A stretch of 64,000 nt of DNA from Candidatus Marsarchaeota G1 archaeon BE_D (GTDB lineage: Archaea; Thermoproteota; Thermoprotei_A; Marsarchaeales; Marsarchaeaceae): contig NEXD01000001.1 in NCBI GenBank assembly GCA_003019595.1, positions 1 to 64,000 on the forward strand. Reading direction: 5' to 3'. Position numbers and translations under genes: made by a program. The notes beneath the pieces were generated by a model. The model was not told where the DNA came from. It saw only the letters and a program-made list of their open reading frames with translations, and did not search any database. Positions 1 to 64,000 of the stretch are shown here, piece by piece (positions within the stretch are counted from its first letter, which is position 1; every line of letters starts with the position of its first letter).

Positions 1-614
1 GTTTATGGCGCCATTTCGTCATCCCCGTTTATTAAAACCGTTTTTATGCTATCATAACAACATTGATTCTCGCTTTTACTGCTGTTATAATTTCAATAAA
101 AGCAAATATTCTACGTAATATAACTAAAAAAATAAATGCAAAAGTTGAGCCTTTCCTGAAAAAGTTTTTAGGATCGACTCATAATCTAAACTCAATGAAA
201 ATTGATGAGACGTTTGATAATTTCTTGAAGAGTATAAGAAGAATAGCGTATTCAAGGTTCCGTTTAATAGCATCATATTTAGTGATAACAATAAGATGGA
301 TTCTGCTTTCGGTCGTTGCGTTATTAGTTACATATTCCATCGGTTACTATAAACTTTCGATTTGGGAAGTCATGATTGTAATGATGATAGCCGAAATTGT
401 GTCAACAACTCCAATCGCTATTCCAGGTATGTTAGGAATCCTCGATGCCGCAGTGATTGGTTCTTATGTTGCGCTTGGCACTCCCGTGACCATTGCGACT
501 TCTATAGATCTTCTCACAAGGTTAATCCTGTTTGTCGTGAACATACCTTTGACCGGTACTTTATTTTACAAATATCTAAAAGATGCAAGCGATCAGCAAC
601 AAAATAAATCATGA
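1..614 (+). CDS. Flippase-like membrane protein (UPF0104/LPG synthase TM family), 3' part, frame break near start
   Basis: C-terminal part of an integral membrane protein; the 5' end lies outside the window. Hydrophobic segments recur (residues around WILLSVVALLVTYSIG, and PGMLGILDAAVIGSYVALG). The pattern of helices around a PxxxPGxxGxxD motif is typical of the UPF0104 family, related to the transmembrane region of lysylphosphatidylglycerol synthase and thought to flip lipids or precursors. Frame 1 is open from base 1 to 54 (VYGAISSSPFIKTVF) and then stops. The ORF-track frame continues the membrane sequence one base off. One extra T in the T5 run at 41-45 would join both parts. The family call is moderately secure; the substrate is unknown. 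Confidence 0.55.
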
Positions 615-630
615 TTTTATAAAAACTTTC

Positions 631-642
631 AAACCACAACTT
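631..642 (+). repeat. 12-bp motif shared with palindrome at 27166-27189
   Basis: AAACCACAACTT stands about 40 bp upstream of the tnpB remnant. The same 12 bases form the left half of a perfect palindrome near the rRNA operon. It may be part of an IS605-type terminal hairpin. That is an inference from position and identity only. Confidence 0.35.
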
Positions 643-682
643 TTAGGGGCAGGATAAAAGTATAAATAGAGAGAAAACACTC

Positions 683-1615
683 GTTGAACCAAAATTACCA
701 AGACAACTCATTTTATAGACCTAAAAAAGAAGAACCCTGAGTTTCAAGCTTTGCTCTCTCAGGCCGCGTAACAAGTGGCTGAAGGGTTTTACCAAACTCA
801 AAAAAGATTCTTTGATAACAAACCGAAGAAAAAGAAATCTAACGACTACTACTTTTCCTTAGTGTACCCTCACAGTGGTTGGAAGCTTTCTTGTATAAGG
901 CGACAAATGGAAAAGAGCAAAAACCTAAAGAAGCTTATCTATAGCAAAATCGGCTTCTTCACTCTGAGCACTGACTTCACAGCACTGACTTCACAGTTGA
1001 GCGAGTGTGTCAAGTCTGCGTGGAGGCTTATCCCCTGGTCGAATCTATATAACCTTCTTGGCAGAAAAACTGAGAATAGCCGCAACCTAAAAACTGTGTG
1101 CCTAGGAATAGCAAGGCTTGTTTCCTACGCCCACTTGTCTGATAACCCAAAGCCACTTGAGCGTTCTTTCGATAGGTTATAAAGAGCGCTTTCAAGAAAA
1201 GGTTTCTTTTGAAGGTTTAAGGTAAAAAGCTTTCGAAGGAACACGATTATTTTAGAGGAATTTAGATGAGAGACTTTAAGTTTGTGGTTTCGCTTTCATA
1301 GAAGGATGGTTTTTAATCTTAGAGAATACAAAAAGAAACTAAAATACAAAATCAAAATGAGATTTTACAGTTCTTATTTCCTAAGTGGAATACTTTTCAA
1401 AAGCTTGGCAAGCCGTACTCACCCCGCACACTTTTTGCAGGCGTTTGCACAAACGAGAATTTGACTCGAGTATTTCGTTGTTCATAGGTTCACACTAGAC
1501 GGCGACTTGAACACATAAAGCACGCAGGGTGCTACAGTGGCACCGTGTCCTCTACTTAGGACTAAAGAGCAAAGCGGCGATTCAGAGAGCTTCCGTCATC
1601 AGGCTGAATGGTTCA
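683..1615 (+). pseudogene. tnpB: Decayed tnpB (IS200/IS605-family OrfB) remnant
   Basis: Several frames together read as a TnpB protein. First comes LKKKNPEFQALLSQAA, an in-frame TAA near 768, then QVAEGFYQTQKRFFD and YPHSGWKL. The blocks NPKPLERSFDRL and RALSRK follow, and near the 3' end comes the zinc-ribbon part RVFRCS with FTLDGDLNT. These follow the order of the OrfB N-terminal region, the RuvC-like domain and the C-terminal zinc finger. Multiple stops and frame changes show it is dead. ORF-track entries 775-1182 and 1282-1464 are pieces of it. TnpB proteins are RNA-guided nucleases of IS605-type elements; no intact guide-RNA end or tnpA is visible. It ends next to the top6A stop codon. 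Confidence 0.8.
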
Positions 1616-2722
1616 CAAAGCACCTATTTCCTTTAGTTTTGCGGGCAAATATGTGTTTGCAAGATAAGTCACACCTATAGTTTTATTTTTGCTTGAAAAA
1701 GCTTCAAGCTCTGCTTTCCTACCAGTTTCTAAGAAACATTCTATCTGTTTCCTAAAGAATTTTTCTTTATAACGCGGGTCTGCTTTTAGTTCTTCAATTC
1801 TTTTATAATCAACTTGGGTGAGTTGAAGACTAGGGACTTTGTACTTTTCGATGTCAGTTGCCCAAAACCCTATCCATTTGGCAGAAGGTGTATTAATATC
1901 TCTTATATGGGCAGATTTTGCAGAACCGCTTATAATCACAAGCGCTATGTGCATTCCCCACGGATCGGCGTCTGTTAGTATATAAACTGGAAGTCCTAAT
2001 TCTTTGTTAAGCCTTCTTATTAGAATTCGCGCGGCTCTACTTGCTTGCCCTCCTGTCTCAATTAAAATAGCACCAAGTTTTTCATGTATTTTTTCTCTTA
2101 TCATTTGAATAAAAATCGCATGTTTTTCTAAAACTAGAACCATACGGGCGTCGCTTGAGACAAAGTTAGCGTGAGCTAATCCGGGGCCTACACTTACACC
2201 ATCTGGATGTGACATCAAATCTACTCTATTTCCTTCAAATCCTTTTACGTTATATTCTAACACTAATTTACCGAATGCAGTTCCTCTATCATGGGGGATA
2301 ATATTAAAGCTCTCACGTGGTACTCCTAACACAGCTTCAAGATCTTCCACTTGTGCGTCTGTCTCTGCCTGTTCGCTTATTTCTAAGCCCTTTTCATTAA
2401 GGGAAGTATAAAAAAGATCTCTAAGAGTCGTCACCTGATCTTTTTTTATTAATTCTTTCGCGACGTAAGCAACCCAAAGTAGTTGGGCTAGGCTTTTTGC
2501 GCTCCTAATGCTGTAAATACCCCTTTTGATTTTTTTATTACCAAGAACATATTGTTGAGATAAATGATCAAAAACAATATTATCGGTCGATCTGCTCGGT
2601 ATTTCGAGTTCTGGCGGAACTTCTTTTAAAAGCTGGTTATAGATTCTTTTACCAAGTTCGCTAAGAAGATCTGAAACTTTTTTTATGTCGCTTTTATTCG
2701 AAGGTTTGAGCGTTTTATTCAT
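1613..2722 (-). CDS. top6A: DNA topoisomerase VI subunit A
   Basis: Subunit A of the type IIB topoisomerase, the DNA-cleaving partner of Top6B and a homologue of Spo11. The 369-aa length is usual. The winged-helix domain carries the catalytic tyrosine in TLRDLFYTS (about Y105). The Toprim domain shows the conserved Glu in LVLEKHAIF (about residue 200) and the DxD in TDADPWGMHI (about 250), which bind Mg2+. The start overlaps the top6B stop by 8 bp, so the two are translationally coupled in B-A order. Together they relax supercoils and decatenate chromosomes, using ATP. Confidence 0.97.
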   Translation of the reverse strand: MNKTLKPSNKSDIKKVSDLLSELGKRIYNQLLKEVPPELEIPSRSTDNIVFDHLSQQYVLGNKKIKRGIYSIRSAKSLAQLLWVAYVAKELIKKDQVTTLRDLFYTSLNEKGLEISEQAETDAQVEDLEAVLGVPRESFNIIPHDRGTAFGKLVLEYNVKGFEGNRVDLMSHPDGVSVGPGLAHANFVSSDARMVLVLEKHAIFIQMIREKIHEKLGAILIETGGQASRAARILIRRLNKELGLPVYILTDADPWGMHIALVIISGSAKSAHIRDINTPSAKWIGFWATDIEKYKVPSLQLTQVDYKRIEELKADPRYKEKFFRKQIECFLETGRKAELEAFSSKNKTIGVTYLANTYLPAKLKEIGAL

Positions 2723-4232
2723 CTTCTATACCCTTTTTATTTATTAACGCATTTAGTTTTGTTTTAGGTATTAATTCAGTCTCAGCAAGCGCAGAAGTAT
2801 ATTTTGCGAGCAGAGTTAAATAGACACTCATTTTCTCTTTGCGTTGGGCGTGATGAATTTGTTGTGCTTTTTTAGAAAGATACGACTTTAGTTCTCTTGC
2901 ACACTCTCTTAAACCCAACCTAATTTCGCGCCTTATTTCTTCTCTATCAGCCACATACTCCTTTCCTGCAGTTTTAAATGGGACTTTCGTGGCCGCAATA
3001 TGAACAAAGAAAAGAAGTGGATCGCTTTTTAAATCTAATCCATAATTCTTCCAGTCTATGTCTTCTAGTATTACACGCATCGAGACATCATTAGAGGCAT
3101 CGTAGATAAGTGGTATTTTATTAGCGAACCTTAATAATCTAATATCATCTGAACCATTGGCTGGGGGAGGGATGTTACCTCCATAACCAATAGCGGTTTC
3201 GACTATAAAGGAAAAACCCTCGTAAGCTGAAGGGGGTCTTTGACACAATGCTATATATTCTGGTGCAAACTCAGCATTTATTCCAGTTTTTATCGTCTCA
3301 AGACCTAATGGCGAAAGTGCTGAGGCATCTGGCGGCAAAAATTTATATGATTTTAAACCCTCCGCAATTCTTTTTATTTCTTCATCTGTTAGTTTTCTTA
3401 ATGGCTTAAAAGGATCTAAACCGATTAATTTAGAAAAGTTAAAAGCCGTCACTTTACCAATTCGCGAAAATTTTAAAAAGAATTTATAAAGCGGTAAGTC
3501 TTTTTTTGACGATTCTATCATTTCTTTTAGTTTTATTATATCTACTCCATAGGGATGCGGTGGGGTTTCCCGTGGTGGTTTTGGAAGAATATGTGAAAGA
3601 GTTGGCGCAACAAAAAACAATCCTTCAGGGTCATCGAAAATAATTGTTGCATAAGGAAGAGCAATTCTAGTCATGTGTAAATATTTTAGGATTCTACTCC
3701 TCGCTGTGATATAATCCCCCTTAAAGCTGAGCTTTATAGTGGTGCCGTGTAATAAATGAGAGTTCTTTTCAATCTTTTTTTCGTGAATAATAGGCTGATT
3801 CAGTTTTACATCAATGCTAAGTTTGACTTTATAAACGTCTTTTCCTGTAGTAGTGATAACTTCAACGGGAGTTCCAGTTGAAAGTTGGCCATATAATATT
3901 GCCATTTTTCCTCCCAGACCAAAAGTGCCTCTGTTTTGCATGACTGAGTATTTAGAACCAAAGAAAATCCTACCGAAAGCATCTGCGATATACCTAGCTG
4001 GTACGCCACTACCATTATCGGCTACTGTTATTTCTAATTCCTCTCGTGTATTTAATTTTAAAGACACAAATACGATAGGTCTTATAGAATGTGTGTCGCA
4101 AGCATCGAGAGAATTTTCTATTAGTTCACGAAAAACTGTGTACACTGCCCTGCTTTGATTGTCAAAGCCAGCCATCGATTTATTATTATAAAAAAACTCA
4201 GCGGGGCTTAACTGTTTAAATTTTAAAGACAA
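2715..4232 (-). CDS. top6B: DNA topoisomerase VI subunit B
   Basis: ATPase subunit of topoisomerase VI (505 aa). The GHKL/Bergerat fold is visible as RELIENSLDACD (residues ~36-47), DNGSGVP (~73) and GTFGLGGKMA (~102), which bind ATP and Mg2+. A transducer domain with the WKNYGLDL-type region follows. ATP binding dimerises the subunit and drives strand passage through Top6A. It sits 11 bp after the KH-domain gene and overlaps top6A, in a minus-strand run of information-processing genes that is conserved in archaea. Confidence 0.97.
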   Translation of the reverse strand: MSLKFKQLSPAEFFYNNKSMAGFDNQSRAVYTVFRELIENSLDACDTHSIRPIVFVSLKLNTREELEITVADNGSGVPARYIADAFGRIFFGSKYSVMQNRGTFGLGGKMAILYGQLSTGTPVEVITTTGKDVYKVKLSIDVKLNQPIIHEKKIEKNSHLLHGTTIKLSFKGDYITARSRILKYLHMTRIALPYATIIFDDPEGLFFVAPTLSHILPKPPRETPPHPYGVDIIKLKEMIESSKKDLPLYKFFLKFSRIGKVTAFNFSKLIGLDPFKPLRKLTDEEIKRIAEGLKSYKFLPPDASALSPLGLETIKTGINAEFAPEYIALCQRPPSAYEGFSFIVETAIGYGGNIPPPANGSDDIRLLRFANKIPLIYDASNDVSMRVILEDIDWKNYGLDLKSDPLLFFVHIAATKVPFKTAGKEYVADREEIRREIRLGLRECARELKSYLSKKAQQIHHAQRKEKMSVYLTLLAKYTSALAETELIPKTKLNALINKKGIEDE

Positions 4233-4243
4233 GAATATCCCCT

Positions 4244-4735
4244 TTATGGTCTTTGAAATCGATTAATCACTATATTTTGCGGTTTTCCTTTTACAATTCG
4301 CAATATGGCATCTTTTGCCCTCTCTACAGAATCAAAATTTCCAACTATAATTACTCGGTTATCCTTAACAAAAATACTTACGCCAATAATTTTTTCAAGA
4401 TTACGTTTTGTCTTGCCATTTGTTCCTATTATTCTTCCAATTTTCCTTGACAGCTCTTCTTTATCAAGCTCAATAATATGATAATATTCCTCTTTTTCAA
4501 AAAAGATTCTTGCCCTTTCAAAAGGCACTCCGTATTCAATAAGTTTAATGCACTCGGTCGCACGCATTAAAAACTCTGATGGGGCGCTTATTATCAAGTT
4601 TGTTCCTATACGATTTATGATGACTCCCTTTTCTTTTAGAAATAATAAAAGTCTTTCAAACTCAGAAAGAATGTGTGCATCAAGCCCAGAATGTGGTTCA
4701 AAGACTACTGTAGTACATTTTTTTACGCTGTTCAT
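4244..4735 (-). CDS. KH-domain RNA-binding protein, archaeal Dim2/Pno1-like
   Basis: A 163-aa protein with two KH-like modules. The second contains IGRIIGTNGKTKRNLEKIIG, a KH GxxG loop (GTNG). Archaeal homologues of Dim2/Pno1 take part in 30S subunit maturation near the 16S 3' end and are usually encoded beside aIF1A, the RIO1 kinase and Top6B. Here the aIF1A and top6B neighbours are kept, but no RIO1 gene lies between aIF1A and this gene. Confidence 0.85.
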   Translation of the reverse strand: MNSVKKCTTVVFEPHSGLDAHILSEFERLLLFLKEKGVIINRIGTNLIISAPSEFLMRATECIKLIEYGVPFERARIFFEKEEYYHIIELDKEELSRKIGRIIGTNGKTKRNLEKIIGVSIFVKDNRVIIVGNFDSVERAKDAILRIVKGKPQNIVINRFQRP

Positions 4736-4850
4736 CGTTGTATTAATTGGTGGAGAAAGCTTAAAAGCACTACTATCGAATAATCACCGTGTAACACCTC
4801 ATAATTTTTGTAACGATCTAACTTTAATACTAGCGTTACCGAAAGTAATC

Positions 4851-5129
4851 TTAGGGTATTTGGTAGCCCGCTTCTTTTAATTTCTTTACCTCTTCCTTTT
4901 CATATTTATAAATAATATCACCACGAGAATCGGCTTGAAAATCCCAAGGGGCTACAAGCACAACGTCGTTTTCTTTTAACCAAATTTTCTTTTTCATTCT
5001 TCCAGGTATTCTGCAAATTCTAATTTTATTATCAGCGCATTTCACCTTTGCTCTATCATAACCAACTAGTTGAATGATTGTTCCCAAAACTTCGCCTTCT
5101 AATGGTTTTCTTAAATTGTTTTCAGACAA
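4851..5129 (-). CDS. eif1a: Translation initiation factor aIF1A
   Basis: A 92-aa S1/OB-fold protein (residues about 10-80), with GRMKKKIWLKENDVVLVAPWDFQ as the typical aIF1A core. It binds the A-site region of the small subunit and, with aIF1 and aIF2, promotes start-codon selection. Length and sequence are typical of archaea. It is followed after 115 bp by the KH protein and preceded by NMD3 across a 37-bp gap. Confidence 0.95.
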   Translation of the reverse strand: MSENNLRKPLEGEVLGTIIQLVGYDRAKVKCADNKIRICRIPGRMKKKIWLKENDVVLVAPWDFQADSRGDIIYKYEKEEVKKLKEAGYQIP

Positions 5130-5166
5130 TCTGTTATTTATTTTAATAGCCGCAATATTAATTCTT

Positions 5167-6018
5167 TTATTTCATAGCATTAATAAGCTCACCACGTTGA
5201 ATTAGGGTACGAGCTATTCCTTTTCTAAAAAGTTCCACTAATGATTGTCTTGACATTTTTGTTGATGAGTGTGAAACGAGTGAACATAAAATAAACTCTT
5301 TTTGTTGAATATCAATGATTTCAAAAAGCTGATCTTTTATTCGTATAACACTGCCTTTCGCAAAAGGTATTATTCTGAATGAAACGGTGGTCTTGAATAT
5401 TTTTCTTCTGTCATGAGCTTCGCCTACAAGCCTTGAAGAATAAATTTCTTTTGCAATAAAAATTGTTCTTAGTTTATTTAAAGTAAAATCAAGGCCTCTT
5501 TTTGTAGAAAATGATACGTCTATTCCGTTTTTATTCGGATTTAGTTCATAAACAAACTTATCATTTAGTTGAGATAAAGTTTCAATTACTAAGTTAGAAA
5601 GGTATAAGCTTTCTTGTTGTGTAGGATTTCTTCCTTCAATTCGAATTTTTAATTCGTATAAGAACGATCGATTTTTTTGTATTAGGCAATTAGGACAAAT
5701 GGTTTTGTTTAACTGAAATTCTAATCTTTTTGAAGCATTTTTCGTTATAATATCATATACAACACGATCTTTTGTTTTTATTAATAAGACAGGAGATGTA
5801 ACAAGGTTTTGATTTATTAAAGTCTTTTCAATATAGTTTTCTAGATTTAAAGAAAAATCCCATTTGCCATGTACTCTTAATGCACCGCATTGGGAACATA
5901 CCCATAATTTATGTTCTTCGTTTATAGATCTTTTTCTTAAATTGTAACAGTTTTGGCAAAGATTATGTGTTTCTAAGTTTGGTTGTGTATAAGATCCGCA
6001 AATAGGACAACGGATCAT
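5167..6018 (-). CDS. nmd3: NMD3 family 50S biogenesis protein
   Basis: A 283-aa protein whose N-terminus carries four CxxC pairs: CPICGS, CQNCYN, CSQCGA and CPNCLI. This is the zinc-binding region of NMD3. Eukaryotic NMD3 is the adaptor for export of 60S subunits. Archaeal homologues lack the export signals and probably act in large-subunit assembly. The start overlaps the end of the DUF424 gene by 4 bp, which suggests one transcript aIF2-beta, DUF424, NMD3, aIF1A. Confidence 0.9.
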   Translation of the reverse strand: MIRCPICGSYTQPNLETHNLCQNCYNLRKRSINEEHKLWVCSQCGALRVHGKWDFSLNLENYIEKTLINQNLVTSPVLLIKTKDRVVYDIITKNASKRLEFQLNKTICPNCLIQKNRSFLYELKIRIEGRNPTQQESLYLSNLVIETLSQLNDKFVYELNPNKNGIDVSFSTKRGLDFTLNKLRTIFIAKEIYSSRLVGEAHDRRKIFKTTVSFRIIPFAKGSVIRIKDQLFEIIDIQQKEFILCSLVSHSSTKMSRQSLVELFRKGIARTLIQRGELINAMK

Positions 6019-6326
6019 AAGTTGTACACTTCGGCATATTCAATATTCTTAGCTATATGAATAATAGCGCGTTTTTTTATTAAACCACGCCTTAAAGCTT
6101 GTTTTACTACAGTAGGGCCAACAAGTGTTACAAAATCACCTATTTTTATGTTATCTAAAGCAAAATCAACATCAACAATTTCACCACCAAAATAATTTGT
6201 GTTTAATTTAAGTTTATTTCTCATATTCATATTCTCAAACAGCTCTTTATCACACAACGTGATAATAAATTTGCCATTAATGTTGTGTGTTCTCATGTAT
6301 ACTTGAGCACTAAGATTATTATTCAT
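6015..6326 (-). CDS. DUF424 family protein
   Basis: Conserved archaeal protein of unknown function. Visible features are ITLCDKELF near the N-terminus and a C-terminal half with VGPTVVKQALRRGLI, matching DUF424. The ORF track starts at 6359, but the ATG at 6326 makes an ATGA overlap with the aIF2-beta stop, so I choose it (103 aa). Position between aIF2-beta and NMD3 suggests a translation-related role; this is inference only. Confidence 0.8.
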   Translation of the reverse strand: MNNNLSAQVYMRTHNINGKFIITLCDKELFENMNMRNKLKLNTNYFGGEIVDVDFALDNIKIGDFVTLVGPTVVKQALRRGLIKKRAIIHIAKNIEYAEVYNL

Positions 6327-6751
6327 TGTACGATTCTTAATGGGGTTTCTGCTCCGCATGCTTCACACACCATGTACACAACTTTTAGTTTTTTAACAAG
6401 TTTTGTATCTGGTCTTCCACAAGTAGGACACTTTACAAAAAAGCTCACATATCTTTCAAGTAATTGTTTTATTTGTTCTTCTGAAAACCTACCCTGCAGA
6501 ACAAGCCTTCCGTCATTATCTATATATCCCGCTGTGGCCAAGTGTTTGACAAGAAATTTCATAAGATGGTTTGGATCACGGCGGAAAAGTTCATATGTTT
6601 CTTTAAAATTAAGAAAATAAGACTTGTCTCCTTCATATCTTATGTGTGGCTCAGGCACCGAAAACCATTCTCCACTTCCACTAATTGATGGTAGTTGCTC
6701 ATATAATTTATTAAGCAACTCCATATAGATTTCATCTTGATTCAAATTCAT
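6323..6751 (-). CDS. eif2b: Translation initiation factor aIF2 beta subunit
   Basis: A 142-aa protein with the eIF5/eIF2-beta core fold followed by a C-terminal C4 zinc ribbon, CPTCGRPDTKLVKK plus CEACGAETPL. It belongs to the heterotrimeric aIF2 that delivers Met-tRNAi to the 30S subunit; the initiator tRNA gene is in this window at 24833. It is the first gene of the minus-strand run and diverges from proS. Confidence 0.95.
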   Translation of the reverse strand: MNLNQDEIYMELLNKLYEQLPSISGSGEWFSVPEPHIRYEGDKSYFLNFKETYELFRRDPNHLMKFLVKHLATAGYIDNDGRLVLQGRFSEEQIKQLLERYVSFFVKCPTCGRPDTKLVKKLKVVYMVCEACGAETPLRIVQ

Positions 6752-6935
6752 AGCTAGTATTTTTAGTATTAATGATATTTATAAGATTTACAAACAATAA
6801 AAGATTACAATATAATGCTGGTTTTGGCATTAAAAGCAATGCTCTTACAAGTTCAATGTAACAAATAACAAGAATTTTGACTTAATATTTTCTTTATTAA
6901 CGAAAGCACTTTTTAGCGAGTACTCCATAAAGACG

Positions 6936-6946
6936 CTTATAAACCC
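6936..6946 (+). promoter_or_regulatory. Probable TATA box of proS
   Basis: GCTTATAAACC is centred about 30 bp before the proS ATG. That is the distance expected for a TATA element whose transcript starts at or next to the start codon, so the mRNA is probably leaderless. No Shine-Dalgarno sequence is seen. Confidence 0.55.
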
Positions 6947-6969
6947 TTATAATTCTTCTAATTGTTAAT

Positions 6970-8439
6970 ATGGCCAATGAAATGGAAGAAATAAAGACTA
7001 AGCTAGGCATAACCGTAAAAAAAGAAGAGGATCTTTCTGAATGGTATCAACAAGTTGTATTAAAAAGCGGACTTGCTGACTATTCACCAGTTAGTGGTTG
7101 TATGGTCTATTTAGCATGGGGCTATTCTATTTGGGAAGAGATTAGAAATTTTTTAGATTCGAAATTAAAAGCGCTAGGACATAAGAACGCATATTTTCCA
7201 CTTTTTATCCCTGAATCACTTCTGAAGAAAGAGAGCGAGCATTTTAAAGGCTTTACACCTGAGGTTGCATGGGTTGAAAGTGGTGGAAAAGAAAAACTTG
7301 AAGAAAGGCTTGCTATAAGACCCACTAGCGAAACAATAATGTATGTGATGTATTCCAAATGGATAAAAAGTTATAGAGATTTACCACTACTTTTAAACCA
7401 GTGGAATAACGTTGTTAGATGGGAAACAAAAGCCACAAAGCTCTTTTTAAGAACAAGGGAATTCCTCTGGCAAGAAGGACACACAGCCCATGCAACAAAA
7501 GAGGAAGCAGACCGAGAGGTCTTAACCATTTTAAATGTGTATCAAGATTTACTTGTAAATTTGCTTGCAATACCTGTTTTAGTGGGCTTAAAGAGTGAAG
7601 GCGAAAAATTTGCAGGGGCTTTGTATACAGCCACGCTAGAAGCCATCATGCCTGATGGTAAAGCTTTACAAGCTGGAACGTCACACAATTTAGGTCAAAA
7701 TTTTTCACGCGCGTTTGACATTCAATTTATAACTAAAGAGCAAAAGAAAGAATATGTTTGGCAAACCTCTTGGGGTGTCAGTACACGCCTCATAGGGGCT
7801 TTGGTCATGATCCATGGTGACAACAAAGGATTGGTTTTACCGCCTCGTGTTGCACCAATTCAGATAATAATTATTCCTATATATTACTCAAAATCACAAG
7901 CAGAAGTTATAATACAAAAGTCTAAAGAAATTAAAAACATGTTATTAAGCAGTGGGTTAAGAGTTGAAATTGATGACAGAGATGATAAAACGCCTGGTTG
8001 GAAATTTAATGAATGGGAGCTAAAAGGCGTGCCAGTCAGACTCGAGATTGGACCAAAAGATCTAGAAAAATCTAGCGTGGTTGTGTTTCGTAGAGACACT
8101 TTACAAAAAAGTGTGGTCCAAATTTCTGATCTTTTGCCAGTTTTAAATAATCTATTAAACGATATTCATCAAAAAATGTTAGAACGCGCGCGAAAAAAGT
8201 TAGAAGAAAGTATTTCTCAAGCAGAAGATTATAATGAATTTAAGGAAAAACTTGAAAAAGGGGGTGGTTTTATAAAGGTCTCTTGGTGTGGTAGGCTTGA
8301 ATGCGAAAGTCAAATCAAAAATGAGACTGGTGCTTCAGTTAGGCTAATTCCGTTTGAAAATAATGAGCCATTCAAAGAATATTGCTTTCATTGTGGTGAA
8401 AAGGCTCAAAAACTAGCTTATTTTGCTAAATCATATTAA
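6970..8439 (+). CDS. proS: Prolyl-tRNA synthetase, archaeal/eukaryotic type
   Basis: Charges tRNA-Pro. A class II synthetase of 489 aa. Motif 2 is seen in LRTREFLWQEGHTAH and motif 3 in the C-terminal part of the catalytic domain. An anticodon-binding domain follows, then the archaeal C-terminal zinc domain with CGRLECE and CFHCGEK ending in a tyrosine (KSY), as in class 3 ProRS. The gene is monocistronic; its last codons overlap the convergent PfkB gene by 9 bp. Confidence 0.97.
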   Translation: MANEMEEIKTKLGITVKKEEDLSEWYQQVVLKSGLADYSPVSGCMVYLAWGYSIWEEIRNFLDSKLKALGHKNAYFPLFIPESLLKKESEHFKGFTPEVAWVESGGKEKLEERLAIRPTSETIMYVMYSKWIKSYRDLPLLLNQWNNVVRWETKATKLFLRTREFLWQEGHTAHATKEEADREVLTILNVYQDLLVNLLAIPVLVGLKSEGEKFAGALYTATLEAIMPDGKALQAGTSHNLGQNFSRAFDIQFITKEQKKEYVWQTSWGVSTRLIGALVMIHGDNKGLVLPPRVAPIQIIIIPIYYSKSQAEVIIQKSKEIKNMLLSSGLRVEIDDRDDKTPGWKFNEWELKGVPVRLEIGPKDLEKSSVVVFRRDTLQKSVVQISDLLPVLNNLLNDIHQKMLERARKKLEESISQAEDYNEFKEKLEKGGGFIKVSWCGRLECESQIKNETGASVRLIPFENNEPFKEYCFHCGEKAQKLAYFAKSY

Positions 8440-9321
8440 AAAATCATCAATCTTAATTTTTTGAAAAGCTTGCCTTTTACTTAATTGCATAATGTTCTTA
8501 ATGGTGCGTTTACCAAAATGTTCTCCTAAATTAACTTTTAACGAAGCAAAAAGACTCGCCTTCATAATAGACTCCGGAATAGAAGCACCCTTTGTTCTTG
8601 TAGCAAAATAAATCGCTCCGAAAACATCTCCTGCTCCTGTAGGATCGCGCATATTGTTGTTTTTATTTAAAAGGTCTAATTTATACACAATACCTTTACG
8701 CGAATATACATGAACGCCCCGTGCACCACGCGTGACTATTACTTCTTCTACACTACACGAAAATGCTCTTTGAAGAAGATTTTTCAGATTCGGTATTTCT
8801 TCTTCAGAGACTTTTATGTATCTAAAATTGTCTAAAGCTATTGAGGGTTCTTTGTGTTTGATTAGACCATATCTATTCCTATATCTTAAAAAACCTTGCA
8901 TGTCTAGAAAACAGTTCTTATTTTGCGTGAGCTTATAGAGTATATCTTCTTTAACTTCTCTAAATGTAAATGATACATAGATGTCTTTTTCATTTATTTT
9001 TACGTTTTGATAATATTCGTCAAGTTTAGTTTCATTATAAATATAGCTTTTTCTTTTGTCGTCCCAATATATATGAATAAAGAGCGGTGTTGGCAACTCA
9101 TCGATGAAGGCTATGTTTTCTAAATTTATGTTTGTTCTCTGTAACATTTTCAACTTTTTTTTCTGAATGCCTTTTCCTATAGCTGTATATAGTGTTGATT
9201 TTTCACCCATAAAATTTAGTGCTAGTGAAGCGTAATACGCAGGTCCTCCGATCTGAATTTTTGCTATCCCGTTTAAACAAACTATGTCTATAGTAAAATT
9301 ACAAAAAAGGGCAATGACCAT
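8431..9321 (-). CDS. PfkB/ribokinase family kinase
   Basis: A 296-aa sugar or nucleoside kinase of the ribokinase family. The N-terminal GGPAYYASLAL is the substrate/lid region. DPTGAGDVFGA near residue 230 holds the catalytic Asp and the anion hole. The substrate cannot be deduced. Archaeal members phosphorylate nucleosides, fructose phosphates or inositol. The gene is isolated: convergent with proS and divergent from the THUMP gene across a 100-bp promoter region. Confidence 0.88.
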   Translation of the reverse strand: MVIALFCNFTIDIVCLNGIAKIQIGGPAYYASLALNFMGEKSTLYTAIGKGIQKKKLKMLQRTNINLENIAFIDELPTPLFIHIYWDDKRKSYIYNETKLDEYYQNVKINEKDIYVSFTFREVKEDILYKLTQNKNCFLDMQGFLRYRNRYGLIKHKEPSIALDNFRYIKVSEEEIPNLKNLLQRAFSCSVEEVIVTRGARGVHVYSRKGIVYKLDLLNKNNNMRDPTGAGDVFGAIYFATRTKGASIPESIMKASLFASLKVNLGEHFGKRTIKNIMQLSKRQAFQKIKIDDFLI

Positions 9322-9421
9322 TTCATGAAATGTTATTTTACAAGTATTTTAAGCTAATTTTTCGAAATAATTAAAGGATGAATGCGTCATTATCCATAAA
9401 ATTCCCTGCTGGTTTTTTTAG

Positions 9422-9946
9422 GTGATGAATGAAACTCTAATTCTGTTCACTTTAATGGGGATGGAGGCGAAAGCGCTGTATGAATTTAAAGACGTTGCGT
9501 CAAAAGTTGGAATAAATTTAAAATTTAAGAGGAGTAAATCTCCTGGAATCATTTTGGCTGAAGGAACCATCGAAGATGAAAGTCTAATAAAAAGGCTTTT
9601 TGATTTAATCGCAAAAGAAAATTGGAGGTTCCATGCACTAAAGAAAATTGCACATGTTAACCACCGCCTTTTTTTAGACGATGAAAACGCTTGGAAAACA
9701 CTAATAGAAAAAATAAGCTCGGTTGTTTATAATAAAACCTATAGAATTAGTATTCACCGTGTAAAAAATCAACAGTTAAAAAAAGCTATTATTAATAAAC
9801 TCGCAGAAAAAATTGATTCTAAAGTCGATTTAGAAAATTATGAGATAGAAATAGCAGGATATTTTATCGACAACGAATTGTTTTTTGTTTTTCCAACATC
9901 AACAAACGAGATATCTATTGATAAAATTAGATTTTCAAACTTTTAA
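9422..9946 (+). CDS. THUMP-domain protein
   Basis: A 174-aa protein whose C-terminal two thirds fit a THUMP domain: TYRISIHRVKNQQLKKAIINK, then VDLENYEIEIAGYFIDNELFF. THUMP domains bind the tRNA acceptor end. Stand-alone THUMP proteins resemble yeast Tan1, the partner for tRNA acetylation. The track start is GTG at 9422 with ATG directly after it at 9425. A TATA-like CATAAAATT about 27 bp upstream suggests a leaderless mRNA. It is convergent with cgi121 (12-bp overlap). Confidence 0.75.
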   Translation: MMNETLILFTLMGMEAKALYEFKDVASKVGINLKFKRSKSPGIILAEGTIEDESLIKRLFDLIAKENWRFHALKKIAHVNHRLFLDDENAWKTLIEKISSVVYNKTYRISIHRVKNQQLKKAIINKLAEKIDSKVDLENYEIEIAGYFIDNELFFVFPTSTNEISIDKIRFSNF

Positions 9947-10396
9947 TATTTTCTCATTTATTTCGGCTATAATTTTTCGTTCATCTTCCTTCAATTCTTG
10001 TTTGTCATTTAGATTTAATTCTTCAAAAATAATGTTATCTTTATATTTATTTAAATTTTCTAAATGTTCATTAATCGCTATAAGATAAATATTTTTTGAA
10101 GGTTTGAGTTCAAATATTTTTAAAAGTTCCTTAATCTGAGTTTCACCGAATAGACATATGAAAAATTCAATACCCAATTTTTTTGAAATTGATTCGCCGC
10201 TAAGCCAGCGTAAACACGCATGATAAAAAGCTATTTTAAATAAGCGTGGTGAAATTAGTTTTTCAGAACTAAATATATAAAAAGAATCTGGATTTCTTAA
10301 AATTAGTTCTTTTTGAAAAGATTGTATTTCTTCTAAATTTCCTTTAAGTTTGTAAACACATAAAGAAAAGTTCTTCGTTTGTAATTCAACTATCAT
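9935..10396 (-). CDS. cgi121: KEOPS complex subunit Cgi121
   Basis: A 153-aa protein. The centre, AFYHACLRWLSGESISKKLGIEF followed by CLFGETQI, is the Cgi121/TPRKB pattern. Cgi121 binds Bud32 and the tRNA 3' end and recruits tRNA to KEOPS, which makes t6A at position 37. Its start overlaps the end of the phosphoribosyltransferase gene by 11 bp, so it is probably translated from the same message. No other KEOPS gene is in the window. Confidence 0.82.
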   Translation of the reverse strand: MIVELQTKNFSLCVYKLKGNLEEIQSFQKELILRNPDSFYIFSSEKLISPRLFKIAFYHACLRWLSGESISKKLGIEFFICLFGETQIKELLKIFELKPSKNIYLIAINEHLENLNKYKDNIIFEELNLNDKQELKEDERKIIAEINEKILKV

Positions 10397-10952
10397 TTTT
10401 CAATATCTCCTGTAAATATTGTAAAATATATGGAAAAAGGCCATTCTTTTTTACCATTTCGCTTGCTTGGTCGAAATTCTTTTTTGCAACTGGTAATAAA
10501 AATTCGGTCAACTCCCATGGAAATAGAACCCAATCAGACGTAATTTGATAATAATAGTCTGGAATATATTTAGTCCACGGCTTAACGTATAAAGTAACTG
10601 TTCGAACGTGTTTTTGACCCTTCTCTTCTAATTTCTTTTTTAAATAAAGTAATGTTGAACCAGTATCAGAAACGTCGTCTACCAACAAGAGTTGATTTTT
10701 TTTATCATCTAAAATCGTCACGTCGTCAAGCATGTTTATAGAATGCCGTTCTTCACCTTTATACGATTCTACTTGAATAGAAATTAATCGGGTAATACCT
10801 AACAAATCGCTTATAATTCTAGCAGGAATCCAACCTCCTCTAGCTATAGCAACTATAACTTGAAAATCTTCCTTTTTCTTTCGTATTTTTTGTGAAATAG
10901 ACAAAGTCCCGTTAAATATTTCTTCCCAAGAAGGGACTAAATAGCCACACAT
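10386..10952 (-). CDS. Purine phosphoribosyltransferase (Gpt/Hpt-like)
   Basis: A 188-aa type I PRTase. The PRPP-binding loop is LLLVDDVSDTGSTL, and the PPi loop lies in VAIARGGWIPARII. It resembles archaeal xanthine/guanine or hypoxanthine PRTases that salvage bases with PRPP; the exact base is not predictable. It lies 3 bp after the SAMP gene and overlaps cgi121, forming a three-gene unit. Confidence 0.87.
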   Translation of the reverse strand: MCGYLVPSWEEIFNGTLSISQKIRKKKEDFQVIVAIARGGWIPARIISDLLGITRLISIQVESYKGEERHSINMLDDVTILDDKKNQLLLVDDVSDTGSTLLYLKKKLEEKGQKHVRTVTLYVKPWTKYIPDYYYQITSDWVLFPWELTEFLLPVAKKNFDQASEMVKKNGLFPYILQYLQEILKNDS

Positions 10953-10955
10953 GTT

Positions 10956-11231
10956 TTAACCACCGTGTACAACTGGTATAATTGTAATTTGATCCCCGTC
11001 GGTAATCTCCGTTTGTGCGTCGTTATAAAGTCTTGCATCAGATCCATTGAGAAGAATTATAACAGATTGAGATATTTTTCCGTCTTTGATAATTCTTGAA
11101 ATGGCCTCTTTTTTTTCATTGAAAAGATCTGTTATAAGTTCAATAAGTTTGACGCGCCCATTAATTTTAATTGTTTTTCCTTCTCCAAGATAGTTTTTTA
11201 ACCATCCAAGCCCTTTTACTTCAACACTCAT
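10956..11231 (-). CDS. Ubiquitin-like small archaeal modifier / MoaD-ThiS family protein
   Basis: A 91-aa beta-grasp protein ending in VVHGG, the Gly-Gly tail that E1-like enzymes adenylate. Such proteins carry sulfur for molybdopterin or tRNA thiolation, or are conjugated to proteins (SAMPs). A TtuA/Ncs6-type tRNA thiolase gene is present at 34476, which would fit the sulfur-carrier role. No MoaE or molybdenum-cofactor genes are seen. First gene of the PRTase-Cgi121 unit. Confidence 0.88.
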   Translation of the reverse strand: MSVEVKGLGWLKNYLGEGKTIKINGRVKLIELITDLFNEKKEAISRIIKDGKISQSVIILLNGSDARLYNDAQTEITDGDQITIIPVVHGG

Positions 11232-11247
11232 TTTTGATCAACCATTT

Positions 11248-11314
11248 ACGGGTCAGCGAGGCGCATGCTCGTCATTAGCTTTATCTGAGCAGGTCAGCAT
11301 GACATCATTCCCGT
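11248..11314 (-). ncRNA. C/D box sRNA guiding 16S rRNA 2'-O-methylation
   Basis: The RNA is flanked by a perfect 5-bp terminal stem, ACGGG and CCCGT. Box C is AUGAUGU directly after the 5' stem; box D is CUGA directly before the 3' stem; box C' is AAUGACGA; D' is degenerate (CUCA or CAGA). The core is 57 nt from C to D, normal for archaea. The D' guide contains CATGCTGACCTGC, perfectly complementary over 13 nt to the 16S gene of this window (28892-28904). Predicted target: G at 28895 or U at 28897, depending on the D' box. The D guide pairs weakly (8-9 nt) with 23S near 29553. It lies between rps17e and the SAMP gene. Confidence 0.88.
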
Positions 11315-11322
11315 GTATTTAA

Positions 11323-11538
11323 TTAAAGTTCTTCAATGACTTCAACCTTACTTTCTCTAATTTTAATTAGGCGAGTAATATATCCAGCTACTTTATTTAG
11401 AGTTTTCTTAGAATCCGTTTCTAAAAATCTTACTAAAATTTTTTTATTTTGCCTAAAATCTTTAGTAAACAACTCTGGATAATTCTCTACCAGTTGTTTG
11501 CCTACTCTTTTTATTGATCTAGTTTTAATTCTACCCAT
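11323..11538 (-). CDS. rps17e: 30S ribosomal protein S17e
   Basis: A 71-aa protein matching S17e: MGRIKTRSIKRVGKQLVENYPELF, then an RNA-binding basic N-terminus and an acidic tail. It is a small-subunit protein shared by archaea and eukaryotes. It is upstream of the C/D sRNA and the SAMP gene on the same strand, so the sRNA may be processed from its message. Confidence 0.95.
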   Translation of the reverse strand: MGRIKTRSIKRVGKQLVENYPELFTKDFRQNKKILVRFLETDSKKTLNKVAGYITRLIKIRESKVEVIEEL

Positions 11539-11747
11539 ATTCTTTTATAATGAATATCTAATATATATGGTTAATTTTCTATCAATGCAAATGATATTTA
11601 CTTTAAGTTGGGGGCTATTGCTTGAATATTTAAAAAACTCTAATAATGATCAATCCTAATACTTGCATTTATTGTCTTCGCATTGTTTTTAGTCAATGCA
11701 TTAGGCAACATATTATCGAAATGCTTTCTTTGAGGTATAACGCCTGA
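11539..11747. other. AT-rich intergenic stretch with possible ORF debris
   Basis: Upstream region of rps17e. On the minus strand around 11650-11760 a short open stretch reads HSGVIPQRKHFDNMLPNALT. It has no start and no recognisable family. It may be debris of an old gene or element. No repeat or RNA structure was recognised. Confidence 0.3.
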
Positions 11748-11903
11748 ATGCTCAAAATCACATTAGATAAAACTTTTTATCTTTATAACCACGACGGATT
11801 TAATGACGTTAAGTTGAGAGATTTGCTTAATAAATGGTATATAAACAAGTACGAAAATTCGTTGAATTGGAATAAGTTTTTAACGTTGTCGTTCAGAACA
11901 TAA
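11748..11903 (+). CDS. Possible small protein, 51 aa, unknown
   Basis: An ATG-initiated ORF too short for the track: MLKITLDKTFYLYNHDG, then a lysine- and tryptophan-containing segment, ending LTLSFRT. There is no clear ribosome-binding site and no family is recognised. It lies in an 880-bp region that otherwise holds debris, so it may be a chance ORF or a fragment. Confidence 0.25.
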   Translation: MLKITLDKTFYLYNHDGFNDVKLRDLLNKWYINKYENSLNWNKFLTLSFRT

Positions 11904-12417
11904 GCGGCTTAAGTATTCATGTAAGTTTAAAAACATTTTACTTGTCTATGTTTTTATCTTACGAAAACGTGTTGTGTAGAAACTTGATAGCGTTCCTGAC
12001 TTAACACCTAATAAGCAATCATCTAACACTTGAATACCGATTCCTAAGAAACATTGTATTCTAGACATAATTCGACTATTGATGGCAGCTGGATGAGCCA
12101 CTTCTATGCTTGTAGGCTCACAAACTTATTTAAACACGCGATTCGCGATCCAATTGTCGCGCCTTTTTCTAGCTTGACACTCGTGTCTTTTTCAAGCAAA
12201 AAACAGGTTGGGTCGACTAAACCGCGTCCCTCAACATACACTCTTTTGTTGTGACCATAACGCATAGAATCGTCCATTATTCCTCTTGCTCTTCCAAACT
12301 TTACACTGGAATAAAGCGCTCTTTCGCCAAGTGAATACAGCGGTTATTTGACACTATCTACTGCTATCGTAAGATTAAAAAACCCAACTTCTACACTTCA
12401 TTAAGTAGTGAGAGATT
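11904..12417. other. Region upstream of the thermosome gene, with an orphan minus-strand reading frame
   Basis: On the minus strand 12343-12104 is open for about 80 codons, including GRARGIMDDSMRYGHNKRVY and LLEKDTSVKLEKGATIGSRI, without a clear start near its left edge. It looks protein-like but I cannot assign a family; it may be a gene remnant. The thermosome promoter is probably the A-rich GATTAAAAAACCC around 12373-12385, with a weak purine-rich GTGAGAG just before the ATG. Confidence 0.35.
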
Positions 12418-14079
12418 ATGGCAATTGCAGTACCTGCAGTTGGTGGACAACCAGTTCTTATACTAAAAGAAGGTTCTCAAAGATCAAAAGGTAGAGAGGC
12501 GCTACATTCAAATATAGCGGCAGCGGTAGCAGTTGCCGAAGTCATAAGAACGACGCTAGGGCCAAAAGGCTTAGATAAAATGTTAGTTGACTCGCTTGGC
12601 GAAATAACTGTAACTAACGACGGTGCTACCATTCTTAAAAATATGGACGTGCAACATCCAGCAGCCAAACTAATGGTTCAAATTTCAAAGACTCAAGACG
12701 ACGAGGTTGGTGATGGGACAAAGACTACAGTGGTTTTGGCTGGTGAGCTTTTACGAAGAGCTGAAGAGCTGGTAGACAAAAAACTCCATCCAACAATGAT
12801 AGTCTCAGGATACAGAAAAGCAGAAGAAGAGGCAATGCGAGTCATAGCTCAAATAGCCAAGCCAATTCAGCTGACTGATAAAGAAACTTTAAAGAAAATA
12901 GCAATAACTTCTATGAACAGTAAATCTGTATCTGATGCAAAGGAACATTTGGCTAATATTGCCGTTGATGCGGTTCTAAGGATCGCAGAAAAACGCGGCG
13001 AAAAGAACTACGTCGATGTTGATTTAATTCAAGTAATAAAGAAACAAGGCGGTGGCGCGCTAGACACACAGCTCATAATGGGTGTTGTGATCGACAAAGA
13101 AGTGGTACACCCTGGTATGCCAAAGAGGGTTGAAAACGCAAAGATCGCGTTGCTCGACACACCACTAGAAATCGAAAAAACTGAAATTGACGCAGAAATT
13201 AGAATTACAAATCCAGAACAAATGAAGGCGTTCTTGGACCAAGAAACGCAAATACTAAGAGAGATGGTTGAGAAGCTCGCGAAGGTTGGCGCAAATGTGG
13301 TGATTTGTCAAAAAGGAATAGACGACGTGGCGCAGCACTTCCTCGCTAAGAAGGGCATCCTCGCCGTAAGAAGGGCAAAGCAAAGCGATATGGAAAAGCT
13401 TGCGCGCGCAACTGGCGCAAGAATTGTGACAAACATAGACGACCTTACTCCTCAGGACTTGGGAGAAGCGCAGCTTGTGGAAGAGAGACGCGTCGCCAAC
13501 GAAAAGATGGTGTTCGTTGAAGGTTGCAAGAACCCGCGGGCTGTGAGTGTAGTAGTAAGAGCTGGGTTAGAAAGAGCCGTAGATGAAATTGAACGTTCTT
13601 TACATGACGCATTTAAAGCTGTAGGTACAGCGGTAATGGACCCACGAATACTACCTGGTGCTGGTGCCACGTATGTAGAAATTGCACGAAAAGTTAGAGA
13701 GTACGCTACAAAAGTTGGTGGGAAAGAACAGCTTGCTGTAGAAGCATTTGCTGACGCTGTTGAAATAATACCAAAAGCACTAGCTGAAAACGCCGGTTTA
13801 GATCCAATAAACGTAATAACGGAACTCAGAGCAGTTCACACTAAGCAAGATGGTTTTGTATATGGCGTTGATATAACAACAGGGAAGCCTATTGATGCTT
13901 TCAAGTATGGGATTATTGAACCAGCAAACCTTACAATACAAGCAATCAGATCAGCGGTAGAAGCAGCTTCTGCGATCTTAAGAATTGACGATGTCGTCGC
14001 CGCAGCAAAATCAAGCAGTGCTAGCAAGGGATCAGAAAAGAAAGAATCAGAAAAGAAAGAATCAGAAAGTTCTGATTAA
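12418..14079 (+). CDS. thsA: Thermosome subunit (group II chaperonin)
   Basis: A 553-aa ATP-dependent chaperonin subunit that builds the double-ring thermosome in the cytosol. Visible are [13 protein letters not shown] (ATP binding), [15 protein letters not shown] (catalytic Asp region) and the apical domain in the middle third. A charged tail ends in the repeated [10 protein letters not shown]; low-complexity tails are common, usually GGM. Bases about 13262-13550 (residues ~281-377, apical domain) are clearly richer in G+C and use GCG, CTC and AAG codons, unlike the flanks. This suggests a recombined block. dph5 starts 9 bp downstream. Confidence 0.97.
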
Positions 14080-14087
14080 ACTTTTTT

Positions 14088-14917
14088 ATGCCTTGGTTAG
14101 CATTTGTTGGATTAGGTCTAAGCGCCAACGACATAAGCCTGAAAGCGCTTGAAACATTAAAAGAATCTGATCTTATTTTTTTAGATTCTTATACTTCATT
14201 GGTACCTAGATTTAATTTTTTGAAATTTTCAAGACTAATAAAAAAGAGGTCAAGCCACTGAAAAGAGAAGATTTGGAGGGGAAAGGATTTAATAAAATTA
14301 TAGAATTAGCAAAGAAACAAAAGGTAGCAATTGTGATTCCAGGAGACCCTTTTTTAGCAACGACACATATGACAGCAAAGCTTGACGCGGAAGATGCTGG
14401 AATTACTACTTTTTATGTTCCAGGCATATCAATTTTCGTTGTCGCTTTTTCTTTAACTGGATTACAAATTTATAAAGCGGGCCCTCCAGCAACAATATTA
14501 GAACCATCACCGATTTATAATCCCAAATCGAGTTATTCAAAACTAATTGATAACTTAAAAAAAGGACTTCATACATTACTTTTACTTGATATTGATGTTG
14601 AAAAGAATCGTTTTCTCAGTTTTTCTCGTGCTGCTGAATTAGTTCTAGCGGAATTGAATAGAGTAACTCAAGCTAATAATCTTATTGGAATTGGAATTAG
14701 AAGAGCTAACAGTTTTGATCAAAAGATCTATATAGAAAGTTTAGCTAGACTTAAAGATTTGCACGACAGACGTTTCCCCCAAGTTCTTGTTATTCCTGGG
14801 AAAATTGATCCAATAGAAGCCAAAGCCCTTATCAATTTAGGCGCTAATCAAAAATTGGTTGAATCACATGCAAGAACAATTGAAAGAATTGGCAGAAAAA
14901 TACATCTCAAATCTTGA
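14088..14917 (+). CDS. dph5: Diphthine synthase Dph5, broken by one frameshift
   Basis: SAM-dependent methyltransferase that makes diphthine on the histidine of elongation factor 2. The N-terminal frame reads MPWLAFVGLGLSANDISLKA up to LIKKRSSH and a stop. The second frame continues with EVKPLKREDLEGKGF and the SAM-binding GDPFLATTH. The switch is -1 at A_AAA_AAG (14240-14246); one extra A in this A6 run would restore a single ORF of usual length. The ORF track shows only the second part. Either sequence error or frameshifting could explain it. Confidence 0.88.
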
Positions 14918-15545
14918 GGCAGTGCTTAATGATCTTAAAACGGCTAACGTTGAATCTCATATTTTAGAGCATATAAGAAATTATCTTGCTGACGCCAAAT
15001 ATTACTATTCACACCAAGATTATATAACGGCCATAGTTTGCGCTTCTTACGCAGAAGGTGTAACTGACGGAGTTTTGCTCAGCAGAGGTTTAACGCCTAA
15101 ATGGGTTAATCAAAACAAAAAAGTTTTAGTTGTAGGAACGTGGGATTTAATTCATTTGGGGCATATAAAATTTCTTTGGTTTGCAAAAAAACACGGAAGA
15201 CTATACGTTATAGTGGCAAAAGATGTAAATGTAACTAAAGCAAAAGGTAGACCACCAATTATTCCTGAAGAGCAACGAGCAGAAGTGATAAAAAATCTTA
15301 AACCCGTTGATTATGTGATAATAGGCGATGAAAATGACTTTTTAAAACCCGTAGAAGAAATAAAACCTGATATTATCATATTAGGGCCAGATGAACAATA
15401 TCCACCTGAAAAGTTACAAGAAGATCTTAAAAGACGTGGGCTTACTACAGAAATTATAAAACTGACGCAAAGATTTTCTGATTCCCCTCTAAGTAGTTCT
15501 TCAGCAATCATTAGGCGTATCTTAAAAATTTATGAAAAACAATAA
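14868..15545 (+). CDS. ribL: FAD synthetase RibL with N-terminal DUF357 domain
   Basis: The C-terminal ~140 residues are an archaeal nucleotidyltransferase. GTWDLIHLGHIKFL holds the HxGH-type motif, and SSSAIIRRIL is the ISSTxI-like motif. In Methanocaldococcus this family adenylates FMN to FAD using CTP/ATP in a characteristic air-sensitive way. Residues 1-75 form a helical DUF357 domain. I take the ATG at 14868 rather than the TTG at 14859; either way it overlaps dph5. The riboflavin kinase gene ribK converges on it, so FMN and FAD synthesis are side by side. Confidence 0.87.
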   Translation: MQEQLKELAEKYISNLEAVLNDLKTANVESHILEHIRNYLADAKYYYSHQDYITAIVCASYAEGVTDGVLLSRGLTPKWVNQNKKVLVVGTWDLIHLGHIKFLWFAKKHGRLYVIVAKDVNVTKAKGRPPIIPEEQRAEVIKNLKPVDYVIIGDENDFLKPVEEIKPDIIILGPDEQYPPEKLQEDLKRRGLTTEIIKLTQRFSDSPLSSSSAIIRRILKIYEKQ

Positions 15546-15551
15546 AGGTAA

Positions 15552-16247
15552 CTATAAACGAGGTTCAATATAGACTACATCTGCATCTTTTAACTGTAGC
15601 TTTTTTCTTAAGTTAACTGGCGCTATACACTCAACAACGTCATCGCCATATCTTGATATTTCAGGAAAAATTGCTACACAATCATAGAACTCATTACCAT
15701 GATAAATTCTAGCATTATAAGAAACTACAAGACCATATACTCTATCGCCTTTTCTAAATCCATTAATAATTTTTGCTGGATATTTTCTAAAGACTTGAAA
15801 AACATTTTGATCGCTTTTCAGATTTAATGTGCCTGGGTAGGGTTTGAATCCATAAATTTGTTCAAATTGTCTTTTATAACCGGGTAGTTCAAGAAAGAAC
15901 TTTCCTTCTCCAACACCAGAAACGACAACAGCCTTGATTTTGTCGTCATTCAATGGTAACATAATCTTATCAATAAAGCCCCTAATTTGACACTTTGTCT
16001 TTTCGCTAATGGTGAATTCATAGCCCATCGTGGTAATTCTCTTTTCTATGAAGCCGGCTTCCGATGCTTTTATTAGCCTTTTAGAAGCAGCCTGTTGAGA
16101 AATGCCTAAAAGACTACCTAAGGAAGATCCAGATATTCGTACAAAGCCATTCATTCCACCAAACTCAATAAGCGCTACTATTACATCTGCGAAATCAAAC
16201 CATCTTTCACCAGGTTTGCCTAAAATTGTTCTTTTAATTGCCACCAC
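15552..16247 (-). CDS. ribK: CTP-dependent riboflavin kinase RibK with HTH domain
   Basis: A 231-aa protein. Residues 1-90 form a winged helix with LGSLLGISQQAASKRLIKA. Residues 95-231 form the archaeal riboflavin kinase domain (DUF120) with GVGEGKFFLELPGY and GFKPYPGTLNLK, which bind CTP and riboflavin. The fusion may let the enzyme regulate flavin genes, as proposed for RbkR-type proteins; regulation is inferred. It is downstream of the translin gene (14-bp overlap) and convergent with ribL. Confidence 0.92.
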   Translation of the reverse strand: MVAIKRTILGKPGERWFDFADVIVALIEFGGMNGFVRISGSSLGSLLGISQQAASKRLIKASEAGFIEKRITTMGYEFTISEKTKCQIRGFIDKIMLPLNDDKIKAVVVSGVGEGKFFLELPGYKRQFEQIYGFKPYPGTLNLKSDQNVFQVFRKYPAKIINGFRKGDRVYGLVVSYNARIYHGNEFYDCVAIFPEISRYGDDVVECIAPVNLRKKLQLKDADVVYIEPRL

Positions 16248-16824
16248 TTAAATCACGCCCTGTTAAAGCTATATGAGTTTGTGTCAAAGCCAGTCTGGTT
16301 TCATCAATGAGCTTCCGGTTAATATCAAGTTTGCGTCGAAGTCCTTTGATGACTTTTTTAGGATATTCAAAATACCAGATATATTCATAAATTTGTTCCA
16401 TTTGCTCAAATGTCTTTGACGCTTCTTTATAGTTGTCGTGTCTTATTTGTTCTAAACACATTCTCCGTAATTCGCCTATAAAATCAGCAAGCCCTAAAAG
16501 GTATTCATCTGGCTCTACGCCTAAACTTTCGTAAGGTGGCAGTTTTCCTTGTTTTGCAAAGTGATAAAGGCACTGCGCTTCAACATACTCTATCATTGCG
16601 TCTTTTATTATCTCTGCGTAATTACTTGAACTTATCTTAAGACTTTTTTTAATTCTTTTTGCCATGTTAAGTAGCTTTTTTGCTTTTTTTGCTTCACCTC
16701 TATGTATAAGGGATATTGCTGTTCCGCAATATTCAATTATCTTACTACATTTATCTAGAAGTTTTTCTTTTTCACGTAGCTGCATACGTAAAAGCCTGAT
16801 CAGTTTTTCTCTTTCTTCAAGCAT
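16234..16824 (-). CDS. Translin family protein
   Basis: A 196-aa all-helical protein with GVEPDEYLLGLADFIGELRR and a GLRRKLDINRKLI segment near the C-terminus, both hallmarks of archaeal translin (COG2178). Eukaryotic translin/TRAX is an RNase complex; archaeal members bind RNA or DNA and some cleave RNA. It sits between psmB (upstream, 12 bp) and ribK (overlapping), in one minus-strand unit. Confidence 0.85.
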   Translation of the reverse strand: MLEEREKLIRLLRMQLREKEKLLDKCSKIIEYCGTAISLIHRGEAKKAKKLLNMAKRIKKSLKISSSNYAEIIKDAMIEYVEAQCLYHFAKQGKLPPYESLGVEPDEYLLGLADFIGELRRMCLEQIRHDNYKEASKTFEQMEQIYEYIWYFEYPKKVIKGLRRKLDINRKLIDETRLALTQTHIALTGRDLSGGN

Positions 16825-16836
16825 TTTTCTACACCG

Positions 16837-17445
16837 TTACTTGGATTCTAATGCGAATGTTTGTTCTCTGGTTCCTTGATTAGTTATTATAAGAAGGTCT
16901 ATACCATCTCCTGAACCTATGTCTCTCATAATTGCTTGTTTTACAGATTTTATCGCCAATCCAATAGCTTCATCAAGACTCATCTGTTCTTTATATTCAG
17001 ATTCTAATATTCCAAGACTTATACCTGCACCCGTTCCTATAGCTGTATAATCTTCAAGTAAGAGTGATCCTAATGCATCAAGAGTATACAAATGAAAACC
17101 ATTATTATCATATCCTCCCAAAATCGTTTCGGTAAGATAGGGAGTGAATCTAGAATTATAAAGAATAACGCTTAAAAGCTTACCAACCGAAGCCACTGAA
17201 ATTTTTGTCTCGTTTTCAATTTCATATAAATTAACCATAGAGACTACCCGTCTAACTAATGCTTGCATGTCGCCAATCAAACCAGCAAACCCTACACCAA
17301 TTCGATCATTTATAGGATAAACTTTTTTTGCGGATTTTGATAAAATTGTGTAACCATAGACAAGACGTTTGTCTGCCGCGAGTACTACGCCTTCTACTGT
17401 TTTAATTCCAACGGTGGTTCCGCCTACCAAAACTTCAAAGCTCAT
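16837..17445 (-). CDS. psmB: Proteasome beta subunit
   Basis: A 202-aa catalytic subunit of the 20S proteasome. The propeptide is short (MSFEVLVGG); self-cleavage before TTVGIK exposes the catalytic threonine. The conserved Lys lies in AADKRLV, and the GTGAGISLG and GDGIDLLI regions are present. It forms inner rings with the alpha subunit, which is not in the window. First gene of the psmB-translin-ribK unit, divergent from the UPF0248 gene. Confidence 0.97.
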   Translation of the reverse strand: MSFEVLVGGTTVGIKTVEGVVLAADKRLVYGYTILSKSAKKVYPINDRIGVGFAGLIGDMQALVRRVVSMVNLYEIENETKISVASVGKLLSVILYNSRFTPYLTETILGGYDNNGFHLYTLDALGSLLLEDYTAIGTGAGISLGILESEYKEQMSLDEAIGLAIKSVKQAIMRDIGSGDGIDLLIITNQGTREQTFALESK

Positions 17446-17595
17446 TTTGTGTTGAGCAACCTTTACACTAATTTATTGTTATCTGTCTGGTTACGGTATA
17501 CACAAAACCGTAGAACATAAACGTTACATTCATTGTGTATCATATTACAAACGATAAAGACATAACTTATTTATCACCAAATAAATAAATAATGT

Positions 17596-17892
17596 ATGAA
17601 AACAACCATTCGCGATTTACTTAACAAAATTAAATGGGATCCACGATACCGTGGAAAAGGAGAAATATATTTCATTGAGAGGAAAAATAATACCATAACG
17701 TTGGATTGTTGCGAAGCAGAAAAGATTACGGACATATCAAAAAATTACTTTAGAATAGGAGAAAAACACAACGCAAAATATATTCCCTTTCATAGAATAG
17801 TTAAGATTTCACATAATGATCAAGTTCTTTGGATCTCTAAAAGATGGATTTGCAATGGAATCGAAAAACAAAATACCCAATCCTTTTCGTGA
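17596..17892 (+). CDS. UPF0248 (DUF504) family protein
   Basis: A 98-aa protein beginning with IRDLLNKIKWDPR and containing YIPFHRIVKI, the family signature. The family is small, basic and widespread in archaea, sometimes fused to RNA-associated domains, with no proven function. Its end overlaps the start of NOG1 by 38 bp, so the two are probably co-translated. The proximity to a ribosome-assembly GTPase is suggestive. Confidence 0.85.
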   Translation: MKTTIRDLLNKIKWDPRYRGKGEIYFIERKNNTITLDCCEAEKITDISKNYFRIGEKHNAKYIPFHRIVKISHNDQVLWISKRWICNGIEKQNTQSFS

Positions 17893-18883
17893 CTTATCAA
17901 AAGTTTCACTTTTCGAAGAAATCGAAAAGTGGTTATTTAACAAAATAGCTTCAATCAGTTTTGATGCGTCTGTGAAGTCTGCTTTTTTGCTACCGATAAA
18001 AAAGATAAAGCTTTTTTCTTCTCTTTATTCTTCAAAAATTTTTGAACTAAAAAAAGTTTATTTGCAAATTAAGAATGCACATCCCTTTTATGTTGGAGCT
18101 TGCGAATTCCTGTACGAGGGAGGGTTTGGTTGTTTAATAAACGATTTAGAGAAAATTCTACAAAGTGAGAGAAAGATCAGAATTTTAGCAAGAAATTATA
18201 TAAAGGCTATAATAAAAGAGAAAACAAAATCAAACATATTTCTAAAACAATTCCTTGGAAGAGCAATGTATGTGATAAGAAAAAATTCTTATACAATGCA
18301 TAAACTAAGAGAAGCTCATAAAAAACTTAACGAATTACCAGACATAGAACCAAACGTTTTTAAGGTTGCTGTAGTAGGGGCGCCATTCGTAGGAAAGTCA
18401 TCGTTGGTTGCCAACCTGACGGGGAAAAAACTTGAGATCGGTAAGTATCCATTTACGACAAAAAGGATTAACATAGGAAGAATTTCTAATGAAAAATTCG
18501 AAATCGTTGTCTATGATACTCCAGGAATTTTAGATAGGCCATTAGAGAAAGGAAGCGTTTACGAAAAAAAAGCATATTTAATTCTTAAGTATTTAGCTGA
18601 TTTTGTGGTTTTTTTAATTGACCCAACAGAAAGCGCTGGCTATTCCCTTGTTTATCAAAATAGAATTCTATCTTCTATTAAAAAAACTATGCCTACAATG
18701 CCAATCTTGGTTGTCGAAACTCATGCTGATTTGTTACAAATAAGTGATAATCGGTTTTGTATTTCTAATGTGACTGGTTTTGGTTTAGATGATTTAAAGC
18801 AGGAACTAATAAAGATCGCTGAGCAATGGTATTATGAGAAGTTTTCTCATGGCCCTTCAAAACCACAGTTAGGACACCTATAA
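17855..18883 (+). CDS. nog1: NOG1-family GTPase
   Basis: A 342-aa protein. The N-terminal ~165 residues form the helical NOG1 bundle. The GTPase domain shows G1 GAPFVGKSSL, G2 YPFTTK, G3 DTPG, G4-like ETHADLL and G5 near SNVTGFG. NOG1 acts in large-subunit assembly. G4 departs from NKxD, as the H/D combination shows. The track ORF starts at 17816; the ATG at 17855 gives the normal N-terminus (MESKNKIPNPF). It converges on a zinc-ribbon gene with 37 bp of overlap. Confidence 0.88.
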   Translation: MESKNKIPNPFRDLSKVSLFEEIEKWLFNKIASISFDASVKSAFLLPIKKIKLFSSLYSSKIFELKKVYLQIKNAHPFYVGACEFLYEGGFGCLINDLEKILQSERKIRILARNYIKAIIKEKTKSNIFLKQFLGRAMYVIRKNSYTMHKLREAHKKLNELPDIEPNVFKVAVVGAPFVGKSSLVANLTGKKLEIGKYPFTTKRINIGRISNEKFEIVVYDTPGILDRPLEKGSVYEKKAYLILKYLADFVVFLIDPTESAGYSLVYQNRILSSIKKTMPTMPILVVETHADLLQISDNRFCISNVTGFGLDDLKQELIKIAEQWYYEKFSHGPSKPQLGHL

Positions 18884-19032
18884 TTCGTTCCGGTTTTACG
18901 GCACTTTGCGCAACGCCAAATGACAACAACACCACATTTAGGGCACAAAAACTTGGTGCCTTTTTCCCCTAATATGATTGGAGTTCTGCACGAAGTACAA
19001 ATCGGTAATGCGACTTCGTCTATAGAAGACAT
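18847..19032 (-). CDS. Zinc-ribbon RNA-binding protein (COG2888-like)
   Basis: A 61-aa protein with four CxxC pairs: CTSCRT, CPKCGV, CAKCRK and CPNCGF. This double zinc ribbon is typical of the small archaeal family often encoded next to elongation factor 1-beta. No aEF1-beta gene is seen here. Its 3' end overlaps the 3' end of nog1 on the opposite strand. Confidence 0.85.
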   Translation of the reverse strand: MSSIDEVALPICTSCRTPIILGEKGTKFLCPKCGVVVIWRCAKCRKTGTNYRCPNCGFEGP

Positions 19033-19376
19033 AAGTAGTGTTTAGGGTGGGAGTTATAAAAGCGCTTGCAACTAGTAACAACTTTTAAAATGTACGGTAT
19101 TTGATTACCGATTTTTGTGTTTAGGACACCCTCCTAAATATTATTGATGAAACACATAGCAATTTTGTTTGCGTCTAATTCTCTGTAAATTGATTGCCCT
19201 TTCGAATAAGGTTATCAATAATTTCACGTCTGTTGCGCATGCTTTCTGGTCACTTGGAGCAGTCACCAAATTTGTTGACGCCTATAAATTACCGCTTTTT
19301 GACGTAGAGTTAATTCTAATCAACAACGCTACGATAATAGAAAGTCATTTATAATTCTATGGAATGTTAATAAGAT
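19033..19376. other. Intergenic region with a possible decayed ORF
   Basis: Plus-strand frame 19169-19354 reads HAFWSLGAVTKFVDAYKLP and INNATIIESHL. An ATG-started frame, MKHIAILFASNSL, stops just upstream in another frame. Together they could be a broken gene, but no family is recognised. The sec61b promoter should lie in the last 40 bp before 19377. Confidence 0.3.
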
Positions 19377-19544
19377 ATGAGTTCACGACGAAAAAGACGA
19401 CAAGGTGCTCCTATGAGTAGTGCTGGGCTTGTTAGGTTTTATGAGGAGGAAAACCTTGGCTTAAAGTTAAAACCTGGCTATATAATTGCAGTTGCGGGAA
19501 TTTTTTCATTTATTATCGCACTAGCCCATTTTGGAATTATCTAA
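19377..19544 (+). CDS. secG: Preprotein translocase subunit Sec61-beta
   Basis: A 55-aa protein too short for the track: basic N-terminus, then GAPMSSAGLVRFYEEE, then one C-terminal membrane helix (IIAVAGIFSFIIALAHF). This is the archaeal Sec61-beta/SecG form, the small tail-anchored subunit of the SecYE translocon. It works with the SRP whose RNA is at 32901. Its last bases overlap the end of the convergent ZPR1 gene. Confidence 0.93.
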   Translation: MSSRRKRRQGAPMSSAGLVRFYEEENLGLKLKPGYIIAVAGIFSFIIALAHFGII

Positions 19545-20052
19545 TTTTTTCCACAAGCGTTCCTTCTTTTGGTTTTACCCATGAAGAACCAGATTTGTCT
19601 TCCAAAACGAAAGTTATGGGAAGTTTGCCCTTTAATGCTTCGTTAAGCTTTTCGATTTTTGAGTTTATTTCTTCAGGTGAAAATAAAGCCAAAAGTCTGT
19701 CTCTTATTTCAGTCATAAATCCTTCAATTGTAGTTATTCGGGGCAAAGTTCTTGATGTGGGAGTTATTTCAATTCCGAGCTCTGGTATTGTTATCAACCC
19801 TGAAGGGGATCTATAGATCAGTGTATTATAATCTTCAGCTCTTTTTACGTGAATCGTGTATTTTACATACCCTCTTTGTAAAACGTCCATAAATTCATGC
19901 TCTTTAAAACCACATTTTGGACACACTTGGATAAATAATTCAAACCCTTCATCTTTCTTATAAACTAGGTGTCGAAGCTCTAAGCCTTTTAGGCCACAAG
20001 TTGGACAAATTTCTTCAGTAGACCACGATTCTACTTCAATACCATCTATCAA
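19537..20052 (-). CDS. ZPR1-type zinc-finger protein
   Basis: A 171-aa protein with one CPTCGLKG to CPKCGFKE zinc finger and a following beta-sandwich domain (LGIEITPTS, PRITTIEGF), matching single-repeat archaeal ZPR1. Eukaryotic ZPR1 has two such repeats and binds eEF1A. The archaeal function is unknown. It is divergent from the DUF2070 gene. Confidence 0.87.
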   Translation of the reverse strand: MIDGIEVESWSTEEICPTCGLKGLELRHLVYKKDEGFELFIQVCPKCGFKEHEFMDVLQRGYVKYTIHVKRAEDYNTLIYRSPSGLITIPELGIEITPTSRTLPRITTIEGFMTEIRDRLLALFSPEEINSKIEKLNEALKGKLPITFVLEDKSGSSWVKPKEGTLVEKIR

Positions 20053-20116
20053 TTCACTTCAATTAATTATTTTTAAGGCGTTTAACTTAAGCCTTAGCCA
20101 ATAAAATTAAAAAAGA

Positions 20117-21790
20117 ATGAATCGTAATAGCTTTCCTATAAGACGCCGTCTCTTACCAAGATCGATCTCTACTCGAAAAAGCATAAGTTTTATTTTAGCT
20201 GAATATATTTTAGCATCAATACTCTTTCATGTTTCTTTTAGGTTCGTTATGATTTCATGTGTTCTCTACTTTCTTCTTATCTTTGTCCCGTTTAATAAAA
20301 GACAAAATGAAAGTAATGGGCAAACAAAAAGGATCGCTTATATGTACCTAATAATTAACACAATCGTTTTTACGTCTTTGGTTTTTGTGTTTGTTTTTAA
20401 TAAAATAAATATTACTATTGGTTCGTTTTTCTTTGTTACTGCTAATGTTATAGCTATGTACATATATATGATAACCAACTTTACTGTGTTTGGGAAGAGA
20501 ATTATAGAAACTATCTTTTATGGATTCTTACTCATCATTTCTTATTTACCGCTATTTATTAGCGTATCAATGAGTATTTGGAAGTCGGCTTTATTGTATT
20601 TTTGTGCGCTTTTAATTTTTATCATTAATGTTTTTTTCTTAAAGAAAATTAAACTTAATGGTTTAACTGCATTGGATGCAATTTCAAAGTTTGCCAAATC
20701 TTGGATGGATCAAGAATCTGTTGCTTTTGATGAGCTTTTAGATAAGGTTGGAAAAAGACACGTGGCAAAGATTTCAGTTTATCATATAACAAATGAAAAT
20801 GATGATTCGATTTGTACCTTTATAATTCCTTATATTCATCCAGGCCCATTAAGACAAATAGGCAGTGGCGAATTGCCTTCTATTTTGTACTCTGCTCTTT
20901 ATGATTTAAATCCGTTTGTTGTCCATGGTGCATCTAATCACTCATTTAACCTTACTTCACGAAGAGAAAGCATACGAATTGTTAATCTTATCAGAGATTG
21001 CGTCAAAAATAAGGAAGATCGCGGTAAGGAACTGGAAAAACTTTCTTTTTCATGCGGCGAAAATGGAAAAATCCAAATTTCTAAATACAGATTTGGAGAA
21101 AATTTTTTGTTTTTCGTAAGCAAAGTTAATAGCACAGAAGATTTGCCAAACAGAGTGGTTTGCGCTGTTGATGAACGAACAGATATAGTAGATAGACACA
21201 ATGGAATCTGCGACGAAAATGAAGCGATATATACAGAAAGCGAAGAAACTCAGGTGTTAGAATTAATTGCTTTGCTTAAGGCTAGTCAAGATCGTGAAAT
21301 AAAAATTCGCGAAGTAGGATATGGTTATACTAGTTTTCATACCGAAGACATAGGACCAGGTGGCATTAGAGTCTTAAGCTTTTTTGGGTCAAACAACATT
21401 ACGTTTATTTCCATAGATTCTAATAATTTAGCGTGCGGCATGGCTCAAAGAATACAACAAGAAGCAGAAAAACTTGGCTTCTCGCTTTCAGAAGTTGTTA
21501 CTACTGACAATCATTGGAACACTGGCGGTAAAAAACACAGATTGGGATATAAACCAGGTGGTTCAACGGATGGGGTAGGCTTGCTTAATGCAGTTAAAGA
21601 AGCTTTGTTAATGTCAAAGAGAAACGCACAACGAGCAAAATTTAATAGAAGCGTAATAGCTTTCGAAACAAAGATTGTAGGTGACGAGGCAATGATCTCA
21701 TTAAAAAAAGCAGCTGACAAGGGGACGCTTTTAGTTATGCTTTCGTTTTTATCTTCTGCGGTTTTAGGTCTTTTGGTTATTTTGTGGTAG
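20117..21790 (+). CDS. DUF2070 family membrane protein
   Basis: A 557-aa protein with about six or seven N-terminal membrane helices (residues ~25-195), a large soluble domain and one C-terminal helix (TLLVMLSFLSSAVLGLLVILW). The soluble part has HPGPLRQIGSGELP and the DNHWNTGGKK region, conserved in archaeal DUF2070 proteins. The His- and Asp-rich motifs suggest a metal-dependent activity, but the function is not known. The gene appears monocistronic. Confidence 0.8.
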   Translation: MNRNSFPIRRRLLPRSISTRKSISFILAEYILASILFHVSFRFVMISCVLYFLLIFVPFNKRQNESNGQTKRIAYMYLIINTIVFTSLVFVFVFNKINITIGSFFFVTANVIAMYIYMITNFTVFGKRIIETIFYGFLLIISYLPLFISVSMSIWKSALLYFCALLIFIINVFFLKKIKLNGLTALDAISKFAKSWMDQESVAFDELLDKVGKRHVAKISVYHITNENDDSICTFIIPYIHPGPLRQIGSGELPSILYSALYDLNPFVVHGASNHSFNLTSRRESIRIVNLIRDCVKNKEDRGKELEKLSFSCGENGKIQISKYRFGENFLFFVSKVNSTEDLPNRVVCAVDERTDIVDRHNGICDENEAIYTESEETQVLELIALLKASQDREIKIREVGYGYTSFHTEDIGPGGIRVLSFFGSNNITFISIDSNNLACGMAQRIQQEAEKLGFSLSEVVTTDNHWNTGGKKHRLGYKPGGSTDGVGLLNAVKEALLMSKRNAQRAKFNRSVIAFETKIVGDEAMISLKKAADKGTLLVMLSFLSSAVLGLLVILW

Positions 21791-22152
21791 CGCTTTATGA
21801 GTACTAATTGTTTTTAGTATTGTCTAAAAAACAGTGATTGTCTGTACCAAACATGCTTAGAATTGAGTCTCCGCAGAGTTATTCACAAACAGCGTCTTAT
21901 AGTGCTGTTTAAATGATGTCTATTTATAATTCGAGTTGTTGCAGTGGAACTAGAGGGGTTATGAGTTTGTTGTAGTATACATATGAAACTCGTAGCACAA
22001 ATGATTGTGGGTTTTTGGTAATTAAAGCGTTTGCACCCCCCCACCCGTTATGTTCTACTGGATCTAATGGAAACCAAAACAGCGGAAACAGAACTTAAAT
22101 AGATTCTTTTCTATTAGTTTCGATGTTTCCAATGGAAGCAGAGGGGTGGGGG
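21791..22152. repeat. Intergenic region with an extended imperfect inverted repeat
   Basis: CCCCCCCACCC at 22036-22046 is complementary to GGGTGGGGG at 22144-22152. Further inside, ATGGAAACCAAAAC near 22069 faces GTTTCGATGTTTCCA near 22117. The arms are about 40 bp with mismatches and lie about 100 bp apart, next to the aminotransferase stop codon. It could be a small mobile-element relic or a strong transcript-end structure. No ORF is recognised here. Confidence 0.4.
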
Positions 22153-23483
22153 CTACTTTTCTGTTTCTTTAAGAACCGCTTCTAGTATGTCTAACCCAAT
22201 ATCTAGCTCCTCTCTTTCTATAATAAGAGGGGGACAGATTCTTATCACAGATTTTCCAGCACCAATTATGGCAAGCCCTCTCTTCCAACATCGCACTAAA
22301 ACCTCTTCCAGCATTTTTGTGGCTGGTTCCTTGCTTTTTCTATCTTTCACCAGCTCTATACCAATCATTAATCCCCTTCCTCTTACGTCTCCTATTTTTT
22401 CAATTTTTTCCTGAAATTCCTTTAACCTTTTTAAAACATATTCACCGTTCAAAGTGACTTTCTCCAATAATCTTCTTTTTTCAATTTCATCAATTACAAT
22501 TAGTGCAGCCTCACAAGAAACTGGATTACCTCCAAAAGTGCTAGCATGCGAACCAGCGTCTAATTCCATAAGCTCAGAGCGACCAAGGAGTATACCAAGT
22601 GGTAATCCACCGCCAATAGCCTTAGCTATACTCACTAAGTCAGGCTTAACTCCATAATGCTCTATGGCAAACCATTTACCAGTTCTTCCAACTCCGCTTT
22701 GAACTTCATCAACGCCAAGCAGAATGCCATATTTGTCTAAAATTTTTTAAGTTTTTTGAAGTAGGCTTCTGGAGCAGGAATATAGCCACCTTCCCCCTGT
22801 ATAGCTTCTGCTATGAATAGAGCGGTTTCTTCTGGAGGTACAAATTTCTGAAAGACCTGTTCTTCGATATAATCGACGCAAAATAAATCGCAGTTCTCCG
22901 GGTTCAAACCAAATGGGCATCTATAGCAGTAAGGAAAGGGCACGTGCTCAATATTAGGAACAAACGGACCAAAAAATCTTCTTTGTACAGGCCTACTCGC
23001 CGTAAGGCTCATTGCACCATATGTCCTTCCATGAAAACTGCCAATAAACGCAATAATGTTTTGCCTTCTTGTACTCCATCTTGCAACCTTCATCATGGCC
23101 TCATTTGCTTCGGCCCCACTATTCCCAAAGAAGATCTTAACATCTTTGTTAATAGGAGAAATTTCTATAAGTTTCTCCGCGAGCCTTACCGTTGATTCAT
23201 AGAGAAAATCTGTAAAAGAGTAATGTATTAGTTTTTGAGTTTGATTCGTTATGGCTTCTTGTAGTCTTTTATTTGAATAACCAAGCGCATTTACCGCTAT
23301 TCCAGCATTAAAATCCAAATATTTGTTTCCATCAACATCATAAATGAACACACCATCGCCTTTATCAACCACAAGAGGGTACCATCTCGAAAAAGACTGC
23401 ATAACACTGTTTTTATCTCTTTCAATGATTTGTTTGGCACGGGGACCAGGTGGTTCTATGATAATTTTAGGACCCTTTTCCAT
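22153..23483 (-). CDS. Class III aminotransferase (archaeal GABA/ornithine aminotransferase or racemase type), one frameshift
   Basis: PLP enzyme of the acetylornithine/4-aminobutyrate group, about 443 aa when joined. The first part ends YFKKLKKF and then stops. The second frame resumes with LDKYGILLGVDEVQSG, the PLP-contacting Asp, and the lysine motif SIAKAIGGG. One extra base in the A6 or T4 run at 22739-22748 joins them. The inserted CYRCPFGLNPENC segment is typical of a pyrococcal group that includes ornithine aminotransferases and amino-acid racemases, so substrate prediction is uncertain. The track shows two ORFs and misses about 100 bases between them. Confidence 0.88.
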
Positions 23484-23539
23484 ATTGGATCAAAAGGTTT
23501 CTTTCTTAAAACACTTAAAAGTCTTCCTAAACTTTAAAA

Positions 23540-24760
23540 TTAAGGAATTTCTTGGACAAAAAGATTCAATTTTTTGAGTTCGTCTAATGTGTTAGAAAAC
23601 TGTGACATGCTTATTGTTTCGATGTCTAAAGTTACGTCAGCCATTCCAATTGTTACATCATAATTTAATCTATCGTGGTCGATGGAAAGTATGTTTATTT
23701 GGTTTTTTGCTAAAACATTTAAAACTTTATTGAGTTCGCCAGGTCTATCTTTTAGTCTAATCTTTATGCGATGTCTCCGACCAGCCCTTTTAAGTCCTTT
23801 CTCGAGAACCCGATCTAAAGTTAATAAATCAATATTTCCACCACTAATAACACACACCGCTTGTTTAATTCCAGAAGCTAATTTATTAAAAAGCATAGCC
23901 GCCAATGATGCGGCTCCAGCACCTTCTGCAACCAATTTTGCTCTTTCCATCAAAAGAAGCAAGGAATATGCGATTTCTACATCATCTACAAGAACAATAT
24001 CATCAACGACACTTTCTAAATATTCCAAAATCCTTTTAGATGGTTTTTTCGTAGCAATTCCTTCGGCAAAAGTTGAGGTAGTAGACAATTCAATAATTTT
24101 ATGTTGTTTGAATGATTCATATATAGAAGACGCCCCTTTTGCTTGTACGCCTATCACCTTAACTGAAGGCTTAACGGTTTTTATTACGGTACCAATTCCC
24201 GATATTAGACCACCACCTCCAATAGGTACGAGCACCGCATCGAATTCAGAAATGTCTTGTAGAATTTCGAGAGCAACTGTGCCTTGACCAGCCACCACTT
24301 CTTCATCGTCGAAAGGGTGTATAAAAACAGCACCGCTTTTTTCGCAATATTGAATAGCTGCATCATAAGCTTCTTCAAAATCTTCACCAACCAATACAAC
24401 ATCTGCGCCATATGATTTAGTTGCCTCTATCTTTATAGGAGGCGTTCCTAAAGGCATAAATACTTTGGCTTTTACGCCAACCACACTAGATGCTAAAGAA
24501 ACCCCTTGAGCGTGATTACCAGCCGAAGCGGCTACGACGCCTTTTCTTAATAAGATTGGATCTAGGGCTCTAATCTTATTAAGAGCCCCTCTAATTTTAA
24601 AAGAGCCCGTTCTTTGCAAATTCTCCTCCTTTAAATATGTTTTAATTCCAGCCATATTAGAAAGAGTTCTACTAAACTCCAGTGGTGTTTTGTGCACTAA
24701 GTCTTGGATTCTTTTTTGTGCAATTAAGACTTTTTCAAGCGTAAGCTTAAATTCTTCCAT
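23540..24760 (-). CDS. ilvA: Threonine dehydratase (biosynthetic/catabolic, with ACT domain)
   Basis: A 406-aa fold-type II PLP enzyme that converts threonine to 2-oxobutanoate. The PLP lysine is in RTGSFKIRGALNK (about K55) and the glycine loop is PIGGGGLISG. The C-terminal ~75 residues form one ACT domain (HRIKIRLKDRPGELNKVL), which usually senses amino acids. It follows the aminotransferase on the same strand but a 57-bp gap separates them. The initiator tRNA diverges on its other side. Confidence 0.93.
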   Translation of the reverse strand: MEEFKLTLEKVLIAQKRIQDLVHKTPLEFSRTLSNMAGIKTYLKEENLQRTGSFKIRGALNKIRALDPILLRKGVVAASAGNHAQGVSLASSVVGVKAKVFMPLGTPPIKIEATKSYGADVVLVGEDFEEAYDAAIQYCEKSGAVFIHPFDDEEVVAGQGTVALEILQDISEFDAVLVPIGGGGLISGIGTVIKTVKPSVKVIGVQAKGASSIYESFKQHKIIELSTTSTFAEGIATKKPSKRILEYLESVVDDIVLVDDVEIAYSLLLLMERAKLVAEGAGAASLAAMLFNKLASGIKQAVCVISGGNIDLLTLDRVLEKGLKRAGRRHRIKIRLKDRPGELNKVLNVLAKNQINILSIDHDRLNYDVTIGMADVTLDIETISMSQFSNTLDELKKLNLFVQEIP

Positions 24761-24832
24761 AAATACAAACAGTGGTATTCTTTTTTTAAAGTCACTAAAC
24801 CCTTAAAAATCTGCTTATAGTAGCTTTATATT

Positions 24833-24907
24833 AGCGGGGTAGGGGAGCCTGGTTACCCCGCAGGGCTCATAACCCTGAGGTCGGTGGTTCAAATCCACCC
24901 CCCGCTA
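24833..24907 (+). tRNA. tRNA-Met(CAT), initiator
   Basis: Acceptor AGCGGGG pairs with CCCCGCT, and the A1-U72 pair is the archaeal initiator feature. The anticodon arm CAGGG-CTCATAA-CCCTG has the three G-C pairs seen in initiators. T-arm GGTTCAAATCC is canonical; no intron and no encoded CCA. A TATA-like CTTAAAAATC lies about 28 bp upstream. Confidence 0.95.
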
Positions 24908-24913
24908 TAATAA

Positions 24914-26236
24914 TTATTCAATCATTTTATACTCATTTAATGAGTAGTTTCTACCATTTTTTTCTTTTCCATATCTCTTTAAAGGTTTCATTAAATGCCT
25001 AAAATACCTTATTGGGGGCAAATACAAACCGGGTACGATTTCTCTAGATACAAAAAACGTTCTTTTCGGAAGAGATAAACCTTTAAGATCACAAAACCTA
25101 CACCTGAACTTTCCCTTTCCTTCGTTTTGCAAAGTTCTTTTACAACGAGGACAAGCGGGATTAAGTGTAATAATTTTTTTTGCTAATTTTTTTACTATGA
25201 GTTTTTCCACATTAATTCCAAAGTCTAAAAACGGTCTTACACCACCCATTATAATTATTTCGTCTTGCGGTTCTAACTTTGTAGCTATGTCTTTCATCAA
25301 TCCTACCTCATTAAAAAAGAGCGCTGTCAGAGTGTATTCATGATCTCCGACTTCTAGTGTTACACATCCTTGCCTAATTTTGGGCGAACTTTTAACGAAC
25401 ACATTAAGTCTAACTGAGTCTCCTAGTTTCAATTCAGAGATTTTTCTATTTACATAATGTTGATCGGTTGCTTGATTTGTTATGTAAACCATCCATCCTA
25501 GTGGCTCCTCTGATACTATAAACTTTTTTGCCTCAATTAACTTTTTTGGATCTTCGCCCCTTATCCCATACAAAACTGGATCTTTACCATGAGGCGTTAA
25601 AAGCAACCTTTTCCCATCAATATTATTAAAAGTATATTTTCGGTAAAGGCGATCAATAACACGAACACTTTCAATATCTATTTTTCTTTTTGTACCTATA
25701 AATTCGGGTTTTCTGTATGCAAGAAGTTCATATGTGTAGTCTCCTTCCAGTAAAAGGAGCGTGGCTGCAGCCAAAGCACCGACTAACCCTAGCCTTCTTT
25801 TCGCATACTTAATTATTTTCGCTTTTTCAATAACTTTATCCACAAGTTCAGGTTCAATTATTCTGTTAATTGCGTCTTTTATAATAGGTTCTATGAATTC
25901 TCTTTGTTTTTGATCAATTAAAACCAAGGCGGGCATTGACGCAACTTCTTCTTCGATCTTCTGAAGTATTTCTACTGCAACATTATATACTCTATCAATA
26001 TCCTCTGAATAAACGGTAATCCCTACTGCCCCATTACCTCTCGTCTTCCAAGGCACATTAGGATTTAGCCTAATTAGTCTTGGAATATCGACCACGTTTA
26101 TTCCTTGTCTTATCAATTCTTTTATCAGCAAATATCCAACGAAAGTCGTACATCCACCAATCTTACTATCACTATCATCAATTCCAATGAATATTTGGTT
26201 ATTCAAAAAATCTTTAATTGTCTTCATCAAAGTCAT
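24914..26236 (-). CDS. tiaS: tRNA(Ile2) 2-agmatinylcytidine synthetase TiaS
   Basis: A 440-aa enzyme that attaches agmatine to C34 of tRNA-Ile2(CAU) so that it reads AUA. The N-terminal IGIDDSDSKIGGCTTF is the TiaS kinase-like signature. An OB-fold follows in the last third, then a zinc ribbon CPRCKRTL/CRFCDLKG. The ATG at 26236 overlaps the stop of the upstream Lrp-type gene (ATGA), which supports this start over the internal ATG. Confidence 0.95.
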   Translation of the reverse strand: MTLMKTIKDFLNNQIFIGIDDSDSKIGGCTTFVGYLLIKELIRQGINVVDIPRLIRLNPNVPWKTRGNGAVGITVYSEDIDRVYNVAVEILQKIEEEVASMPALVLIDQKQREFIEPIIKDAINRIIEPELVDKVIEKAKIIKYAKRRLGLVGALAAATLLLLEGDYTYELLAYRKPEFIGTKRKIDIESVRVIDRLYRKYTFNNIDGKRLLLTPHGKDPVLYGIRGEDPKKLIEAKKFIVSEEPLGWMVYITNQATDQHYVNRKISELKLGDSVRLNVFVKSSPKIRQGCVTLEVGDHEYTLTALFFNEVGLMKDIATKLEPQDEIIIMGGVRPFLDFGINVEKLIVKKLAKKIITLNPACPRCKRTLQNEGKGKFRCRFCDLKGLSLPKRTFFVSREIVPGLYLPPIRYFRHLMKPLKRYGKEKNGRNYSLNEYKMIE

Positions 26237-26472
26237 TTAGTCTTTTCCACAATTATCATTGTGAGAGTAGACCTAACTTTTTCAAGTTTTCTGATCTTCC
26301 ATGTTACAACTTCTTTTAATTTATCTAAATCTGGCGCCTCAACAAGCGCAACGACATCATATACACCATAAACTAGGTGCGCCTCTTTTACCATAGGTAT
26401 CTGCTTTAATTGGGCTAACACTTCGTCCTCGCTTCCAATTTCAGTATTTATTAACACATATGCTGATGTCAT
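26233..26472 (-). CDS. Stand-alone Lrp/AsnC ligand-binding (RAM) domain protein
   Basis: About 79 aa from the ATG at 26472 (MTSAYVLINTEIGSED); the track starts 12 bases earlier. It has the alpha-beta RAM fold with GVYDVVALVEAPDLDKL and no helix-turn-helix. Such proteins bind amino acids and may modulate Lrp regulators. It is coupled to tiaS by an ATGA overlap. Confidence 0.88.
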   Translation of the reverse strand: MTSAYVLINTEIGSEDEVLAQLKQIPMVKEAHLVYGVYDVVALVEAPDLDKLKEVVTWKIRKLEKVRSTLTMIIVEKTK

Positions 26473-26484
26473 ACTTTTTCTCAA

Positions 26485-26789
26485 TTTAATTAGTGATATA
26501 AACTTATCTGATTAAATTGAATACCCATTAGAGCGCTCCTATACTTCTTATGACTTAGCTAAACAAATCATAACTTTTGGTAAATATCGTGGGTTTTACG
26601 CCTGCTTGGTGTGCTATTGTAAGTAAATAAAGAATGACACCAATCTAAAAACGTCGTTATCTATAGTGTCCACATTAGCGTAAGCATGAAAAGCGTGCAA
26701 AACCGTTGCCTAGGCACAATCTCATCAGCTAGCGATAAACTTGTTAAACGCTAAAAAGACTTTCATTTAGTTATAGAACTGCATAGCCA
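26485..26789. other. Intergenic region, nothing clearly recognised
   Basis: Upstream of the Lrp-type gene and downstream of tRNA-Ile. A plus-strand stretch around 26550 reads DLAKQIITFGKYRGFYACLV and then breaks up. It may be debris of a gene. No repeat, RNA structure or intact ORF is seen. Confidence 0.3.
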
Positions 26790-26878
26790 TGGGCTCGGAG
26801 GGATTTGAACCCTCGACCTCCCGGTTGCTACGCTCTTGCTTATCAGCCGAGCGCTCTACCAAGCTGAGCTACGAGCCC
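26790..26878 (-). tRNA. tRNA-Ile(GAT) with a 15-nt intron
   Basis: Acceptor GGGCTCG pairs with CGAGCCC; D-arm TAGCTCAGCTTGGTAGAGC; T-arm GGGTTCAAATCCC. The anticodon stem CTCGG/CCGGG with loop CTGATAA forms only after removal of 15 nt (26826-26840) at the canonical position 37/38. Anticodon GAT. Confidence 0.93.
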
Positions 26879-27506
26879 CTAAATTACATTTATCTAACAA
26901 CAATTTAAGCGTTCTTAGCGCGTGGATGCTATGTGGATTATGGGCGCCGCGCCGAATTGATGAGCGCGTAATCAACCGCACACCTCTTTAAAGCTTGGCC
27001 TCAGAACACCTCAACGCCTTTCGCACCTCAGACCTCTAGTTTCATGAAAAAGCCCTATTCCGATCTTAAAGTCGAGATTTAAAGACGGACAAGTTGAAAA
27101 GAGCCTCAACTTCGAATCTGAGCCTTGGGCACTCAATTATCGCCATGGCTTCGTGATGTGGTGGTAAACCACAACTTAAGTTGTGGTTTGTAAAGAGACT
27201 AGACAATTTGATTCGAGTTACATTTAAACTACTATAATACGTTCAGGTTTCTTTAAGGACTAAGAAACGTCTTGTGACTAGTAGCCTACACACTATGATG
27301 CTCGACCTCACAAAGCTGTTGTTCGAACTTTCAAAACCACGTAAATAAAAACATTTAACAGTTGTTTGGCTACCCCAAGCATCGAACAAGGATGTTCTAC
27401 GACAACACCCAAAGAAAAACAATTATCACACCGTTAGAGCTTTTTGTTCGGTAGCACTCAGGGTGTGATATGAAGGCTTATCTGTAGAGCATCACGACAG
27501 AGAAGT
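26879..27506. other. Non-coding region upstream of the rRNA operon
   Basis: About 630 bp without a recognisable gene. 26920-27040 is unusually G+C rich (GGGCGCCGCGCCG and a TTGATGA that resembles a C box) but no convincing guide RNA could be built. The 24-bp palindrome at 27166-27189 lies here. The rest resembles decayed sequence. Confidence 0.35.
27166..27189. repeat. Perfect 24-bp palindrome
   Basis: AAACCACAACTT is followed directly by its exact reverse complement. The same 12-mer occurs at 631-642 before the tnpB remnant. Hairpin ends are typical of IS200/IS605 elements, so this may be a relic end; a terminator is an alternative. Confidence 0.5.
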
Positions 27507-27507
27507 G

Positions 27508-27518
27508 CTTATATTTGT
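27508..27518 (+). promoter_or_regulatory. Probable TATA box of the rRNA operon
   Basis: GCTTATATTTG lies about 230 bp upstream of mature 16S. It is followed by a G+C rich leader that begins around 27538 and contains a hairpin pairing GCAACCAC with GTGGTTGC. Position relative to the leader supports a start near 27535-27540. Confidence 0.45.
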
Positions 27519-27667
27519 GTTCTAATACAATATTTTCTGCACCCTGAGTGGCGGCGCAACCACTAGCAGGGCTATGGCCCGCGATGTGTGGTTGCCTTCC
27601 AGCTCAAGGGTACATGTATAGAAAGCTTTATTTTAGCAATGGGGGCTTGACCCTCTGGATCATGCCC

Positions 27668-27713
27668 GACGTTCGTCACCCGAGCCAAAGGTTCCTAACC
27701 CCTTGGTCAACTC
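27668..27713 (+). other. 5' arm of the 16S pre-rRNA processing stem
   Basis: GACGTTCGTCACCCG (27668-27682), CCTAACCC (27694-27701) and GGTCAACTC (27705-27713) pair with 29240-29284: GAGTTGACC, GGGTTAGG and CGGGTGACGAACGTC. The mismatched bases between the last two helices resemble a bulge-helix-bulge site for the splicing endonuclease. Confidence 0.8.
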
Positions 27714-27740
27714 TCTTCTCTCTGTGTATGCGACCGTACA

Positions 27741-29228
<1,488 letters not shown>

Positions 29229-29404
29229 ACGTATCTTTTGAGTTGACCGAGGGTTAGGGACTGGAAATTCGGGTGACGAACGTCCTTATGAATGCGGCCC
29301 AGAACCCGCAAGGATTCTGGGTTAAGGGCTAGTGGCAAGGTTGCTTGTCACGATGAAGCCGTGTGCATGGTGAATACGCCAACCAGCTAAGTATCGAAAG
29401 ACTC
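29229..29404 (+). other. 16S-23S spacer without tRNA, containing processing-stem arms
   Basis: The spacer contains the 3' arm of the 16S stem (29240-29284) and the 5' arm of the 23S stem (29358-29404), and no tRNA gene. Lack of spacer tRNA-Ala is usual in Crenarchaeota and Thaumarchaeota and unlike most Euryarchaeota. Confidence 0.85.
29358..29404 (+). other. 5' arm of 23S processing stem with bulge-helix-bulge motif
   Basis: GCCGTGTGCATGGTGAATA (29358-29376) pairs with 32448-32466 and AGCTAAGTATCGAAAGACTC (29385-29404) pairs with 32420-32439. Between them a 4-bp helix CGCC/GGCG is flanked by 3-nt bulges AAC and AAA on opposite strands. This is the canonical BHB substrate of the archaeal tRNA-splicing endonuclease. 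Confidence 0.92.
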
Positions 29405-32419
<3,015 letters not shown>

Positions 32420-32466
32420 GAGTCTTTCGATACTTAGCTGGGCGAAATATTCACCATGTGCACGGC
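32420..32466 (+). other. 3' arm of 23S processing stem
   Basis: Partner of 29358-29404; together they give 20- and 19-bp perfect helices around the BHB motif. It marks the 3' boundary of mature 23S. Confidence 0.9.
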
Positions 32467-32480
32467 TTGGGGGGAATTAT

Positions 32481-32606
32481 ATGAAAAACAAAAAAACGGT
32501 TAATAGTTTGGAAGAAAAGGAAAAGAAGAGAGTAGATGAAGAAACTAAATTACTTGTGAAGACTAGAAGCAAATATGAACTAAAAGAAGATATCAAGGAG
32601 AAATAA
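32481..32606 (+). CDS. Possible 41-aa highly charged peptide after 23S rRNA
   Basis: ATG-initiated ORF too short for the track, starting 15 bp after the 23S processing stem. A run of six G (GGGGGG) stands 7 bp before the ATG as a possible ribosome-binding site. The sequence is almost only Lys, Glu, Asp and a few hydrophobics (MKNKKTVNSLEEKEKKRVDE). No family is recognised. It might be expressed from the rRNA transcript, or be chance. Confidence 0.4.
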   Translation: MKNKKTVNSLEEKEKKRVDEETKLLVKTRSKYELKEDIKEK

Positions 32607-32647
32607 CTTAAAAACGCTTAAATTTCTAAAATCAAATTGTAGTTAAA

Positions 32648-32737
32648 GGTCCGGTCGTATAGCCAGGTCAAGTATCCGGCCCTTTCGAGCTTTAATGGGG
32701 AAAGGCCGTGACCCGGGTTCAAATCCCGGCCGGACCA
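32648..32737 (+). tRNA. tRNA-Glu(TTC) with a 15-nt intron
   Basis: Acceptor GGTCCGG pairs with CCGGACC; T-arm CGGGTTCAAATCCCG. Anticodon stem CGGCC/GGCCG closes loop CTTTCGA after removing 15 nt (32688-32702) at position 37/38. Anticodon TTC. A TATA-like GCTTAAATTTC is about 25 bp upstream. Confidence 0.92.
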
Positions 32738-32815
32738 TACTAAGTTTTTAGTAAATGTACAAAATGTCAAACTTTGATGCAGATTTACATAACTTTTAGC
32801 GCTTTTGTAAAAAGC

Positions 32816-32899
32816 GCTGGGGGCGGGATTTGAACCCGCGCGGCCTTTTAGGCCAAGGGCTTAGCAAGCCCCCTCCCTACCTGGCTAGGAGACCCCAGC
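32816..32899 (-). tRNA. tRNA-Ser(GCT)
   Basis: Acceptor GCTGGGG pairs with CCCCAGC; anticodon loop TTGCTAA; long variable arm TTGGCCTAAAAGGCCGC typical of class II tRNA; T-arm GGGTTCAAATCCC. No intron. Directly next to the SRP RNA 3' end on the same strand. Confidence 0.94.
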
Positions 32900-32900
32900 T

Positions 32901-33215
32901 ATGGCCCCCCCTAAATACGGAAGATATGAGAAGACAAAGTCTTCTCCCTTTAAGTCTTTGCCATTAGACTGAGAACGTGTATGATCGGGAGTTGGGCTGC
33001 TCCCTCCCGGGCCTGACCCGGTCCCTCCCGTAAGCCAATTTATCCATCCCTACGGATGGATAAATTGGCCCCATACACCCCTCAGCCCTAGGCTGCATGT
33101 TAAGGGAGAAGCTGTTTGTCTTCTCATATCTTCCGTATTTAGGGGGTTACTGGCATACGCTTACGCCCATTTCGTACGTGGAGGGAGGGCGAGCCCCTCT
33201 GCCCTACCCAAATCC
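32901..33215 (-). ncRNA. ffs: SRP 7S RNA
   Basis: The S-domain helix 8 signature GTCAGGCCCGGGAGGGAGCAGCC is on the minus strand near 32985-33015 (read in two parts: GTCAGGCCC and GGGAGGGAGCAGCC). The long central helix 5 is formed by two arms of about 32 nt, e.g. AAATACGGAAGATATGAGAA with its complement. At the 5' end GGGTAGGGC/GCCCTCCC and GGCGTA/TATGCC give Alu helices 3 and 4. Length is near 315 nt. With SRP19 and SRP54 (not here) it targets membrane proteins to SecYE/Sec61-beta. The 5' end is approximate; TTTAAAAT near 33215-33222 may be its TATA box. Confidence 0.93.
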
Positions 33216-33225
33216 ATTTTAAATT

Positions 33226-33546
33226 GGGAAATTTATTTGTTTTTCTTTTCTTTGGAGGCAATATTAATGCTTCTCGTGTTGCCTTAATAGAATCTTTGAT
33301 AGAAAAGAGTTATCAAAAACCCAATTGATTATTGGTGAAAATTCGATAGAAAACCAAGCGACTCAATAGCATGTCACAAAAACCAAGATTTATGAATAAA
33401 AATTCACAATTTGTAGAGTTTCTGTTAAATATTGTATAGATAAATTTAATCGAACTAATCAAGTTATATACTTAGGAACAAAATTACTGCACACATAACC
33501 TTCGTCTGATGTAAAGAGCTTTAGTCGTTGTAGAACTCTTTGGATA
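33226..33546. other. AT-rich intergenic region, nothing recognised
   Basis: Upstream of SRP RNA; no ORF, repeat or RNA structure could be supported. Confidence 0.4.
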
Positions 33547-33930
33547 ACACGCTAGTCCCAATTATTAAAATGACCAAGCGCTCATGTTGACTTTAATTTC
33601 TGAACATTCACGCAAGCGGTCTATAACCGAGTAGCGACAACTATCACTTTCAACAGGTGTGAAAAAGGGTGTCAATTACTAAAGCAAGGGAAACCTGTGT
33701 TTAATCCTAGTGCTTTGTAGAGGATTAGCATTTAACTAACGTAGTTCACTATTCGCGTATGATGGCGATGACCTGTTATTACCTTAATACCTATATTCTT
33801 GCCGTACGCATCTAACGTGATCATTCTTTTTATTTTTGCGTCTTTTTCTGAAGCTTTTAATTCCACCAAAAAAGGTGATATTGCGCGCGTAAACGCGCAG
33901 CTAAGGTGTCACTAGTGGTAGGCGGTTTGG
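33547..33930 (-). pseudogene. Decayed protein-coding remnant, family unknown
   Basis: Minus-strand pieces read as protein in different frames: KRMITLDAYGKNIGIKVITG, then YKALGLNTGFPCFSN, then PVESDSCRYSVIDRLRECSE. Stops and frame changes separate them. The pieces keep one orientation and order, which argues for one dead gene, perhaps from a mobile element. No family is assigned. Confidence 0.35.
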
Positions 33931-34475
33931 GCAATAGCTAGTTTAAGGTGAGTATGAAAAGGGCGTCTAGATAACACTTAAACATATGTACACAATGGGT
34001 TTTGGTGCTCGTAAAATCCCAACATAAGTTTGTTCTTTTAACTTATAACAAGATGTTTGAGCTCAACGTCTAGCGGTTTTGTTTATAGACGCAATGAAAT
34101 CTCGACGTCTCTAAAATGCAATAATTGTGGAAAGTACCCATAAAGGAAATCAATCCTCAGTTAAAATATTAAGGAATTCTGGATAACGTTGTACACTTAA
34201 GGTAAAATACAAGCAGCCTTTATAGTTGGGTCTTCGTGGATGAAACAAGCGCATATGTTATTATTGGTATAACCCAAATCAACTACGAGAAACGCTCTCA
34301 GAATTGGAAAAGATCTAATGTATCAAATTCGTAACCAATGAGGATTTCTAGTTAAGGATGTTAAAAGAGAATGCTGCTTTTAAAACACATCTTGCTAAAA
34401 TGATTTGGTCTCATATTTCACAACAATTATAAGCACATCCATGAGTATATTAACGTTATCATAAATGGTTAAATT
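33931..34475 (+). pseudogene. Probable decayed transposase remnant
   Basis: Around 34100 a frame reads LKCNNCGKYP, like the zinc motif at the N-terminus of several archaeal transposases. After breaks, around 34233, VDETSAYVIIGITQINYEKR resembles a DDE-type catalytic segment. Several frameshifts are needed. Assignment rests on short pieces and is tentative. No terminal repeats were found. Confidence 0.35.
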
Positions 34476-35432
34476 CTACAGAGACTCGTTGGAATGAATA
34501 TAATTGATCTTCTTAGTAAACTCTAATTTATATTCACAAGGTTTACATATTTTACTTTTAGGAGATGTAGGTTTCCCGCAATATATACATTTATTAAGCG
34601 TAACTTGATGAATAGTGATGTAGTTTACGAGTTTGTCTTGAAAATTAAGAAGCGCATCATATACGCCATTAATTTGTGTACTAACTTGCTCGAGAACGTC
34701 TCTTACCTTATCTCTTATGGCGTCATGAGAATAAGGACACTCATTAATTTGAAATTTATACCCTTTTAAGTAAGCATACATCGCAATTTCTCTTTCTGAA
34801 ATACGGCGTAAAGGTTTTATTCTCGGTATAAATTCCTCTGAAATGTTATTCAATCTTAAAATTCTTTCTAAATCACCCCTGAGAACATTCATTAAAATTG
34901 TTTGCGCCTCATCATCTTTGTTATGCCCAGTAGCAATTTTGTTTGCACCCAGTTCTTCTGCAATCAAATTGATCGCCCTTCTTCTAAAAACACCACAAAC
35001 GCTACAAGCAGAACCTTTATACACATTAGCTTTAACATATTCCGTCAGGCTACCTCCAAAAAGTTCCCTATAAGAAACAACTTTATGTGGAATAGAGTAT
35101 TTTTGGGTTATAACTCTTGCATATTCAATGGCTTCGTTTCTATAATTACCACCTTCAATTTCAATCCCCTCATCAATAGTGACCGCAAAAAGTTTAATTT
35201 TTTGTAGTTTTTTGGCAAGTTTGCCCATAATATCAACTAGAACGATACTGTCTTTACCGCCTGAGACCGCTAAAAGAATCTTATCACCAATTTCTATCAT
35301 ATTATAATGCTTAATCGTTTTGACAGCTTTTTTATATATGTAATTTAAGAAACACTTTTTGCAATATGAAATTCCTGAATTGTTGTCCAAATACACCGCT
35401 TTTTCTCCGCATTCACAAAACAATCTGTCCAT
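34476..35432 (-). CDS. TtuA/Ncs6-family tRNA 2-thiolation enzyme
   Basis: About 318 aa from the ATG at 35432 (the track starts at 35453). N-terminal zinc finger CECGEK...CKKC, PP-loop LLAVSGGKDSIVL that binds ATP, Fe-S cysteines in GSACSVCGVFRRR plus the following region, and a C-terminal zinc ribbon CIYCGK/CKPCEY. This family thiolates U34 (Ncs6) or U54 (TtuA) of tRNA with sulfur from a ubiquitin-like carrier; a candidate carrier is at 10956. It is divergent from the small membrane protein gene by 40 bp. Confidence 0.9.
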   Translation of the reverse strand: MDRLFCECGEKAVYLDNNSGISYCKKCFLNYIYKKAVKTIKHYNMIEIGDKILLAVSGGKDSIVLVDIMGKLAKKLQKIKLFAVTIDEGIEIEGGNYRNEAIEYARVITQKYSIPHKVVSYRELFGGSLTEYVKANVYKGSACSVCGVFRRRAINLIAEELGANKIATGHNKDDEAQTILMNVLRGDLERILRLNNISEEFIPRIKPLRRISEREIAMYAYLKGYKFQINECPYSHDAIRDKVRDVLEQVSTQINGVYDALLNFQDKLVNYITIHQVTLNKCIYCGKPTSPKSKICKPCEYKLEFTKKINYIHSNESL

Positions 35433-35469
35433 CTTGTAAATTATTATCATCACATCTAATTTATATTTG

Positions 35470-35721
35470 ATGTCATCAACAACACCATCATTAGAATCTC
35501 ACGTTCAGAGCATTCTGCAAAACGCTTTGAATCAAACCGTAAGCTTCGTAAATTGGTTTCTATATTCAATTCTTAAGGCACTATTACAAATTTTACAGCC
35601 TGTAGCACTTATGGTTTTATTAATAGGTACTATATTATGGGCTACAGGTCTTGAAAGAAGAACGGGAAAGCGCCTGGTAATAGGAGCCTTAATAATCTGG
35701 TTTATTAGTTTAATATTTTGA
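35470..35721 (+). CDS. Small two-helix membrane protein, unknown
   Basis: About 83 aa. Two hydrophobic segments, ALLQILQPVALMVLLIGTILW and LVIGALIIWFISLIF, are separated by a basic loop (ERRTGKR). An ATG at 35470 is preferred to TTG at 35467. The stop overlaps the start of the radical SAM gene (TGATG), so the two are co-expressed. No family recognised; the TM layout resembles small channel or anchor proteins. Confidence 0.65.
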   Translation: MSSTTPSLESHVQSILQNALNQTVSFVNWFLYSILKALLQILQPVALMVLLIGTILWATGLERRTGKRLVIGALIIWFISLIF

Positions 35722-36599
35722 TGATATTGAGGAATCTTAATATATCTTATGGAGCATTACAAGAAGGCTGTGCACTATGTCTTATTGGCCGAAAGATGAC
35801 ATTATTCATAACTGGTCTTTGTCCTAATAAATGCTATTACTGCCCAGTTTCTTCTGATAAGATGTGGAAAGATAAAGTTTACGCGAACGAAAGGCTAGTA
35901 AACAGCGTCGAAGACGCAATAGAAGAGGTGCGTAATTCTGGTGCGTTGGGCACTGCGATCACTGGCGGTGAACCTCTAGTTGTCATAAACAGAGTTATAG
36001 AATACATTACAGCCTTAAAAAAGGAGTTTGGTAAAAAACATCATATACATCTTTATAGTGGCTTTCCAAATTTAAAACTCGAAAACGCTGAACGCCTTTT
36101 CATCTCTGGCTTAGATGAAATACGCTTCCATATAATAGCAGCCAAAGGAGTCGAGGATTCAATTCAAGTAGCATCACGCTTTCCTTGGCGAGTGGGTGTC
36201 GAAATACCAGCACTACCAGAGTTAGATTACATAGAAATTGCAAAAAGAGCAAAAGAATGCGGTGCACAATTTATGATTTTAGATGAATATGAAATAAATG
36301 AGGAAAACTATTTCGCCGCTAAAATTAAACATGATCAATGCCAAAACGCATTATTGGCCGCTTCAGAAAATAAAATTACAAGTATTTTAAAAGAATTACA
36401 AAAAATTCTACCAGTTCATTATTGCACTGTGCTTTCCAAATATCAAATTCAGTATAGAAATAGGTTAGTTGCTTCTTTTTATGCCAAGCAATACAAAAAA
36501 GCCGAATTGTTAGATGACGGCACGGCGATAAGAAGATCAGGAAACAAAACGATAAGATTTTTACCAGTTTTCAATGAACCAATTTATGAGGTGTTGTAA
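35721..36599 (+). CDS. Radical SAM protein (COG2108-like)
   Basis: About 292 aa. The Fe-S cluster motif CPNKCYYCP (CxxxCxxC) lies near residue 35 and the SAM-contacting ITGGEPLV near 82. An upstream CALC may bind another metal. It resembles archaeal radical SAM proteins related to pyruvate formate-lyase activases with unknown substrate. Its 3' end overlaps pelota on the other strand by 16 bp. Confidence 0.88.
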   Translation: MILRNLNISYGALQEGCALCLIGRKMTLFITGLCPNKCYYCPVSSDKMWKDKVYANERLVNSVEDAIEEVRNSGALGTAITGGEPLVVINRVIEYITALKKEFGKKHHIHLYSGFPNLKLENAERLFISGLDEIRFHIIAAKGVEDSIQVASRFPWRVGVEIPALPELDYIEIAKRAKECGAQFMILDEYEINEENYFAAKIKHDQCQNALLAASENKITSILKELQKILPVHYCTVLSKYQIQYRNRLVASFYAKQYKKAELLDDGTAIRRSGNKTIRFLPVFNEPIYEVL

Positions 36600-37648
36600 A
36601 ATTTAATAGGAAATCTCAAGATAGCAGCTATTCCTCCAAGCCCAATTAATTCCTCACCCTTTTCATGATGTTCTGACACAAAGACAATTTTTGCTCCAAA
36701 ACTTTCTGCTTTGACAATTAATGGTATTAATTCCTCATATTTGTCTTTGAACATACGAGCCGAAACGATTAATTCTTTTACAACACCCATCTCTATAGCT
36801 TTTTTTACATCACTTAATCCAATTAACGCCCTGCCATCGTCTGATAGCAATTCGTTCATCAAGCGCTCCAGTGTTCTAATTTCGTATCCTATCCTTATTT
36901 TTTGAACAAATGATTTTTCTAAAACTTTTTCAACAGCTTCTTTAATACCAGCCGTTCCGCCGTAAGAAGTGTCGAGTAAATACCACTGTAAATCTTTAGC
37001 TCGCATACCAAGCATAGAAAACAACTGGTTTCTTATTTTTTCTTTTAAATGTGTTGGGCCAGCAAAGACAAGCAAACCCGAATTTTCAATATAATTTTTT
37101 AATTCTGTTGCCAATTTGATTATTTGCGTTTCTAATTTTTCATCAATTTTTTCATCTTGTTTTCCTGGCCTTTCTAAAAACCATGTTCCAAGAATTTGTA
37201 CACCATAATCCCATAATTTGGCAAGTGCAACTTCATCATAATCAACAGAAATAATAAGAAGTGGGTTTAATGAATTTTCTCTTTTCAGTTCATCAAGTTC
37301 ACTTTTACTCCAAGTATCTTTTATAATTGTTACAATCGACCCTACACGAATAACTAAAGTGTGATAAGATCCCAAAACACCTATTTCGTCGGGATCTGAA
37401 ACAACTCTACCAGTAGCTCTAAGCGAATCTGTAAAAGGTTCGTAAGAAACTTTTTCGACCTTGATCCTAAGCTTTGTTGCAATTCTTTCGCCCCTTTCTG
37501 TTCCATCTCTGCTTTTTATCATTCTCGTCGTTTTAGATTCTACTTCACAACCTTTAGTTAGAAGCGTCTCTAAAACCCAAAGATCATTTGTGTTCGTAAT
37601 TTGAAGAGAAACTGTTCCTTCTTTTTGATTAAACGAGAGAACTCTCAT
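36584..37648 (-). CDS. pelA: mRNA surveillance protein Pelota
   Basis: A 354-aa release-factor-like protein with Sm-like N-terminal domain (RVLSFNQKEGTVSLQ), central domain and C-terminal eL30-like domain (GVVKELIVSARMF). aPelota with aEF1A recognises stalled ribosomes, and ABCE1, present at 51472, then splits them. It follows dnaG by 3 bp, so both are likely in one operon. Confidence 0.96.
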   Translation of the reverse strand: MRVLSFNQKEGTVSLQITNTNDLWVLETLLTKGCEVESKTTRMIKSRDGTERGERIATKLRIKVEKVSYEPFTDSLRATGRVVSDPDEIGVLGSYHTLVIRVGSIVTIIKDTWSKSELDELKRENSLNPLLIISVDYDEVALAKLWDYGVQILGTWFLERPGKQDEKIDEKLETQIIKLATELKNYIENSGLLVFAGPTHLKEKIRNQLFSMLGMRAKDLQWYLLDTSYGGTAGIKEAVEKVLEKSFVQKIRIGYEIRTLERLMNELLSDDGRALIGLSDVKKAIEMGVVKELIVSARMFKDKYEELIPLIVKAESFGAKIVFVSEHHEKGEELIGLGGIAAILRFPIKFYNTS

Positions 37649-37651
37649 TCA

Positions 37652-38833
37652 TTAACTCACTATTTCATCGAAAGTTAAAACAACGACACCACTTGGTTTT
37701 CTAACTATGTTGCCAAGTCTATTTCCAATCACATATTGAATTGATTTTTCCATTGCAATATCGAGTATTCTTTGACTTATTACACCATCAAAAACTACCG
37801 CAAAAGGCATTTTGTCTTTAATATCTTGCAAAACTTCTGCCATTTCTTTAACAGGTATGCGTTTAATTTCGTTAAGGTCTTTGTCCAAAATAACTGCCTC
37901 GAGCGTACCATTTAAATTTTTCACGTAGTTGAAAATCTTTTCTGGTACGGGAAATCTTTGTTTGGGTATTTGCTCATGAAGAGTTTGAATGTGACCAACA
38001 ACTTCACTTACAGGAACTTTTGACATGAGCGCCTTCATGATTTCTTTTCCAGTGAGTTCTTCCACCTCTTTTCCTTGAGGAGCCCTTGCTACAAAGTCGA
38101 TTTCGGCAACTTCTAAAAGTCGCTTTAAAATGAGATCACCACCCCTGTCGCCATCTAAGAAAACTGTAGTTTCTTTTGTTTTTGACAACTCTATAATTGT
38201 TTTTGGCACTTTTTCTGCGGCGCCGCCTAAAGATATTGCGTTTCTATAACCATACCTTAAAAGGTTTAAAACATCGGCCCGTCCCTCCACAATTATTATA
38301 GAATCGGACGTATCAATTTCTGGTCCTGCGTCCAATTTTTCTGGTCCATATTGTATTAAAGAAGCTTCTCTGACTCTACCGAGTAAATCCTGTAAAAGCT
38401 CTTTTACATCTACCTTTTGCTGTTTTCTTTCCCAATTTTCTAAAATTTCTTTTGCTCTTGAAATAATTTTGTTTATTCTTTCTACTCGTGTGTCTTCTAT
38501 TTCTTCTAAAGTGATTTTTGCTGAATAAGGACCTATGCGTTCTATATTTTCAACAATTGAAGCTATAAGCGCTGTTTCGGCTTTGTCTAAATTCGAAGGT
38601 ATTAGTATCTTGCCAATGCTTTTGTTTTCATGTACTTCCAAATCAACTATAATTCTTCCTATTCGCCCCTTTTCAAGGAGTGATCTAAAATCATATTCTT
38701 CATTGAAAAGACCTTCTGTTTGACCAAAAATAGCCCCTATAACGTCACTTTTATCGACTATTCCTTCAACTTCACATGTAGCACGAATTATATATTTCGT
38801 AGCATTTGGAGAAATGCCACCCATTTTTATCAA
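37652..38833 (-). CDS. dnaG: DnaG-type primase / exosome-associated DnaG
   Basis: A 393-aa archaeal DnaG. The Toprim domain shows IIVEGRADVLNLL (Glu) and VFLDGDRGGDLI (DxD). In archaea DnaG mainly binds the RNA exosome and directs it to poly(A)-rich RNA; primase activity has been shown for Sulfolobus. It lies directly upstream of pelota, so RNA decay and ribosome rescue share a unit. Confidence 0.95.
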   Translation of the reverse strand: MIKMGGISPNATKYIIRATCEVEGIVDKSDVIGAIFGQTEGLFNEEYDFRSLLEKGRIGRIIVDLEVHENKSIGKILIPSNLDKAETALIASIVENIERIGPYSAKITLEEIEDTRVERINKIISRAKEILENWERKQQKVDVKELLQDLLGRVREASLIQYGPEKLDAGPEIDTSDSIIIVEGRADVLNLLRYGYRNAISLGGAAEKVPKTIIELSKTKETTVFLDGDRGGDLILKRLLEVAEIDFVARAPQGKEVEELTGKEIMKALMSKVPVSEVVGHIQTLHEQIPKQRFPVPEKIFNYVKNLNGTLEAVILDKDLNEIKRIPVKEMAEVLQDIKDKMPFAVVFDGVISQRILDIAMEKSIQYVIGNRLGNIVRKPSGVVVLTFDEIVS

Positions 38834-38870
38834 AAATAAAATTCACTTTGGTTATTATAAGCATAGCTAA

Positions 38871-38967
38871 AGGTGCGGCCTGTCGCCCGACCTCTGACAC
38901 TACAGTTCATAGCGGGCATAACGCCCCCTTACTGTAGCCCTCGAATCGGGCTTTAGTGGCCGCACCT
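38871..38967 (-). ncRNA. GC-rich structured RNA of unknown class, 97 nt
   Basis: A G+C island between pheT and dnaG. The ends AGGTGCGGCC and GGCCGCACCT pair perfectly (10 bp). Inside are GCCCGA/TCGGGC, CTACAGT/ACTGTAG and GGGC-GTTAT-GCCC, giving a four-helix rod with internal loops; AGCCC/GGGCT is an alternative arm. On the minus strand a TATA-like CTTTTTAAGTG lies about 26 bp before the 5' end, so I place it on this strand. It lacks tRNA, 5S and H/ACA signatures. Terminator/attenuator is the main alternative. Confidence 0.6.
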
Positions 38968-38990
38968 GTTTCAAATATTCTAAGACTCAC

Positions 38991-40670
38991 TTAAAAAGTC
39001 AATTTTGTTAAATCCGAATCAAAAAGACGTAATTCAAAAAACGCTACTGGATATTCTATATTTCTTTTTAAAAGAATTTCGGGTTTAATCTCTCCTATAA
39101 CACCAATTTCTGAGTCGCCAATAAAAACTTTACCTCCCCTTTTTGGGATTATACAATCCATTTTTCTCTCTCTAAATTCAATGTTAAGCCCTAAGTCTAA
39201 AGCAAATTGATTAAGATAGCTCTTTATATCCGCTAATGTTGCTATATTGTCACATATAAGTGCTGCTACATTAAAGCTCTGTTTATAAACGTTTTTTATA
39301 GAGTAGCAGACCCCTCCAGTTTCAAAAATTTTTATCGGCTTTGGTTTGTTTTTGTTCTTTGAAAGAAAACTTAGTAGCTTACTAATGATAGACGTTCGCA
39401 AAACATTTAACTCTTCTGGTTTAGGATTATTTATTCTTATAGGCTCAAAGCCAAATGTAAAATCTTCTATTTCACGTTCAGAAGCAAGCATAAAATTATT
39501 TACTTCAACGAACCCTAACAATGAAAGACTATTTCTACTAGCTCTGAGTATTAAGGTTAATGGATGCAATTTACCACGAGTATAATGCCTTGGATATTCA
39601 GGCTCAATCTTGTGATATCCATACATTATTGCAATATCTTCAATTATATCTACTTTATGTAATACATCTAGTCTGTAACGCGGAACTTGAACAATTAACT
39701 CATGATCACGTAATAATGTTTTAAAGTCACATTTTTCTAAAAGAGTTGTAAGATTTTCTGGTGATATTTTTAATCCTAATACTGATTCTACCTCACTGGG
39801 GTCTAATCTAAATTCGTTAAATTCAGATTTGTAAGAAAACTCTGTAAGCGATTGTGTGTGAAGCCCCTCATTTTCTTTGCATAAAATTGGTATGCTACTT
39901 ATTTCCCCACCATACTCTGCAATATTAACTGCCAACATTTGCGCTATTGCTTTTACAGTCTCAAAAGAATCGCCAGTAACATCTATTAAAATTGTAGTCG
40001 TCGAGTCTGTTAATTTCGTAAGCTCAGAATTAATTATAGGAGGCATAGAGAGTATTTCATTATTTTTCGAATAAAAAAGCGGATACCTATCTTTTCCAGC
40101 TAGGAGTTTTCCATATTCTTTCCCTTGTTGAGTTTCTTTCAGAATTTCTTTAGCGCCCATATTTCTTTCATTACCTAAAGGAACAAACGAAATTTGATCT
40201 GGAGGCAAACCAGCATATATCAATTCATGAGAACGTATTTTAGAAACATCGTGTAAACCAACAGCAAATCTTTTTCTCTCTCTAGAGGCCACTTCGTGGA
40301 GTTTTTCTTGAAACGCTATAATATCCATAACCGCATCTGTGTCAAGTTTGACATTTCTAACAATATAGCTAGCTATATATGGTCTTACATCTCTTATACT
40401 TGTATAATCATTAAATATTTTAAAATCCTTATCTTCTTTTATTATAAGAGGTTGTTTTCTTAAATTTAAAAAACTTCTAAAAGCCCTAGCCAAACCAGAA
40501 GCACATAGAAGATCAAGCCTATCGGTGCTTAATTCGATTTCTATTTCATCGTTCATGACGTTTTCTATTTCTCCTTTAAAATTGAAAAGCAAAAAATCAA
40601 GTTCTTCGAATTCTAATTTTTTTGTCAAAAGCTTCTCAATGTGTGACTTTTTAACCTTTATTGTGGGCAA
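38991..40670 (-). CDS. pheT: Phenylalanyl-tRNA synthetase beta subunit
   Basis: A 559-aa archaeal/eukaryotic-type beta subunit. B3/4 domain (tRNA editing), the B5 region (VPRYRLDVLHKVDIIEDIAIMYGY) and the pseudo-catalytic class II domain with SIISKLLSFLSKNK are present. It lacks the bacterial N-terminal EMAP-like and C-terminal FDX domains, normal for archaea. It overlaps pheS by 20 bp and forms the alpha2-beta2 enzyme. Confidence 0.95.
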   Translation of the reverse strand: MPTIKVKKSHIEKLLTKKLEFEELDFLLFNFKGEIENVMNDEIEIELSTDRLDLLCASGLARAFRSFLNLRKQPLIIKEDKDFKIFNDYTSIRDVRPYIASYIVRNVKLDTDAVMDIIAFQEKLHEVASRERKRFAVGLHDVSKIRSHELIYAGLPPDQISFVPLGNERNMGAKEILKETQQGKEYGKLLAGKDRYPLFYSKNNEILSMPPIINSELTKLTDSTTTILIDVTGDSFETVKAIAQMLAVNIAEYGGEISSIPILCKENEGLHTQSLTEFSYKSEFNEFRLDPSEVESVLGLKISPENLTTLLEKCDFKTLLRDHELIVQVPRYRLDVLHKVDIIEDIAIMYGYHKIEPEYPRHYTRGKLHPLTLILRASRNSLSLLGFVEVNNFMLASEREIEDFTFGFEPIRINNPKPEELNVLRTSIISKLLSFLSKNKNKPKPIKIFETGGVCYSIKNVYKQSFNVAALICDNIATLADIKSYLNQFALDLGLNIEFRERKMDCIIPKRGGKVFIGDSEIGVIGEIKPEILLKRNIEYPVAFFELRLFDSDLTKLTF

Positions 40671-42156
40671 ATTTTATCTGCACCTCTTCTTTTAACAACA
40701 AAGAATCTAAGTTTTGCGAAAACAGTTCTCGAATGTCTGAAAGGTTATAATATACCATCGCAAATCGAGTAATTCCAATCCCCCATGCTAAAACAGGAAC
40801 CTTTATTCCCAGCGGTAGCGTTACTTCTGGTCTGAAAATTCCACCTGGTGCTGCTTCAATCCATCCCAATTTATCATGATAAATATAAGCTTCTACGCTT
40901 GGTTCGGTGAACGGAAAATAACCTGGTTTAAATCTAATTTTTTCCACGCCGAGACTTTTTGAAAAGGCTTCAAGAATTCCAAACAAATTTTTCAAATTAA
41001 GCCCCTCCCCTCCAATTATTCCCTCACACTGATGAAACTCTGGTAGATGTGTTGCGTCAATGGCATCGCGTCTAAAGTTACGATCGATTGTAAAATATTT
41101 AAATTCATTGTGTACACCTTGCGCTAATTTTCTAATAGACACTGCAGTTGTGTGCGATCTTAAGATTAATGTGCAAGCATTGCTCATTTCCCATTTGTTT
41201 CTCCATCCTAAAGAACCAGTTTTCCATCCATTTAAATGGGTTTTCATAACATTTTCAGCTATTTCTGGCGGTATAGAAGGGTCTAAAATTAAATCTTTAT
41301 TTGATATGTTAAATTTGTCTTGCACCTCTCTCGCAGGGTGATCTTGCGGGACAAACAATGCGTCAAAATTCCAAAATTCGTATTCGACATATGGCCCAAA
41401 CATCTCTTCAAAACCCATGGAAATCAAAATCTCTTTTACTATTTCTAAAAATTCAATATAAAAATGCTTTTTCCCCCTTTGATAAAAGGGTTCTTTAGAA
41501 AAAGAAAGCGGAATTGTTGGGAGATCAAGATTTTTATAATTACCAGTTACCAACATTTCATGTGTAAGCACAGGTTGTCCAATTACAATTTGTCTGATAT
41601 CAACAGAATCATTAGGAACAACTTCAATTTTAGTTTCTGTTTTGTATTGAACAATCTGTCTTTCTTTTAAAATTAAAAAATCAGATTGCTTTTCTGGTGT
41701 AATAAACATTTCTTTTTTCTTTTTTAATTCAAAAAATGTATTAGAAAGTGTATCTTTATGATCACCAACAACTAGAAATTTTTTCCCATTTTCGGTAATG
41801 ATCTTGAAAAGTCCCCTTCTTAATCCCCATGCAATTCCAGCATTAAAGTCTTCCTCTTTCATTTGTATTAATCCCTTAATTTCATCTATGGAGACCTTTC
41901 TAGAAAGACTTTCATAGATAAGATCTTCAGGTAGTTGAGTAAGATCTTCACCTCTTCTTGTTAAAACAGCTTTTTGAACTTCGACTTTAAAGCTTTTAAT
42001 TAAACCTTTTTTTTCAAGAGAGTCTAAAATAGAAGCAACAAATGATTTTGGACGATCGAAAGCATTACATAATTCTTCATGAGATGTGCGACCCTTCGCC
42101 AAAATAAAATCAAAAATCTTTTTCTCAATCTCTGTTAGATATATTACCATTGACAT
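40651..42156 (-). CDS. pheS: Phenylalanyl-tRNA synthetase alpha subunit
   Basis: A 501-aa protein. The N-terminal ~150 residues hold winged-helix DNA/RNA-binding domains typical of archaeal/eukaryotic PheS. The catalytic class II core has motif 2 FRRDAIDATHLPEFHQCEG and motif 3 GIGITRFAMVYY. It overlaps the upstream PPAT gene by 13 bp and pheT downstream. Confidence 0.96.
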   Translation of the reverse strand: MSMVIYLTEIEKKIFDFILAKGRTSHEELCNAFDRPKSFVASILDSLEKKGLIKSFKVEVQKAVLTRRGEDLTQLPEDLIYESLSRKVSIDEIKGLIQMKEEDFNAGIAWGLRRGLFKIITENGKKFLVVGDHKDTLSNTFFELKKKKEMFITPEKQSDFLILKERQIVQYKTETKIEVVPNDSVDIRQIVIGQPVLTHEMLVTGNYKNLDLPTIPLSFSKEPFYQRGKKHFYIEFLEIVKEILISMGFEEMFGPYVEYEFWNFDALFVPQDHPAREVQDKFNISNKDLILDPSIPPEIAENVMKTHLNGWKTGSLGWRNKWEMSNACTLILRSHTTAVSIRKLAQGVHNEFKYFTIDRNFRRDAIDATHLPEFHQCEGIIGGEGLNLKNLFGILEAFSKSLGVEKIRFKPGYFPFTEPSVEAYIYHDKLGWIEAAPGGIFRPEVTLPLGIKVPVLAWGIGITRFAMVYYNLSDIRELFSQNLDSLLLKEEVQIKFAHNKG

Positions 42157-42614
42157 TCACCAACATAATGATTTAGTGGTTCACCATCAATATTTATTTC
42201 ACCGTTTAATATACGTGTCGTAGAAATTGGCCTCCCGTCAAACGCTCTAACGGTTTCAACAACTATTATTGTAACTGGTGAAAAGCCCTTTGAAATTCTT
42301 ATTTTATTAATTTCACACGCATATGGTAAATTTTCTTCACTGGTTATAAGATAAGAATAATCTTTTTCGAAAATTACGGGACCATAATGATCTTTTAAAG
42401 GAAAAATTTCAGGTTCGATATTAAAATTAGTGATAAAGAATTTTTTTACATTATAGCTCCTTATCTCAAAGCTTGGTACTGGATGGTATTTTTCAACTAA
42501 TGGAAATAATGTAACACCAACCGTAACGTTTGTGTTTCTTTTTACACACTCATAGAATAACTTAGTGTGTCCTTTGTGTATTATTGCAAAAGTTCCACCT
42601 GTTGCAGATTTCAT
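42144..42614 (-). CDS. coaD: Pantetheine-phosphate adenylyltransferase, archaeal type
   Basis: About 156 aa from the ATG at 42614 (MKSATGGTFAIIHKGH); the track start at 42632 would touch the tRNA-Arg gene. GGTF and HKGH are the nucleotidyltransferase motifs and ISTTRIL the C-terminal one. It makes dephospho-CoA from 4'-phosphopantetheine and ATP. It is directly upstream of pheS, with overlap. Confidence 0.92.
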   Translation of the reverse strand: MKSATGGTFAIIHKGHTKLFYECVKRNTNVTVGVTLFPLVEKYHPVPSFEIRSYNVKKFFITNFNIEPEIFPLKDHYGPVIFEKDYSYLITSEENLPYACEINKIRISKGFSPVTIIVVETVRAFDGRPISTTRILNGEINIDGEPLNHYVGECQW

Positions 42615-42631
42615 GATTATTAAGACCCCCA

Positions 42632-42706
42632 CGGGCCCGGAGGGATTTGAACCCTCGACCTACGGCTCCGGAGACCGCCGCTCTGTCCATGCTGAGCTAC
42701 GGGCCC
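42632..42706 (-). tRNA. tRNA-Arg(CCG)
   Basis: Acceptor GGGCCCG pairs with CGGGCCC; D-arm TAGCTCAGCATGGACAGAGC; anticodon loop CTCCGGA with stem GCGGT/GCCGT; T-arm GGGTTCAAATCCC; discriminator G. No intron. It ends 17 bp before the coaD start codon on the same strand. Confidence 0.94.
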
Positions 42707-42974
42707 TATACACAAACGATTTAAGCATGAATTTAATCTTATGCTAACCCTTTATTAGTGGTTTGGACAGAATAAGTTACATTTAGTTGAGTAAAACAAC
42801 ATCACATATAGGATGGATGTATTTGTATTCACTTTGCTATAATAACAACCCTCCCCATATACGAAGTCATTGTAGAATTTCTGATAGCGTTTTAAAACTT
42901 CCGCTCTTGGTTTACACATTCATCGCCAATCTGGACAATTAACTTTAAATCAACATAATAAATAAAACCTTTAA

Positions 42975-43058
42975 GCGGGGTTGTCCGAGCCTGGTCAAAG
43001 GAGGCGGACTCAGGCTCCGTCGCGTAGAGCTGCGTGGGTTCAAATCCCACACCCCGCA
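42975..43058 (+). tRNA. tRNA-Leu(CAG)
   Basis: Acceptor GCGGGGT-type pairing GCGGGG/CCCCGC; anticodon loop CTCAGGC; long variable arm CGTCGCGTAGAGCTGCG; T-arm GGGTTCAAATCCC. Class II tRNA without intron. An AATAAATAAAACC stretch about 26 bp upstream serves as TATA element. Confidence 0.93.
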
Positions 43059-43448
43059 TACGACAGAGTTGTTATCTTGCGATTATGCATGCATTACAGT
43101 GACGGACCAAACACTCAGTATATTTTCACCGCGTTATAATCCAAAAACCAAGAACTCATTTTTGGGATTTTCAATTAGTTACACATCTTTGATTGTATTT
43201 GTAAGTAAGTTTTAATAAAAGGTTGTGTGAATATCAGTTTTTCATACTTGATTGTTATACTTGCTCGATTTTAATTCAGCATAATCTTAATAAAGTGCAA
43301 ATTTCTTGTTAATGCAAAAGCTAATTCATAACAACGTTCAAATCAGATAATTATTGATCGTCCATCTTTAGTTTGTATCCAACGAAAGTCTATAAAACTA
43401 TGTATTACATATTATTTTGATAATGTATTAATCTTTATCGCTTAATAG
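43059..43448. other. AT-rich intergenic region, nothing recognised
   Basis: It lies downstream of both tRNA-Leu and the UPF0148 gene. Runs of T occur after the tRNA. No ORF, repeat or GC-rich RNA was found. Confidence 0.4.
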
Positions 43449-43799
43449 TTAAGCTTTCTTAAGTTCTCTAACCTTTTTAATTATGTCTAACAAAAGCAAA
43501 ACGTTTTGTAGCTCAATATTCATTGATGCTGGCGTGCTACCCTTAAGCCGATTTATTGATTGCTCTATTAAAAACGAAGCAACGTTTTCAAGATTGCTCA
43601 GTGTTGATGGTAGAGAGGCTTTTTCAATAATATCGCTTTCATTTGAAACTATTACAACTTTTTTTTCACAATTAACACAATATAAATCTCCTGATTTTAA
43701 TTGAACTAATGGTGAGGAACAGGCAGGACACGCTTCTTGTCTAAGTTTAGCCCCTTCCATTAGCATTCTCGCAATTTTTTTGCTTATTTGCGATGACAT
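43449..43799 (-). CDS. UPF0148 (Sjogren's/scleroderma autoantigen 1-like) zinc-ribbon protein
   Basis: A 116-aa protein: N-terminal helix MARMLMEGAK-like segment (ARMLMEGAKLRQEACPACSSPL) and a zinc ribbon CPAC/CVNC around residues 23-43, followed by a long helical C-terminus. It matches the conserved archaeal/eukaryotic autoantigen 1 family. Function unknown; zinc-ribbon suggests nucleic-acid or protein contacts. It diverges from UPF0147. Confidence 0.85.
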   Translation of the reverse strand: MSSQISKKIARMLMEGAKLRQEACPACSSPLVQLKSGDLYCVNCEKKVVIVSNESDIIEKASLPSTLSNLENVASFLIEQSINRLKGSTPASMNIELQNVLLLLDIIKKVRELKKA

Positions 43800-43851
43800 G
43801 ACTAAACTTTCTAACCAAAAGTATATATTTCTATCTTATTCATAAAGAAGT

Positions 43852-43857
43852 GGAGGT
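43852..43857 (+). promoter_or_regulatory. Strong Shine-Dalgarno site of UPF0147
   Basis: GGAGGT stands 8 bases before the ATG at 43866 and is complementary to the 16S 3' end (ACCTCC). Clear SD sites are rare here, so it fixes this start against the second ATG four codons later. Confidence 0.8.
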
Positions 43858-43865
43858 CGGTAAGT

Positions 43866-44135
43866 ATGACTCTCAAAATGACTAATGAGGAAAAAATTAA
43901 ACAAGCTTTAATAATACTACAGCAAATATCCGATGATAATACTATTCCAAGAAATATAAGAAAGACGGCCCAAGAAGCATCGAAAATACTGCAATCAAAA
44001 AATCTTACAGCGGGCGTTAGAGCTGCAAACGCCATAAGTCTTGTTGACCAGATTTCCCAAGATCCTAATATGCCTCCCCATACTAGGGTTCAGTTATGGC
44101 AAGTGGTAAGCACATTAGAAACAGTTAAAGATTAA
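43866..44135 (+). CDS. UPF0147 family protein
   Basis: An 89-aa helical protein with ALIILQQISDDNTIPRNIRKT and NAISLVDQISQDPNMPPHTR, the two halves of the UPF0147 pattern. Conserved in archaea with no assigned function. Single gene with a good SD site; convergent with tmk. Confidence 0.88.
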   Translation: MTLKMTNEEKIKQALIILQQISDDNTIPRNIRKTAQEASKILQSKNLTAGVRAANAISLVDQISQDPNMPPHTRVQLWQVVSTLETVKD

Positions 44136-44210
44136 CTTATTTTTTAATATCAGAAACATAAGGTAGAAGACGTTTAACTATTCTTTTTAAGTTGTTGTAG
44201 CACATTTAGC

Positions 44211-44798
44211 TTATTTACAATTAATACCCAATTTTTTCTTAACAACATCAAAAATTTTTTTCGCTAATACTTCACTTTTTTCTGTTGCGTCAAATACAAT
44301 CATATTGTATTTGTTGGCAAGATACAAATATAGCTTTCTTACTTTGTTTAAGTACGAAAGGTTTTCAAATTTATCAAATTGTTTTAATCGGCTTAAACCT
44401 ATGGCAGGGTCTATATCAAGCAAAAACACTAGGTCTGGTTTGGGTGCAAAAGAATTAATAAATTCTATGTAGCTCAGCGGGACACCACAAGCACCTTGGT
44501 AAGCAAGTGAAGAATAAAAATATCTATCTAAAATGTAAATAAAATTTTTTTCTGTCAAATTAATATCCTTCAAATGTAAAGCACGGTCTGCAGCAAAAAG
44601 AAGGGCGTTGGATAGTGGAAGAGAAATTGAACCTTCTCTTAATATTTTTTGTTTTATCAACGTTCCTACTGGGCCATCAGTTGGTTCACTTGAAAGTTGA
44701 ACTTTTAAACCCAAACTTTTTAAATTTTCTGAAAGTAACTTTCCTTGAGTAGTTTTACCAGAACCATCGATACCTTCAAATACGATTAATGTGGCCAT
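44211..44798 (-). CDS. tmk: Thymidylate kinase
   Basis: A 195-aa P-loop kinase: FEGIDGSGKTTQ is the Walker A, LDRYFYSSLAYQGA the DR(Y/H) motif. It phosphorylates dTMP to dTDP. It diverges by 35 bp from an HD hydrolase, and a ThyX-type thymidylate synthase is at 60867, so the thymidylate route is represented twice in the window. Confidence 0.95.
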   Translation of the reverse strand: MATLIVFEGIDGSGKTTQGKLLSENLKSLGLKVQLSSEPTDGPVGTLIKQKILREGSISLPLSNALLFAADRALHLKDINLTEKNFIYILDRYFYSSLAYQGACGVPLSYIEFINSFAPKPDLVFLLDIDPAIGLSRLKQFDKFENLSYLNKVRKLYLYLANKYNMIVFDATEKSEVLAKKIFDVVKKKLGINCK

Positions 44799-44833
44799 AA
44801 CAAATTTTTAACTGTAATATATATTAATGTATT

Positions 44834-46129
44834 GTGAACAAAAAATTTTATAGTGAAATTATGGACCCTATTCATGGATACATTTCATTTACTGAGATTG
44901 AGAGAAAAATCATTGATACAGAAACTTTTCAAAGACTTCATCGTTTAAAACAGTTAGGAATGGCTTTCGTAGTTTATCCAGGAGGTATACACACTCGTTT
45001 TAGTCATTCGATTGGTGCCATGCATTTGGCAGGTTTATCTGCCCAAAAACTTATTGAAGATGGCATTTTAGGAGAGGACGCTTGGCAAATTGCCAGACTA
45101 GGTGCGCTTCTACATGATATAGGACATGGTCCATTTTCGCACTCTTCTGAAAACACACTAAAAAAGAAAACGGGATTAACACATGAGGATATGACAAGCA
45201 AATTAATTTTAGAAACTGAAATAGGCGACAAATTGGAAGAAGAAGGTTACGATAAAAACTTGATGTCTAAATTAGCAATTGGTCAAGCAGATTATAAAGG
45301 CAGCAAAGTTATTAGTAAAATTATAGCTGGTCAAGTCGACGTTGACAAACTAGATTTTTTAAATAGAGACGCTCATTTTACTGGCGTTCCTTACGGAAAG
45401 GTCGATCACCGAAGATTAATAGAAGGGCTTCAAGTTTATTCAAATGATTTAGTAATAAACTATAACGCTTTGTATGCACTAGAACAGTTTATCATAGCGC
45501 GCTATGAAATGTTTAAAGCGGTTTATTATCATCGCACAGTAAGAGCGGCAGAAACTATGTTTGACAAAATTTTAGGCTCTTTTTCAGATGAATTAGGAAT
45601 AAGTGATAAAATTTCGTCGCAAGAATACCTTGGATTAGATGATGGTTATGTTTGGAGCAAATTACGACAACTGTGCAAAACGGAATTTAAAGAAAAAGAA
45701 AAAAAGAAATCTCAGCAACTGTTTAATATGTTGCAGAAAAGAGAACTCTTAAAAAGCTGTTATGAAATTTTGCGCCATGAAACGGACCCGTCTGGAAGGA
45801 TCATGGAAAATGAAAAAGTTGTTTTCGCGATTATTGAAAGCATAGCGACTGAGGCTGGGGTAGATGTCGAAGATGTTTTTATTGATTCACCAGCATTGCC
45901 AACAATACCATTGGGCACCTTTGGCGATAAAACTTTTGATGTTAAAATATTTGATGAAAAAAACAAAAAATTGTTAAGTCTAGCAAAAATTTCACCAATT
46001 GGTGAAGCATTAACCCGTTATATGGAAGTAATAAGGGTGTACACTCTGCCTAAACACAGAGAAGCTGTTTCGTTAGCCGCGACAAAAGTTTTCAAACGAG
46101 AATTTCTTTCTGAAAAGGTGTCGTATTAA
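44834..46129 (+). CDS. HD-domain phosphohydrolase, SAMHD1/dGTPase-like
   Basis: A 431-aa protein. HSIGAMHLA supplies the first His; LLHDIGHGPFSHSSE is the HD motif with the characteristic GHGPFSH; a further Asp is at VDKLDFLNRDAHF. Family members hydrolyse dNTPs or other nucleotides. Start is GTG. Next to tmk, a role in nucleotide balance is plausible but inferred. The XPD-like gene follows after 21 bp. Confidence 0.88.
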   Translation: MNKKFYSEIMDPIHGYISFTEIERKIIDTETFQRLHRLKQLGMAFVVYPGGIHTRFSHSIGAMHLAGLSAQKLIEDGILGEDAWQIARLGALLHDIGHGPFSHSSENTLKKKTGLTHEDMTSKLILETEIGDKLEEEGYDKNLMSKLAIGQADYKGSKVISKIIAGQVDVDKLDFLNRDAHFTGVPYGKVDHRRLIEGLQVYSNDLVINYNALYALEQFIIARYEMFKAVYYHRTVRAAETMFDKILGSFSDELGISDKISSQEYLGLDDGYVWSKLRQLCKTEFKEKEKKKSQQLFNMLQKRELLKSCYEILRHETDPSGRIMENEKVVFAIIESIATEAGVDVEDVFIDSPALPTIPLGTFGDKTFDVKIFDEKNKKLLSLAKISPIGEALTRYMEVIRVYTLPKHREAVSLAATKVFKREFLSEKVSY

Positions 46130-46150
46130 GTTTTTATAAATAATAACTAC

Positions 46151-47827
46151 GTGGAACAAACGGAACAATTATTAAAAGAGGCGCTATCGACCTTTGCGTA
46201 TTTTCCTACTGAAATACAAAAAAGAATTCTAGAGATAATTTTTTTGACGCAAAAACGAAAGATTTTTTCACTCATAGAAGCGGCGAATGGTTTAGGAAAA
46301 ACGACTTGTATTGCCGTAGCTGCAAAAGTACTAAGCGATCATGGTATTAAGTCAGCGATCTTTTGTTCCACTTACTCACAGATTGCAAGAGTGATCTCAG
46401 AAATAAGAAAGTTAGCCGAAAAACAAAAAGTGATTACAATAGGTAGTAGAAGCGCATTTTGTTGTGCTGATGGTATTAGCCAACCAAAAGCGATATGCAC
46501 AATCAGCAAACTAAGGGGAACTTGTGTTTTTGGAAAACCAACGATGGATCATTCAAAATGGCTTCTTACCAAAGAAGAAGCAATAGAATACTACGCCTCA
46601 AAAGGAGTTTGCGCATACGAAGCTAGTTGGAAAAGTATTAAAGAAGCAGATATTATCGTTTGCCCCCAAGCTTATCTATTATATGAAGAACCTTGGTTCA
46701 AAATTTCTCAATATTTACCACGAAGTTTTGTGTTTGTCGATGAGTGTCATAATTTGATTAACAAAGGTGTAAATTGTTTTTCTTTTGAATTAAGATTTAC
46801 TTCAAAAGTTGGTATCGTCTTTGAAAGAATTTTAAGAAGTAAAAGAATTTGGTCAAAAAAAGCATTACTAGAAAAGTTCACGAAAATTTGTGACCCCTTT
46901 TCAGCGTTTGAGAAAGAGGCAGAAGAACAAATAATTATGAAAAATGTAAAGTATTTAAACGCTCTTGTTGAAGACTACGAAAAAATAAAGTTGCTATCAA
47001 ATGAATTTTATGAAAAATTATATATAAGAAATAACATTTGTGAAGGTTTTGTTGGAATACCTGAAGATAAACTTTCAGATAGATTCGTTTTCTTTGAATC
47101 GGGAATATTCGTATCTGCAACACCAGGTTCTCTAGAAGCATACGAAGTAATCGTGAGAAATCGCCCCCTTTTTGTAGAAATTTTGCCAAGTCCTTATACA
47201 AAAAAAGATCTTAGCGTTCTATTAATCGATGATTTCACAACTCGATATATAGAAAGAAAGGATAAAGACTATTACGAAGTTGCTAATAGAGTTGAGAAGA
47301 TTTTTGCAGCATCGCCAGGAAGAAATATAGCAGTATATTTTCCTTCATACGAGTATCTATATAAGACTCTTGATGAGCTTTTGATGATTGATCCTTATTG
47401 GCGCTTAACTAATGATCAAACTACCTACATTCTTCTAAAAGATCAAGTAAGACTAATTTTTGACGTGCAAGGAGGTAAAAGCGCTGAAGGGCACGAATAT
47501 ACAGGAGGTGTGGATATAGTATTGGTTGTGGGTTTGGGTTTACCCTTTCCTAAGCCTTTCTTAACAAAACGCGTAAATAAATACAGACGATTTTACCACA
47601 AAAATAGCGAGATACCAGCTTATATAAGTTGGAGCGTTCAAAAAGCTGTCCAGGCAGTAGGTAGGTCTGTCCGCGGACCAAATGACAGAGGAATTGGCTT
47701 ACTTATGGATAAAAGATTTTGTAGAAGAGATGTCATTCAAACCATGCCAAAGTGGTTTAGAAAATGTATTGTGAAAAGAGTTGATTTTAATAATGCTTTA
47801 GAATATGTTAGAAGGTTTTGGTTATAA
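46151..47827 (+). CDS. XPD/Rad3-like superfamily 2 helicase with Fe-S cysteines
   Basis: A 558-aa protein. Walker A is ANGLGKTTCIA (residues ~45-55) and the DExH box is FVDECHNL. Cysteines in AFCCADG, AICTISKLRGTCVFG and GVCAYE are placed as in the Fe-S domain of XPD. Motif VI is QAVGRSVRGPNDRG. XPD helicases unwind DNA 5'-3' in repair. Sequence around Q- and VI-motifs is divergent, so it may be a paralogue rather than canonical XPD. GTG start; the stop overlaps the start of the ATPase gene (TAATG). Confidence 0.82.
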   Translation: MEQTEQLLKEALSTFAYFPTEIQKRILEIIFLTQKRKIFSLIEAANGLGKTTCIAVAAKVLSDHGIKSAIFCSTYSQIARVISEIRKLAEKQKVITIGSRSAFCCADGISQPKAICTISKLRGTCVFGKPTMDHSKWLLTKEEAIEYYASKGVCAYEASWKSIKEADIIVCPQAYLLYEEPWFKISQYLPRSFVFVDECHNLINKGVNCFSFELRFTSKVGIVFERILRSKRIWSKKALLEKFTKICDPFSAFEKEAEEQIIMKNVKYLNALVEDYEKIKLLSNEFYEKLYIRNNICEGFVGIPEDKLSDRFVFFESGIFVSATPGSLEAYEVIVRNRPLFVEILPSPYTKKDLSVLLIDDFTTRYIERKDKDYYEVANRVEKIFAASPGRNIAVYFPSYEYLYKTLDELLMIDPYWRLTNDQTTYILLKDQVRLIFDVQGGKSAEGHEYTGGVDIVLVVGLGLPFPKPFLTKRVNKYRRFYHKNSEIPAYISWSVQKAVQAVGRSVRGPNDRGIGLLMDKRFCRRDVIQTMPKWFRKCIVKRVDFNNALEYVRRFWL

Positions 47828-48495
47828 TGCAAGATTTTAACATGCTTGACCCATTTAGGCAATTGCACTTTGGATCAATAGATTCAGGGAAAATTTGTCT
47901 TGTTTATGGTAGTAAATCTTCAGGAAAAACTCTTTTTGCGTTATTAGCATCTTTACTCTTTTCTCTAAAGGGTCAAAGAGTATTGTTTTTATCAGGAACT
48001 AGACAAATACCTATTTTCAAGTTTTTCCAATTAGTAAAAGCGTACCGCATAAAATTCGAAAACTTATGTAACATTTTTTTTATTAGATTTGCTTCAGACA
48101 CAAACGAAGCGCAAGTATTGCGTTTTGTAAAAGAAATGAAACCGAGCCTTTTGGTGTACGATAATTTTACAGATTTGTATATAAACTTTCTTTCAAAATA
48201 TCCAAAATTGGCAATTCATTATAGGCGCATGCTTATAAATTTTCTTGCTGAAATAAGGCATCTAATCTTTTATGAAGATATTTCAGTTATACTTACACTT
48301 GGTGTTTCAGAGAATTATAGCAAAAAATCAATTGGTTATAATCCATTTAATTATTTTTCCGACTATCAACTATTATTAACTCGTTTAAGTCAGAAGAAAC
48401 ACCTCTATTTGGCTCGTCTTCCAGTAATGGAAAAAGAAGAGAGACGCTTTTATGTAATAAATGAAAAAGGTTTTAAGGTGAAAAGAGCTGAATGA
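47827..48495 (+). CDS. RecA/RadB-like P-loop ATPase
   Basis: About 222 aa from the ATG at 47827, which overlaps the helicase stop. Walker A is GSKSSGKTLFAL; the Walker B-like segment is SLLVYDNFTDLY. Size and layout fit RadB/KaiC-like RecA-fold proteins; the sequence is divergent and lacks an N-terminal HhH domain. The tight coupling to an XPD-like helicase suggests a joint role in DNA repair, which is inferred. Confidence 0.7.
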   Translation: MQDFNMLDPFRQLHFGSIDSGKICLVYGSKSSGKTLFALLASLLFSLKGQRVLFLSGTRQIPIFKFFQLVKAYRIKFENLCNIFFIRFASDTNEAQVLRFVKEMKPSLLVYDNFTDLYINFLSKYPKLAIHYRRMLINFLAEIRHLIFYEDISVILTLGVSENYSKKSIGYNPFNYFSDYQLLLTRLSQKKHLYLARLPVMEKEERRFYVINEKGFKVKRAE

Positions 48496-49039
48496 ACTTG
48501 TTGTTATCGTTTTTACGCTTTACTATTTACTTCCTGCAATGGTGGCTAATGCGACTCCTGTTCTTATAAAAAAAGGACACCCTCTAGACTCAGGTAAAAC
48601 TTTATCAGATGGCTTTAGATTATTCGGAGATGGAAAGACATTCGAGGGGTTTTTTGCAGGAAGCACGGCGGGTATTATCATTAGTGTACTTGAAGCTTTT
48701 TTGGCAACTAAAAGAATTGAAACATTAGTAATTGATAGTAGTCTGTCTATAGGTGCTTTGCTCGGCGATCTAGCTGGTGCTTTTATAAAAAGACGCTTGG
48801 GTTTCCCAAGGGGATCTCCAGCTCCTCTTTTAGATCAACTTGACTTTGTCTTGGGAGGGTATTTCTTGTCGAGTCTCATTAGTGTATTTTTGAATGGTAA
48901 TTTTGAGGTTTTTGGCGATTTATTACCAGCTAGCTTGCAATTACAAATTGTGACTACATCTTTGTATATTATTCCAATTATTCATTTGTTAACGAATAGA
49001 ATAGCGTATCGGCTTAAATTAAAAGGTTTCCCTTGGTAA
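48492..49039 (+). CDS. carS: CDP-archaeol synthase CarS, one frameshift near start
   Basis: Membrane enzyme of the CdsA-like DUF46 family that makes CDP-archaeol from CTP and unsaturated archaetidic acid. PxVANATPVL and DGFRLFGDGKTFEGF are the signatures; several TM helices follow. The track begins at 48539, losing the first helix. An ATG at 48492 makes an ATGA overlap with the upstream stop and reads MNLLLSF. One extra T in the T5 run (48510-48514) connects it to TLYYLLPAMVANATP. Confidence 0.9.
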
Positions 49040-49522
49040 AATTGAATTTTCAGATAAACGTTTAAATAATTTATCATTTTTATAGTGAAGATTAATAACA
49101 ACTTTTCCTTTTCTTTTCTTAAAATTGTCTCTCCAATCAGAATGAAAAATTCCTACGGCAATAGTTTGCTTTTCGGGTGATTTGACTAAAACCGAATTTA
49201 TCACACCTTCTTTTAGAAACGTTATACCAGGCGCCATTACATCTGCGCCATTCAAGATTTTTTCAACTGCTCCTTTATCAACTTCAATAATTGAGCATAA
49301 ACTTTCGTATTTCGATGCAACTGTTAGAAAGGGAACTACATTATTTGAAACTCTGACTATTATTGGAATTTTCTTGTCTAATAACAACACTGAAACTTCT
49401 TTGTCTATTTTAGCAATCCACAATGTATTACTTTTTTTATTAAAATTAAGTGGTTCTAAATAAACATTTAATCCTTCTATTTCACGCTTACTTGCTTGAT
49501 GCAGTATGAGATTCAATTTCAA
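49019..49522 (-). CDS. PUA-domain protein (archaeal MCT-1/Tma20-like)
   Basis: A 167-aa protein whose C-terminal half is a PUA domain: VDKGAVEKILNGADVMAPGI. The N-terminal half matches the pre-PUA domain of MCT-1/Tma20-like proteins (COG2016). Eukaryotic relatives recycle 40S subunits. It overlaps the 3' end of carS by 21 bp on the other strand. Confidence 0.88.
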   Translation of the reverse strand: MKLNLILHQASKREIEGLNVYLEPLNFNKKSNTLWIAKIDKEVSVLLLDKKIPIIVRVSNNVVPFLTVASKYESLCSIIEVDKGAVEKILNGADVMAPGITFLKEGVINSVLVKSPEKQTIAVGIFHSDWRDNFKKRKGKVVINLHYKNDKLFKRLSENSILPRETF

Positions 49523-49682
49523 ATAAATTTTACTTGGTCATATAATTGTCTTACTGATTTCTTAAACATTCAATATTGTGTACTTAAATGATGGGTTTTT
49601 TGACTTTCGCTAGTTCAAATTGTCGATTTATTCTTAAGACGTTTATCTGAAACCTTAAATTCTTTTTCAAAAATTCTAAAAT

Positions 49683-50252
49683 ATGCTAAATAGGTTTAAG
49701 CATGCATTTAACGCTCTGTTAACAAAAACTGTAAGCGTTTTCGCGAGGCTCGGTCTTACACCCAATTCTTTAACGATTATTGGATTTTTGCTTGCGCTTG
49801 TTTCTGCCTTTTTAATATTTCAAAAGCTGTATTATTTAGCAGCAATAATTTTCCTATTTAGCGCCCTTTTTGACGCGCTAGACGGCGCATTGGCACGATT
49901 AACAAACAGAGTTTCGAGATTTGGAGGAGTTTTGGACTCTGTTATAGATCGTTACGTTGATTCTATTCTTATTCTTTCAATTTGGTGGAACACTCATGTG
50001 CCGTTTTTAATTGCCTCACTGGCTTTAGTTGGTTCTTTGCTTACTAGTTATACAAGGGCTAGATTAGAATTGGAACAAATAGGTTCTTTAGCTAGCATTG
50101 GAATAGTTGAAAGACCTGAGCGAATTTTATTGCTTTTTATCGCGCTTTTATTTATTAGTTATGCAACATATATTTTTTTCATCTTAGCGATACTTTCGAA
50201 CATTACAGTAATTCAAAGACTTAACTATGGACGAAAAAAACTTTCAAAGTAA
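49683..50252 (+). CDS. CDP-alcohol phosphatidyltransferase (archaetidylinositol-phosphate synthase-like)
   Basis: A 189-aa membrane protein. DALDGALARLTNRVSRFGGVLDSVIDR is the CDP-alcohol phosphotransferase motif D(x)2DG(x)2AR(x)8G(x)3D(x)3D with about six TM helices. The size fits archaetidylinositol-phosphate synthase; other polar head groups are possible. With carS it represents ether-lipid head-group assembly, separated by the PUA gene. Confidence 0.85.
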   Translation: MLNRFKHAFNALLTKTVSVFARLGLTPNSLTIIGFLLALVSAFLIFQKLYYLAAIIFLFSALFDALDGALARLTNRVSRFGGVLDSVIDRYVDSILILSIWWNTHVPFLIASLALVGSLLTSYTRARLELEQIGSLASIGIVERPERILLLFIALLFISYATYIFFILAILSNITVIQRLNYGRKKLSK

Positions 50253-50257
50253 CTAAT

Positions 50258-50539
50258 CTAATAAAATTCTTTTTTTCTTTCTTCTTTAGCTCTTTGGCTG
50301 CGAAGACCCATATATACGGCACATTTCACACAATAACTTTTTGTAACAACCGATTTAAGGATTATAGTTCCCTTTTTAGCAAGTTCTTTTGCAAGTTGAG
50401 GATCGACAGGGCTAACTGTTTTGGTAACTCGAATTGCCTTGTCTCTTGGCACCCATGCACCACAGCTGTCGCATTGTATTAATTCAGCATGTCCCTTAGC
50501 TCCCTTTGCTCTACCACGATTTCTCCTTTTTTTAGGCAA
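50258..50539 (-). CDS. rps26e: 30S ribosomal protein S26e
   Basis: A 93-aa protein starting with MPKKRRNRGRAKGAKG; zinc-binding CDSCGAWVPRDKAI and CVKCAVYMG. S26e is found in Crenarchaeota-related lineages and eukaryotes but not in Euryarchaeota, and is the best phylogenetic marker protein here. TTG start with a TATA-like TTTAAAATATG about 20 bp upstream. Confidence 0.95.
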   Translation of the reverse strand: MPKKRRNRGRAKGAKGHAELIQCDSCGAWVPRDKAIRVTKTVSPVDPQLAKELAKKGTIILKSVVTKSYCVKCAVYMGLRSQRAKEERKKEFY

Positions 50540-51014
50540 TTCAATCCCATATTTTAAACTTGGGGGGAATAATAAGTGTGGTGATATAGTGAACTGCTAC
50601 GTTGGGCATCAAAAACCTGCAATCAAGCATAAGACTTCATCATCACACCATCGACTTTTTGAAATAAAGAAAAATGCAACTCCTGAAGTACAAACGATGA
50701 CAAATATCACTGGGTATTTCTAAACTTACACTGTTAAAGGCGAATCGCAACAACTAATAAAATTTTCTTTACAATTTTTCTGCACGATTTTGGATTTTCT
50801 AGAATCTATATAACATTATTGAGAAAACCGCGGTGATTACCTCAATTGTTTTAATCCATGTTCGTATTTATTTCATTTTATATGGTTTTGAATCCTTTAT
50901 AAAAAGCTGAAATTTTTATTGGCCTTAGAATAAAAGGCATGTAGCACACATCCGAATTTAGCAGGATTTAAATAAGTGTTTACTTCCTATTGGCAACGCA
51001 TAGGGTGTTAAAAA
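50540..51014. other. Divergent intergenic region between rps26e and the acidic-peptide operon
   Basis: 475 bp. It contains the rps26e promoter at its left edge and, near 50967-50977, GATTTAAATAA as a likely TATA element for the acidic peptide gene. No ORF or RNA structure could be supported in between. Confidence 0.4.
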
Positions 51015-51155
51015 ATGAGTGAAGAGGAAGAGGAAATAGAAGAGGAAGAATTTGAGGAAGAAGATTTTGAGGAAGACCTTGATGTAGAAGATGAGTTTTT
51101 AGAGGAAGATCTTGAAGAATTTCCAGAGGAAGAGGAAATAGAAGAGGAAGAGTAG
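51015..51155 (+). CDS. 46-aa hyperacidic peptide, unknown
   Basis: ORF too short for the track: MSEEEEEIEEEEFEEEDFEE, continuing with the same composition. After Met-Ser nearly every residue is Glu or Asp, with I, F, L or V at intervals that suggest an amphipathic repeat. GGGTG precedes the ATG by 7 bp as a ribosome-binding site and a TATA-like element is about 40 bp upstream. A zinc-ribbon gene with an acidic tail follows after 42 bp, then ABCE1. It may be a chaperone-like or DNA-mimic peptide; this is unproven. Confidence 0.65.
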   Translation: MSEEEEEIEEEEFEEEDFEEDLDVEDEFLEEDLEEFPEEEEIEEEE

Positions 51156-51197
51156 GTCTTTTATTCATGATGAAATATTTTATTAGGTAGATTTATT

Positions 51198-51455
51198 GTG
51201 CAATATTGCCCTAAATGTGGTGGAGTAATGATACGCAAACGAGAAAAGAAAAAATTAGTACTCGAATGTGTAAAATGTGGTGCCACAGCGCCGTATACTT
51301 CTAGTAAAATAGAAGAAAAAGTCACTCCTGTAAAAAAATCTATTGACGTGGTCATCGAAACACAAGAAGAAGACGAAAAGCTTCAACAAGAATTACGTGA
51401 GGCTTTTTTAGAATCGTATGACATGGTTTCAGAAGAGGAAGAAGGAGAAGAATAA
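51198..51455 (+). CDS. RpoM/TFS N-terminal-like zinc ribbon with acidic tail
   Basis: An 85-aa protein with GTG start. Residues 1-33 form a zinc ribbon, CPKCGGVM and CVKCGAT, like the N-terminus of archaeal RpoM/TFS. The C-terminal TFIIS-type zinc ribbon is absent; instead a charged helix ends in SEEEEGEE. It could be a truncated RpoM-family protein or another zinc-ribbon protein. It lies between the acidic peptide and ABCE1 genes. Confidence 0.65.
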   Translation: MQYCPKCGGVMIRKREKKKLVLECVKCGATAPYTSSKIEEKVTPVKKSIDVVIETQEEDEKLQQELREAFLESYDMVSEEEEGEE

Positions 51456-51471
51456 TTGGTGACATACAAAG

Positions 51472-53268
51472 TTGCGTATAGCTGCGGTAGAACAAGACCA
51501 ATGCAGGCCAGAAAAATGTGATACACTTTGTATTAGAGTTTGCCCTGTTGAAAGGACAAAACCAGAAACAATTATAATCGATAATGTAACAAAAAAAGCT
51601 AAGATAGATGAAAACCTCTGTATAGGATGCGGAATTTGTGTAAATAAATGTCCATTTTCGGCTATTTCAATTGTAAACGTTCCTGATGCATGGTCTAAGG
51701 TGGTTGTACATAAATATCATTCTAGTGGCTTTTCTCTTTTCTGGTTACCTATTCCAAAGAAAGGCGCCGTATTAGGTTTAATAGGGCGTAATGGTGCAGG
51801 GAAAACGACTGCGATAAAAATACTCTCTGGAGAAATTGTACCTAATTTGGGATTTAACGAAAGCGAAAGAAAAAAAGTAATAGAATTCTTTAGAGGAAAA
51901 GAGTTGCAAAAATATTTTTCTGATCTCTATCAATCAAGAATCAAAATAGCTGTAAAGCCCCAGTATTTAGATCATTTAAGAAAAGATGTGCCGCTTTCCG
52001 AATATTTGAAAAATTATAGACAAGAACTTTTGGCAGAGTTTAATCTAAACCATTTATTAACTAGAAAAATGAAAGAACTTAGTGGGGGAGAGTTGCAGAA
52101 AGCTTCAATAGTTCACACAATTTCACAACAAGCAGACGCATATTTTTTTGATGAGCCGGCCAGTTTTCTTGATGTAAAAGAACGCTTAAGCATGGCAAAA
52201 GCGATACGAAAACTTGCAGAAGAAAACAAATATGTGGTGGTGGTTGAACACGATTTAATAGTACTAGACTATCTTGCAGATTATGTAACGATCGTGTATG
52301 GTGAACCAGGAGCTTATGGATATTTTTCTAATCCATATAGTACAAGAAACGGAATAAATTATTTGTTACAAGGTTATTTACCTGATGTAAATATGAAATT
52401 TAGGAGTTATCAAATTCTCTTTACAAAAAGAAGTTCTGATGAGTTTATTGCCAAAATAGAAGAGTATAAATGGCCAAATTTAGAGACGAAATACACAAAT
52501 GGTTTTAAACTAAAAATTACTGAAGGATCTGTGAGTAAAGGAACAATTGTAGGTATAATAGGAGAAAACGGTATTGGTAAAACAACATTTGTAAAAACGT
52601 TATATGAATACTTCTCAAAAGCTTACTTAAAAGGTAGATCGCTAATATTAAGTTACAAACCCCAAACATTAAGCCCAAAATTTGATGGTTCTGTTGAAGA
52701 ATTATTTAAAAAGATGTCTGCTCATGCATTACAAGACGAACAGTTCTTAACTGAAGTGTATGAACCACTACAGATCCAGAAGCTTTCACAAAAACAAATA
52801 AAAGAATTAAGTGGGGGAGAACTCCAGCGCGTTGCAATAGCTTTTACCCTTTCAGTAAAAGCAGATATATACTTGTTAGACGAGCCAAGCGCTTATCTTG
52901 ATGTCGAACAAAGGCTAGTTACAGCAAAGGCCATTCGTCGAACTATTGAAAACAAAGGCGCTATAGCGTTCGTTATAGATCACGATTTGGCATTAATCGA
53001 TTATATAGCAGACAATCTTATTTTGATTAAAGGCAAACCTGGTCTTTTAGGAGAAACCACCCAACCTTTAAGTTTACGAAGCGCTTTAAACTCTTTTCTT
53101 AAAGATCTTAATATCACTTTTAGAAGAGATAAAGACACTGGTAGACCGCGTGTAAATAAAGAAGGTAGCTATCTAGATAGGTATCAAAAGGAAATTGGAG
53201 AATATTATTATGAATCGTCAATAGAAGAAAGTTCAGAAGAATCCATCAAGCAAGGAATTCAAAGCTAA
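51472..53268 (+). CDS. abcE1: Ribosome recycling ATPase ABCE1 (Rli1)
   Basis: A 598-aa protein. The N-terminal Fe-S domain has CRPEKCDTLCIRVCP and CIGCGICVNKCP. Two ABC ATPase domains follow with Walker A GRNGAGKTT and GENGIGKTT, and signature motifs LSGGELQ twice. It splits ribosomes after termination or Pelota-mediated rescue; pelota is at 36584. Start is TTG with a GGTGA site 9 bp upstream. Convergent with tpiA. Confidence 0.97.
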   Translation: MRIAAVEQDQCRPEKCDTLCIRVCPVERTKPETIIIDNVTKKAKIDENLCIGCGICVNKCPFSAISIVNVPDAWSKVVVHKYHSSGFSLFWLPIPKKGAVLGLIGRNGAGKTTAIKILSGEIVPNLGFNESERKKVIEFFRGKELQKYFSDLYQSRIKIAVKPQYLDHLRKDVPLSEYLKNYRQELLAEFNLNHLLTRKMKELSGGELQKASIVHTISQQADAYFFDEPASFLDVKERLSMAKAIRKLAEENKYVVVVEHDLIVLDYLADYVTIVYGEPGAYGYFSNPYSTRNGINYLLQGYLPDVNMKFRSYQILFTKRSSDEFIAKIEEYKWPNLETKYTNGFKLKITEGSVSKGTIVGIIGENGIGKTTFVKTLYEYFSKAYLKGRSLILSYKPQTLSPKFDGSVEELFKKMSAHALQDEQFLTEVYEPLQIQKLSQKQIKELSGGELQRVAIAFTLSVKADIYLLDEPSAYLDVEQRLVTAKAIRRTIENKGAIAFVIDHDLALIDYIADNLILIKGKPGLLGETTQPLSLRSALNSFLKDLNITFRRDKDTGRPRVNKEGSYLDRYQKEIGEYYYESSIEESSEESIKQGIQS

Positions 53269-53970
53269 CAGAGGGTCTTTTGCGAGCGTAAACCCTGATG
53301 ACACAAGAATACCATCAGCACCAAGCGTTTTTGCAATTTTTACGTCTTCAGAATTCTTAATACCTGCGCCACATAGCTTCAATGATTCAGGGTGTGCACG
53401 TTCAATTTCTGAAAAGAATCGTAATAACAGTTGAGGTTTTGCCTTGGAAACAGAAACTTGACCAGCTATAAGTTCAGGAGGTTCTATCGCAATCATGTCA
53501 AATTTTGCATCCCTGAAATTTGCTAAAAAATCTGGTTCAGGAACGCAAAGACATGTTTTTAAACCCATCTCACTGCTCTTTTTTGCAATAAAAACTATTT
53601 CTTCTATAGATTGCGGATATTCCGAGTGATTAAGTAGACATCCTTTTACGCCTATTTCTAGTAAATTTTGAATGCCAACCTTTCCAGTTCCACGACCTTC
53701 AATTATTGGGTCACAATGCTGAGCTAAAATGTCAGCCTCGGTATTTAGACTAAAAAAAGAAGTATCAGTTATTTGGGGCGCTATGTATAATTTAACTCCT
53801 TTGTTGATTGAAAGTATATGCGCGGCATTAGCTAGTGCCAAGCCTTTTTTTCCAGCTGTTACTTTATACGCCTTAAAGTTTAAAATAAGAATGGGATTCG
53901 GCACATTATATTTTTTAAAAAGTATCTTTATTAATTTACTCTTAATGTTTTGATAGCGTCCAGAAAACAA
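53233..53970 (-). CDS. tpiA: Triosephosphate isomerase
   Basis: Archaeal-type TIM, about 225 aa in the core. Catalytic Lys in ILNFKAY, His in LLNHSEYP, Glu in AIEPPELI; phosphate binding in GAGIKN and LVSSGF. It interconverts dihydroxyacetone phosphate and glyceraldehyde 3-phosphate. The family usually begins just before ILNFKAY, so the GTG at V of NVPNPI may be the true start; the track ORF adds about 23 residues. Confidence 0.93.
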   Translation of the reverse strand: MFSGRYQNIKSKLIKILFKKYNVPNPILILNFKAYKVTAGKKGLALANAAHILSINKGVKLYIAPQITDTSFFSLNTEADILAQHCDPIIEGRGTGKVGIQNLLEIGVKGCLLNHSEYPQSIEEIVFIAKKSSEMGLKTCLCVPEPDFLANFRDAKFDMIAIEPPELIAGQVSVSKAKPQLLLRFFSEIERAHPESLKLCGAGIKNSEDVKIAKTLGADGILVSSGFTLAKDPLLALNSLLDGFF

Positions 53971-54844
53971 GTTAGTGAGTGTGTAATTCGAACATGAAAG
54001 GGTTTTATCGCCATATATTAATGTTTTTAGTTATTAAACTAAACACTAAGAATTGATATCTATACTTATAGCTTATATAAAATCATTGCAAAACAGTAGT
54101 TTACGTCCAAAGCATAAAAAACTTGCGAAAGGGGTTGTGAAATATTATTGAAAGCTCGTTATACGCCCAAAACATCAAAAACTGAAAAGATACTTTTATT
54201 GATGCTTGATTCATGTTATTATGATATTTATCAAAAAATGGGGTGAGCCATTAAATAAAGAAACCACCAATACGAATATCCTGATTATTCAGAATATTTT
54301 CTCGTTTTAATTGGTATCCTAAACACACATAAAAACTAAAAGTAAATGACCTTTGACCAAGCGTAGTATTCTATTAAAAGACATCTCACTTGGGTTTAAG
54401 GATTAAGTTATTCCTGATATGTGTTTGACAACCGCGTGCTCAAAGAAGCGCGCACGCTAAGCGAAAAACTTCCATAGCACACACCAGCGTGATACCGCGT
54501 TTATGCCATACGATGTATTTAGACGAAGTGTGAATCGCACATTTCGGAGATTTGCCATTTTAGAAGATGCAAAAGCAAAGCTTGAAAATTATACTAATTT
54601 AGCTATTCTGATAGTATCATTTAGCTCACTACAGAATTTCTTTAGACAATATGTTAAAGGTTCTTCTATAAACCTATCGATTCTGAAAATAAAAGTTGTA
54701 AATGTATTTTCATTATGTATATACATGCTAAATAGTTTAGCCTTAATCGTTTTAATTTGGTTTAATGGTAACTACAAAAGAGCCTAATGAATTTCGCATA
54801 CAACGCCAATCCTTAATAAATGCTAAACGTAAGTTGTTTTTGAT
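53971..54844 (+). other. Intergenic region with probable remnant of a mobile element
   Basis: Plus-strand pieces read as protein with breaks: KTSKTEKILLLMLDSCYYDI near 54167, FDNRVLKEARTLSEKLP near 54425, and RRSVNRTFRRFAILEDAKAK near 54520 within the track ORF 54503-54787. The order could fit a degenerate transposase. The track ORF is otherwise hydrophobic at its end and has no recognised family. I do not call an intact gene here. Confidence 0.3.
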
Positions 54845-55861
54845 ATGCTATTCGCGTCTATTACCGCGTTTGTGGTCGCGGCTACGTTTGTTTCAATAGC
54901 TCTGTATCTACTCAAAGACATGTTTATTAAAAAAGGGTACTATGGTTTAGACGTCCATAAGCCAACTAATCCAAAAGTAGCAGAAATGGGAGGTCTTGTT
55001 TCTTCTTTTTTTGTGATATTTGTTCTTTCAGCGCTATGGTTCTATTTAAAAGCTCCGCTGAAATCTTTAGATTTTGTTTTCGATCTTACGTTTGTGTATT
55101 ATACTCTTTTTGGTTTGGTAGACGATTTATCTTCCTTAAATGGAAAAATTAAACTATTTCTTTCTCTTTTTGGGGGAGTTTTCGTCGAGCTTGTTGCGGA
55201 ATTATTCGATATAAAATTTTATAGCCCACGCCCATTTTTGCCATTAATAGGGCAAATCCATGGCATCTACACGTTGTACCCTTTTTTGATTCCAATAGCG
55301 TTAGCTATTACTTCTAATGCCTATAACATGTACGATGTATATAATGGCACACTTAGTTTCGCTTCTATAGCAAACTATTTGCTAATAGGTACACTAGTTA
55401 TTTTTGATTTAGATTCGGGCTACCCTGCATTTTTCTCATTTTTAGCCTTTTTATGTGCGGGTGTTTCTTTAGGTCTGTTTATTGTCAATAGATATCCATC
55501 AAGATTCTTTCTTGGAGATGTTGGTAGCTTACCACTTGGCGCCGCTTTTGGTATGCTCGCAATTATGAGTCATTTAGAAATAGTAAGTGCTATAGCTATA
55601 ATGCCCATGCTAATGAACGGTTTCCTTGTTTTTGCAAGCGCAAAAAAGATTTTTGAGAGACACGAAATCAAGCAAAGACCAGTAATAGTAGAAAACGGTC
55701 TAATTAGAGCAAACCCAAGTAAAGAAGCGCCGATGAGTTTAGCAAACATTCTTACTTCACGAAAACCTTTAACAGAAAAGCAAATCATAATTCGTTATCA
55801 TTTGTTAAGTATTATAAGCATAATTTTAGCCATTTTTACATTTTTGTTGACACCGTGGTGA
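54845..55861 (+). CDS. UDP-GlcNAc-1-phosphate transferase (GPT/AglH-like)
   Basis: A 338-aa polytopic membrane enzyme of the DPAGT1/MraY/WecA superfamily. Signatures: GLVDDLSSLNGKIK (Asp pair), NAYNMYDVYNGT and FLGDVGSLPLGA. It transfers sugar-1-phosphate to dolichyl phosphate, the first step of lipid-linked oligosaccharide synthesis. It overlaps the next gene by GTGA. Neighbours (DUF354 protein) also fit envelope glycosylation. Confidence 0.9.
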   Translation: MLFASITAFVVAATFVSIALYLLKDMFIKKGYYGLDVHKPTNPKVAEMGGLVSSFFVIFVLSALWFYLKAPLKSLDFVFDLTFVYYTLFGLVDDLSSLNGKIKLFLSLFGGVFVELVAELFDIKFYSPRPFLPLIGQIHGIYTLYPFLIPIALAITSNAYNMYDVYNGTLSFASIANYLLIGTLVIFDLDSGYPAFFSFLAFLCAGVSLGLFIVNRYPSRFFLGDVGSLPLGAAFGMLAIMSHLEIVSAIAIMPMLMNGFLVFASAKKIFERHEIKQRPVIVENGLIRANPSKEAPMSLANILTSRKPLTEKQIIIRYHLLSIISIILAIFTFLLTPW

Positions 55862-56112
55862 AAATATTGAAAAGCGATCCAATTATTGCATTGATTCTGC
55901 TTATGCTCTTTTTTTGGTCAGCGCTATTAGGGGTTTTTTACATCACAAAAACACTTTTAATACCTATCGGCGAACCCTCTCACACAAGAATTTTCTATTT
56001 GCTAACAATTCATGCCATAAAATCTATTATTTTTCTTTTTCTTATAGCGGTTATTTTTTACTTTTGGTATAAGCTCACAAAATTTGCGCGCGATAAATTT
56101 TTAGCGAATTAG
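55858..56112 (+). CDS. Small two-helix membrane protein, unknown
   Basis: About 84 aa from the GTG at 55858, overlapping the GPT stop (GTGA). Two TM helices: IIALILLMLFFWSALLGVFY and IIFLFLIAVIFYFWY. No family recognised. The coupling suggests a partner of the GPT enzyme or of glycan export. Convergent with the DUF354 gene (12-bp overlap). Confidence 0.65.
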   Translation: MKILKSDPIIALILLMLFFWSALLGVFYITKTLLIPIGEPSHTRIFYLLTIHAIKSIIFLFLIAVIFYFWYKLTKFARDKFLAN

Positions 56113-57129
56113 ATTTTCTATAATATCAAGCGGATCTTCCATTAATGTGAGAACATGTTCCGCTTTTAGTTTAGATTGTTTTTTATAAAACCCTAGTCTA
56201 CTTAGGATTTTCTTTAATACCGAAATAAAATTCGAGCTTTCAACTCTTTTGAGCAAACCCATTCGTCTTAATGCTTTGCTTATATATATTTCATTAGGAA
56301 AGGCGAACAAAGTTGGCTTTCCTAAAAGAGCGGCTTCCCAAGTCATCGTCCCCCCACCTCCGATAAATATGTCGCACGCTTCGATGATCGACAGTCCATC
56401 AATGCCTTTTTCAAGAATAAGAGCATCTGGTATTTCTTCCTTAAACGCGATCCTTTGCGAATCATATCGCGGAAGAACAACTAGCGAGAATTTAAGTTGC
56501 TGCATAGCCTTTCTGATTAAAGGGGTTAAATAGGAAGACTCAAATTTTGAATTTAAATATGATGCCTTGACTTCTTCTGGCCTAAATAAAACAACAGGTC
56601 TTTGTAGGTCTAGTTCTACACTTATAGGTCTTTCTCGTTTCAACCAACTAACTACTTCTAGGCCCTTATACTTAATTAAGGCGCTTTTCTTTAAACCATA
56701 TTTTAGCCATTCTTTTTCTGGAATAAACGCACTACTCAACAACCTCGACGTCAAAGGTATCGTCAGACGAGCAACTGCTTCCGCGTGAGGAGAATCGTTA
56801 ATATTTATGGTTTCTATGCCAAATCCAAAGCCAATTCTTGTTGCCTCTGGTGAGGCGTGACATATTATATATTTTATGTCATAATTTTCGACTATTTCTA
56901 ATAGTTTACACAACCTTTCTGCGCTATAAATCATTTTTTCTTGAAGAGTTTTCCCATGTTTTCCTATAAAAAGGGGGTTTAAACCTAAAATTTTTGTCAT
57001 ATCGGAAAGCTCGTCATATTGACGTGACGTAAGAAGGAAATAATAGCCCTTTCTTTCGGCAATTTCTTTCACGTATTTTGCTATTCTTAGATGTTTAGGC
57101 GTAAGAGCGTCAAACCAAATAGTCTGCAT
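56101..57129 (-). CDS. DUF354 family protein (glycosyltransferase-like)
   Basis: A 342-aa protein with GT-B-like layout: N-terminal WFDALTPKHLRIAKY and C-terminal GGGGTMTWEAALLGKPTLFAF, which resembles the nucleotide-sugar binding site of MurG/GT28 enzymes. DUF354 members are found in glycan clusters of archaea and bacteria. Donor and acceptor unknown. Confidence 0.87.
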   Translation of the reverse strand: MQTIWFDALTPKHLRIAKYVKEIAERKGYYFLLTSRQYDELSDMTKILGLNPLFIGKHGKTLQEKMIYSAERLCKLLEIVENYDIKYIICHASPEATRIGFGFGIETININDSPHAEAVARLTIPLTSRLLSSAFIPEKEWLKYGLKKSALIKYKGLEVVSWLKRERPISVELDLQRPVVLFRPEEVKASYLNSKFESSYLTPLIRKAMQQLKFSLVVLPRYDSQRIAFKEEIPDALILEKGIDGLSIIEACDIFIGGGGTMTWEAALLGKPTLFAFPNEIYISKALRRMGLLKRVESSNFISVLKKILSRLGFYKKQSKLKAEHVLTLMEDPLDIIENLIR

Positions 57130-57182
57130 CTTTAATTAGATTCTTAGCGAAACCTATAAACCTTAAAGAAGATTGTTTTTTA

Positions 57183-58040
57183 ATGCTAAACAACGAATTA
57201 AAGGACAAAATTTTAGAATATGCCAGCCTTTTTACGTCTATTACGCCTAAAAAAGAGCTTTTTCAAATCATTAAAGAAATAATAAATTCGCAAAATCTTG
57301 TTCTTGCGTATGATCCTGATTCGGAGATTTATGCAGAAGTCATAGCTTGGCCTCTTATCACATTTGGTTACTCAGTTACATTAACTGATTTTCACACAGC
57401 GCAATATTATTACGCGCCTTATTCGTCGCCTAGTACCCACTACATTTATTTTAGTAGTAATCCCGAACATCAATTTGCGGTTCAACTCACTTCTACGCTC
57501 AGAGTGATGGGTTATAATAGATTACACTTAACATCATCATCTACGAAACTTGAAGGTGTATTTAGTTTTGCGTTTGGAGAGGGGGAGCAAAAAATTCTAA
57601 GTGGAGTGAAAAACTTGGCAATAGCTTTTTGCAACGCTCTTTTTGAAAGAACTTCTAATCTGCGACTAAAAAGAGTTTTGAACAATCTTGCGATCGATAA
57701 AGACTCTCTTACAAATTACATACTAAATTCTGTGTCTTCCTCCAAAAGCTTGGTTAATACAATAGCCGCTTCTGGTCCGCTTTTTTCGATAGCGAAAATA
57801 GCTTCTCACATCAATCCTGACATAAAAGTTGTTCCGCTGACTTCTCTTTTCAAAATGGAAGTTAATGATCCCGTGGAAATATGGACATTAGATTTTGATG
57901 CAGAAATAGTTGCAAGGTTAAAGTTTGAGAAAAGTAAGCCAGAATTATTAAATGTCATTCACTTTGGCTTTGATCCATTATCCTCTCCTCTTATTGCTGT
58001 TTACGCTGTTGCGCTTGCTAAAGTTTTTAGAAAAGCGTGA
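57183..58040 (+). CDS. Conserved-looking protein of unknown function, possibly SIS-like fold
   Basis: A 285-aa protein. Alternating hydrophobic strands and helices (NLVLAYDPDSEIYAEVIAW, HYIYFSSNPEHQFAVQL) hint at an alpha/beta nucleotide- or sugar-binding fold; no motif is decisive. A Trm112-like gene starts 22 bp later, so they may work together. No TM segments. Confidence 0.55.
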   Translation: MLNNELKDKILEYASLFTSITPKKELFQIIKEIINSQNLVLAYDPDSEIYAEVIAWPLITFGYSVTLTDFHTAQYYYAPYSSPSTHYIYFSSNPEHQFAVQLTSTLRVMGYNRLHLTSSSTKLEGVFSFAFGEGEQKILSGVKNLAIAFCNALFERTSNLRLKRVLNNLAIDKDSLTNYILNSVSSSKSLVNTIAASGPLFSIAKIASHINPDIKVVPLTSLFKMEVNDPVEIWTLDFDAEIVARLKFEKSKPELLNVIHFGFDPLSSPLIAVYAVALAKVFRKA

Positions 58041-58062
58041 AAATATAATTAAGGAAATAAAC

Positions 58063-58347
58063 ATGCGCAAGTCTTTGCTACAAATCTTAATCTGTCCAGT
58101 GTGTTTGAGTGACGAACTTGTTCTGTTACCGATTGATGAATCTAAAGAAGAGGTGAATTATGGTGTTTTACTTTGCTCTTCTTGTAAAAGATGGTATCCT
58201 ATTATAAATGGCATTCCTCACATGTTACCAGACGAACTTCGATCAAGCGAAGACGAACAGTTTATTAAAAAAGTAGGGAACAGATTCGGAAAATATGTGT
58301 TAAAGACTGTTCCGCCAGTGTATTTGATAGACGTGACTTATCCTTAA
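58063..58347 (+). CDS. Trm112-like zinc-ribbon protein
   Basis: 94 aa from ATG 58063 (MRKSLLQILICPVCLSD); the track adds an unlikely hydrophobic N-terminus. Zinc-binding CPVC and CSSC with GIPHMLPDELR, the Trm112 family pattern. Trm112 stabilises methyltransferases acting on tRNA, rRNA and release factors. It follows the unknown 285-aa gene. Confidence 0.85.
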   Translation: MRKSLLQILICPVCLSDELVLLPIDESKEEVNYGVLLCSSCKRWYPIINGIPHMLPDELRSSEDEQFIKKVGNRFGKYVLKTVPPVYLIDVTYP

Positions 58348-58393
58348 AAGCTTGTGAAAGTGCTTTTAAGTGGGTATTAGATGTGGTATTATT

Positions 58394-59953
58394 ATGCCTT
58401 CTAAAAAAGTGGCTTTTGTAGCTTTGATTATAATAATGCTAACTGGACTATCCAGTATGGTAGAAGCGTCGACTACGACAAACAACAATGTAGTAATTAG
58501 TGTCAACAGAAAAACAGTTTTATATACTAATTATGCAATTGCTCAAGATACTATAACTATAATGAATGGTAGTACAAATTCTTTAATAGCAGACTTTGGT
58601 TCAGGTATTCAAATACTTCAAATTAGTGGGCCAAATCTGAGCTATGCATACCAGTTCAGTACAAATCCTTCACGTGTCCTTCTTGTTTTCTCCCACGAAA
58701 TAGTTGCAGGCGATAAAATCGACATAAAATATATTTATTCTGGCTTTCTTAACTCAGGGATAGCAATTTTTCCTTTTCAAGCATCTTATTCTGTTGTAAG
58801 TGTAAATGACACTGGCGTTTTTGAATATGGTTTGGCAGGTCTTGGACCATCAGTAATCCAAGTACAAACCCAAACAAAAGTTGTTAATGTGACTAGTGGA
58901 CAAATTTTGAATTTTAATGGGACGACACCGCCATTTGTGTATGCCAAGGCCACTACAAATTTAAAACCGTCATTTCAAGCTTATATAACAAAGCTTATAA
59001 GGCAAATTAGTGTAGCAAAAAATCAACTGCTAATAAATGATGAATTAACTGTAGTTTGGTCCTCATATGATGCGGGTAATCAGTTATATCTTCTTTTGCC
59101 AAACGACGTTAACACAAAATCGATCTCTATATCTGATCTCTTTGGAAATTTGACTTCAAAATTTGCTCCAAATATTTTTCCTAACTATTCAGCTCTAGTT
59201 GTTACTACCCGTTATCAAATGCAGCAAGGTTCAAAATACGAGCTACACATTAGCTATTCTGTCCCAATCAGCGTCACTTCTTTGTCGCAAACAGGTTTTT
59301 ATGGTATGTATATATCTTCTATGGTTATTCAAATGTCTGGCGTAATACCGAAAAGTGACGAGTGGTACACTTCAGCTGGAAGCTATTACTTGACCTTTAC
59401 AAATATTGTACCTAATAGTAATGTTCTTAATATTCCTATTACTATACGTCGGCAATCGAATCTTTTTACCACAGGTAGCTATTTCGTTCTTGTTATAGGC
59501 GCTGTAGCTCTGGCTTCAAGCTATACGTATTCAAAAGTCAAAAGAAAGAAAAAAGAACAACGAATAAGTGAGGGAGTTGTTGCTTTACTAAAAGAAACAC
59601 TTTCTCTTCTCGAGAGAACGGTGGAGTCTTTTGACAAACTTTCCAAAGGCGAAATTAAATCAAATATAATTTCCGCATTGCTTGTAGCATTGAACGAGCA
59701 CGAAAAAAAGCTTTCAAAAGGTCTCACCGATGCTTTGGTGAGAAAAGAAATTGAGAAATCAAAAATTGACAAGATAATTTCGTCGTATAGAGAAGCCAAA
59801 AGCGCCTTTAGTGACAGCTCAGATTTGTATATTCAGTTTTCTAAAAAGAAGATAAAAGAAAGCGTCTATCTTCAAGTAAGGACTAGATACGAGAAAGCCT
59901 ATTTAAAAGCCATTCGTGAATTGAAGGAGCAAATATCAGATTTGTTGAGTTAA
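58394..59953 (+). CDS. Secreted/type I membrane protein with coiled-coil tail, ribophorin-like layout
   Basis: 519 aa from ATG 58394. Signal peptide VAFVALIIIMLTGLSSMVEA, then a Thr/Ser/Asn-rich ectodomain of about 350 residues with many NxS/T sites (NGST, NDTG, NVTS, NGTT). One TM helix follows (YFVLVIGAVALASSYTYS) and a lysine/glutamate-rich cytosolic coiled coil of ~130 residues. The ectodomain layout faintly recalls ribophorin I of the oligosaccharyltransferase; that is a guess. Other choices are S-layer or adhesion proteins. It neighbours glycosylation genes. Confidence 0.6.
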   Translation: MPSKKVAFVALIIIMLTGLSSMVEASTTTNNNVVISVNRKTVLYTNYAIAQDTITIMNGSTNSLIADFGSGIQILQISGPNLSYAYQFSTNPSRVLLVFSHEIVAGDKIDIKYIYSGFLNSGIAIFPFQASYSVVSVNDTGVFEYGLAGLGPSVIQVQTQTKVVNVTSGQILNFNGTTPPFVYAKATTNLKPSFQAYITKLIRQISVAKNQLLINDELTVVWSSYDAGNQLYLLLPNDVNTKSISISDLFGNLTSKFAPNIFPNYSALVVTTRYQMQQGSKYELHISYSVPISVTSLSQTGFYGMYISSMVIQMSGVIPKSDEWYTSAGSYYLTFTNIVPNSNVLNIPITIRRQSNLFTTGSYFVLVIGAVALASSYTYSKVKRKKKEQRISEGVVALLKETLSLLERTVESFDKLSKGEIKSNIISALLVALNEHEKKLSKGLTDALVRKEIEKSKIDKIISSYREAKSAFSDSSDLYIQFSKKKIKESVYLQVRTRYEKAYLKAIRELKEQISDLLS

Positions 59954-59993
59954 TATAGTAAGAATTAAATTTTAACTCTTTTTATTTATTTTT

Positions 59994-60066
59994 AGCCCCG
60001 TCGTCTAGCGGCCAAGGATGGGGGACTTTGGATCCTCCGACGCCGGTTCGAATCCGGCCGGGGCTA
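59994..60066 (+). tRNA. tRNA-Gln(TTG)
   Basis: Acceptor AGCCCCG pairs with CGGGGCT; D-arm GTCTAGCGGCCAAGGA; anticodon loop CTTTGGA with stem GGGGA/TCCTC; T-arm CGGTTCGAATCCG. No intron. The track ORF starting at 60018 begins inside it by chance. Confidence 0.93.
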
Positions 60067-60086
60067 TTATTGTGGTAGAACACGAA

Positions 60087-60884
60087 ATGAATGGATCTTT
60101 GAAACTGTTAATTTTTTGGAGATACACTTGTTATGAATCAACCAAATTGATAAAATATTTATCTGAAAAACTCATAAATTTAGAATTCGATATGGTTGGT
60201 ATACATATCCCACGTTTTTCTTTCGAAAAGGATGTAGCTAATATAAAAAATTTTTTAAAAATGCTCAACCTTCAAGTTCCTGTAATCCTTGATAACAACA
60301 AAACAATTTGGAAATCCTTCGGACAGCCATTAATTCCTTCAATTATAATAGTAAACAAAGATGAAATTTTGTTTGAACATTTTGGTGGTAATGGATACTA
60401 CTGGTTAGAAAACGGCATTGAAGACATTGAGAGAATATACCTTAATAAGAATATTATAAAGCACGATTTTGCCAATAGAATTCTTCTTGAATTTATAAAC
60501 AATTACGTGGAACATCCAATGTCAGTAACACCCGCTATTTACTTTGACATGAATAAAAAAATAAAACTAGATGGCAATTTTAAAAAGGATAAGCAATGTT
60601 TAGTGCTTGAAAGTTCAGATTACGTAAAAATAAGATTTAAAGGAAAGAGGGTAGACGTCGTATTAGAACCGATTTCTGATTATGACATAGTTGATGTGGA
60701 AATAAACGGAAAACCTGTTGCAACTCATATGATTGGTGAAGATGTTACTAAGGATAAGACAAAAAGTTTCGTTCGTGTGACTCTGCCCCGCATTTATAAT
60801 ATTATAAACGGCGGATGGGGAGAATATTTACTAAAACTCACTACACATCACGGGGTGAAAATTTATTCAATTGTTTTTCATTGA
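60087..60884 (+). CDS. Thioredoxin-like protein with DipZ-type C-terminal domain, CxxC incomplete
   Basis: About 265 aa from the ATG at 60087 (MNGSLKLLIFWRYTC); the track start lies in tRNA-Gln and GTG 60072 is an alternative. Residues 1-110 form a thioredoxin-like fold with FWRYTCYES, where the second Cys of CxxC is Ser, and cis-Pro in LIPSIIIV. The C-terminal domain (VDVEINGKPVATHMIGEDV) resembles that of DipZ-like proteins. Without a resolving cysteine it may not be a redox enzyme. Confidence 0.72.
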   Translation: MNGSLKLLIFWRYTCYESTKLIKYLSEKLINLEFDMVGIHIPRFSFEKDVANIKNFLKMLNLQVPVILDNNKTIWKSFGQPLIPSIIIVNKDEILFEHFGGNGYYWLENGIEDIERIYLNKNIIKHDFANRILLEFINNYVEHPMSVTPAIYFDMNKKIKLDGNFKKDKQCLVLESSDYVKIRFKGKRVDVVLEPISDYDIVDVEINGKPVATHMIGEDVTKDKTKSFVRVTLPRIYNIINGGWGEYLLKLTTHHGVKIYSIVFH

Positions 60885-62359
60885 GGGTTTTACAAACTTG
60901 TGATAGTAGATAGGGCACATTTCTTTTGAGTTGTCTTCAAAACATACATTAAACGTATGGCATGGCGGTAAGGCGTAAAATGCCAACGTCCTGTTACCAG
61001 CGAAATTGATATCTCGTGAGCCCCATTCGATTTTGCTAGCTATTAGTTTTGCTATTGAACGAATTTCCCACTGTGCTTTTTCACAAGTTCTAAGCGGAAG
61101 ATTACCAATAATGTTCCAGCCATCTAATTCTATTACATCGTAAATATAGTGAGCATTACTTAAAAAGATCACCGCCTCCTCTTGTGAAATTTCATATTTC
61201 GTTTCGTTGTACAAGTCATATAACTCGCCAATCATTTCATGATATTTTTGTAAAAACTTGGAAGTTTGGATTTTTGGTGGCACAACATATTCAAATCTTT
61301 CTGCTGCGTTATAGATCGATTCAAAATCGTGATTCCATGTCCTGTGTCTAATTGCTTGATGAGCGGCTTCTAAAGACATCTTCACCAAAAATGTTGCTCT
61401 AATATGCAGTAGATTAGTGTAAAACGAAAGGTCATTATCGATAATTCTTTTTGCTATTTTTTCTTTATTTAATTCGAGATTGTTTTCATTAAAACTTAAG
61501 AGTGTCACTTTTTCTCCATTGCTTTTTTTGATGGCCTGCTCCACAAATTCATTTTTCCTCGAAAAAATTTGAGGTGCAGGATAATATCTGCGCAAATCAT
61601 AATTAGGCCCGCGATTACGGAAAACTTCAGGCGCGACTTTTACTAATTCGTTCTCAATTTGTGAGACAATGTCTTTTATAACGCTAGGTAAAGAAATAGA
61701 ATTGTTTTTTGAGCAAGCCACTAAATAAGTAAATTCTCTACCACCTCCTATTGTTGTAATATTACTATTTACCGCAAGCGGTAATACCGATCTTGCGTCT
61801 TCTTTGGGTATTTCGTTTTCTACCATCTCTTTGTAAAGGTTATACGAATGAGAAAGCACTTTTTTTGTTTTTCACTTAACTTGTCATTTTCCGATACTGT
61901 TTTTGGTAAACAAAAACTTTTTGGCTCGGTGTATCTTAAGGATTGTTGTTCATGCGAAAGATAATGAGGAGAGCATAAAAACAGCGATGCTAATCTAGGC
62001 ACATTTTCTCCGACAATCAAATAAGAACTCATATCAGCTATATCAATATGTCCACGAGCCAAAGTGTTGTCAAACACTTTATTTATATACGATTTTAGAT
62101 AAACTTTGATTCTCTCCTTAAGTTGGCCGTTAGTCAAATTTTCGTTTTCAAATGAAAATTTCTCAAGTTTTTTTCGCAAGATTTCAAAAATAGAATCAGA
62201 AGTGTGAGTTCCTGCTGCACACAAAGCGCAAAGGAGATCAGGACCGATTTCCATTTCTTTTGAGTAAGAGATCAAAGAAGCTGGAACAAACATACTATTA
62301 TCACTCACATGTGTGTATGCGACCACTCTGATAGCGGGCTCTTTAAAGAAAACGCTCAT
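60867..62359 (-). CDS. thyX: Tandem ThyX-like (FAD-dependent thymidylate synthase family) protein, one frameshift
   Basis: Two ThyX-like domains in one gene of about 497 codons. The first has SPHYLSHEQQSLRYTE, an altered active motif. The second has RHRTWNHDFES, a full RHRx7S ThyX signature, followed by AERFEYVVPP. The first ORF ends after EKQKKCFLIR; in the -1 frame VLSHSYNLYKEMVE continues. The switch is at A_AAA_AAG (61859-61865); one extra A in the A7 run would join them. ThyX methylates dUMP with FAD and methylene-folate; the altered N-terminal copy may be structural. Confidence 0.85.
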
Positions 62360-62600
62360 ACCTCACAATATAATATATCGCCTTTATTATATTTAACTAA
62401 GCAATTGGTTCTCGCTTGTACCTAAACACCAATAATTGGTAAAATGGAACAAAGTAACATTCAAGTCGTAGTTAATTATTTCGCACTAAACAAAAGATGA
62501 TGTCTGGATATTTTCTATACTTGGTTGACGCACTCTTACCTTTTAAGCTGGACACAATCAGCAAACCATAAATTTTTATGATAAAACAAACATAATTTAT
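62360..62600. other. Intergenic region, nothing recognised except a TATA-like element
   Basis: Upstream of the ThyX gene on one side. AAATTTTTATG near 62570-62580 could be the TATA box of the downstream K-loop RNA candidate. No ORF or repeat. Confidence 0.35.
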
Positions 62601-62601
62601 C

Positions 62602-62676
62602 GGTGAAAGCGTACCGCGGAGATGGGCGGTCTGAGCTAATAGTGCAGTGATGACCCATTGCAGGTGCGGACGCCAC
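62602..62676 (+). ncRNA. Candidate kink-loop guide RNA (C/D-like)
   Basis: A GC-rich island before tRNA-Ala. CTGA (62631-62634) and GTGATGA (62647-62653) are placed as D'/C' boxes of a K-loop. They are enclosed by ATGGG/CCCAT and an outer GCGT-A-CCGC/GCGGACGC stem. The sequence before CTGA (GATGGGCGGT) is complementary to 23S 31688-31697 over 10 nt; the sequence after GTGATGA (CCATTGCAG) to 16S 28932-28940 over 9 nt. Terminal C and D boxes are not clear, so class is uncertain. Confidence 0.55.
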
Positions 62677-62687
62677 TAAAAAAGGAT

Positions 62688-62697
62688 TTAAAAACCT
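62688..62697 (+). promoter_or_regulatory. TATA box of tRNA-Ala
   Basis: ATTTAAAAAC is centred about 26 bp upstream of the mature tRNA 5' end. Confidence 0.55.
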
Positions 62698-62717
62698 TTT
62701 CGTTTTTATTAAAATGC

Positions 62718-62790
62718 GGGCTGGTAGCTCAGTTGGCAGAGCGTCCGCTTCGCACGCGGAAGGTCGCGGGTTCAAATCCCGCCCAGTCCA
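62718..62790 (+). tRNA. tRNA-Ala(CGC)
   Basis: Acceptor GGGCTGG pairs with CCAGTCC (one G-U); D-arm TAGCTCAGTTGGCAGAGC; anticodon loop TTCGCAC with stem TCCGC/GCGGA; T-arm GCGGGTTCAAATCCCGC. No intron. Its last 19 bases overlap the 3' end of the PLP gene on the opposite strand. Confidence 0.94.
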
Positions 62791-63998
62791 TCAATTTTCT
62801 CAAAAGCCCCTGTGAGATCAGAGATAATATCTTTAATATCTTCTATACCAACAGAAATTCTTATTAGGCCCGGATTTATGCCCATTTCACGAAGTTCTTC
62901 TTCAGATATACCTGTCCTTGGATGATGAGAAGTATCACGTGGAATAGTAACAAGAGTGTGAATACTTCCAAGACTTGGCGCTTTTTTGCATATTTGCAAC
63001 TTTTCGACGAATCTCCTAGCAACTTCGTCTCCACCAGCTATCTCAAAGCTTACCACTCCTCCAAACCCTCTCAAAAGCCGTCTTGCGACAGTATAATCAG
63101 GATGTGAAGTTAAACCGGGATAGTAAACTCTTTTGACTTCGTTTACTTTTTCAAGAAAACGAGCCAAAGCCATTGCGTTTTGGTTTTGTCGTTCCACTCT
63201 TATCGCGAGGGTCTTTAAACCTCGAGAAAGCAAATAAGCATCAAGAGGGTTGATGTTACCGCCAATCTTTGTCCTAATTTGTCTTATTTTTCTTATAATT
63301 TCTATATTAGATACCACAGCACCAGCAATAAGATCACCATGACCATTTAAGTACTTTGTTGCGCTATGTATTACTATATCCGCACCAAACTTTAGTGGGT
63401 TCTGATTATACGGCGATGCAAAGGTTGCGTCGACCACGACCATAATTTCATGCTCTTTCGCAATTTTTGAAGCTTTTTCTAAATCCGCTACTCGAAGAAG
63501 CGGATTAGTTATTGATTCCAAATAAAGAATCTTTGTGTTCTTTTTTATCAAATCTTTAATTCTTTCGATGTGCGAGACTGAAACAAAACTTGTTTCGATG
63601 CCAAATTTTGGAAGCTCGTATTTCATTAAAGAATAAGTTTGACCATAAAGTTCTTTTATAGAAATCATATGATCCCCTTTTGCTAAAATGGCTAAAAGCG
63701 TCGTAGATATGGCCGCCATTCCAGAAGAAAAAACTAAACAAGCCTCTCCACCTTCTAAAGTTGCTATTTGTTGTTCAACTGTAGTTATTATTGGGTTACC
63801 ATAACGAGTGTATATATATTCCTCATTTGAGAGAGGATCCCTTAAAACATTTTCATTCGAGTTAGGGTTGATGAACGCATCTTGGACAAAGATAGGTGTT
63901 AAAAAACTTCCGTAACGTATATCAACGATTTGCCCCGAATGCACCGCTTTTGTAGAAATCCCCCACTCCTTATTTTGATTTTTCATATTCTTTCTCAT
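62772..63998 (-). CDS. Cys/Met metabolism PLP enzyme (cystathionine gamma-synthase/lyase or methionine gamma-lyase type)
   Basis: A 408-aa fold-type I enzyme. PLP lysine in HSATKYLNGHGDLIAG (about K213); DATFASPYNQNP supplies the PLP Asp; substrate-binding GGVVSFEI region near the C-terminus. Reaction type within the family cannot be fixed. ATG 63998 or the internal ATG 63986 (MKNQNKEWG) may be the start; upstream sequence is outside the window. The stop codon lies inside tRNA-Ala on the other strand. Confidence 0.9.
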   Translation of the reverse strand: MRKNMKNQNKEWGISTKAVHSGQIVDIRYGSFLTPIFVQDAFINPNSNENVLRDPLSNEEYIYTRYGNPIITTVEQQIATLEGGEACLVFSSGMAAISTTLLAILAKGDHMISIKELYGQTYSLMKYELPKFGIETSFVSVSHIERIKDLIKKNTKILYLESITNPLLRVADLEKASKIAKEHEIMVVVDATFASPYNQNPLKFGADIVIHSATKYLNGHGDLIAGAVVSNIEIIRKIRQIRTKIGGNINPLDAYLLSRGLKTLAIRVERQNQNAMALARFLEKVNEVKRVYYPGLTSHPDYTVARRLLRGFGGVVSFEIAGGDEVARRFVEKLQICKKAPSLGSIHTLVTIPRDTSHHPRTGISEEELREMGINPGLIRISVGIEDIKDIISDLTGAFEKIDGLGGI

Positions 63999-64000
63999 GA

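Follow-up and report, generated by a model that had tools for sequence, protein, structure and literature searches.

The analysed DNA, a 64,000-nt stretch from Candidatus Marsarchaeota G1 archaeon BE_D (the window), contains between the genes rps17e and SAMP a segment of about 67 nt that had been predicted from the sequence to be a C/D box sRNA with a D' guide directed against the 16S gene of the same window. Does this locus encode a guide RNA, and which ribosomal nucleotides would it address?

Architecture and genomic context of the sRNA

The original prediction had listed boxes C, C' and D and the terminal stem ACGGG/CCCGU in the spacer between rps17e and the SAMP gene; all these elements are present there and both neighbours were confirmed by Pfam. 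The strand, which had not been stated, is minus; rps17e and the SAMP-like gene run in the same direction. The features discussed below are as follows:

11323-11538, minus strand: rps17e, directly upstream of the sRNA (Pfam Ribosomal_S17e, synteny)
11248-11314, minus strand: box C/D sRNA, about 67 nt, with the RNA 5' end at 11314 (sequence, architecture scan, orthologues)
11310-11314, minus strand: terminal stem 5' arm ACGGG, pairs with CCCGU 11248-11252
11302-11308, minus strand: box C AUGAUGU, of which UGAUG is invariant across orthologues
11288-11301, minus strand: D' guide CAUGCUGACCUGCU, conserved, 13 Watson-Crick pairs with 16S 28892-28904
11284-11287, minus strand: box D' CAGA, in register with CUGA or CGGA in relatives
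11269-11275, minus strand: box C' AUGACGA (alignment with relatives, architecture scan)
11257-11268, minus strand: D guide GCAUGCGCCUCG, 12 nt, with core CAUGCGCC complementary to 16S 28749-28756
11253-11256, minus strand: box D CUGA (sequence, alignment, architecture scan)
11248-11252, minus strand: terminal stem 3' arm CCCGU, pairs with ACGGG 11310-11314
10956-11231, minus strand: ThiS/Urm1-like (SAMP) gene, directly downstream of the sRNA (Pfam ThiS and Urm1, synteny)
28749-28756, plus strand: D target, 5' strand of 16S helix 34, predicted 2'-O-methyl site G28750 (E. coli 1051)
28892-28904, plus strand: D' target, 3' strand of 16S helix 34, predicted 2'-O-methyl site G28895 (E. coli 1197)

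Read from 11314 to 11248, the RNA has the layout ACGGG-A-AUGAUGU(C)-CAUGCUGACCUGCU-CAGA(D')-UAAAGCUA-AUGACGA(C')-GCAUGCGCCUCG-CUGA(D)-CCCGU, with 12 nt in the D guide, 14 nt in the D' guide and 8 nt in the D'-C' loop. It thus has the marks of the archaeal box C/D class, namely C and D boxes closed by a 5-bp terminal stem (k-turn), internal C'/D' boxes and guide spacers near 12 nt. A strict scan for the C-D'-C'-D-stem architecture on both strands of the 64 kb returned this locus as its sole match, and the same architecture was found in none of 20 first-order shuffled windows.

At gathering thresholds, Rfam detected 16S, 23S, SRP RNA and tRNAs in the window and no sRNA. Archaeal C/D sRNAs evolve fast, and a miss at these thresholds is expected. 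The best model by score, RF01144 (sR17), shares the common box pattern and differs in its guides; at 24.6 bits, the locus stays below the gathering score of 36 bits for that family. Elsewhere in the window, at 32648-33214, the space directly downstream of the 23S gene is tightly filled by the SRP RNA gene and by two tRNA genes lying on opposite strands; one of these, at 32815-32899, abuts the SRP RNA gene.

Only 8 nt separate the stop of rps17e from the sRNA and 16 nt the sRNA from the start of the SAMP-like gene, all on the same strand. Most archaeal C/D sRNAs are without a promoter of their own and are processed from longer transcripts, and some lie less than 25 nt from adjacent genes (PMC7994747). 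We infer that the sRNA is expressed and that it is probably excised from an rps17e-SAMP transcript.

Conservation in related genomes

A search at the DNA level across 60 related genomes recovered orthologues in each of the five other genomes searched from the window's family f1 (G001-G005) and in one genome of the sister family f2, the UBA168 group; a covariance model added a second f2 genome (the f2 copies are G006, L074, and G008, L075). The gene order thermosome-rps17e-sRNA-SAMP-phosphoribosyltransferase is found in G001-G005; the sRNA invariably occupies the spacer between rps17e and the SAMP-like gene in f1, and rps17e is still near it in f2. The original prediction had proposed looking for the same guide in this spacer of related genomes, and it occurs there in G001-G005. 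In a pattern scan of a named genome collection, for which about 1.5 chance matches were estimated and which also gave three matches in unrelated bacteria, six copies were recovered; the records that carry them include Candidatus Marsarchaeota G2 ECH_B_1, Marsarchaeota FK_Sedi_B_Bin.208 and UBA168.

Boxes and guides are conserved across the orthologues as is required of archaeal box C/D RNAs. All copies compared keep the terminal stem fully (100%) paired, and two of its five pairs have changed on both sides, whereas slid controls reach at most 44%; because there are only five distinct sequences, this covariation carries modest weight. A chance resemblance, or a remnant that is no longer expressed, is exceedingly improbable as an account of the locus, given that boxes, guides and stem are conserved in eight genomes with covariation and a conserved context, and that shuffled windows lack such a structure. 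The genome also encodes the protein machinery, fibrillarin, Nop5 and L7Ae. Together with the architecture, the conservation in seven related genomes, the stem covariation and the gene context, these genes support the original reading of the locus, a C/D box sRNA whose D' guide is directed at 16S.

The D' guide and 16S rRNA position 1197

From 11301 to 11289 the D' guide forms 13 exact Watson-Crick pairs with 16S 28892-28904, followed by a terminal G-U as the 14th. This exceeds the at least nine Watson-Crick pairs spanning N+5 that are asked of a guide, and the pairs span G28895. The match had been described as perfect and unlikely to arise by chance, and so it proved: shuffled D' guides reached 13 nt in 1 of 20,000 trials. 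Both 16S target sites, that of D' and that of D, are invariant in G002-G005. Two extra divergent 16S genes with a bacterial-like helix 34 occur in G005, on contigs C59 and C61 (L066, L067), and are probably contamination of the metagenome bin.

The methylated residue depends on where box D' lies, and the original prediction had left a choice between G28895 and U28897. The latter would follow from a box D' reading CUCA, which is indeed present in the window and overlaps CAGA. In the relatives, however, the column reads, in one and the same register, CUGA (G001, G003, G005, G008), CAGA (G002 and G004, as in the window) or CGGA (G006); we therefore read the box of the window as CAGA, so that the N+5 rule gives G28895, which is position 1197 in an alignment to E. 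coli rrsB. The position methylated in eukaryotes (see below) is likewise 1197 and not 1199. G28895 is thus retained and U28897 is very unlikely to be the site.

A second guide, probably directed at position 1051

The first reading had overlooked the D guide. Its core CAUGCGCC pairs over 8 nt with 16S 28749-28756 and places N+5 at G28750. An 8-nt fit alone is weak: 19% of shuffled D guides find one somewhere in the 16S, although only 0.45% do so on this strand of helix 34. Dennis et al. ask for nine pairs, a rule that is relaxed for double guides (PMC4644070); the guide falls below it with eight pairs in the window and reaches nine in G002 and G004.

It might accordingly be argued that only the pairing of D' to G28895 is real, with D as an orphan guide or one aimed at 23S or at a non-rRNA target. 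Besides the shortness of the 16S pairing, this is favoured by two fits of the window's D guide to 23S, at 31177-31186 (8 Watson-Crick and 2 GU pairs; a similar duplex energy, -16.1 kcal/mol as compared to -16.8 for 16S) and at 29553-29561. The relatives speak against it. The core CAUGCGCC is unchanged in all f1 copies, and the 16S fit is kept in every f1 genome with a known 16S. In G002 and G004 the tail of the D guide has changed from UCG to AAG, by which the ninth 16S pair (U28748) is gained and the 23S alternatives are lost, the 23S itself being unchanged; the site at 29553 is moreover mutated in G003 and G005. Both 23S targets are disfavoured because they are broken in relatives. The N+5 site in 16S, furthermore, coincides with a conserved eukaryotic methylation. 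We therefore consider a single-target RNA rather unlikely and prefer G28750 as the site of the D guide.

In family f2 (G006, G008), where the D guide reads GAUGCGCCUUC(G/U) and is shifted by one, 28427-28435 in the 16S of the window fits it as well as helix 34 does, or better. Judged from these sequences, retargeting might possibly be in progress there.

Two strands of helix 34 and one RNA

According to the Rfam structure, the D and D' targets are the opposite strands of 16S helix 34, about 135 nt apart, and the pairs 1052-1206, 1053-1205, 1056-1204 and 1057-1203 lie inside both guide targets. Targets that are far apart in sequence and paired in secondary structure are what is expected of a double guide of the chaperone type. 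Helix 34 lies beside the decoding site and A-site (the C1054/A1196 surface). As far as the sequences indicate, the support for this two-strand pairing is confined to the window's own family, f1.

In length, C/D'/C'/D boxes and terminal stem, in the 12-nt D guide, the N+5 rule and the 16S target, as well as in its location in a gene spacer, less than 25 nt from its neighbours, the RNA resembles archaeal double-guide box C/D sRNAs (Dennis et al., 2015, PMC4644070; Breuer et al., 2021, PMC7994747). Helix 34 does not figure among the distant-site pairs in Table 3 of Dennis et al., as far as the alignment numbering of that table can be converted (PMC4644070). The nearest likeness is to sR15 and sR17 of Nanoarchaeum equitans, proposed chaperones whose two guides likewise address opposite strands of one 16S helix (PMC4644070); these concern helices h30 and h28 and have other sequences, whereas the RNA at 11248-11314 concerns h34 and is conserved across the four genera of its family. 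In the literature searched, no paper connects Marsarchaeota with sRNA. The individual RNA is new, while its archaeal box C/D kind is well known.

Wider distribution of the 1197 guide

The pattern of a C box, the D' guide and a D-like box occurs in 24 of 229 genomes of the class, and the reversed pattern in one; some of the 24 matches are probably chance or coding. Clear C/D sRNAs with the 1197 guide are found beyond f1 and f2 in families f6 and f12, with other second guides. Those of f6 (G056, L096; G058, L097) carry the 1197 guide at D' and share the second guide GAGCACCGAUCUC, for which no convincing 16S target was found. In f12 (G152, L101; G153, L102; G154, L103; G157, L105) the 1197 guide is at D, and the fit of the D' guides is to AAGGCGGAG, which lies about 20 nt upstream of the 1197 region, as judged on one f12 16S (G041). 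By sequence these would be local double guides. On that 16S the second f12 guide thus fits AAGGCGGAG instead of the other strand of helix 34, and the two-strand arrangement is therefore not general in the class. Found at D' in f6 and at D in f12, the 1197 guide itself is widespread and shifts in position; such a change of guide position has been described for other archaeal guides (PMC4644070).

Correspondence to eukaryotic methylation sites

Yeast C1274 and A1427 correspond to E. coli C1054 and A1196 (PMC13231172), from which it follows, over three and one residues respectively, that E. coli 1051 and 1197 are yeast 1271 and 1428. Yeast Gm1271 (snR40) and Gm1428 (snR56) are both near full occupancy (PMC5199042) and have counterparts in human, plant and Dictyostelium (PMC8817022). 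The coincidence with both conserved eukaryotic sites gives independent support to the register of D' and to the target of the D guide. Eukaryotes use two separate snoRNAs for these two 18S/16S positions in yeast and human, snR56/U25 for Gm1428/Gm1490 (E. coli 1197) and snR40/U32A for Gm1271/Gm1328 (E. coli 1051), whereas the archaeal locus would employ a single RNA. The likeness is one of target position.

Proposed function and meaning

In the proposed mechanism, L7Ae would recognise both the kink-turn of the terminal C and D boxes and the internal C'/D' motif, with Nop5 and fibrillarin assembling on the sRNA. Pairing of the D' guide with 28892-28904 would direct 2'-O-methylation of G28895 (E. 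coli 1197), and pairing of the D guide with 28749-28756 that of G28750 (E. coli 1051), probably more weakly. Since each guide addresses one strand of helix 34, the RNP would also hold the two strands apart yet close together until the helix forms. As the best explanation of the observed architecture, conservation, complementarity and machinery genes, we regard it as highly likely that the locus encodes a double-guide archaeal box C/D sRNA with predicted 2'-O-methylation of G28895 and G28750, which would hold both strands of helix 34. For the further proposal, that one sRNA places both helix-34 methylations (1051 and 1197) and holds the strands during assembly, the pair being ancient or convergent, we see the chances as evenly balanced.

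For an uncultured archaeal group, two methylation predictions can now be put to the test, and helix 34 joins the helices of which a single guide RNA seems to handle both strands. Two further families of the class also carry a guide for the 1197 site, one at D' and the other at D. Because both predicted sites coincide exactly with eukaryotic 2'-O-methyl sites, the RNA is well suited to the question whether such modifications are inherited or re-invented.
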